DNA from: Beijerinckiaceae bacterium
GTDB lineage: Bacteria; Pseudomonadota; Alphaproteobacteria; Rhizobiales; Beijerinckiaceae
Length of the DNA: 42,456 bases
Direction: 5' to 3'
Assembly: GCA_947372795.1 (NCBI GenBank)
Contig: CANBVC010000002.1
Coordinates: forward strand, 1 to 42,456
Part shown: positions 1 through 42,456 of the stretch, in pieces
Numbering within the stretch: position 1 is the first letter of the stretch
Layout of the letters: the number at the start of each line of letters is the position of its first letter
The notes under the pieces: model-generated
What the model saw: the letters and a program-made list of their open reading frames with translations, nothing else
Databases searched by the model: none
What the model was told of the DNA's origin: nothing
Translations under genes and position numbers: made by a program

Positions 1-203
1 GCCTGCCTCAAAGCCGATCGGTCGACCACCCCATCGCGGACAGTTCCGGGGAAAGCAGCTTCGATGAGCGGGGCGGCTTGGCCCGCATAAAGCGCATGAA
101 CCGCAGCGTCGGAATCATGCACAGGGGCGCCGCGCTGCCGGAACAGATCCGCTGTCGCCGATTTGCCCATGCCGATGGAGCCGGTGAGACCAAGAATCAC
201 CAT
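1..203 (-). CDS. coaE: Dephospho-CoA kinase, N-terminal part (runs off window edge)
   Basis: Reverse-strand translation from ATG at 203: [39 protein letters not shown]..., P-loop GSIGMGKS and DSDAAVH typical of CoaE; not in the ORF track because it is open at the edge. Confidence 0.93.
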
Positions 204-208
204 GAGGC

Positions 209-841
209 TCACTCCCTCAATAAGGAAAGACCACGCAGGCCGGCGATCAGGGAATGCAGGGGCAAGCCCATGATGGTGGCGTGCTGACCCTCAACGCGTT
301 CGAAAAGATGGATGCCGAGCCCCTCGATCTGATAGGCGCCGACGCTGCCCAAAATCGCTTCACCAGCAGCATCAAGATAGGCCTCGATGAAAGCCTCGCT
401 CAGAGCGCGCATGATCAAAGTGGCGCTGTCTGAGACCTCCAGAAGCACGTCGCCATCAAGGGCGAGAACTGCGGCCGAATGGAGCTGGTGGGAGCGGCCA
501 GAGAGAAGCCGAAAATGATCCGCTGCACCAGACCTGCCTTCAGGCTTCGACAAAAGATCGTCGCCGACCTCGAGCGTCTGATCGCCTCCAAGCACAAAGC
601 GGCCGGGGTGGCGAGCGCTCACCTGAAGAACCTTCGCGCTTGCAAGCGCCGCCGCCACGGTCGCCCCTCCGGCGCCCGCTGCGCTCAAGGCGGCTTCGAT
701 CGCCCGCTCGTCAACATCCGGCCTGTCGATGTCGATGGGAATGCCCGCGCTCGTCAGCATCTGCGCGCGCGCCGCGCTGCCAGAAGCGAGGATCAACGCT
801 TCTTGCGGTCGCCAAAAATGATTGGACAGGCGCGCATCCAT
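209..841 (-). CDS. maf: Maf family nucleoside triphosphate pyrophosphatase
   Basis: [32 protein letters not shown] and [11 protein letters not shown] motifs. Confidence 0.93.
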
Positions 842-847
842 GACGGC

Positions 848-1681
848 CTAGACCTCGGCGCTGGTTTTGAGACGATGGGCCTTGTGCAGATCGATGATGG
901 CGGCCGCCGTCTCCTCGATCGAACGCCGCGTGACATCGATCATGGGCCAACCATGAGCTGCGCACAGACGCCGCGAATGGGCGATCTCCTCCGCCACCGC
1001 GATACGGTCGACATAAGAGGTCTCTTGATCAGCGTTCAGCGCCAGCAAACGGTTCTGGCGGATCTGGACGATGCGCTCAGGCGAAGCGACGAGCCCCACC
1101 ACAAGAGGATATTTTGCTGTTTCGACCCCCGGGGGAAGGGGGACATTGGGGACAAGCGGAATATTGGCTGTCTTGATGCCCCTGTTGGCGAGATAGATGC
1201 TCGTGGGCGTCTTGGAGGTGCGGCTCACGCCCAGCAGCAAGACATCCGCGTCTTCTATATTCTGGGGCTGCTGACCATCGTCATGCATCATGGTGAAATT
1301 GAGCGCATCTATCCGCTTGAAATATTCCGCGTTGAGCATGTGCTGCGCGCCGGGCTTGGAAGCAGAGGATTCGCCAAGATAGGCGTCAAAGAGATCGAAG
1401 ATCGGTCGCAAGACAGACAGACAGGGGCTGCCCATTTCGCGGCAGGCTTCCTCCAGGCGTTCCGACAATTCACGGTCCGCAAAAGTGAAGAGCACGATGC
1501 CGGGCGCCGCCTCGATCTCAGTGATCGCGCGATCCAGTTGGGCGCGTGTGCGCACGAGTGGAAAGACATGCTCGATGGACGCGACGCCCTGATACTGGGC
1601 GGCCACGGCGCGGCTTGCCGCGATGAGGGTTTCACCCGTGGCGTCAGACACCAGATGAAGATGAAAATAGCTGCGTCCCAA
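848..1681 (-). CDS. Pyruvate, phosphate dikinase / PEP synthase regulatory protein (PPSR, DUF299, RP001-like)
   Basis: [35 protein letters not shown] (P-loop-like). TTG at 1681 is the likely start; the ORF extension to 1765 lies in the putative origin. Confidence 0.9.
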
Positions 1682-2115
1682 AGCGACCTCTCTCGCAATC
1701 CACAGAAACGGAGCGCTGTGGACAGCAGTGGATAACGGGCGCCAAATGGCGATCTTCGTCCACACTGCCCTGAGCAGCGTTTTTTCTCAACCGCTCTGGC
1801 CCTGGTGAGTGAAAGAGAGACATTTTTGCGAATAAGTCTAATTGCGAGGGTAACTCTTCGGCCATCCACACAAAGTGGAAGTCGAAGTCACCGAAATGGT
1901 TAATGTTTTCGTAATAGCGGCAGCTGAGCTTTAGAGCCTGTGAATTGGTGTGATTATGTGGGCAACCGGTGTAAGGGCTGGGTATAGACCGGCGTCAACG
2001 ATTCAAGGTGGCTAATAAGAAGAATACGATTCAAGAATCTTTCTCTTTTATTTTTATGAGCGATCAGCATTTCGTGTGATGAAGATCAAGGAAGAGTCTG
2101 GCGAAGGATAAAAAC
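1682..2115. promoter_or_regulatory. Candidate chromosomal replication origin (oriC)
   Basis: AT-rich gap between PPSR and hemJ; DnaA-box-like sites caatccaca 1696-1704, tgtggacag 1717-1725, agtggataa 1727-1735 (rc TTATCCACT), tcgtccaca 1756-1764, ccatccaca 1862-1870, tgtgggcaa 1957-1965; CtrA-like TTAA-N7-GTAA 1900-1914; GANTC x3 at 2000-2039; AT-rich 2010-2075. Confidence 0.7.
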
Positions 2116-2544
2116 GTGAACCTCTATCTCTGGATCAAAGCCCTGCACGTCATATCAATCATCGCTTGGATGGCGGGATTGCTCTATCTGCCTCGGCTTT
2201 TCGTCTATCATTGCGGAGCAAGCGTCGGCTCAGAGACATCCGAAACATTCAAGGTGATGGAACGCCGCTTATTGCGGGCGATCATGACGCCTGCGATGAT
2301 CCTCGCCTGGATCACGGGGCTGACCCTCGCTGTGCAGGGCGGGTTTTTCACCGCAGGATGGCTACATCTTAAGCTGCTTCTGGTGCTGATCATGTCGGGC
2401 GCGCATGGTTACATGTCACGCTGCGTTCGGACTTTTGCGGCGGACGCCAACCAAAAGAGCCACAAGTTCTATCGGGTGTTAAATGAGGTTCCGACAGTTC
2501 TGATGCTAGGCGTCGTGGTTGCTGTCATCGTTAAGCCTTTCTGA
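2116..2544 (+). CDS. hemJ: Protoporphyrinogen oxidase HemJ (UPF0093)
   Basis: 142 aa membrane protein, LYLWIKALHVISIIAWMAGLLYLPRLFVYH. Confidence 0.9.
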   Translation: MNLYLWIKALHVISIIAWMAGLLYLPRLFVYHCGASVGSETSETFKVMERRLLRAIMTPAMILAWITGLTLAVQGGFFTAGWLHLKLLLVLIMSGAHGYMSRCVRTFAADANQKSHKFYRVLNEVPTVLMLGVVVAVIVKPF

Positions 2545-2745
2545 GCGCCTAAGGGCGCTTCGATTGGCTTAGCCCCCCTATCTTGCCATGAAACGTAATT
2601 TATTCTATCTCTTGTTTCCCTCCTCGCAGTTCCGCTTGCTTCGATAATCCCTTTGCTCCCGCGAAGGTCGGATGCTCCCCCGCTTCCAGCGCAAGCACTG
2701 CTTTCAATCAAGCTTCGCGCTTTCTGCGCCCAAGGATCATCCCCC

Positions 2746-4014
2746 ATGCGGGAAATCAAACTCCAGGACCTCAAGGCTAAGGCCCCAATGGAACTTCTCG
2801 CTTTTGCGGAAGAAAATGAGGTCGAGAACGCGTCCACGCTGCGCAAACAGGAATTGATGTTTGCGATCCTCAAGCAGCTGGCCAGCCGCGACGTCGAAAT
2901 CATTGGCGAAGGTGTGATCGAGGTTCTGCTGGACGGATTCGGCTTCCTTCGTTCACCCGACGCCAATTACCTAGCTGGTCCTGACGATATCTACGTTTCA
3001 CCCTCGCAAATTCGCCGACTGGGCCTGCGCACTGGCGATACGGTCGAGGGCCTGATCCGCAGCCCCAAGGAAGGTGAACGCTATTTCGCGCTTCTCAAGG
3101 TCAATACGATCAATTTCGAAGACCCCGAGCGGGTCCGCCATAAGGTGAATTTCGACAATCTGACGCCGCTTTATCCGAACGAGCGGCTGAAGCTGGAGAT
3201 CGAAGATCCTACGCGTAAGGATTTCTCTTCCCGCGTCATCGATGTCGTGGCGCCAATCGGCATGGGCCAGCGCGCCCTGATCGTCGCTCCGCCGCGCACG
3301 GGCAAGACCGTCCTGCTGCAAAATATCGCCCAGTCGATCACGACCAATCATCCCGATTGCTATCTGATCGTTCTTTTGATTGATGAGCGTCCCGAAGAAG
3401 TCACGGACATGCAGCGTTCGGTGAAGGGCGAGGTCGTTTCCTCGACCTTCGATGAGCCAGCGGTACGACACGTGCAAGTCGCTGAAATGGTTATTGAAAA
3501 AGCTAAACGGCTGGTCGAGCATGGTCGCAATGTTGTGATCCTTCTCGACTCCATCACCCGGCTTGGCCGCGCCTATAACACCGTCGTGCCGTCATCCGGC
3601 AAGGTGCTGACCGGCGGTGTTGACGCCAATGCGTTACAGCGGCCCAAGCGCTTCTTTGGCGCCGCGCGTAACATTGAAGAAGGCGGGTCTCTGACCATCA
3701 TCGCTACAGCCCTTATCGATACGGGCTCGCGTATGGACGAAGTGATCTTTGAAGAGTTCAAGGGAACCGGTAACTCGGAAATTATTTTGGATCGCAAGGT
3801 GGCGGACAAGCGGGTATTCCCCGCGATCGACATCACGCGCTCTGGCACCCGTAAGGAAGAGCTGCTGGTTCCTCCGGATATTCTCAAGAAGATGTATGTT
3901 CTGCGGCGCATCCTCAACCCAATGGGCACGGTGGACGCCATCGAGTTCCTTATGGGCAAGTTGCGCGAAACCCCCAAGGGCAATGCGACCTTCTTCGACT
4001 CCATGAACACCTGA
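2746..4014 (+). CDS. rho: Transcription termination factor Rho
   Basis: [23 protein letters not shown]..., [52 protein letters not shown]. Confidence 0.98.
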
Positions 4015-4049
4015 TCCGTCCAAAGCTGATTTGAACACGACATTAGATG

Positions 4050-4065
4050 TGTTTCACGTGAATCA
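4050..4065. promoter_or_regulatory. parS: parS centromere site (15/16 to TGTTTCACGTGAAACA)
   Basis: TGTTTCACGTGAATCA between rho and mnmE. Confidence 0.85.
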
Positions 4066-4149
4066 TCGAGACGGCGAGTACTGACTCGATTCGTTGGCGT
4101 AACGGGTGTAGAAGCCGACCACCAACAGACGTCGTCACGGGAATCCCAG

Positions 4150-5463
4150 GTGTCCGACACCATATTCGCGCTCGCGAGTGGCGAGGGCCTTTGCGCAATA
4201 TCCGTCATAAGGGTGTCCGGACCTCACGCAGATCCGGCATTGCGGTCGCTATGCGCCGGGCAGCCGGTGCCCAAGCCACGTTTGGTCGCCCTGCGGACCA
4301 TCGCCAATCCCACGTCAGGGGCTATCCTAGACAGATGCCTGGTTATTCGATTTCTAGCTCCAGCCAGTTTCACGGGCGAAAACGGATTCGAACTTCACAT
4401 TCATGGCGGTCGGGCGGTCATTGTCGGTGTACTCGAGGCGCTCGGGCAATGCGCTGACCTTCGTCTTGCGGAACCCGGCGAATTCACACGGCGAGCATTC
4501 CTCAACGGAAAGCTGGATCTCACTGAAGCTGAGGGTCTCGCGGACCTGATCGAGGCCAACACAGTCGCCCAACGTGATCAGGCTCTTGCGCTTGCTGGTG
4601 GACTGCTGCGGACCCGCGCCGACGCCTGGCGACGTGACATCTTGTCTTTGCAAGCGGAGGTCGAAGCGGACATTGATTTCAGCGACGAGGGTGATGTCCC
4701 CTCTGATGTTGCGGCTGCGCTGGTTACTCGTATCGAACCGCTCTGCGCGGACATGGAAGCCGTATTGGCTGATGGGCGGCGAGGCGAGATCCTGAGGCGT
4801 GGCTTTACAGTGGTGCTGGCAGGCGCGCCGAATGCTGGTAAATCATCGCTGATGAACGCGTTGGTCCGCCGCGACGTAGCCATTGTTTCATCTGTCCCCG
4901 GCACGACCCGGGACCCAATCGAGATATCACTGGACCTCGACGGATTGCCGGTGACCTTGGTCGATACGGCTGGTCTGCGTGAAGCAGGAGATGATATCGA
5001 GAAGGAAGGCATCAAGCGTGCACGTGCGCGAGCCGACGCCGCTGACCTTGTGCTTTGGCTTTCCGGACCCGATGAGGTCTACGATGGATTGGGTTTGCTG
5101 AACGGTTCGGTTTTGCCAATCTTGTCGAAATGCGACCTTCTCCCCGCCGATTCGGCCCCGGAACAAAAGCACCGGATCTCGGCGCACACGGGCGAAGGCA
5201 TTGAGGCGCTGCTGGGGATGATCACAGACTACGCGCGCGCAGCGCTGAGGCCTGAGGAGCCAGCCATCATGTCGCGTCAGCGCCATCGGCAGGGGATATC
5301 AAATGCGCTGGAAGCGTTACATCGTATCAAGCAAGGTCTCCCTATCGAAGTAGGGGCGGAGGACTTGCGCATCGCAGCGCGTTCGTTAGGCGCGATCATC
5401 GGGCTTGTGAGCCCCGAAGACGTGTTGGGCGAAATCTTTGGACGATTCTGTATCGGGAAATAG
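4150..5463 (+). CDS. mnmE: tRNA uridine-5-carboxymethylaminomethyl modification GTPase MnmE
   Basis: [57 protein letters not shown]-terminal FCIGK. Confidence 0.98.
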
Positions 5464-5465
5464 GA

Positions 5466-5481
5466 TGTTTCACGTGAAACG
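5466..5481. promoter_or_regulatory. parS: parS centromere site
   Basis: TGTTTCACGTGAAACG between mnmE and mnmG. Confidence 0.92.
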
Positions 5482-5516
5482 GATTCGATTCGGAACCGGG
5501 ATAATCAGAGGTTATC

Positions 5517-7370
5517 ATGAAGCGGTTTGACGTCATCGTCGTTGGCGGAGGCCACGCTGGCTGCGAGGCGGCTGCGGCCTCCGCGCGGCTGGGCGCAAAG
5601 ACAGCACTTCTGACGCAGGACCCCAACTCAATCGGCGTCATGTCCTGTAATCCCGCGATCGGTGGATTGGGTAAAGGCCATCTCGTACGGGAGATTGACG
5701 CTCTTGATGGCATCATGGGGCGTATGGCTGATCGCGGGGCGATCCAATATAGGCTCCTCAATCGCGCAAAGGGGCCTGCAGTTCGCGGTCCTCGAGCGCA
5801 GATTGATCGCGCCCAGTATCGGATGGCGATGCAGGCGGAGCTAGCCGGCACACCAAATCTAACGATCCTTCACGGAGAGGCTGCCCGGTTGATCGTCGAA
5901 GGCGGTCATATCCACGGCGTCGAGACGCTGAATGATAGATTCGCCTGCGGTTCGATTGTCGTGACGACAGGAACCTTTCTTGGCGGCCTCATTCATCTTG
6001 GGGAAAAGACCTGGCCCGCGGGGCGGTTTGGCGAAGGGCCGAGCCTTGAACTCTCTCGTTTCTTTCGTGAGAGCGGCTTCGCCGTTGGTCGGTTAAAGAC
6101 TGGCACGCCCGCCCGTCTCCATAAGGATTCCATCGACTGGTCCTGCCTTGAGCGGCAGGATGGCGATGAGGAGCCCATGCCATTCTCGGAGCTCTCCAAT
6201 GGGCCTGTGCTGCCTCAGGTTCCCTGCTATATCACACGCACGACGCCCGAAGGCCATGCGATTATCCACGCGAATATCGCGCGGGCGCCGATGTTTTCCG
6301 GCCAGATCAAGGGGCAGGGGCCACGCTATTGCCCCTCTATCGAGGACAAGGTGACCCGTTTCGCCGAGCGGGACAGTCACCAGATCTTTCTCGAACCCGA
6401 AGGCCTGGATGATCCGACCATCTATCCCAATGGCATTTCAACCTCGCTGCCCGAGGACGTGCAGGAAGCCTTTCTGCGGACCATTCCTGGGCTTGCAGAG
6501 GTGAAAATTCTGCGTCCCGGCTATGCCATTGAATATGATTTCATCGACCCCCGCGAATTGTCTCGCACACTCCAGTCCAAAAGGATCTCCGGCCTGTTCC
6601 TCGCAGGTCAGATCAACGGTACCACCGGCTATGAGGAGGCGGCGGGACAAGGCCTTGTGGCCGGGCTCAACGCCGCCGCTTTTGCTTGCGGCAAGCCCGA
6701 GATCATTATCGACCGGACCGAAGCCTATCTTGGAGTGATGATCGACGATCTCGTCACGCGTGGCGTTACGGAGCCGTATCGAATGTTCACGTCCCGCGCC
6801 GAATATCGCTTGAGCCTGCGATCAGACAATGCAGATCAGCGGTTGACCGGACGCGGGCTTGCCATTGGTTGTGTCGGAGCGGTGCGCCAGGCTCATTTTG
6901 AGAGCAAGATGGCTACCCTCGACGAGGCGCGCGAGCTTATCACTGGTCTGAGCATGTCGCCCAATGAGGCGGGTCGACATGGGCTCTCCGTGAACCGCGA
7001 CGGTGTTCGCCGTTCAGGATTCGATCTGCTTTCGTATCCAGAAATCAACTGGGACCGTCTAGCGTCGATTTGGCCGAAGCTTCGGCGGGTATCCGGTCCG
7101 ATAGCAGAGCAGATGGAGATTGACGCTAAATATGCGGTCTATCTCGACCGACAGAAGCGGGACGTGCTGGGTTTCCGGCGAGAAGAGGAAGCGCTGATTC
7201 CGCTAGATCTCGACTACGCCTCCATGTCGGGGCTTTCCAACGAGTTGCGCGCGCGTCTATCGAAGGTGCGCCCCGCGACGCTAGGTCAGGCGTCGCGCAT
7301 TGAGGGTATGACGCCCGCCGCACTGACCCTCGTGGTCGCCCATCTTCCGCGCAGAGAGCTGCAGGCATGA
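5517..7370 (+). CDS. mnmG: tRNA uridine-5-carboxymethylaminomethyl synthesis enzyme MnmG (GidA)
   Basis: [53 protein letters not shown]. Confidence 0.98.
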
Positions 7371-7993
7371 CGGATCTTGAGGTAGAGAAAGCCCCCGTCG
7401 CGAGAGAGGTAGATCGGGATCTCGCCACCAGGCTCAGGATCTATGAAGAGGTCCTGGTGAAGTGGCAGCCCAAGATGAACCTCGTGGCGCCATCAACGCT
7501 AAAATCGATTCGGATCCGGCACATTGAGGATTCGCTTCAGGTAACGGATATACTACCAGAGGCCCGTAGTTGGATTGATCTCGGTTCCGGCGGGGGCTTC
7601 CCAGGCATCGTCTCGGCGCTTCGTTTGCGCGGCGAGCTCGGGGCCATGGTGCATCTGGTCGAGAGCGATCACCGCAAATGCGCTTTTCTGCGGGAAGTTT
7701 CACGTGAAACACAGGCCCCTGTAGAGGTTCATCGTGGCCGGATCGAAGATGTGCTCCCAGCCTTGCCGGAGACGGACGCGATCAGCGCGCGCGCGCTCGC
7801 CAGCTTGTCCGTTCTCATCGAGATGAGTATCGAAAGGCTCTTGAACGGCGCCGTAGCGGTTTTTCTCAAGGGGCAAGATGTTGGGTCTGAATTGACCCAA
7901 ACGCCTATTTATAGTAGCTTAACCACTAGATTGATCGCCAGCCGAACCGACCCGCAGGGTCGCATTGTGGTTCTAGGCCCTACAATCTCTTGA
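7367..7993 (+). CDS. rsmG: 16S rRNA (guanine527-N7)-methyltransferase RsmG (GidB)
   Basis: [43 protein letters not shown]; overlaps mnmG stop. Confidence 0.96.
7696..7711. promoter_or_regulatory. parS: parS centromere site inside rsmG coding sequence
   Basis: AGTTTCACGTGAAACA, translated as VSRET in RsmG. Confidence 0.92.
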
Positions 7994-8012
7994 CGTTGGA
8001 TGGGGTAGGGCG

Positions 8013-8828
8013 GTGACAGAAGAGCTTCAAACGAGGGTTCTCGTACTCGCCAATCAGAAGGGCGGCGTCGGCAAGACCACAACCGCCATCAACCTTGGCA
8101 CGGCGCTGGCAGCCATTGGAGAGCAGGTTCTCATCGTGGACCTCGATCCCCAGGGCAACGCTTCCACGGGCCTCGGGATCGACCGGCGTGAGCGCAAGAT
8201 TTCGACCTATGACGTGCTGATTGGCGACCGCGAACTCCGCGATGTCGTCTTGCCGACTGCGGTGCCTCGGCTGCATGTGGCGCCGTCCACTCTCGACCTG
8301 CTTGGTGTCGAGCTCGAGATTTCATCGCATCGGGATCGCACCTATAAACTGCGCGACGCGATCACCCGCATGACCGCCGACCGTCACCCTGACGATCCGC
8401 ACTTCACCTATATTCTGGTCGATTGCCCGCCCTCGCTCAACCTTCTGACGATCAACGCCCTTTCGGCGGCCCATAGCGTCGTTGTGCCGCTGCAGTGCGA
8501 ATTCTTCGCGTTGGAGGGCCTTTCGCAGCTTCTCTCGACGGTCGAGCAGGTCCGCAAGTCACTCAATCCGCGCCTGACGATCCATGGCGTGGTGCTGACC
8601 ATGTTTGATCCGCGCAATAATCTGGCGGCGCAGGTTGTGGCGGATGTTCGCCAGTTTATGGGCGACAAGGTTTACGACACAGTCATTCCGCGCAATGTCC
8701 GCGTGTCCGAAGCGCCGTCCCATGGAAAGCCGGCGCTGCTCTATGATTTGAAATGCACGGGCAGTCAGGCCTATTTGAAATTGGCCTCAGAGGTCATCCA
8801 GCGGGAACACCGGCTGCGCGCCGCCTGA
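8013..8828 (+). CDS. parA: Chromosome partitioning ATPase ParA
   Basis: VLVLANQKGGVGKTTTAINLGTALA, DLDPQGNASTGLG. Confidence 0.97.
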   Translation: MTEELQTRVLVLANQKGGVGKTTTAINLGTALAAIGEQVLIVDLDPQGNASTGLGIDRRERKISTYDVLIGDRELRDVVLPTAVPRLHVAPSTLDLLGVELEISSHRDRTYKLRDAITRMTADRHPDDPHFTYILVDCPPSLNLLTINALSAAHSVVVPLQCEFFALEGLSQLLSTVEQVRKSLNPRLTIHGVVLTMFDPRNNLAAQVVADVRQFMGDKVYDTVIPRNVRVSEAPSHGKPALLYDLKCTGSQAYLKLASEVIQREHRLRAA

Positions 8829-8844
8829 TAGAACGGGGTAGATC

Positions 8845-9747
8845 ATGGCAGACGAAATTCGCCCGCGTTTAGGCCGGGGCCTTGCTGCGCTGATTGGCGA
8901 TGCGGGCATGAACGCCGGACCCGCTGAGACGCCGCGCCCTAACCAGCGCAAGGTTCCCATCGAGTTCTTGCGGCCGAATCCTCGCAATCCTCGCAAGCAT
9001 TTCAATGAAGAGCATCTCGAGGAGCTGACCGGGTCGATCCGCGAGCACGGGCTCATTCAGCCAATCGTGGTGCGCTCACTGCCGGGGATGCCCGATGTCT
9101 ATGAGATCATCGCTGGCGAGCGGCGCTGGCGTGCGGCGCAGCGTGCCGGCGTGCATGATGTGCCGGTTCATCTCGTCGAGGCTTCCGACCAGGCGGCTCT
9201 GGAACTAGCCATCGTCGAGAATATCCAGCGCGCCGACCTCAACCCAATCGAAGAGGCGGGCGGTTATGAGCGCCTGATGCGTGAGTTCTCCTATGCTCAG
9301 GCCGACCTCGCCAAGGTTTTGGGCAAAAGCCGCAGCCATGTAGCCAATACATTGCGCTTGCTCAATCTTTCGCCGAGCGTCAGGGCCAAGGTCAGCAGCG
9401 GACTACTGACCGCCGGTCATGCCCGCGCCTTGCTGTCCCTGCGCGATCCCGAGGCTGTGGCGGACCTCATCATTGAAAAGGCCCTCTCGGTCCGCGATGT
9501 CGAGCGTTTGACGCAAGAGGAAGCCGAAGGGATGTCCCCCCAGCTCGAGCGCAAATCGCGTGATGGCTCCAAGGGCGGTAAAGCCCGTGTCGAGAAGGAC
9601 GCAGACACACGCGCTCTTGAAAAGACCCTGTCGGATGTGCTGGGCTTGAAGGTCGAGATCGACCATCAGGGCGAGAGCGGCGAATTGCGCGTCCAATACA
9701 GGACGTTGGAGCAGCTTGACGCGCTCTGTCACCGGCTAAACCGCTGA
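8845..9747 (+). CDS. parB: Chromosome partitioning protein ParB
   Basis: RPRLGRGLAALIGD, IIAGERRWRAAQRAG, ALVENIQR-type motif (AIVENIQRADLNPIEEA). Confidence 0.97.
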   Translation: MADEIRPRLGRGLAALIGDAGMNAGPAETPRPNQRKVPIEFLRPNPRNPRKHFNEEHLEELTGSIREHGLIQPIVVRSLPGMPDVYEIIAGERRWRAAQRAGVHDVPVHLVEASDQAALELAIVENIQRADLNPIEEAGGYERLMREFSYAQADLAKVLGKSRSHVANTLRLLNLSPSVRAKVSSGLLTAGHARALLSLRDPEAVADLIIEKALSVRDVERLTQEEAEGMSPQLERKSRDGSKGGKARVEKDADTRALEKTLSDVLGLKVEIDHQGESGELRVQYRTLEQLDALCHRLNR

Positions 9748-9750
9748 ACC

Positions 9751-10761
9751 CTATCTGCGGGATCCGGCTGCCGCTACCCCCCAGAGGGCGCGTACAGTGG
9801 CCGATTCGCTGAGGGCTGGGGAGCGCCTTGTTTTCTGGACGCCATCCGCCAGGGTGGCGATAGCGCGTTCAACGCGGGCCGAGGGCCACCGTTTCGCCTG
9901 AGCCGCCAGCAACTTGGCGCCTGGACCAAACCTTCCGTATTTCATCGGGAGGTTTTCGACATTGGCGCCACTTTCGGCCTCAAGGCACATGCGGTGCAGA
10001 ATAAGGGCATGGCGAATGGCGGCGCCAAGCAGCACCGAACCGTCTCCGCCTGTCGCGAAATAGCGTTGCGCGGTCTCCTCGACAGCCCTGTAGTCACCGC
10101 CGAATGCGCCATTCACCGCATCGTCCAAGGCGAGGTTGGACGCGTCCGCCACCAACAGATCCACATCCTGACGAGTGATCTTCGCCTGCCCATGGGCATA
10201 GAGGATCAATTTGTCGAGCTCGGATCGTGTGGTGAGACGGTCCCCGCCGAGCATTTCAATCAACGCATCCCGCGCTTCTTGCTCAATCGTGAGGCCAGCC
10301 GCACGCACCTCGGTGTCGATAAGCCGCTCAAGATCGCGGGCGCTATCGGGATAGCATTCAATGGCCGCAGCTTCGCGCAGCCGTTCGATGAGCTTACGCA
10401 GCGCATGGTCTTTCTTGAGCGAGCCCGCTTCGATCACGATCAGGCAATCGCTCGGGGGCGCCGCCACGAGACTTTCCAGAGCGCCGACAAAGGGCTTGGA
10501 TCCCGCGGTGATGAAGATCGCACGCTTCCCGCCAAAAAGCCCCATGGAATTGGCTTCGTCGATAAGCAGTAGCGGGTCGCTAGCGATATCGTCGCCGCTC
10601 ATGCGAATGAGCTGCATATCGCTTGCGGCCCAGTTCTTCAGCAGTAGCCTAGAACGCTCGCTGATCAGGCCCGCATCATTTCCATGAACCAGATAGAGAT
10701 AGACGTGAGCCGCCCGGCTCGCGATGAACCGATCCGCCTCATGATTTTTGATAGCGACCAA
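9751..10761 (-). CDS. holA: DNA polymerase III delta subunit
   Basis: VYLYLVHGNDAGLISERSRLLLK, LGGDRLTTRSELDKLILYA; position after parB. Confidence 0.9.
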   Translation of the reverse strand: MVAIKNHEADRFIASRAAHVYLYLVHGNDAGLISERSRLLLKNWAASDMQLIRMSGDDIASDPLLLIDEANSMGLFGGKRAIFITAGSKPFVGALESLVAAPPSDCLIVIEAGSLKKDHALRKLIERLREAAAIECYPDSARDLERLIDTEVRAAGLTIEQEARDALIEMLGGDRLTTRSELDKLILYAHGQAKITRQDVDLLVADASNLALDDAVNGAFGGDYRAVEETAQRYFATGGDGSVLLGAAIRHALILHRMCLEAESGANVENLPMKYGRFGPGAKLLAAQAKRWPSARVERAIATLADGVQKTRRSPALSESATVRALWGVAAAGSRR

Positions 10762-10810
10762 TCAAACGCATCCCGGCGCGCCGGGCGCGCCCTTGTATGA
10801 TCCCAAATAA

Positions 10811-13441
10811 TCAAGCAACGACATTGACGATCCTCTGGGGCACGACAATGATCTTTTTCGGCGCCTTTCCATCCAGCGCCTTTTGCACCGCCTCAAGCGC
10901 GAGAACCGCAGTCTCCACGGTAGCATTGTCCGCGCTGCGATCGACCGTGATCTCAGCCCGCTTCTTCCCATTGATTTGAATCGGAAGCGTAACGGTGTCG
11001 TTGGTCGCGAGCGCCGCATCGGCCAGAGGCCATTCCGCCTCGGCGATGGGCGTATCATGCCCGAGGGCCTGCCAGCATTCTTCCGCCAAATGCGGCATCA
11101 TCGGCGCGAACAAGTTGACCAGCACGTCACCCCCCTCGCGCAAGGCGAATGCGAGGCCTGCGTCGACGCCAGCTTCTTCCACGGCGCCGATGGCTTCAGA
11201 CAAGCCATTGGAAAGCTTGCGAATTTCGGCGATAGCGGTGTTGAAGCGTAGGCGCTCGATGTTCTCTTGAACTCGAAGCAAATGGCCATGGGTCAGGCGG
11301 CGGACGGCGGTGGCCTTTTGGGACATATCACTAGGGGCGCTCGCCCCGACAGGCGCGGCGATGCCGGCAATCTCACCGATCAGCCGCCACAGCTGCTGCA
11401 CATAGCGCGAGGCGCCTTGCACACCCTCTTCGCTCCAGATGACGTCACGTTCAGGCGGTGAATCCGATAACATGAACCAACGCGCCGTATCCGCGCCGAA
11501 GGTTCCGATGATGTCGTCCGGGTCAACTGTGTTGCGCTTCGACTTCGACATCTTCTCGACGGCGCCGATGGCGACCTCAGCCCCGCCTTCGAGGAGGGAG
11601 GCGTGACGTGTCCCGCCAACGGTCTCGATCTTGATTTCGCTAGGTTGCACCCAGGCGCCATCAGCCATGCGATAGGTCTCGTGCACCACCATGCCCTGCG
11701 TGAACAGACCCTTGAAGGGCTCGGAGAGGCCAAGGTGCCCCGTCGCCTGCATGGCGCGGGTGAAGAAGCGCGAATAGAGCAGATGCAGGATCGCGTGTTC
11801 GATGCCACCGATATATTGATCAACCGGCAACCAATGATCAGCGACCGCCTTGTCCGTCGGCGCTTCCGCGTTCCACGGATCCGTGAAGCGGGCGAAATAC
11901 CAGGACGAGTCGACGAATGTGTCCATCGTGTCGGTTTCGCGACGCGCGGGCCGCCCGCAATTGGGACAGGCCACATGTTTCCAGGTGGGGTGATGGTCCA
12001 GGGGATTGCCGTTTACATCAAGCTGCACATCATGCGGCAGTTCGATCGGTAGTGACTCCTTTGGAGCCGGCACCACATCGCAACTCTCGCAATGGATGAT
12101 CGGGATCGGGCATCCCCAATAGCGCTGACGTGAAATGCCCCAGTCGCGAAGGCGGAAATTGACCTGCCGCTTGGCCTGTGGCGCGCCACCTATGTCGGTC
12201 GTTTCGAGTCGCTTCGACACTTCTTCGCGCGCCTGAGCGATGGTCATGCCATTGAGGAAGCGAGAATTGATCATCAGTCCGTCGCCGTCATAGGCGACAT
12301 CGGTCACGGTGAAACTCGAGGGGTCCTGACCCGCTGGGCAGACGACCGGCACATTGCCGAGCCCATAGGCGTTGACGAAATCGAGGTCGCGCTGGTCGTG
12401 GGCGGGGCAGCCGAAAATGGCGCCGCAGCCATATTCCATGAGCACGAAATTCGCCACATAAACCGGGAGCTTCCAATCGGGATCAAAGGGATGCGCCACG
12501 CGGACGCCGGTATCGAACCCCTTCTTCTCCGCCGTCTCAAGCGTCGCGACGGATGTGCCCATGCGGCGGCATTCCGAGATGAAAGCCGCCAGCTCGGGAT
12601 TGCTTTCCGCTGCTTTGGCGGCGAGCGGATGATCAGGCGCGACCGCCATGAAGCGCGCGCCAAAGAGCGTGTCAGGGCGGGTGGTGTAGATCTCCAGCTC
12701 GCTCTCGCCCGCAGGAGCAGTCGCAGGATCGATTCGGAAACGAACCAAAAGCCCTTCCGACCGTCCGATCCAGTTCTTCTGCATCAGCCGGACCTTTTCC
12801 GGCCAGCGGTCGAGCGTGTCGAGGGAGTCGAGGAGATCCTGCGAGAAGTCGGTGATCTTCAGGAACCACTGGGTCAGTTCGCGCTGCTCGACGAGGGCGC
12901 CCGAACGCCAGCCGCGGCCATCGATCACCTGCTCGTTGGCGAGAACCGTCTGGTCCACTGGGTCCCAGTTCACCTTGGATTTCTTGCGGTCCACGAGACC
13001 AGCCTTGAGGAAATCCAGGAACATGCCCTGCTGGTGCTTGTAATAGCTGGGATCGCAAGTGGCGATTTCGCGCGACCAATCGAGCGACAGTCCCATGGAC
13101 TTCAACTGCCCGCGCATGGTCGCGATATTGGCGTAGGTCCAGGTTCCCGGGTGGCTCTTGTTTAACCGCGCGGCATTCTCGGCGGGCATGCCGAAGGCGT
13201 CCCAACCCATGGGATGCAGCACATTGAAGCCTTTGGCGCGACGATAGCGCGCCACAACGTCGCCCATGGCGTAGTTGCGCACATGGCCCATGTGAATCCG
13301 CCCCGAAGGGTAGGGAAACATCTCCAGCACGTAGTACTTCGGACGAGGGTCGTCATTCCGGCTGCGGAATGTCTCGCGCTGCTCCCAAAGCTGTTGCCAT
13401 TTGGTTTCGGATTCACGGGGGTTGTAGCGTTCGGCATGCAT
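10811..13441 (-). CDS. leuS: Leucyl-tRNA synthetase
   Basis: [34 protein letters not shown]. Confidence 0.98.
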
Positions 13442-13557
13442 GTGCGGTATCGATCCGATTCAGTTCAAATGCCTGAAAACCGGGGCAATGAGCATCATTT
13501 CGGCGGGATGGTCAACGGCTTTGGCCTGAGCATCGCGCCCTGCGGGAGCAAAAGCCC

Positions 13558-14262
13558 ATGACGGAGCAGGATCATCACGCCCAACCCGCAAATCTGGCGG
13601 GTCTTTACGATGTGCGCGAACGCCTGAGCCGCGCTGCGGAAGACTGCGGCCGCGATCCAGCATCGGTCACATTGGTTTGCGTCTCGAAGACATTTCCAAC
13701 CGAAGCCATCGAGCCCGCGCTTGCTGCTGGCGAGCGTGTCTTTGGCGAAAACAGGGTGCAGGAAGCCATGCGCAAATGGCCGGATCTGCGCGCGCTTTAT
13801 CATGATCTAGAGCTTCATCTCATCGGTCCCCTGCAGACCAACAAGGTGCGCGAGGCCGTGCAGTTCTTCGATGTCATCGAGACCCTTGATCGGCCCAAGC
13901 TCGCCGAGGCCCTTGCTGCGGAGATGACGCGAACCGGCAAGCGGCCCAAACTCTATGTGGAGGTGAACACCGGCGCCGAGCCGCAGAAGGCGGGCGTGCT
14001 TCCCGCTGATGCAGATGCCTTCATTAGGGATTGCCGCGAGCGGCTTGGACTCACCATCGACGGGTTGATGTGCATCCCGCCCGAAGAGGGGCAACGTTCA
14101 CCCCATTTCGCTCTGCTGTCGCAAATCGCCAGCCGCAACCATGTTCCCTTGCTGTCCATGGGTATGAGCGCGGATTTTGAACTGGCGGTGCAACTAGGCG
14201 CGACCCATGTGCGGGTCGGCTCCGCCATCTTCGGCCACCGCCCACCCATCGTCAGCGAATGA
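13558..14262 (+). CDS. YggS family pyridoxal phosphate homeostasis protein
   Basis: TLVCVSKTFPTEAIEPALAAGERVFGENRVQEAMRKW, LHLIGPLQTNKVREAVQFFDVIETLDRPKLA. Confidence 0.94.
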   Translation: MTEQDHHAQPANLAGLYDVRERLSRAAEDCGRDPASVTLVCVSKTFPTEAIEPALAAGERVFGENRVQEAMRKWPDLRALYHDLELHLIGPLQTNKVREAVQFFDVIETLDRPKLAEALAAEMTRTGKRPKLYVEVNTGAEPQKAGVLPADADAFIRDCRERLGLTIDGLMCIPPEEGQRSPHFALLSQIASRNHVPLLSMGMSADFELAVQLGATHVRVGSAIFGHRPPIVSE

Positions 14263-14875
14263 TCATCATACAGTCACGCGACAGGCGCGGCAGTAAGCGC
14301 AACATCTGCGCGCGAGCTATAGCGACGCATCCGGCTGTCGGGTCGTGGTCGCTACGCGTCAGGTGAAAGAAGATCGCGCTGCCATAGCCTCGCACGCGCG
14401 GGCGCTGGTTATGGTCAAGAACAAGCACGACATCATAGAGCCCATCGCCGCGCGCCAGCTCTTCGTGGCGTGCGCGAGCTGGTAGGCGAATGGGACGGTT
14501 ATAATTGGCGTCGCTTTCGTCGTCGCACCAACCCATGTGTGGCCTGATAGGCCGCAAGGTCAGCAAGGCGCCTGATGCTGACAGACGGTCCTGCCGCCAG
14601 TAGCCACCAGTTAAAGCGAACCGCCCGGTCGGCGTCTTCCCATCGCCTTCGCGTTTGAGCCTTGTGACGCCATTGCGGCCGAGCGCGCAGGGGATGACAG
14701 ATACGCCCGCATGCAAGCGCCCGGCGTTGAGCTTTCCGGGCGAAGAGGTGACGATGAGGCGCCTGATCAATCCAGCGCGCGTCTTCGTCGGCTTTTTACT
14801 ATTGATCGCCCGTTTCAACCTGACCGCCCCAGCTTTCGGCCCGCGTTTTGACCAATGCCCGCCGTCAGAATACAT
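14252..14875 (-). CDS. L,D-transpeptidase (YkuD) family protein; start uncertain
   Basis: GVTRLKREGDGKTPTGRF..., FFHLTRSDHDPTAGCVAIARAQMLRLL (HxD..tsGCvai-type active site). The upstream part of ORF 14252-15298 is antisense to the response regulator. Confidence 0.8.
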   Translation of the reverse strand: MYSDGGHWSKRGPKAGAVRLKRAINSKKPTKTRAGLIRRLIVTSSPGKLNAGRLHAGVSVIPCALGRNGVTRLKREGDGKTPTGRFALTGGYWRQDRLSASGALLTLRPIRPHMGWCDDESDANYNRPIRLPARARHEELARGDGLYDVVLVLDHNQRPRVRGYGSAIFFHLTRSDHDPTAGCVAIARAQMLRLLPRLSRDCMMIIR

Positions 14876-14926
14876 TCCCTTTGACCGGAAGCGAATAATC
14901 GTCTTCGCAAACCGGTAGGGGCCGTC

Positions 14927-15613
14927 ATGACTCAAGTACGAAAAATTTTGATCACTGACGATGATTCCGAATTGCGCGGCGCGCTGGCGGAGCAATTGGC
15001 CTTGCATGAGGAATTCTCGCCCATTCAGGCGGAGAACGCCACGAGCGCTTTGGCCATGATCCGCACCGAGCAACCGGATCTCTTGATCATGGACGTAGGC
15101 CTGCCCGACATGGATGGCCGCGAAGCCGTTAGAATCCTGCGAAAAGATGGATTCAAGTGCCCCGTCATCATGCTCACGGGACAGACCTCCGACGCTGACA
15201 CCGTACTTGGACTTGACGCTGGCGCTAATGACTATGTGAGCAAGCCCTTTCGGTTCGCGGTGCTTCTGGCGCGTATTCGCGCCCATCTGCGCCAGCATGA
15301 CGCCAGCGATGATGCTGTCTTCAGGATCGGTGAATATGTTTTTCGTCCGAGCTCGAAGACCCTGCTAAACGACAAGGGCCGCAAGCTGCGTTTGACGGAA
15401 AAGGAAACGGCGATCCTGCGTTTTCTCCATCGGGCAGGCCAACAAGTTGTGAACCGCGAGACACTTTTGCGTGAAGTGTGGGGCTATAACGCCAATGTTA
15501 CGACCCACACGCTCGAAACCCATATTTATCGCCTGCGTCAAAAGATCGAGCGTGACCCCGCGACCGCCCAATTGCTGGTGACGGAATCGGGTGGATACAA
15601 GCTACTAGCTTGA
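14927..15613 (+). CDS. OmpR/PhoB-type response regulator
   Basis: ILITDDDSELRGALAEQL, LLIMDVGLPDMDG, MLTGQTSDADTVLGLDAGANDYVSKPF, winged-helix C-terminus. Confidence 0.93.
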   Translation: MTQVRKILITDDDSELRGALAEQLALHEEFSPIQAENATSALAMIRTEQPDLLIMDVGLPDMDGREAVRILRKDGFKCPVIMLTGQTSDADTVLGLDAGANDYVSKPFRFAVLLARIRAHLRQHDASDDAVFRIGEYVFRPSSKTLLNDKGRKLRLTEKETAILRFLHRAGQQVVNRETLLREVWGYNANVTTHTLETHIYRLRQKIERDPATAQLLVTESGGYKLLA

Positions 15614-15642
15614 TGTTTTAAAAACCCTGTGAGGCGTTCGGC

Positions 15643-16113
15643 GTGTCAGTAGAAAACGATATTCGCAATCTCTCCCAGATCCCGATCTTCGGCGTGCTCG
15701 AAGACGATGCGCGCCGCCTGATCGCTTTCTCAGCGGAGACCCGAATCCTGCGCGCTGGCGACATACTCTTTCGTCGCGGCGATAAATCGGATTGCGGTTA
15801 TGTCCTGACAAGCGGCGTCATCGCCCTTGATTCGCGCGATGACGGCGCGGCCGGCATTCTTCTGTCGACGCCATTCACCCTCATCGGCGAATTGGCGCTC
15901 GTGAGCGAAACGGAACGTCCCGTCACCGCCATGGCGCGCCAGCCCAGCACTGTGCTGAAGATCCCTCGCACATTGTTTTATCGTGTATTGCGCGACTATC
16001 CCGTCAGCGCGCGGAACATGCGCGCCATGATGGGCATGCGTCTTGAGATTCTCATTCGCGAATTGGACACCCTCGCCAAGGGTTGGGACATCGGCGAGGC
16101 GCCGCCTCAGTGA
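15643..16113 (+). CDS. Cyclic-nucleotide-binding (CRP-like sensor) domain protein without an obvious HTH
   Basis: cNMP-binding fold pattern: FGVLEDDARRLIAFSAETRILRAGDILFRRGDKSDCGYVLTSGVIAL; ends after dimerisation helix at 156 aa. Confidence 0.8.
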   Translation: MSVENDIRNLSQIPIFGVLEDDARRLIAFSAETRILRAGDILFRRGDKSDCGYVLTSGVIALDSRDDGAAGILLSTPFTLIGELALVSETERPVTAMARQPSTVLKIPRTLFYRVLRDYPVSARNMRAMMGMRLEILIRELDTLAKGWDIGEAPPQ

Positions 16114-16919
16114 TCGATGTCGACGAGCACCGGCACATGGTCTGAGGGACGTTCCCAGCCGCGCGCTTCTTTGACGACTTCGATGCCGCGAATGGACCCG
16201 GCTAGTTTTTCACTTGCCCAGACGTGATCGAGCCTGCGTCCCTTGTTCGCCTTTTCCCAATCAGGCGAGCGATAGCTCCACCAGGTGAAGAGATGGTCTT
16301 GCGCCGGCACGAAAAGCCGCATCGTGTCGACCCATGCTCCCGCGCGCATGACGCCCGTCAGTTTCTCGGTCTCGATGGGCGTATGGCTGACGATCTTGAG
16401 CATGGACTTATGGTTCCACACATCGGTGTCGAGCGGCGCCACATTGAGATCGCCAACGACGATTGAATGGCCTTGCGCATGATCACCGCTGAGCAAATCC
16501 GTCATCTCGTCCAGAAAGGCGAGCTTGTGCGCGAATTTGGGGTTAGCAACGGGGTCAGGCTCATCGCCGCCAGCCGGCACATAAAAATTATGCACCGTGA
16601 TGGGGTCGCGGCCTGCAGCGCCAGCGGCGAATGTCACGGCGATATGCCGCGCATCGCCCTTCTCGCAGAACTCTCGTTTGTCTATGGCGGCGAAAGGCAA
16701 ACGCGAGGCGATGCAGACGCCATGATAGCCCTTCTGGCCATTGATCGCGACATGCTCATAACCAAGCCTGCGGAAATCGGCGGACGGAAACTCGCCGTCG
16801 CGGCATTTGGTCTCCTGCAGACAGATCACATCCGGCTGAAAGCGGGTTGCGAAATGTTCCACGAGGGGCATGCGCAGCCTGACTGAATTGATGTTCCACG
16901 TCGCGAGCTTGATGGGCAT
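16107..16919 (-). CDS. xth: Exodeoxyribonuclease III
   Basis: MPIKLATWNINSVRLR, DVICLQETKCRD, GDLNVAPLDTDVW, RSPDWEKANKGRRLDHVW, SDHVPVLVDI. Confidence 0.95.
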   Translation of the reverse strand: MPIKLATWNINSVRLRMPLVEHFATRFQPDVICLQETKCRDGEFPSADFRRLGYEHVAINGQKGYHGVCIASRLPFAAIDKREFCEKGDARHIAVTFAAGAAGRDPITVHNFYVPAGGDEPDPVANPKFAHKLAFLDEMTDLLSGDHAQGHSIVVGDLNVAPLDTDVWNHKSMLKIVSHTPIETEKLTGVMRAGAWVDTMRLFVPAQDHLFTWWSYRSPDWEKANKGRRLDHVWASEKLAGSIRGIEVVKEARGWERPSDHVPVLVDIDH

Positions 16920-16992
16920 GGGCGGATCCTGACGTTGCGGATGAGCCCTCGCACAGCTTCCGCTGGGCCGCAAGCGCTTCGCTATCGTCAGG

Positions 16993-17730
16993 TCAGTTGA
17001 AGCGGTCGGTGTTGATCTTGAACAGGTCGGCCGGGGGCCGTGTTTTCAGGTCAAGATTGGAGAGGGTGACGAGCGTTTCGTACGCTTGCGGATCAATCAC
17101 GGTCCACTGTTTCAATGCAGAGGTCTGCGCATCGAAAACAAGATTGATGCGAGACACGCCGCCGAAGGTCGCCCGATCTTCAATCAGGATCGCGATGGAC
17201 TTTGGGTCAATCGTGACGCCAAGAATCTTCGTGTCGCGTGCGATGTCGATCTTTTCCTTCAGCAGGAATTTAAGCGGCGTCTGGCTTATGAAATAGACGT
17301 CCTGCGTGGCGAGGCGACGGTCACGAACAGCCACTGAGGTCCCGTCGGCGATGATTTCGAGCGTGGCGGGGCTCGCGTATTCGAAACGCAGGCGTCCGGG
17401 CTTTAGCACGGAGAGCCGCCCCTGTGTGCGTTTGCCGTCGGCGCTGACCTGCACGAAGTCCGCGATCAGCGTGGGGTTGGCGTTGAACCAGGCGTTGGCG
17501 TGTTCAACGGCGCTTGCGGCGTCCATGGTCGCGACCTTAGGCGGCGCGGTGTTCTTGGCGATGGCCGTTTCCGCCGATGCAGGCGCGCTGGCGGCTGGCG
17601 TTGGAGCGCCGCCGAGGCCGGCCGGGCGTGGCGGTGGCAGGGGAATGGGCGCTCCCTGCTGCGCCAAAGGCGCTGTAACCTGTAGCGACAGGGCGAGCCA
17701 GGCAGGCGCGAGGCGTGACAGTAAACGCAT
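16993..17730 (-). CDS. LolA-like outer-membrane lipoprotein carrier protein
   Basis: Signal peptide MRLLSRLAPAWLALSLQVTAPLAQQ; FNANPTLIADFVQVSADGKRTQGRLSVLKPGRLRFEY; directly downstream of ftsK. Confidence 0.88.
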   Translation of the reverse strand: MRLLSRLAPAWLALSLQVTAPLAQQGAPIPLPPPRPAGLGGAPTPAASAPASAETAIAKNTAPPKVATMDAASAVEHANAWFNANPTLIADFVQVSADGKRTQGRLSVLKPGRLRFEYASPATLEIIADGTSVAVRDRRLATQDVYFISQTPLKFLLKEKIDIARDTKILGVTIDPKSIAILIEDRATFGGVSRINLVFDAQTSALKQWTVIDPQAYETLVTLSNLDLKTRPPADLFKINTDRFN

Positions 17731-17838
17731 GATGGACCGCTGAAAGATCAAGACCGGAGGTCGCAGTAGCAACGACCTATGGCGATTATTAGACAACTAT
17801 AGCACGTTCACGCGGCGTGGCGGCTATCGTATATGCCA

Positions 17839-20394
17839 TCAATCGTTCGGCCCAAGTTCGAAGGCGCCCCGGTCGACGCCACCGCCGACCAGAATCTCGC
17901 GTTTGCCCGCATGATTGGCGGCGCCAACGACGCCTTCGCGCTCCATGCGTTCGACTAACGACGCCGCCTTATTATAGCCAACCGACAGGCGGCGCTGGAT
18001 ATAGCTCGTAGAGCATTTGCGGTCGCGCAGCACGATGGCGACGGCGCGGTCATAGAGGTCGCCGGATTCTTCAGCGTCCATGGAGCCGGCCGCATGGCCG
18101 TCCCCATCGCCATCCTCGCCATCGTCATCGGCGGTGATGGATTCGAGGTATTCAGGCGGACCCTGCATCTTGAGATGGGCGACAACTTTCTCGACTTCAG
18201 TGTCGGAGACGAAGGGGCCATGGACACGCGAGATGCGACCGCCGCCCGCCATATAGAGCATGTCGCCCTGACCGAGCAGTTGTTCGGCGCCCTGTTCGCC
18301 AAGAATCGTGCGGCTATCGATTTTCGACGTGACTTGAAAAGAGATGCGTGTGGGAAAATTCGCCTTGATCGTGCCGGTGATCACATCGACCGAGGGGCGT
18401 TGCGTCGCCATGATGAGATGGATGCCTGCCGCGCGCGCCATCTGCGCCAAGCGCTGGATTGCGCCTTCGATGTCCTTGCCTGCGACCATCATAAGGTCAG
18501 CCATTTCATCGACGATCACGACGATGAAGGGCAGGACCGAAAGGTCCATTTTCTCCTGCTCGTAGATCGCCTCCCCGGTCTCGCGATCATAGCCCGTCTG
18601 CACCGTGCGGCTGATGACTTCGCCCTTGGCGGCTGCTTCGGTCACGCGCGCATTGAAGCCGTCGATGTTGCGCACGCCGAGCTTGGACATTTTCTTATAG
18701 CGGTCCTCCATTTCGCGGACCGCCCATTTGAGCGCCACCACCGCCTTCTTGGGGTCGGTCACGACAGGCGTCAGCAGATGTGGAATACCGTCATAGACGG
18801 AGAGTTCGAGCATCTTGGGATCAACCATGATGAGGCGGCACTCTTCCGGCTTCAGCCGATAAAGCAACGACAGGATCATGGTGTTGATGGCGACGGATTT
18901 GCCTGAGCCCGTGGTGCCCGCGACGAGCAGATGCGGCATGCGCGCAAGATCGACGATGACGGGCTCGCCGCCGATCGTCTTGCCGAGCGCGATGGGAAGC
19001 TTGCTCCTCGACTTTTCGAAATCTTCGGAGGCGAGCAGCTCGCGCAGATAAACTGTTTCGCGTTTTTGGTTGGGCAGTTCGACGCCAATGGCGTTGCGCC
19101 CCTGCACCACGGCTACGCGCGCGGAGATCGCGGACATGGAGCGAGCGATATCGTCGGCGAGACCGATCACGCGAGACGATTTGATGCCGGGCGCCGGCTC
19201 GAGTTCATAAAGCGTCACGACAGGACCGGGACGCACATTGATGATCTCGCCCTTCACGCCGAAATCATCGAGCACGCCTTCGAGTAGACGCGCGTTCTGC
19301 TCCAGCGCGTCTTCTGAAATCCGCGTCACGGCTTGCTTGCGCGCTTCGGTAAGGAACATCAGCGCGGGCAGTTCATAGGCGTTGCGATCGAGGAAGGAGG
19401 GCTGCGCCTCGCGGGTGCTGCGGCGTCCCGTCTTGAGCGCAGGAGCTGGCGGCGTGATCTTGGGGCCGCGACCAGCTTGTTCGCTTTCTAGCTCGTAAAG
19501 TTCTTCTTCGTCCACGAAGGGCTCAGGCTCGGGCCGCGCCACGCTTTGAACGGGTTGTTGCGGCATCGCCTCCTCTGGCGAAGGGCCTGCGTCGAAACGC
19601 GGTTCGCGGCGCGCGCGCATCTGCTTGGCGGCCGTTACAGGCTCCGCCTGACGGCTGCGGCGCATGGCGCCAACCCAACGGCCTAGTGTGGCGTTGAGGC
19701 TGAGGAAGGCGTGGATCGTGGCGCCCAGCGCGACAAGAAGGAAGCCCGGCTCGCCAGCCGCGTCATCATCGTCGGCGGCGCGCGACCGCGCCGCGCTGTA
19801 GCTGTCGTCATCGGTCTCTTGATTCGCCTGAAGGAAGAGGCCAGAGGAGGCCGAAAGAGATAGAAGAGCCCCAGCCGCCGTGACGATGCCGGTCAGCATC
19901 ATGACCGGGCCGAAGCCCCCCGACAGTTTGCGCGGCAGGGTCATGATCGCGTCGCCCACCACGCCGCCAAGACCGCTCGGCAGAGGCCAGCGATCGGTGA
20001 TGGGAATGAGCGAGGCGAAGGCCGCGGCGAAGCCAACACCTGTCACCCACAGGAGCAGGCGCAGGCCCGGACGCTCAAGGCTGCGGTGGGTGAGGAGCCG
20101 CCAGCCCCAGAAGGCGAGGGGAATGAGAACGGCGGTCGAAGCCACGCCGACCATCTGCATGGTGAGGTCGGCCGCCATGGCGCCAGCGCTTCCAAGCAGG
20201 TTGCGCACGGGGCCGGAGGTCGCGTGGTTGAAGCTGGGGTCCTGCACCGACCAGGTCAGGAACGACGCGGTGAGCGCAGCCGCGACAAGCAGCACGACGA
20301 GGCCGCAGAATTCCGACAGCCGTTTCCAGAGGAAATAGCGGACCGGTTCGGGGATGTGGTCGATCGTAGAGGTGGCTGACATCCGCATTTTCAT
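17839..20394 (-). CDS. ftsK: DNA translocase FtsK
   Basis: 4-TM N-terminus, [58 protein letters not shown]-terminal gamma domain [22 protein letters not shown]. Confidence 0.97.
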
Positions 20395-20495
20395 TCGCCG
20401 CTCAGGGCGAGGCGCCCCCGATTCAAACTATCGTTATGCGGTTAATGCCCGATTAAATGCCGACTTTACCGGGGCGCTCCAGTGGCTGTGCGTCA

Positions 20496-20522
20496 AATGA
20501 AAACGGCGCCCGAAGGCGCCGT
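20496..20522 (-). terminator. Rho-independent terminator of amtB
   Basis: On - strand ACGGCGCC-TTCG-GGCGCCGT followed by TTTCATTTG. Confidence 0.8.
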
Positions 20523-20551
20523 TCTTTGTTGGATCGTCGCTTGTGCTCAGA

Positions 20552-22057
20552 TCACATGTTGTATGCGCGCTCGCCGTGCTCGGCCACATCGAGGCCTTCG
20601 CGCTCGGCGTCGACGGGGACGCGCAGGCCGACGATGAGATCAACGACCTTGTAGAGGATCGCCGAACCAATGCCCGACCACAGGAGGGTGTAGAGGACAG
20701 CCTTCACCTGGATCATGACCTGCGTGGCCATCACATAGTCGCCAGGCGAACCGGCGCCGGGCTTGATCGTGTAGTCGGTGAGGCCGACGCCGCCCAGATC
20801 GGGGGAGACGAGGATGCCCGTCGCGATGGCGCCGATGATGCCGCCAATGCAGTGGATGCCGAACACGTCCAGCGCGTCATCATAGCCCAGCTTGTTCTTC
20901 ACGGTTGAGACGAAGAACAGGCAAGCGGGGCTGACAGCGAGGCCAAGAACCAGCGAACCCATAGGACCCGCGTAGCCCGAAGCCGGTGTGACGGCAACGA
21001 GGCCGGCGACGGCGCCCGAAACCATGCCGAGCAGCGAAGGCTTGCCCTTGGTGGCCCATTCCACGAGCAGCCAGGACATGGCGGCGGCGGCGGTGGCGAC
21101 GAAGGTGTTCACGAACGCAAGAGCAGTGACGCCACTGGCTTCGAGGTTGGAGCCAGCGTTGAAGCCGAACCAGCCGACCCAGAGCAGCGAGGCGCCGATC
21201 ATGGTCATGGTCAGGGAGTGGGGAGGCATGGCTTCCTTGCCGTAGCCGACGCGCTTGCCGATCATGACGCAGCCAACGAGGCCCGCGATGCCAGCGTTGA
21301 TGTGAACGACCGTGCCGCCAGCGAAGTCGAGAGCGCCGAGCTGGAAGAGATAGCCAGCATTGGCGTTGACGACGTCAAGGGCGTCCTGCGCGGTCTTCTT
21401 GGCGGCGTCATCGGTCGCGGCGGCAAGAGCCTTGGCCGCTTCGGCGATGGCGTCCGGACCCTGCCAGAACCAGACCGCGTGAGCGATCGGGAAATAGATC
21501 AGGGTGACCCACAGGGTCACGAACAGCAGCACGGCCGAGAACTTGATGCGCTCGGCGAAGGCGCCGACGATGAGGGCGGGCGTGATGCAGGCGAAGGTCA
21601 TCTGGAACGCCATATAGGCGAATTCAGGAACCACGACGCCATTCGAGAAGGTCGCCGAGGTCGAATCAGGCGTCATACCCGCAAGGAACACGCGCGAGAA
21701 ACCGCCGACATAGGCGTTCAGTGCGCCCGAGCCTTCGGTGAAGGCGAGGGAGTAGCCGAAGAGGACCCAGATCACCGAGACCAGAGAGACGATCATGAAG
21801 ACCTGCGTCAGCACGGACAGCATGTTCTTGGCGCGCACGAGGCCGCCGTAGAACAATGCGAGGCCGGGAATCGACATCATCAGAACGAGAACGGTGGAGA
21901 TGAGCAGCCAGGCGGTGTCGCCCTTGTTGGGGACCGGAGCGGCCGCGACGGCAGCCGCTGCTTCCTCGGCGAAGGCGAGGCCTGTCGTAGCGACGCTGGC
22001 TATCAAACTGAGAGCGCTCGCTTTTGCGATGCTCCCGAGGGTTGGACGGTACATCAT
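20552..22057 (-). CDS. amtB: Ammonium transporter (Amt family)
   Basis: DTAWLLISTVLVLMMSIPGLALFYGGLVRAKN, DFAGGTVVHINAGIAGLVGC, signal peptide. Confidence 0.96.
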   Translation of the reverse strand: MMYRPTLGSIAKASALSLIASVATTGLAFAEEAAAAVAAAPVPNKGDTAWLLISTVLVLMMSIPGLALFYGGLVRAKNMLSVLTQVFMIVSLVSVIWVLFGYSLAFTEGSGALNAYVGGFSRVFLAGMTPDSTSATFSNGVVVPEFAYMAFQMTFACITPALIVGAFAERIKFSAVLLFVTLWVTLIYFPIAHAVWFWQGPDAIAEAAKALAAATDDAAKKTAQDALDVVNANAGYLFQLGALDFAGGTVVHINAGIAGLVGCVMIGKRVGYGKEAMPPHSLTMTMIGASLLWVGWFGFNAGSNLEASGVTALAFVNTFVATAAAAMSWLLVEWATKGKPSLLGMVSGAVAGLVAVTPASGYAGPMGSLVLGLAVSPACLFFVSTVKNKLGYDDALDVFGIHCIGGIIGAIATGILVSPDLGGVGLTDYTIKPGAGSPGDYVMATQVMIQVKAVLYTLLWSGIGSAILYKVVDLIVGLRVPVDAEREGLDVAEHGERAYNM

Positions 22058-22086
22058 TTGTTTACTCCTGAACGTAATGGCGAAGG

Positions 22087-22518
<432 letters not shown>

Positions 22519-22520
22519 TT

Positions 22521-22538
22521 AAACAAGGGTCGTGCCAA
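22521..22538 (-). promoter_or_regulatory. sigma54 promoter of glnK-amtB
   Basis: - strand TTGGCACGACCCTTGTTT, matching TTGGCACG-N4-TTGCW with one deviation in the -12 element. Confidence 0.83.
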
Positions 22539-22672
22539 GCCGGGGTTGCGGCGACGTATGAGGCGATTTTCATCTGCATAACCGCGCAAAGGCTGCAAAC
22601 TGCCTAAGCACTGTCATCGGCGCCGTTAAAAAGGGCAGCCCTGGCGCCCATTGTTTGCGCAATTCACGCGGC

Positions 22673-23557
22673 CTATCGCGCAGACTTGTCGGGACGCAGC
22701 CGGAGCAAGCCTTCCTGAACCACCGAGGCGACGAGACGTCCGTCGCGCGAAAACAGGCTGCCGCGAGTGAGCCCGCGCGCGCCATTGGCGTTGGGGCTTT
22801 GCTGGGCGTAGAGCAACCATTCGTCGGCGCGGAAGGGCCGATGGAACCACAGGGCGTGGTCGAGACTCGCCGCCTGAATGTCTTCATCGAAAACCGAGCG
22901 CTGATGCTTCACCAGCGCGGTGTCGAGCAGGGTCATGTCCGAAAAATAGGCAAGGACGGCCCGATGCACTGCGGGGTCGTCAGGCAAGGGACCGCTCGCG
23001 CGCATCCAGATATTCTGATGGGTGGGCAGGGGCGCGCGATCCACCTTGGGGTAATATCGGGCGAGATCGACCGGGCGCACGTCGATCGGCTGCGCTTGCG
23101 TGAAATAACGCTGCATGGCGGCGGGCATCATATGGGCGAAGGCCTGCCCCATCTCCGGTCGGCTCATCAGCGTCTCGGGATCGGGCGCGTCGGGCATGGG
23201 CATGCAATGGTCGAGCCCGGGCTCTTCGATATGAAACGAGGCCGTCAGGCTGAAGATCGTGCGTCCGTGCTGGATCGCGTCGCAGCGCCTCGTGGCGAAA
23301 CTGCCGCCGTCACGCAGGCGCTGGACCTCATAGGAGATGGGCGTCGAAGCATCGCCCGGTAGAAGGAAATAGCCGTGCAGGGAATGGGGCTCTCGCCGGT
23401 CCACGGTCCGCGAGGCCGCGACGAGCGCCTGCGCGATGATCTGCCCACCAAAGACGCGTTTGCGGAGGGCCAGCGGGCATTGGCCTCGGAAACTGTCCGG
23501 ACCGAGCCGTTCTATATCGAGAATGTCGAGAAGCGCAGCGATGGCCTGGGGCATCAT
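22673..23557 (-). CDS. tesB: Acyl-CoA thioesterase II
   Basis: RVFGGQIIAQALVAASRTV, HSLHGYFLLPGDASTPISYEVQRLRDGGSFATRR. Confidence 0.94.
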   Translation of the reverse strand: MMPQAIAALLDILDIERLGPDSFRGQCPLALRKRVFGGQIIAQALVAASRTVDRREPHSLHGYFLLPGDASTPISYEVQRLRDGGSFATRRCDAIQHGRTIFSLTASFHIEEPGLDHCMPMPDAPDPETLMSRPEMGQAFAHMMPAAMQRYFTQAQPIDVRPVDLARYYPKVDRAPLPTHQNIWMRASGPLPDDPAVHRAVLAYFSDMTLLDTALVKHQRSVFDEDIQAASLDHALWFHRPFRADEWLLYAQQSPNANGARGLTRGSLFSRDGRLVASVVQEGLLRLRPDKSAR

Positions 23558-23620
23558 AAGCTCTGGAACGAGAGAAGCCCGCTCAACTGAGCGTAAGCAG
23601 GCTTCTCGTCAAGTGAGCCT

Positions 23621-24961
23621 TTATTGATGCAGGGCTTCGCCATGCAGGGCGAGGTCGAGACCCTCGCGTTCCTGATCGGGGGACACCCGCAGGCCGCAGA
23701 CGAGATCGACGATCTTCAGGGTGACCCAGGTTCCCACCACACACCAAAGGGTGGTGACGACCACGCCCACGGCCTGAACGCCGAGCTGGGCTGGGTTGCC
23801 CTCAAGCAGGCCAGCTACGCCCGCAGGCGTATCGGGGGAGACGCTGAGGGAAGCGGTGGCGAAAACGCCGGCCAGCAGCGTCCCAAGCAGGCCACCGACG
23901 CCATGCACGCCGAATACGTCGAGCGAATCGTCATATTTCAAGCGTTGCTTCACCACGGTGCAGAAGCAATAGCAGACCGCGCCCGCAATGGCGCCGATGA
24001 CGAGGCCATGCCAGGGCAGGACAAAGCCGGAAGCCGGGGTGATGGTGCCAAGTCCAGCCACCGCGCCCGAGATCATGCCTAGAACCGATGGCTTGCCGCG
24101 GTGGATCCATTCGATGCCGGTCCAGATCACCGCGCCTGCGCAGGCGGCCAGATGCGTCGCCACAATGGCGAAAACCGCGCGCGAGCCCGCGCCCAGCGCC
24201 GAGCCGCCGTTGAAGCCGAACCAGCCTACCCAGAGCAGGCCAGTGCCCACCACGGCCAGCGACAGGTCGAAGGGGGCCATGTTCTCGCGGCCATAGCCCT
24301 GACGCGCGCCCAACATCACCGCAGCCATAAGGCCCGCGACGCCAGCGTTGATATGCACGACCGTGCCGCCCGCGAAATCGAGGACGCCGATCTGCGCCAG
24401 CCATCCACCGCCCCAGACCATGTGGGCCGAAGGCGTGTAGACGAGGAATAGCCAGATGGCGCAGAAAAGCAGGAAGGCGGAGAATTTCATACGATCCGCC
24501 ACAGCCCCGCCCACCAGCGCGCAGGTGATGATCGCGAAGGTCATCTGATAGGCCATGAAGAGCAGCTCGGGGATGGTCTTGGCCAGGGGATTGACCGTTT
24601 CAAGCCCGATCCCCCTCAGGAAGACGCGGCTGAGGTCGCCGATATAGGCGCCGTCGCCAGTGAAGCTGAGGCTATAGGCCACGGCCACCCACAGGATCGA
24701 AACCAGCGCCGTCGCCGCCGCGCTCTGGGCCATGACCGCCAGCACATGCTTTTTGCGCACCATGCCGGAATAGAAAAGAGCCAGACCGGGCAGGGTCATC
24801 ATCAGCACAAGGCCCGTGCAGATGATCATGAAACCGGTGTCTGCTGCGTCGATCCCGTCTGCGGCGAAGGCGGCGCCGGATGCAAGGGCGGTCAGCGCGC
24901 AGGGCGCGATCAGGCGCAAAAAGAGGCGGAGCATGGGATTCCAGCGACTTTGGAGGGACAA
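23621..24961 (-). CDS. Second ammonium transporter (Amt family); start may be internal at MLRLFLRL
   Basis: GLVLMMTLPGLALFYSGMVRKKHVLAVMAQ, DFAGGTVVHINAGVAGLMA. Confidence 0.95.
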   Translation of the reverse strand: MSLQSRWNPMLRLFLRLIAPCALTALASGAAFAADGIDAADTGFMIICTGLVLMMTLPGLALFYSGMVRKKHVLAVMAQSAAATALVSILWVAVAYSLSFTGDGAYIGDLSRVFLRGIGLETVNPLAKTIPELLFMAYQMTFAIITCALVGGAVADRMKFSAFLLFCAIWLFLVYTPSAHMVWGGGWLAQIGVLDFAGGTVVHINAGVAGLMAAVMLGARQGYGRENMAPFDLSLAVVGTGLLWVGWFGFNGGSALGAGSRAVFAIVATHLAACAGAVIWTGIEWIHRGKPSVLGMISGAVAGLGTITPASGFVLPWHGLVIGAIAGAVCYCFCTVVKQRLKYDDSLDVFGVHGVGGLLGTLLAGVFATASLSVSPDTPAGVAGLLEGNPAQLGVQAVGVVVTTLWCVVGTWVTLKIVDLVCGLRVSPDQEREGLDLALHGEALHQ

Positions 24962-24997
24962 GGGCGCGATGGAATTTGCGCCAGTTCGCTGAAAATG

Positions 24998-25017
24998 AAA
25001 GCAATCATTATGCCAAA
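24998..25017 (-). promoter_or_regulatory. sigma54 promoter of the second amtB
   Basis: - strand TTTGGCATAATGATTGCTTT: TGGCAT-N5-TTGCT spacing. Confidence 0.8.
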
Positions 25018-25131
25018 TTGCCTAATTAATCAGCATGCCGGAAATTCCTTGGCGACGTGGCGCAGGTGAACATGCTCGACGACACGTGGTGGCGCAGATC
25101 GACCAAGGAATGAACAGCTATAGATGCATAA

Positions 25132-25147
25132 TTAGGCAGTTGCCTAA
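25132..25147. repeat. Palindrome TTAGGCA-GT-TGCCTAA, operator-like
   Basis: Perfect 7-bp arms; a related half site TTGCCTAATTAA occurs at 25018-25029. Confidence 0.6.
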
Positions 25148-25156
25148 AAAAGGGGC

Positions 25157-25372
25157 TCAGAGATCCGTAAGCCTGCGGGCTTCGTCCGGCAGCATGATCG
25201 GAATGCAGTCGCGGATAGGATAGGCGAGCCGTGCGTTGCGTGAAATCAGCTCCTGGCGCGTCGAATCATATTCGAGTGTGTCCTTTGTCAGCGGACACAC
25301 GAGAATTTCCAGCAGCCGCCGGTCGATCCGCGCGGGCTGGGCCGGGCCTTGCGATGTCTCCTGCGTTCCCAT
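25157..25372 (-). CDS. Trm112 family protein (UPF0434)
   Basis: [49 protein letters not shown]. Confidence 0.92.
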
Positions 25373-25380
25373 TGCGGCTC

Positions 25381-26049
25381 CTATTGCAGCGAGGAGCTTG
25401 TCTCGGCGCCGCGCGCCAGCTCCATTTCCGTAGCCGCGATCAGCACGTCGGCGCGCGACTTGATGTCGGGCGCTTCGAGCAGCGCCTGTTTCTCACGCGG
25501 TCCAAAGGGGCTCATCATGGCCAGCGCATTGACCAGCGCCTCATTGGGGGCCTGATTAATGCCGTCCCAGTCGATCTTGAGGCGGCTCGCCAACGCAAAG
25601 CGCCGTAGCGCGTCGAGCACGGCCTCTCGATCGACCTCTTTTTCTCCGGCGCGGGGGACGAAATCACTTGCAAATTCGGTGTAATCGGCCCGGACCTGCC
25701 GGTAAGGCGTCATAACCGTCAGTTCTTCAACGACGCGAAAGCGCGCCACGCCGGAGAGGCTGAGCATATAGCGGCCATCGCCGGTTTCGGCGATCTGGGT
25801 GATACGGCCAAGGCAGCCCACCCGTTCCAGCCGGGGATGACGAGCCCGTTCGTCTTCAGCCTGCTGCGGCTGGATCATGCCGATGAGGCGATGGCTTTTC
25901 AGCGCATCGTCCATCATCGCCATGTAGCGGGGTTCGAAGACGTTCAACGGCAGCTGGCCACGCGGCAGCAGCAGGGCCCCTGTCAGCGGGAACACCGGGA
26001 TCACGTCCGGCAGGTCTTCGGCGCTTTGATAAGGCTTGTTGATGCTCAT
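25381..26049 (-). CDS. LON peptidase substrate-binding domain protein
   Basis: [36 protein letters not shown]. Confidence 0.92.
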
Positions 26050-26081
26050 CGTGCAGATCTCCGGGCGAGGTTCACATCACC

Positions 26082-26984
26082 TCACGAGAACAGGATGCCT
26101 GACAGACGCCGACGGGCGCCCAGCGTTTCTGGATCCGCCATGCCCCAGGCCTCGAAGAACTGAAGCAACTGCTTGCGTGCGGCCTCTTCGTTCCAGGCGC
26201 GGTCGCGGCGGATGGCCTCCAGCAGCTGGTCGGCGGCTTCGCGCCTGTCGCCCCGGCCGTTGAGGCCGATAGCGAGTTCGATACGCGCCGCATGATCGGC
26301 CGGATCAGCCTCAAGCCGCGCCATCAGGGGAGCGAGATCGCCGACGGAGGCAGCCTGATCGGCGACGTCTAGCGCAGCCTTCGCAGCGGCGACGCCAGCG
26401 TCCTTGTCGGCGCCGGCGGGCGCTTGATCAAGAACGGCGCGAGCCTGTTCGAGATCGCCAAGGGCCACGAGCGCGCGCGCGAGCCCGGCGAAACATTTGA
26501 GATCGGCGGGGTCGAGCGATAGCGCTTCGCTAAACAGCGTCGCCGCGCCCTCAGCATCGCCAGCGGCGAGCGCCGCTTCGGCTTCCGCAACCAGTTCATC
26601 TGCCTCGCCGCCCAGCGGGCCGACGAGACGCTCCAGAAAGCCCTTGATCTGACTCTCGGGCAGCGCCCCCATGAAGCCGTCGACCGGCTGGCCTTTCTGG
26701 AACGCGATAACCGCAGGAATAGATTTAACCCCGAGTTGGCCCGCGATTTCGGGATGCTCATCGATGTTCATCTTGACGAGCTTCACCTTGCCGCCCGCGG
26801 CCTTGATGACCTTTTCAATAACGGGAGTCATCTGCTTGCAGGGGCCGCACCAGGGCGCCCAGAAATCGACCAGTACGGCCTGGCGCGCGGATTCTGCGAT
26901 CACATCGACCCGGAAAGAGGCGGTCGTCGTGTCCTTGATGAGATCCGCGCCGCCCAGCCCCGCCTGATCGTTCTGCCCCAGCAT
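26082..26984 (-). CDS. Thioredoxin-TPR co-chaperone (YbbN/CnoX-like)
   Basis: VLVDFWAPWCGPCKQMTPVIEKV followed by TPR-like region. Confidence 0.92.
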   Translation of the reverse strand: MLGQNDQAGLGGADLIKDTTTASFRVDVIAESARQAVLVDFWAPWCGPCKQMTPVIEKVIKAAGGKVKLVKMNIDEHPEIAGQLGVKSIPAVIAFQKGQPVDGFMGALPESQIKGFLERLVGPLGGEADELVAEAEAALAAGDAEGAATLFSEALSLDPADLKCFAGLARALVALGDLEQARAVLDQAPAGADKDAGVAAAKAALDVADQAASVGDLAPLMARLEADPADHAARIELAIGLNGRGDRREAADQLLEAIRRDRAWNEEAARKQLLQFFEAWGMADPETLGARRRLSGILFS

Positions 26985-27073
26985 CGTCTCAACTCCATTC
27001 CGGCGCCGCCGCTGCCGCGGCAATCATGTCAATCCATCACATGGGGCGGATCGGCTGAATTAGCAATGTCCAG

Positions 27074-27574
27074 TCAAGCCTCCGGAAGGCGAAGCAGCAG
27101 CGGTTCGTGGCCGCAAGCTCTGAGGAAGCGAATGAGATCGTGTCCTGACAGGGTGGTGGTGCGTGTGTTCGTCAGCGGGTGAAAGTTGACGGCGTGGGCC
27201 AAAGCCAGCCGCTCGTCGATCACCACGGTCACTTGCCCGCCCGCGTCGTTGATCGCCCCAAAGGGAGTGACGGAGCCCGGCGTCACGCCCAGCAGGTCAA
27301 GCATAGCTTCCGCAGAGCCGAAAGAGACCTTGCCCTGCGCACCGATTCGCGTGTGGAGAGACTTCAGGTCGATCGTCGCGTCCTCTTCCGCTACGACCAG
27401 GAAAAAACGCTTCGCCCGATCCCGCACGAAATGGTTTTTGGAATGAAGTCCCGGGATCCGCCCGCGCAGGGCTCTAGATTCCTCGACCGTGAACAAAGGC
27501 GGATGGTCGAAGCTGCGGGTCTCTATGCCCAGTTTTTCGAGGGTCTGGAACAGATCTTCAGCAGTTTTGCTCAT
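27074..27574 (-). CDS. YbaK/ProX-type aminoacyl-tRNA deacylase (prolyl-tRNA synthetase-associated domain)
   Basis: HPPLFTVEESRALRGRIPGLHSKNHFVRDRAKRFFLVV, VTPFGAINDAGGQVTVVID. Confidence 0.9.
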   Translation of the reverse strand: MSKTAEDLFQTLEKLGIETRSFDHPPLFTVEESRALRGRIPGLHSKNHFVRDRAKRFFLVVAEEDATIDLKSLHTRIGAQGKVSFGSAEAMLDLLGVTPGSVTPFGAINDAGGQVTVVIDERLALAHAVNFHPLTNTRTTTLSGHDLIRFLRACGHEPLLLRLPEA

Positions 27575-27688
27575 GGTTCCCGGCGACTTGGTCCGCTTAT
27601 TCGCGTAACCCTCAAACTCCCCTGTTGCAATCGCCCGCGCTTTGGGTCATATACCCGCCATCGGCGCTGCGGCGCAGATGACACGGAT

Positions 27689-27763
27689 GCGGGTGTAGCT
27701 CAGGGGTAGAGCACAACCTTGCCAAGGTTGGGGTCGAGGGTTCGAATCCCTTCGCCCGCTCCA
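27689..27763 (+). tRNA. tRNA-Gly (anticodon GCC), CCA encoded
   Basis: GCGGGTGTAGCTCAGGGGTAGAGCACAACCTTGCCAAGGTTGGGGTCGAGGGTTCGAATCCCTTCGCCCGCTCCA; complete cloverleaf, GCC at 27721-27723. Confidence 0.97.
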
Positions 27764-27765
27764 AA
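27753..27765 (+). repeat. Putative att site copy 1 (tRNA-Gly 3' end)
   Basis: CGCCCGCTCCAAA, exact repeat at 29813-29825. Confidence 0.7.
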
Positions 27766-27965
27766 TTAACTGGTGTATTGCACTGGTTAATGTCTTCGGC
27801 GCCACACCCCAGGCGCCTCAAAAAACGATCCCAAAAACTATAGACGAATGGAAAACGCATTTTGGCGTTTATCCAGCCGGGTCATGTTGGGCTTCCGACG
27901 CTGATTTAGCTGAGCGGGATCGCAAGCCGAAATTTCATAAACCAATCCATCAACACGCCGCCTAC

Positions 27966-28468
27966 TCACCTGCCAAGGTACGGGCAGATGGCGCTCATTT
28001 TTTCCAACACATCCTTGTTATTGGGGACCTTGAAGACAATTTGATTGACTATGAATTCGGTGACTATACGGGACTTCGCGTTCTCTTTTCCAGAGCGAAG
28101 TATATTTGCCCCACCTCGGGACTCGTCACATAGGCGAGCTTGTTGCCTAAATTGAACTGCCCGAACCCGATTTCGATCGGGCGATCTGTATCAATGCGTA
28201 CCGTCATTTTTATCGCTTTTGGATATGATTTAGCCTGGTCAAAGTCGATGTCTGCAATAAAGGCGATCCACCGCGTCTTTTCCGCGTCATCCCAACACTT
28301 AAAACCAATCGCATAAGAGCTTTTTTCATCATCGACAGAAACATATGCCGTCTTCTCGTCGGTCATGGGATCCACATCAGGGGAGAAGTCCCAGAGGGCA
28401 TAAGCGTGCTGTATCTGCGCTAAGGACAGCAGCGCAATGAATGAAGCTCTTTTTACGTGTGAACTCAT
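27966..28468 (-). pseudogene. Secreted small protein, likely frameshifted (VasI-like DPMTDEK pattern); intact part is 28064-28468
   Basis: Signal peptide then LWDFSPDVDPMTDEKTAYVSVDDEKSSYAIGFKCWDD. A neighbouring frame continues past the stop as SGKENAKSRIVTEFIVNQIVFKVPNNKDVLEKMSAICPYLGR*. Confidence 0.5.
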
Positions 28469-28596
28469 CGAAATTCTCCGGCCATTCGGGTGCTTGAGCG
28501 ATCCGAGTTCCTGATGAAGGGATCGATGACACGTTCGAATTTTATCATCATGCAGATACTGGCATAAGCCAATGAACTGGAGGGCTTTAAGCTTTT

Positions 28597-28707
28597 CCTC
28601 GCTCGACTGCGATATGCCGTACCGAAGCTAAGGTGGCGGGGCGGACCGATGTCGCCCGGAGCGCAAGATCCATCAATGATCGATCAGTGCGGCATACTCA
28701 AGCGAGG
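28597..28707. repeat. Imperfect inverted repeat, about 110 bp
   Basis: CCTCGCTCGACTGCGATATGCCGTAC (28597-28622) against the reverse complement of 28687-28707, CCTCGCTTGAGTATGCCGCAC. Confidence 0.5.
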
Positions 28708-28947
28708 AGCGCACATCTGCACATATGAAAGGTCTCGCTGATACCTCACCGCGAGGCTCCGCTGAGTGCTTCCTTCCAGTAGAAACGAATCACGCGATAG
28801 ATGGCGGGCCCGCAGCCTGCCCAAATAAGGCCCGGGCACGGAGAATAGACCGGATCTTCAGAACCGAAAATTGCCCAATCTTATATCCGGGACATTGGGA
28901 ATGTTTGGGTAATCCAGAACTGTCGGAAACATTTCCCGGCTCGCAGA

Positions 28948-29631
28948 TTAGGCGTAGCGGTTTTTGTTCGCAAAAGTAAATTCTATTACGCAGGGCAGCG
29001 AGATATTGTGTACGTTTCGAATCCCACAGCAATTATTTCCATGAACATGCACCACTACGAAATTTTCACTCAATTTATCAAACACCCGCTTTGCCTTTGG
29101 AAAGAAACCCGGATGCGATAAGTTTTCAAGATTATGAAACTCGCAGCAAATCTGAGCAAATTTATTAAGATCAGCAGAAGATGCGTCGTCAAACACATCC
29201 CACTCCGCACCTTCGATATCAATATTCAAAAGCAAATCTGGCGTAGTTTTCTTAGAGAACTCTCTCACCAAGTCAGGCAAAGTTGCGGTGTCAGGCCCCG
29301 CAGCAGTAGCAATCATTTTCTTATGGAAATTTAGAAGCGGATGCGATGATGGTGCGCAGTCGATCGAATGGTCGAACTGCTCAACAGGAATTCCGCGCTT
29401 TGCGACTTCTAAATCCCAGCTATCATTATCGGATATGCCGAATGAGAATGCATGGCTTATATTTTTGAAATCATCTAGCTGAACATAGCCCCCGTCGCCC
29501 GGACTTCCGACGCGGATTTTCTTATATTTCTCAGACTTCACAGGAGCTAGCGGCCGCAACAAATCGAGTATTTTATTTTGTTGCTCTTGGGGAGACAGCA
29601 ACTCAAAGGGCATATCCATATTATTTGCCAT
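28948..29631 (-). CDS. FkbM-like methyltransferase domain protein
   Basis: RVGSPGDGGYVQLDDFKNISHAFSFGISDNDSWDLEVAKRGIPVEQFDHSID, LLLNIDIEGAEWDVFDD. Confidence 0.75.
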   Translation of the reverse strand: MANNMDMPFELLSPQEQQNKILDLLRPLAPVKSEKYKKIRVGSPGDGGYVQLDDFKNISHAFSFGISDNDSWDLEVAKRGIPVEQFDHSIDCAPSSHPLLNFHKKMIATAAGPDTATLPDLVREFSKKTTPDLLLNIDIEGAEWDVFDDASSADLNKFAQICCEFHNLENLSHPGFFPKAKRVFDKLSENFVVVHVHGNNCCGIRNVHNISLPCVIEFTFANKNRYA

Positions 29632-29812
29632 GATTACACCCCAGCAACTTGATGACATCGCCACCGCATCAAGCGGATTGCGCAAGAGGAAGATTAAGGA
29701 TTAAGAGCCCAGACCCTAAGTTAGTAGTTTACCCCTACAATAACGATTTGCCAAATTTCATTAAGAATGCCTCGGGTTAGTAATGGAATCGACGCGGATC
29801 AGCTAAGATTAA

Positions 29813-29825
29813 CGCCCGCTCCAAA
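29813..29825 (+). repeat. Putative att site copy 2
   Basis: CGCCCGCTCCAAA identical to tRNA-Gly 3' end 27753-27765. Confidence 0.7.
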
Positions 29826-29914
29826 GTGAGGGGCCGTTAGCGGGTTCGCCAAAATCACCAGCCAGTAGATTCTTGGTCTCCCGCTCAGCGAGTCCTCTGA
29901 TGCAGCTTCGAGAT

Positions 29915-30832
29915 TCAAGGTTGCGACGCCATTTTCGCAGGTAGGCGCCGTCCGAGCCATTCGACCATGTCTTCGCTTGGCATGGCGTAGCGCCCCTCCT
30001 TCGCATCAAAGCGGATGGTGAACGGTTCCGATCGAGTCGCTTGCGAAGAATCGTCCAGCGCGAAGATTTTTTTTGTACCGGTCTTCCTTTTGAGCGTTAG
30101 CTCAAGCGCATGCAGTCCGCCTTCGCCGGGCTTGAACCCGTAATCGATCCGGTTCGAGGCGCAACTATTGGTTTGGCTGCTATTGCAGCTTTGTTCATTG
30201 CCCTTGTAGCTGATGAAATCAACCATACGCTTTTGCTTTGGGGTAAAGACGCCGCCAACGTGAATAAGCGTCGTCATCTCCTGATCGAGGCCGTTCGCTT
30301 TAAAATTGTCCGTCACCTCCCAGGCATAGGTATCGATGGCGACCTCGACGAAGCGAAAATTCTTTTCCTCGGCAGGCGCCTGACGCGTGCCAAATTCATA
30401 GAGGCCGTCAAGCTCCCTGAACACGAAGCCCTTCTCTTCGCCCGTCGTGGCGAAATGCATGAACATCACGACGCCGGTTTTAAGCGCGCTCGCCTGATAG
30501 TCCTTGCCCGAAATCGCAAAATAATAATCGTTCTTGTCATTGGCGCCGCGCATGGCGAATTTCGCGGGCTGCATGCAAAAGCGCCGGCCACGCGTCTCCA
30601 GCGTCCAGCAACTCGCCTTTTGATCATAGGCGCCGACGGTCTTCATGACCGCAGCCCAGATTTGCTGTTGTTTGCTCGTATCGACGTTCAGCTTTGTTTT
30701 CTTGGGTTGTTCAAGCTTGGGGGCCGGCCTTTCCGCTTCCGCGAAAGCCGCGACGCACGAAAACGCCATGGCCGCGCCTAGCGCTATGGTCAGCAGCGTT
30801 TTGCCGTTGGACCTGTCATTCAAGGAAAACAT
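29915..30832 (-). CDS. Hypothetical exported protein
   Basis: Signal peptide LLTIALGAAMAFSCVAAFAEA; GC-rich codon use typical of host; no family recognised. Confidence 0.8.
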   Translation of the reverse strand: MFSLNDRSNGKTLLTIALGAAMAFSCVAAFAEAERPAPKLEQPKKTKLNVDTSKQQQIWAAVMKTVGAYDQKASCWTLETRGRRFCMQPAKFAMRGANDKNDYYFAISGKDYQASALKTGVVMFMHFATTGEEKGFVFRELDGLYEFGTRQAPAEEKNFRFVEVAIDTYAWEVTDNFKANGLDQEMTTLIHVGGVFTPKQKRMVDFISYKGNEQSCNSSQTNSCASNRIDYGFKPGEGGLHALELTLKRKTGTKKIFALDDSSQATRSEPFTIRFDAKEGRYAMPSEDMVEWLGRRLPAKMASQP

Positions 30833-30852
30833 ATTTTACCTGTCGTCGTTCT

Positions 30853-32247
30853 TCAGCCCGTGGGCAAGGTCGTATCTGCTGTGCCTGTGGCGACGCTCGG
30901 CTGCGCCACTTTTTGCAATAGCAGTTGGTTCACCACTTCTTGCGTCGTCACATGGCCGTCGCCATCGAGATCCCATACGGCCATGATATCTGCGGCTGAA
31001 GCGCGCGAGCTCGCATCCGGCGATGCATCAAGTTCGCGTTGCAGATCGGCGATGTCGAAATAGCCTTTGTTAGTGAGATCATAGCTGGCCATGATTTGGG
31101 TCGCGCGCTGGGCGGCGTCGACGCCGCTGATCAGTTCGCCTAGGGAGATCGAACCATCCTGATTGGCGTCCCATGCGTTGAAAGACGCCTGCGCCGCGCT
31201 TGCGTCCATATCCGTCGCCACCGCCTGCTCGAATTCATCAAGGCTGAGCACGCTGTTCTTATCGGTGTCGAAGCTTGTGAGCATCGCCTGCGCATAATCA
31301 GCCGCAGTGGGCGTAGGTGCGGTCTGCTGACTAACCGCTCGCAACCCATCGATGAGCTCGGTGCGGGTAAGCGCGCCGTTTTTATCCGTGTCCCAGGATG
31401 TGAGCGTATCGCGCGATATGTCGATCTGGGTCAGCTGTGTGTCGGTCACGTTCGCGAGCGTGATCGTGGGATCTGTGCCGGAAAGGGCGTTTTGCGCAGT
31501 CTCACCCATCTGCGCCAGCATGGCGTCGGCCGTATCCATGATGGTGAAGACCGATACGATTTCGTCGCGCATGATCCTCCCATCGCCATTGGCGTCCCAG
31601 GCCTGGACGACATTGGCGAGCTGAGAGATGTCGCCAAGCGTCGGGTCCTTGATCCAGGCGCCTGCAATGTCCTCCAGAGTGACATAGCCTTTGTTGGTCG
31701 TGTCATATTGCGCCATCAGGGCGTCCGCGCGTTCGGCCGGAGTTTGCGGGGCCGGAGCCGGGTCCGTGGTGTTGGGGTCGGTCGCTGGATCGGTGGTCGT
31801 TGTGCCGGTCGTGGAGCCGTCTGTCGTGGTTTTTGTCACGGGATCGGGCGTAACGGGGGTGACTGGGGTCGTGGGCGATGGGACGGCGGCTCCCGATAGT
31901 TCGTCCAGCGTAATCACCTTGTCGCTATTCTTGTCGAACGACGCGAACATCTCCGCCGCCTGATATTGGCTAAGCGCGTAATTTTTCGAGAAAGACGGAT
32001 AAAGCGTACAGTCGAAAATGGTCGGCCGCACGCCGGCCGATGTGAAGCCTGAGCTCTGTCCCGAACCCTGGTGGCCCATCAATTGCTCGTTACGCTGCAA
32101 GACGGCGAAGACCTTCTGGAATTCGTCCCCGGTGAGCTTGCCGTCGCGATTGCTGTCGACCTCAGAGGCTATCATTTTCGCCGTGGTCGCGCGCTCGCCG
32201 CTGGAAGCGCTGAGAGCCGCTATAATATTCGCTGCAAAATCAGTCAC
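30853..32247 (-). CDS. Multi-EF-hand calcium-binding-like protein (about 9 loops)
   Basis: DSNRDGKLTGDEF, DKNSDKVITLDEL, DTTNKGYVTLEDI, DANGDGRIMRDEI, DTDKNGALTRTEL, DTDKNSVLSLDEF, DANQDGSISLGEL, DLTNKGYFDIADL, DLDGDGHVTTQEV; Thr/Pro-rich linker. Confidence 0.9.
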   Translation of the reverse strand: MTDFAANIIAALSASSGERATTAKMIASEVDSNRDGKLTGDEFQKVFAVLQRNEQLMGHQGSGQSSGFTSAGVRPTIFDCTLYPSFSKNYALSQYQAAEMFASFDKNSDKVITLDELSGAAVPSPTTPVTPVTPDPVTKTTTDGSTTGTTTTDPATDPNTTDPAPAPQTPAERADALMAQYDTTNKGYVTLEDIAGAWIKDPTLGDISQLANVVQAWDANGDGRIMRDEIVSVFTIMDTADAMLAQMGETAQNALSGTDPTITLANVTDTQLTQIDISRDTLTSWDTDKNGALTRTELIDGLRAVSQQTAPTPTAADYAQAMLTSFDTDKNSVLSLDEFEQAVATDMDASAAQASFNAWDANQDGSISLGELISGVDAAQRATQIMASYDLTNKGYFDIADLQRELDASPDASSRASAADIMAVWDLDGDGHVTTQEVVNQLLLQKVAQPSVATGTADTTLPTG

Positions 32248-32411
32248 TTAAGCCTCCATAGGCTCTTTTGCAGCAATTTATGTGCCGATGGGCCTGCCAC
32301 TCCGGTGAAAGTGCCTTGAACAATGCAATTTAGGTTTCATTTTTAACCCAAAAGGAAATGTACCTACATCTTTCTATTGCGAATGGGATTACGACAGTTC
32401 ACACTCTGCCC

Positions 32412-32918
32412 ATGGATCAGAAAGTCATCACCATTCGCCAGGCGCGCAGGGTTGACGCGGAGAGCATCGCCGCAGTCCATGACGCGGCCTGGCGTGGCGC
32501 TTATCGGGGCCTGATCCCCGGGTGCGAACTCGAACGCATGATCGCGCGAAGGGGACCGCGTTGGTGGGATGCCGCCATCGCGCGCGGCTCGCGGTTGCTG
32601 GTGCTCGATTTCGGGGATGCGATTGGCGGTTATGCGAGCTATGGGCGCAACCGCGTGTCCTCCCTGCCGCATCGTGGGGAATTGTTTGAGCTCTATCTCG
32701 CCCCGCATTTTCAAGGCCTAGGATTTGGCCGCAAGCTGTTCGAGGCGGTGCGGGCCGATCTCGTAGAGAATGGCTATCCTTCGCTTCTGGTCTGGGCGCT
32801 CGCCGACAATCAACCCGCCCTCGGTTTCTACGAGCGCCTCGGCGGCAAGCGTGTGCGCTGCGCCCCCGAACAATTCGGGCGCGAGAGCCGTGAGCGCATC
32901 GCCTTCGGGTTCGAATAG
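32412..32918 (+). CDS. GNAT family N-acetyltransferase
   Basis: ITIRQARRVDAESIAAVHDAAWRGAYRGLIP, FELYLAPHFQGLGFGRKLFEAV. Confidence 0.9.
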   Translation: MDQKVITIRQARRVDAESIAAVHDAAWRGAYRGLIPGCELERMIARRGPRWWDAAIARGSRLLVLDFGDAIGGYASYGRNRVSSLPHRGELFELYLAPHFQGLGFGRKLFEAVRADLVENGYPSLLVWALADNQPALGFYERLGGKRVRCAPEQFGRESRERIAFGFE

Positions 32919-32994
32919 CGCATGGCGCCTCATTTAGTCTGACTTGCCCAAGCGCGCTCCTACGCCTAGACAGGCTCCATACAATTCGGAGTTG

Positions 32995-33540
32995 ATGATG
33001 CGCCTTGAAGCTATTGCGATCGGGAAGAATCCCCCTGATGACGTCAATGTCGTGATCGAAGTTCCGATTGGCGGCGAGCCGATCAAGTATGAGATGGACA
33101 AGGAATCCGGCGCCTTGATGGTCGACCGATTCCTCTACACATCGATGCGTTATCCCGGAAACTACGGGTTCATTCCCCATACGCTTTCTGAAGATGGCGA
33201 TCCTTGCGACGTGATCGTCGCCAATACCCGCGCCATCATCCCCGGCGCGGTCATGAATTGCCGAATCGTTGGCGTGCTCCTGATGGAGGATGAGGCGGGC
33301 GGCGATGAAAAGCTTGTTGCTGTGCCTTCGTCCAAACTGACGCGGCGCTACGATAAGGTTATGAATTATACCGATTTGCCCCAGATCACGCTTGATCAGA
33401 TCAAGCATTTCTTTGAGCACTACAAGGACCTGGAGCCCGGCAAATGGGTCAAGGTCGTACGCTGGGGCGATGCGGCTGAAGCCAGGGACCTCATGATGCA
33501 GGGCATCGAGCGAGCCAAAGCCGCGAAAGCTTCGAAGTAA
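32995..33540 (+). CDS. ppa: Inorganic pyrophosphatase
   Basis: [54 protein letters not shown]. Confidence 0.97.
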
Positions 33541-33575
33541 TCAAATATTCGGGCGGCGCCTGTCGCCGCCCTCCG

Positions 33576-34334
33576 TCAACGCTCATCAGGCGATTGCGCG
33601 AACTGAACGCGCAAGGCGCGTGCGTATGCCGGCGGAGAGACGAGCCGTGTCTGAAACCGGATCGTCTCGTTCCGCTCAAGGCTGGCCTTGGGCGCAGGCG
33701 TGCTCCAATGATAGACTTCTCTGCCGTCGTCATCCCGTAGACTGAGCTTTATCTCTGGGATCGATTGGGACTTGTCGCGCAGATTCCGGATCTCGCCTTC
33801 CACCGCAAGCACGCGGTGGGCAGCCTCCTGCGTGACGATAGTCTTCACATCGCGCCATTGCAGACCTGTCAGATTGACCGGCGTTCCGATGGTGGCGTAG
33901 GCGCCTGCGAGCATCGGCGCCGCGCGAACGATTGCGTCGCGTTTCACGATGCAGAACAGCACCAAAAGCGTCGCCACGCACGCGGCCGTCATTTGCGAAA
34001 GGCTTCGCGGGATGAGGGGGTGGCGACCGCCTCGCGCAATATCATTACGCTTTTTCGGGGCCTTTTCGCCTTGCGCCGCCGAATCGCTCTTCGCGGCCTT
34101 CTCATTGGGCGATTGAGGGCAGACGCTGCTGCTTTGCGCCAATAGGGAGATTTCCGGCGCCGTTGGTGCTTCGACCATAGGGATTTTGAAAGACGCCACT
34201 TCGCAAAGGGGGAGGCGCGGCTCCACCCAACGATGTTCGCAAATCGTGCAACAGATGCGTCGCGCGCTTTTGGCGAGCGTGGCGCGGGGAAGGCGAAGGC
34301 CAGCGGCGCAGGCAGGGCAATGAATGACGTGCAA
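33576..34334 (-). CDS. MJ0042-type zinc-ribbon protein with one TM segment
   Basis: MHVIHCPACAAGLRLPRATLAKSARRICCTICEHRWVE; hydrophobic segment TAACVATLLVLFCIV; divergent from ftsE. Confidence 0.82.
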   Translation of the reverse strand: MHVIHCPACAAGLRLPRATLAKSARRICCTICEHRWVEPRLPLCEVASFKIPMVEAPTAPEISLLAQSSSVCPQSPNEKAAKSDSAAQGEKAPKKRNDIARGGRHPLIPRSLSQMTAACVATLLVLFCIVKRDAIVRAAPMLAGAYATIGTPVNLTGLQWRDVKTIVTQEAAHRVLAVEGEIRNLRDKSQSIPEIKLSLRDDDGREVYHWSTPAPKASLERNETIRFQTRLVSPPAYARALRVQFAQSPDER

Positions 34335-34486
34335 TGAACTTCCCTAGCGACGGGTCCTTAATAGGCAGATCTTTGCATATTTTATGGTTAAGATCAAGTT
34401 ATTGTCGGGCCCTTTCTCGCTGATCGCCGCGGTATGGGCTTGACCGCAGGCGGGCCGCAAGCTTCAAGAAGGCTGCGAGGTTTGCC

Positions 34487-35149
34487 TTGGTCCGATTCGA
34501 AAATGTCGGTCTGCGTTACGGAATGGGAGCGGAGATCCTTCAGGACCTCAGCTTTGACATCGCGCCGCAGTCCTTCCAATTCCTCACTGGGCCTTCTGGC
34601 GCCGGCAAGACGACTTTGCTGCGTCTTATGTTGCTCGCGCTGAAGCCCACGCGCGGGCTCATAACCCTGTTCGACCGCGACGTGACGCTTCTCGAAAAAG
34701 ATACGATCACGAAGCTGCGGCGTCGTATAGGCGTGGTCTTTCAGGACTTTCGCCTTCTCGATCATTTGACCACCTATGAGAACGTCGCCTTGCCGCTTCG
34801 TGTGCAGGGCCGAGACGAGGCGAGCTATCGGGCGGAAGTCGTCGAACTGCTCGGCTGGGTTGGCCTTGGCGAGCGCATGCACATGCTGCCGCCGGTGCTA
34901 TCTGGTGGTGAGAAGCAGCGCGCCGCCATCGCGCGCGCGCTCATTGTGCGCCCTGAACTGCTGCTCGCTGACGAGCCGACGGGCAATGTGGACCCGAGCC
35001 TCGCACGTCGTCTGCTGCGTCTTTTCATGGAGCTGAATCGTTCGGGCACCGCCGTCGTCATCGCCACCCATGATCTCGCCCTCATGGACCAGTTCGACAG
35101 CGCCCGCCGCCTCGTGCTCGGCGATCGCCGGTTGCATATCTATGATTGA
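34487..35149 (+). CDS. ftsE: Cell division ATP-binding protein FtsE
   Basis: TGPSGAGKTTLLRLMLLALKPTRGLITLFDRDV, LSGGEKQRAAIARALIVRPELLLADEPTGNVDP. Confidence 0.95.
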   Translation: MVRFENVGLRYGMGAEILQDLSFDIAPQSFQFLTGPSGAGKTTLLRLMLLALKPTRGLITLFDRDVTLLEKDTITKLRRRIGVVFQDFRLLDHLTTYENVALPLRVQGRDEASYRAEVVELLGWVGLGERMHMLPPVLSGGEKQRAAIARALIVRPELLLADEPTGNVDPSLARRLLRLFMELNRSGTAVVIATHDLALMDQFDSARRLVLGDRRLHIYD

Positions 35150-36095
35150 CCTGATCGCGCAAAGGGCGAGGCTTCCCCAGGCATTTCCGGGCATAAGCCT
35201 GAAGCGCAACAAGCCGCTTGTGCCTGCCGAAACTATTGCGGGCAGAGCGCTTGTCACGGTCATCGCCATCATGACCTTTCTGGCTTCGCTGGCGGCTGGC
35301 TCCGGCGTCCTCGTCAGTCAGGCCTCGCGCGATTGGACCCAGAATGTCTCCCGCGAGATGACCATCCAGGTGAAGCCCGTCGCGGGCCGCGACATCGAGG
35401 CTGATGTGCGTCAGGCCGCCGAGCTCGCGCGCGCTACGCCCGACGTCGCCAATGTGAAAATTTTCGACAAGGCGCAGTCTGAACACCTGCTGGAGCCGTG
35501 GCTCGGGACGGGCCTTGATCTGGGCGCCCTGCCGATCCCTCGTCTCATCGTTCTTGAACTTGGCGCGGCGCGGCTCGACACGACGCTGCTGCGCAAGGCG
35601 TTAGCGGAGCGCACGCCCAACGCCCTGCTGGATGATCATCGTCTCTGGCTGGAGCGTTTGGCCGCCATGGCGCGCGCGCTGGTCGGGCTCGTCACCCTGA
35701 TCTTCGCTCTGGTGTTGATGGCCATGGGCCTTGCGGTGACTTTCGCCACGCGCGGCGCGATGGCGGGCAATCGCGAAATCGTCGACGTGCTGCATTTCGT
35801 CGGCGCGGAGGATCGCTTCATTGCGGCGCAATTCCAGCGGCATTTCCTCGTGCTTGGTTTGCGTGGCGGGTGCATCGGCGGCGGCTGCGCCATGGCGGCT
35901 TTCGCCCTGTCGGGAGTCATTACCCGCTGGTTTGGCGACTCCGCCGAATCCGATCAAATACAGGCCATGTTCGGCGGCTTCGGCCTCGGCCTAGTCGGTT
36001 ATCTCGCCATCGCCGTGATCGCCGTCGCGGTCGCCTTTCTCACGGCCACCATCTCACGCGCCATCGTGTTCCGTCACCTTCGTTCGCTAAGCTGA
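35142..36095 (+). CDS. ftsX: Cell division permease FtsX
   Basis: Overlaps ftsE stop (ATGATTGA); SRDWTQNVSREMTIQVKP, FtsX-type TM topology. Confidence 0.92.
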   Translation: MIDLIAQRARLPQAFPGISLKRNKPLVPAETIAGRALVTVIAIMTFLASLAAGSGVLVSQASRDWTQNVSREMTIQVKPVAGRDIEADVRQAAELARATPDVANVKIFDKAQSEHLLEPWLGTGLDLGALPIPRLIVLELGAARLDTTLLRKALAERTPNALLDDHRLWLERLAAMARALVGLVTLIFALVLMAMGLAVTFATRGAMAGNREIVDVLHFVGAEDRFIAAQFQRHFLVLGLRGGCIGGGCAMAAFALSGVITRWFGDSAESDQIQAMFGGFGLGLVGYLAIAVIAVAVAFLTATISRAIVFRHLRSLS

Positions 36096-36103
36096 GCCGT
36101 CAC

Positions 36104-36766
36104 ATGATCGCCCCTGAACGAGACAAGGGCATAATAGCGAAGCGCTTGTTTAAGGCGGCGGCCTGGTTGGCGCTTACGGTCACGGTGATCGGCTTTGCGG
36201 GCTTTCTTCGTTTCTCCCAATCCATAGCCCTTGAAGAGGCGCCCCTGACGCGTTCGGGCGTCGCCGCCCTCGCCCTCACTGGCGGGCCCGAGCGCATTGC
36301 GGACGCGATAGAATTGCTGGAGCGCGGACAGGTGGGGCGCCTCCTCATCACAGGCGTCAACGCCTCCCTCACGCGGGCGGATGTGGCGCGCCTTGCGCCG
36401 CGCTCGAGCAAGATCATCGAATGTTGCGTGGATCTTGGCTATGAGGCGCGCAACACCATCGGCAATGCGCGCGAGGCGCGCCAATGGCTGGCGGCTCACA
36501 ATCTGCACGGCCCAGTCATCGTGGTCACGTCCAACTATCATATGCCCAGGGCGATCGCCGAGCTTGGGCATGAACTGCCGGGCACGGAGTTGATCCCCTT
36601 CCCAGTCGTCACCGGCCGCCTGCGCCATGGCGCATGGTGGAACGATCTCGCCGTCGCCCGTCTCTGGGTGGGTGAATATGTGAAATACTTGGCCGCGCTG
36701 GCGCGCATCGCCTTGCGCAGCGCGAGGGAGCCCGCTCCGGTCGCGCTTTCTTTACAGGGACCATGA
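36104..36766 (+). CDS. YdcF family (DUF218) membrane protein
   Basis: VAALALTGGPERIADAIELLERGQVGRLLITGVN, ARNTIGNAREARQWL, VIVVTSNYHMPRA. Confidence 0.9.
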   Translation: MIAPERDKGIIAKRLFKAAAWLALTVTVIGFAGFLRFSQSIALEEAPLTRSGVAALALTGGPERIADAIELLERGQVGRLLITGVNASLTRADVARLAPRSSKIIECCVDLGYEARNTIGNAREARQWLAAHNLHGPVIVVTSNYHMPRAIAELGHELPGTELIPFPVVTGRLRHGAWWNDLAVARLWVGEYVKYLAALARIALRSAREPAPVALSLQGP

Positions 36767-37581
36767 TCGACCCCCTTTCCAAGGGGCGCGGCTTGGGGCA
36801 TCAGGATGGAATGCTTTTCCTTCGCTCCCTCGTCTTCAACGTCGCCTTTTACATCGTGCTCTTCGGGCTGGTGGTCTTTGGCGCACCCGTTATGCTCTTC
36901 GGTCGCCACGGCGTTTTCCTTCTGGCGCGGACCTGGGCGCGGATTTCGATCTTGTTGCTGCGCGTCATCTGCGGCGTTCATGTGGAGTTTCGCGGTGTCG
37001 AAAATGTGCCTAAGGGCGCTTTCATTCTCGCGGCGAAACACCAGTCGGTCTGGGAGACCTTCGCCCTCACGCTTTTCGCGCCGGATTATTCTTTCCTGCT
37101 GAAACGCGAACTGACGTTCATCCCTTTCTTCGGCTGGATGCTCATCAGCTCCGAGCAGATCGTCATCGATCGCAAGAGGGGCGGGTCGGCGCTAACGCAG
37201 GCCGTGCGCAAATCCCGCGCCTTGCTGGAGCAGGGGCGCCAGATCCTCGTCTTCCCCGAGGGAACACGCCGCGCGATCCACGCCCCGCCCGCCTATAAGC
37301 CCGGTGTCGCCGCCATCTATGGCGCCTGCGATGTCGTCTGCGTGCCTGCCGCCTTGAATTCCGGCCTGTTCTGGCCGAGGCGTCAGTTCCTGCGCCGTCC
37401 TGGAACGATTGTGGTGGAGTTTTTGCCGCCGATCCCGCCCGGAATGGACAAGAAATCCTTCATGCGTTTGCTTTCGGATCAGATCGAAACCGCTAGCATA
37501 AGACTGACGGAAGAGGCGCTGGCGCGCGATCCTGCGCTCAAGGCGGCCTTCCCCGCGCCTGCGCAGACCGAGCCCGTCTGA
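36763..37581 (+). CDS. plsC: 1-acyl-sn-glycerol-3-phosphate acyltransferase
   Basis: FILAAKHQSVWETFAL (HX4-D/E-like), ILVFPEGTRRA. Confidence 0.93.
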   Translation: MIDPLSKGRGLGHQDGMLFLRSLVFNVAFYIVLFGLVVFGAPVMLFGRHGVFLLARTWARISILLLRVICGVHVEFRGVENVPKGAFILAAKHQSVWETFALTLFAPDYSFLLKRELTFIPFFGWMLISSEQIVIDRKRGGSALTQAVRKSRALLEQGRQILVFPEGTRRAIHAPPAYKPGVAAIYGACDVVCVPAALNSGLFWPRRQFLRRPGTIVVEFLPPIPPGMDKKSFMRLLSDQIETASIRLTEEALARDPALKAAFPAPAQTEPV

Positions 37582-38124
37582 TCAGGGCAGCGCCTCGTCA
37601 GCGCCAAGGCGCGCGGCGATGGCGGCGAGCCGGGCGTCCTTGACGCCAATTTGCGCCAAATGATCATGGGTGGCGGCGACATAGGCCGGATTGCGGCCTG
37701 AGACGCCCACGCCCTGCCGTACCAGCCGCAAGATTTCCTCCTGCGGCAAACGCCCCGCATATTGCCCATGGCGCTGATCGACGATGTAGACGATCGCCCT
37801 TACATTGCGCCCATCATCGAGCCGGGTGCGCAGCACGACTTCGCGATAGACCATGGTCACCTGTTCGCGCTCGCGCAGATAGGCGATGGTCGCCGCGCGC
37901 GCCTGCGCCGCCACCCTGAAGGCGATGCCCCGGCAGGAGCCGCCCCGATCGAGGCCGAGCACAAGCCCCGGCCGCGCCGCTGTGCCCCGGTGTACATGTG
38001 AATAGACGCAGAGCGACCGATGGTAGCCATGCACGGTGGCAAGATGTCGCTCGACATAGGAAAAGCCCGGCCGCCACATGAGCGACCCATAGCCGAACAC
38101 CCAGAGTTCCCCGTCGCCTGTCAT
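37582..38124 (-). CDS. Gamma-glutamylcyclotransferase (ChaC-like)
   Basis: LWVFGYGSLMWRPGFSYVERHLATVHGYHRSLCVYS. Confidence 0.93.
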   Translation of the reverse strand: MTGDGELWVFGYGSLMWRPGFSYVERHLATVHGYHRSLCVYSHVHRGTAARPGLVLGLDRGGSCRGIAFRVAAQARAATIAYLREREQVTMVYREVVLRTRLDDGRNVRAIVYIVDQRHGQYAGRLPQEEILRLVRQGVGVSGRNPAYVAATHDHLAQIGVKDARLAAIAARLGADEALP

Positions 38125-38191
38125 CGCGCCCGTGTCATTTCAAAGCCTCAATCGATATAAAATATCAGGATCAACACTGGAACCCCAAGGC

Positions 38192-39208
38192 ATGACCGAT
38201 CAATCGTCGAAACCTCCGCGCCCGTCCCGGTGGAAACTCTATCTGCTTTTCGCGGCGCTGGCGGTGGTCAGCGTCGGCTGGTCAGTTTTCTGGCATGTCG
38301 CGGCGGGGATGACGCAGGCGGGGCTGGACGACTGGTTCGAGCAGGAGCGCGCCCTTGGTCGTCAATGGTCCTGCCCGTCGCGCAGCGTCGGAGGCTATCC
38401 GTTCCGTCTTGAAGTGCGTTGCGCGTCGCCGACTTTCACGGGGCGGCTCGGGGCCGCCGAAGGCGCCGGCTCGGCGGGCGATGTTCTGGTCGCCGCTAAC
38501 CTCTATAATCCCTCGCTCATTCTGGCCGAGGTGGGCTCACCCTTCGCTTTCAAGACGCGGGATGGAGCGCTCGACCTGTCGCTCGCCTGGACGCAGTTGC
38601 GCGTGAGTCACCGAATCGCCAAGGGCGGGCTCGATCGTGATTCGCTTGAGGTGGAAGGTCCGGTTTTGAAGGTCGCGTTGAAGGATGCGCCCCCCGTCAC
38701 GCTCAAGGCTGATCAGTTCGAAGCGCATCTGCGCCCCAATCCTGACCGGGCCGCAGCTGTCTCAGCCTTCGATCTCGCCCTGCGCCTGACGCGCCTCGAC
38801 GCGCCGGTCCTTGACGCCCCGACCGGAATTCCGGGCCCTATCGATGCGCTGCTCGCGGTCACAGTGCTGCATGTTGACGCCGCTCGTGCGGGGAGCGCGC
38901 CGCAGGCTCTGGAGCGTTGGCGTCTCGCTGGCGGCAATGTGGAGATTCGCGAGGCGAAATTCGCCAAGGGCGAGGCGCGGATGGAGGCGAGCGGCGCCTT
39001 GCGCCTTGACGACGCACACCGGCTGGCCGGGCGTATGGATTTACAGCTCACGGGTTTTGGACCCGTATTGCAGCGCATGGGTCTTGGCTTTGCTGCAGCC
39101 GCCTCTGGCGGTCAGTCGAACGCCTTGCGCTTGCCTATCAACCTTGAGCGTGGGCGCGCCTCCATAGGCCCGCTGCAACTCCCCGTAGTGCTGAACCCGC
39201 TTTACTGA
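38192..39208 (+). CDS. DUF2125 domain-containing protein
   Basis: One N-terminal TM; WQCPSRSVGGYPFR-type signature (WSCPSRSVGGYPFRLEVRCASPTF). Confidence 0.85.
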   Translation: MTDQSSKPPRPSRWKLYLLFAALAVVSVGWSVFWHVAAGMTQAGLDDWFEQERALGRQWSCPSRSVGGYPFRLEVRCASPTFTGRLGAAEGAGSAGDVLVAANLYNPSLILAEVGSPFAFKTRDGALDLSLAWTQLRVSHRIAKGGLDRDSLEVEGPVLKVALKDAPPVTLKADQFEAHLRPNPDRAAAVSAFDLALRLTRLDAPVLDAPTGIPGPIDALLAVTVLHVDAARAGSAPQALERWRLAGGNVEIREAKFAKGEARMEASGALRLDDAHRLAGRMDLQLTGFGPVLQRMGLGFAAAASGGQSNALRLPINLERGRASIGPLQLPVVLNPLY

Positions 39209-40155
39209 TCGGAGCCGCGGCGGCCGAAGTCGGGCGAGGCGGTTTCCTGACCCTGCTCGATGATGCCACGGCGAATGGCGCGCGTGCGGGTGAAGAGCTC
39301 CATCAGCCCATCGCCGTCGCCCCAGCGGATCATGCGCTGAAGCGCCGCCAGATCCTCGTTGAAGCGCCCGAGCATTTCGAGCACGGCGTCCTTGTTGTGC
39401 AGGAAGATGTCGCGCCACATAGTGGGATCGGACGCCGCGATGCGGGTGAAGTCGCGGAAGCCGCCCGCCGAGAATTTGATCACTTCCGATTGCGTGACCT
39501 CTTCGAGATCCGCAGCTGTGCCCACAATATTGTAAGCGATCAGATGGGGCACATGGCTGGTGATGGCCAGCACCAGATCATGATGCGCCGGCGTCATCAC
39601 CTCCACATTCGAACCGATGGCGCGCCAGAATGTCTGGACCTTCGCTACATGATCGGCATCGGCGCCTTCGGGCGGGGTGAGAATGCACCACCGGCCGAAA
39701 AAGAGCGCGGCGAAACCAGCGTCTGGGCCTGAATGTTCGGTGCCGGCGACAGGATGGGCCGGCACGAAGCCGACCCCTGCGGGCAGATGCGGCGCCACCG
39801 CGCTCACCACCGCGCTTTTCACTGAGCCGACGTCCGAGACGATGGCGCCTGATTTCAGATGCGGGCCAATCGCCTCCGCCACTGCGCCATTGGCGCCCAC
39901 GGGCACGCAGAGCACGACGAGGTCGGAACCTTTCACAGCGTCGGCGAGCTCAGCCTCCACCGCGTCGGCGATGCCGAGTTCCTGGACGCGCACGCGCACG
40001 GCAGGCGACGCGTCGGCGGCGATGATTTCGCCAGCAGCATTCATTCGCCGGGCAGCGCGCGCGATGGAGGAGCCGATCAGGCCGAGGCCGATGATCGTGA
40101 TGCGTTTGAAGATCGGCTCGGAAAGGGCAGGGCCCAGACGATCAGACATCATCAA
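39202..40155 (-). CDS. Prephenate/arogenate dehydrogenase family protein
   Basis: [53 protein letters not shown]. Confidence 0.95.
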
Positions 40156-41255
40156 AGCTTCCCGGCGACGAATTCGGTCAGCGCCTCAACCACGAGCCGG
40201 TTCGGCTCTTCCGCGCCCACCGTCATGCGCAGCGCATTTGGCAAGCCATAGGCCGAGACCCGGCGCAGCACGAGGCCGCGCGCCGACAGGAAGGCGTCGG
40301 CGTCCGCCGCGCTCTTGCCGGGCTCATCGGGGAAATGCATCAGCACGAAATTGCCCACGCTTGGCGTCACCTTCAGGCCCAGCTCGGCGATCTGCGCTTC
40401 GAGCCAGCTGCGCCAGTGATCGTTGTGCGCGATGGCTGCATTCACATGGTCGATATCGCCGATGGCGGCGATGCCCGCCTCCAGCGCCGCGCCATTCACA
40501 TTGAAGGGGCCGCGAATGCGGTTCACCGCATCGCAAACTACGGGATGGCCATAGGCCCAGCCGATGCGCAGGCTCGCAAGGCCGTGGATCTTCGAGAATG
40601 TATGGGTCACCACGATATTTGGGTGAGCGTTCGCAAGCTCGAGCCCGTTCGCATAATCGTCCCGCGTCACATATTCCGCATAGGCGTGGTCGAGCACGAG
40701 GACCACATGGGGCGCCAGGCCCGCATGGAGGCGCTTGACCTCGGAGATTGGCAGATAGGTGCCGGTGGGATTGTTGGGATTGGCGATGAAGACGATCTTG
40801 GTGCGCGGCGAGACGGCGGCCAGGATGGCGTCGACATCCGCGGTCAGGTTCTTTTCGGGCACGACGACAGGGGAGCCGCCTGCGGCCAGAATAGCGATGC
40901 GGTAGACCAGAAACCCATGTTCGGTGAACACGCCCTCGTCGCCCTCGCCCACGAAGGCCGAAGCGATGAGATGCAGGAGATCGTCAGATCCATTGCCGCA
41001 GACGATGCGCTGGGGATCAAGCCCATAGCGCTCGCCGATCGCCACGCGCAGGCGCGTCGCCGCGCCATCGGGATAGAGTTCAAGGCTGCCAGCGGCCTCG
41101 CGGAATGCGGCTACGGCCTTGGGCGAGGGCCCAAGCGGCGTTTCGTTCGACGAAAGCTTGTAGACTTTCATCGCGCCGGGCGCGCCGCTTTTGCCGGGCA
41201 CATAGGCCTCGATCTCCATGACGCTGCTGCGCGGGATGGGGCGGTTAGGGTTCAT
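40152..41255 (-). CDS. hisC: Histidinol-phosphate aminotransferase
   Basis: [52 protein letters not shown]. Confidence 0.94.
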
Positions 41256-41279
41256 GGGTCCAGCTCATATGTCAGCGGT

Positions 41280-42137
41280 TCAGGCGGATGCGAGAGCCGC
41301 GCGATGATCGAATTCAAAACGCGCGGCATGGCTGCCGACTTCGTGAATGCGGATATCGCCGACGCCCGCGCCCGTAAAGGCGTTTCGTAGCGCCTCTATG
41401 GCGACGGCGCCCGGCGTGGCCACGAGCAGCGACAGGCCCATGCCCTCGGCGGCGCTGCTGAGAACCTCAACACCAAGCGCGCTCAAGGCGCCATGGATGG
41501 GCTCGCGCCAGCGGTCGATGACGACGGAGCGGATCAGCACATCACGGGCTGCGGCTTCCGCCAGCGGCTTTGAGATGACGAAGATGGGCATGCCGGCGGG
41601 GTGGTCGGGCCGCTCCACGAAGGGCACGCGGGCGATGATCTTGGGCGCGTCTTCGCCGACAAGATCGCTCCACCACGCCGCGCCCGAAGGCCCGCCCTCA
41701 ATGCGCACCATGCCAAGATCGCCCTCAGAGGCTGCGACCCCCGCGATGACGGCGGTGGGGCCATGGTGGATGATGAAGGGTACGGTGAAGCCGAAGTGAA
41801 AGCGCACGCTGTCGCGCATGGCTGCGTCGCCAGCCGCCACATCGGCATGGACCGAATAATTCGACTGCACATAGGTGAAGGTGGCGATGATGATGCGCCA
41901 GATGCCTTCCACCGTCTCCAGGGGCAGCAATCCCTTATGGCGCTGGGCCATGGCGCGCATCATCGAGGCCTCGCGCCCGGGCCGGAAGGCAGAGCCGCCG
42001 CCCTGCTTCGCCTTGATGGCGATCAGCGTGTCGATGATCGCGCTGCGCTCGATCAGCAATTCATGCATGGCCGCATCGATCCGATCGATGTCGACACGCA
42101 GGTCCGCCAACAGATCTTCGGGGCGACGTTCAACCAT
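41280..42137 (-). CDS. Chorismate mutase with about 190-aa C-terminal extension
   Basis: LRVDIDRIDAAMHELLIERSAIIDTLIAIKAKQGG (CM type II fold), FRPGREASMMRAM. Confidence 0.88.
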   Translation of the reverse strand: MVERRPEDLLADLRVDIDRIDAAMHELLIERSAIIDTLIAIKAKQGGGSAFRPGREASMMRAMAQRHKGLLPLETVEGIWRIIIATFTYVQSNYSVHADVAAGDAAMRDSVRFHFGFTVPFIIHHGPTAVIAGVAASEGDLGMVRIEGGPSGAAWWSDLVGEDAPKIIARVPFVERPDHPAGMPIFVISKPLAEAAARDVLIRSVVIDRWREPIHGALSALGVEVLSSAAEGMGLSLLVATPGAVAIEALRNAFTGAGVGDIRIHEVGSHAARFEFDHRAALASA

Positions 42138-42231
42138 AGTGAATCCGCAGGACGTGAGGAAAGCCCGTCTGTTTAGCCTTGCCGGGGTTGGTTGGCAAAG
42201 GATTCCGCAGCGACGACGCTATGGCCCAAGC

Positions 42232-42261
42232 TTGACTCTGCCGAAGCGCGGCACCTATAAA
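42232..42261 (+). promoter_or_regulatory. sigma70-type promoter of metX
   Basis: TTGACT - 18 bp - TATAAA. Confidence 0.65.
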
Positions 42262-42307
42262 TCAGTCCCTTCGTTCGGCAAAAAGAACGAACCCGTACGG
42301 GTCTCCA

Positions 42308-42456
42308 ATGTCATCATTTCCAGCGGCCGGTGATTTGCGATTGCGGGAAGTCGATGCGCCCCAGAGCGAGGTGGCGCATTTCGGTCCCGATCAGCCTTTG
42401 CAGATGGATGCGGGCGTCGATCTCGCCCCCTTCACCATCGCCTATCAGACCTATGG
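42308..42456 (+). CDS. metX: Homoserine O-acetyltransferase, N-terminal part (runs off window edge)
   Basis: [50 protein letters not shown]... Confidence 0.85.

Follow-up and report, generated by a model that had tools for sequence, protein, structure and literature searches.

The intergenic gap at positions 1682–2115 is, with a probability of about 0.94 on sequence comparison, the chromosomal replication origin (Cori/oriC type) of this Beijerinckiaceae bacterium. The initial annotation had proposed such an origin between PPSR and hemJ, and its proposal is supported by DnaA boxes, GC skew, parS sites, and conserved DnaA and CtrA sites. Specifically, the cluster of boxes, their conservation in aligned genomes, a switch in skew at the orthologous locus of relatives, and the proximity of parS all agree, and we take the whole gap as the probable origin region. 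An origin of this type is a known kind of element in a known neighbourhood. What this locus adds is a local change in gene order and a comparative signal for CtrA.

Gene neighbourhood and the position of hemE

The window, which is the whole stretch of DNA analysed, is the entire contig C2 (42,456 bases) of a draft genome of 330 contigs, 3.16 Mb in size and 90% complete. Its PPSR protein shares 94–97% identity with that of metagenome genomes deposited as Beijerinckiaceae or Rhizobiales, whose isolate names we read as indicating a freshwater provenance. To the left of the gap lie PPSR, maf, and a partial coaE, with the contig ending after 1.7 kb; to the right lie hemJ, rho, mnmE, gidB, parA, and parB. 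The two flanking genes diverge from the gap. PPSR (COG1806, the RP001 homologue, a pyruvate,phosphate dikinase/PEP synthase regulator) occupies 848–1681 on the minus strand (Pfam PF03618, E=1.2e-88; NCBIfam NF003742), and hemJ (protoporphyrinogen oxidase; NCBIfam TIGR00701) occupies 2116–2544 on the plus strand, in the usual position of hemE. The N-terminal extension of PPSR, from a GTG at 1765, had been called spurious, and it does look so: a TTG at 1681 has GAGAGAGG directly upstream, and matches to the PPSR of relatives begin at about its residue. PPSR likely starts at this TTG, which would leave the entire 434-bp gap non-coding. Further along the window, a tRNA gene (27689–27760) is the sole RNA-family match, and directly past it GC content falls to 0.47–0.50 (28001–30000), as at an inserted element.

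The organism's own hemE lies away from the gap, on contig C26, which carries no cluster of DnaA boxes near the gene (at most 2 boxes per 434 bp). This suggests that the origin stayed with PPSR. Relocated hemE genes, defined as those whose retrieved flank showed no PPSR (a weaker definition for short contigs), include eight copies that group within Beijerinckiaceae in one supported clade (100/99). The window organism's own copy was left out of this tree; it is 86–91% identical to three copies in the clade (from G005, G033, and G028). A second clade of relocated copies includes the extra hemE of G029, a genome with two such genes: one beside PPSR (L129, G029:C2) and one in this separate clade (L137, G029:C13). 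G029 is possibly an intermediate in hemE relocation. In another genome, G024, the origin-side hemE (G024:C9:486336-487290) was matched in two neighbouring parts, with open frames of 224 and 175 aa, which points to a frameshift, to decay, or to a misassembly. Having hemJ next to PPSR is not unique to the window, since 19 of 78 orthologous gaps, Bradyrhizobium included, share this layout. We infer that hemE left the locus in the window's sub-clade and that the origin remained beside PPSR.

Probable replication signals in and around the gap

Eight 9-mers with no more than two mismatches to the DnaA-box consensus TTATCCACA occur in 1682–2115, where at least six had been reported, compared with 0.57 expected from the density elsewhere in the window. 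In 1000 Markov shuffles of the gap, eight was never reached, so that the gap has a box cluster beyond chance, as an oriC should. Four boxes are packed into 1696–1764, again as reported (shuffle mean 0.13; 0 of 2000 reach four). The gap holds no perfect box, and its single-mismatch box is the one at 1727. The boxes are unequal in an alignment of five near genomes (the window, G028, G033, G005, and G016): all or most of the four relatives retain the cores at 1696, 1717, 1727, and 1862, and the others are not kept, or only partly. The TCCACA core is kept in all five genomes in CAATCCACA (1696–1704, plus strand) and CTGTCCACA (1717–1725, minus). The best match, TTATCCACT (1727–1735, minus; 8/9), keeps GCAGTGGAT in all five, and its 9-mer remains within one mismatch of consensus in three. 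Similarly, CCATCCACA (1862–1870, plus) keeps ATCCACA in 5/5. By comparison, TCGTCCACA (1756–1764, plus) has lost its TCCACA core in near relatives, with only CACA left, and the box starting at 2007 (minus) has not kept its core there. Of two weak matches, TTATTCGCA (1827–1835, minus) is not conserved and possibly due to chance, and TTGCCCACA (1957–1965, minus) is partly conserved.

The spaced trio TCCACA-N(2-30)-TGTGGA-N(2-30)-GTGGA occurs once in the 330-contig genome (90% complete), at 1699–1732; since the pattern was drawn from that site, this shows uniqueness only. Across the 78 orthologous gaps, boxes with at most one mismatch number 89 against 5.2 expected, although these gaps are related by descent and their motif counts are not independent events. 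Among 29 boxes with a core, drawn from 13 gaps of the genus and family, 22 have C at the first position, which is T in TTATCCACA, and the lineage's box therefore resembles C-T/C-A/G-TCCACA-G. It thus departs from the strong consensus, as the Caulobacter G-box does, but mostly begins with C and lacks the G-box substitution. Perfect copies of TTATCCACA number seven genome-wide, none of them in the window contig, which is not above a reversed-pattern control. The genome encodes DnaA.

An AT-rich stretch had also been described, and the most AT-rich 50-mer of the window indeed falls inside the gap, at 2011–2060 (74% AT against a window mean of 40%). Lying next to the boxes, it is a candidate unwinding element. 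It contains a GANTC (CcrM-type) site at 2035–2039, within an AGAATCT kept in 5/5 genomes. A near-invariant block, TTTTTTCTCAACCG, spans 1780–1793 in the five near genomes; a TTTTTTCTCAAC match was also found in G029 (L163) and in none of the other gaps searched. For IHF, the gap holds no match to WATCARNNNNTTR, and the seven matches across the 78 gaps (2.3 expected, shuffle maximum 9) are not convincing.

The partitioning system, expected a few kb away, is present. Three parS sites, each with one mismatch and all on the plus strand (4050–4065, 5466–5481, and 7696–7711), lie 1.9–5.6 kb from the gap, and beyond them are parA (8013–8828, plus; Pfam AAA_31) and parB (8845–9747, plus; Pfam ParB_N and HTH_ParB). 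An origin-proximal parABS within a few kb is frequent in alphaproteobacteria. Strict parS cores were found nowhere in the 330-contig genome (90% complete) beyond those at 4.05, 5.47, and 7.70 kb of the window contig.

The skew analysis covered stretches of relatives and the organism's own contigs, placed by synteny. The GC-skew switch, which the initial annotation had named as a check, is seen at the orthologous locus in three relatives (G059, G022, and G029), and the signs in the own genome agree on both sides. G059 is a complete genome, in which GC and keto skew run mostly negative up to the 20-kb bin holding the gap (690–710 kb) and mostly positive beyond it, with the reverse switch near 2.8–2.94 Mb, roughly opposite. 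G022, of the same genus, switches at the locus on a 5.9-Mb contig. The cumulative minima of G029, at 308.6 and 309.7 kb, are within about 1.1 kb of its gap (about 308.4–308.8 kb). In G005, which has no hemE at the locus, the keto minimum is about 1 kb from the gap and the GC-skew minimum 37 kb away. Local cumulative minima in G033 lie 19–25 kb from the gap, a noisy signal with a right arm of only 28 kb. Because only 1.7 kb of the window contig lies to the left of the gap, the own left arm was placed by synteny with G033; keto excess is negative in all 11 of its contig pieces (pooled values: GC skew −0.017, keto −30/kb). To the right of the gap, GC skew is +0.013 and keto +15/kb. KOPS counts, at 6 and 5 to the left and 6 and 1 to the right, are too few for polarity.

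The CtrA-type site

The CtrA-like TTAA-N7-GTAA first noticed in the gap corresponds to TTAATGTTTTCGTAA at 1900–1914, between the DnaA boxes and the AT-rich stretch. This predicted site has 7 of the 8 specified bases of TTAA-N7-TTAA, the published Caulobacter CtrA consensus (PMC1914354). It is perfect in three of the four near relatives (G033, G005, and G016), and has one mismatch in the fourth (TTAA-N7-CTAA in G028). Perfect copies are found 27 times in 26 loci among the 78 descent-related gaps, compared with a shuffle expectation of 0.5. Other spacings from 2 to 13 yield only 0–2 copies each, which suggests that the CtrA-like site is no accident, although this control addresses base composition and not shared descent. 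The density of the motif is 829 per Mb in the gaps, against 6.3 per Mb in a related background of 1.9 Mb. Its place is nearly fixed, at a median of 231 bp from PPSR where hemE is next and 218 bp where hemJ is next. Its distribution is patchy: more than half of the 78 gaps have no such site within one mismatch, and it is absent from the Bradyrhizobium and Methylobacterium-labelled gaps among them. Across the own genome, perfect copies are not above a reversed-pattern control, so that the evidence for CtrA comes from position and comparison, not from this one site. The genome encodes a CtrA with 84% identity to the Caulobacter query protein.

Alternative readings and known origins

DnaA and CtrA also work at promoters, and the gap might therefore be merely a divergent promoter of PPSR and hemJ that they regulate, with the origin elsewhere, for example, beside dnaA or the relocated hemE. 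The region upstream of dnaA (contig C17) does have three boxes in 200 bp and five in 434 bp. These figures are weaker than those of the window gap (six and eight), the contig with the relocated hemE lacks a cluster, and the skew switch and parS sit at the PPSR locus, all of which makes a promoter-only role very improbable. Both alternative locations were rejected: that beside hemE for its lack of a box cluster, and that beside dnaA for its weaker box group and its lack of parS.

The CtrA-type motif could serve transcription of the downstream gene, hemE in other genomes and hemJ here, since CtrA acts on many promoters as a transcription factor (PMC7200025) and roughly 155–255 bp separate the site from that gene. 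Yet where hemE is gone, the site still stands about 218 bp from PPSR and its median distance to the downstream gene grows from 163 to 232 bp. This, together with its position, flanked by the DnaA boxes and the AT-rich stretch, makes a purely transcriptional role unlikely, if still worth serious consideration. Decidedly less probable is that some other TTAA-binding protein reads the motif, or that it marks a structural element rich in AT. CtrA binding in this family is predicted from sequence, and TTAA is itself common in the gaps (4.9 per kb against 0.63 in the background), but the strict N7 spacing (27 copies against 0–2) is that of the published Caulobacter consensus (PMC1914354), and the genome encodes a close CtrA homologue.

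If the gap is an origin, its operation may be sketched, taking the steps that go beyond the sequence from work on Caulobacter (PMC4468827, PMC1914354). DnaA-ATP would load cooperatively on the individually weak boxes at 1696–1735, aided by the box at 1862, and would then open the AT-rich stretch at about 2010–2060. Helicase would load there, and forks would leave in both directions. Phosphorylated CtrA on 1900–1914, with the boxes on one side and the AT-rich stretch on the other, would prevent DnaA from completing the complex. CcrM methylation of GANTC sites near 2028–2039 may report the state of replication, and ParB on the three parS sites would segregate the new origins.

The closest model is Cori of Caulobacter crescentus (PMC1914354, PMC4468827), which shares the COG1806 neighbour, weak DnaA boxes, a TTAA-N7-TTAA-type site, an AT-rich stretch, and a nearby parABS. 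Unlike Cori, which lies between hemE and COG1806, the window gap has neither hemE beside it nor an IHF match, and it has one CtrA site where Cori has five. The predicted origins of Wolbachia, Ehrlichia, and Anaplasma (PMC1914354) likewise reflect a split of the ancestral hemE-COG1806 pair by rearrangement. In those genera, however, it was COG1806 that left and hemE that kept the origin, whereas here COG1806 would have kept it and hemE left. The Sinorhizobium meliloti origin, from the same order and also a chromosomal DnaA-type origin, reportedly has no CtrA motifs and is not bound by CtrA (PMC4433202), in contrast to the conserved CtrA-type site of the window. Bradyrhizobium gaps (L219, L224, and L226–L228) also lie between PPSR and hemJ, and the 3-kb flank read holds no hemE, but unlike the window they have no CtrA-type site within one mismatch.

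Brucella CtrA is reported not to bind the Brucella origin (PMC2877005). CtrA has since been observed beside the origin in Hyphomonas neptunium (PMC7200025), an organism grouped with Caulobacterales (PMC8116508). Absence of CtrA gating at the origin was inferred from Sinorhizobium and Brucella, the very species that we propose may have lost it. We speculate, with the balance about even, that such gating is widespread among Hyphomicrobiales (Beijerinckiaceae as well as Stappia-, Salaquimonas-, and Nitratireductor-like members), was lost in Sinorhizobium and Brucella, and persisted in the window's sub-clade after hemE left.

The origin itself was to be expected; the value of the locus lies in the comparative signal for CtrA. 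Although hemE serves as a marker for finding origins, an origin need not travel with it. Further, about a third of the Hyphomicrobiales gaps examined carry a site with strict spacing and a nearly constant position, which makes the age of CtrA control over the origin directly testable.
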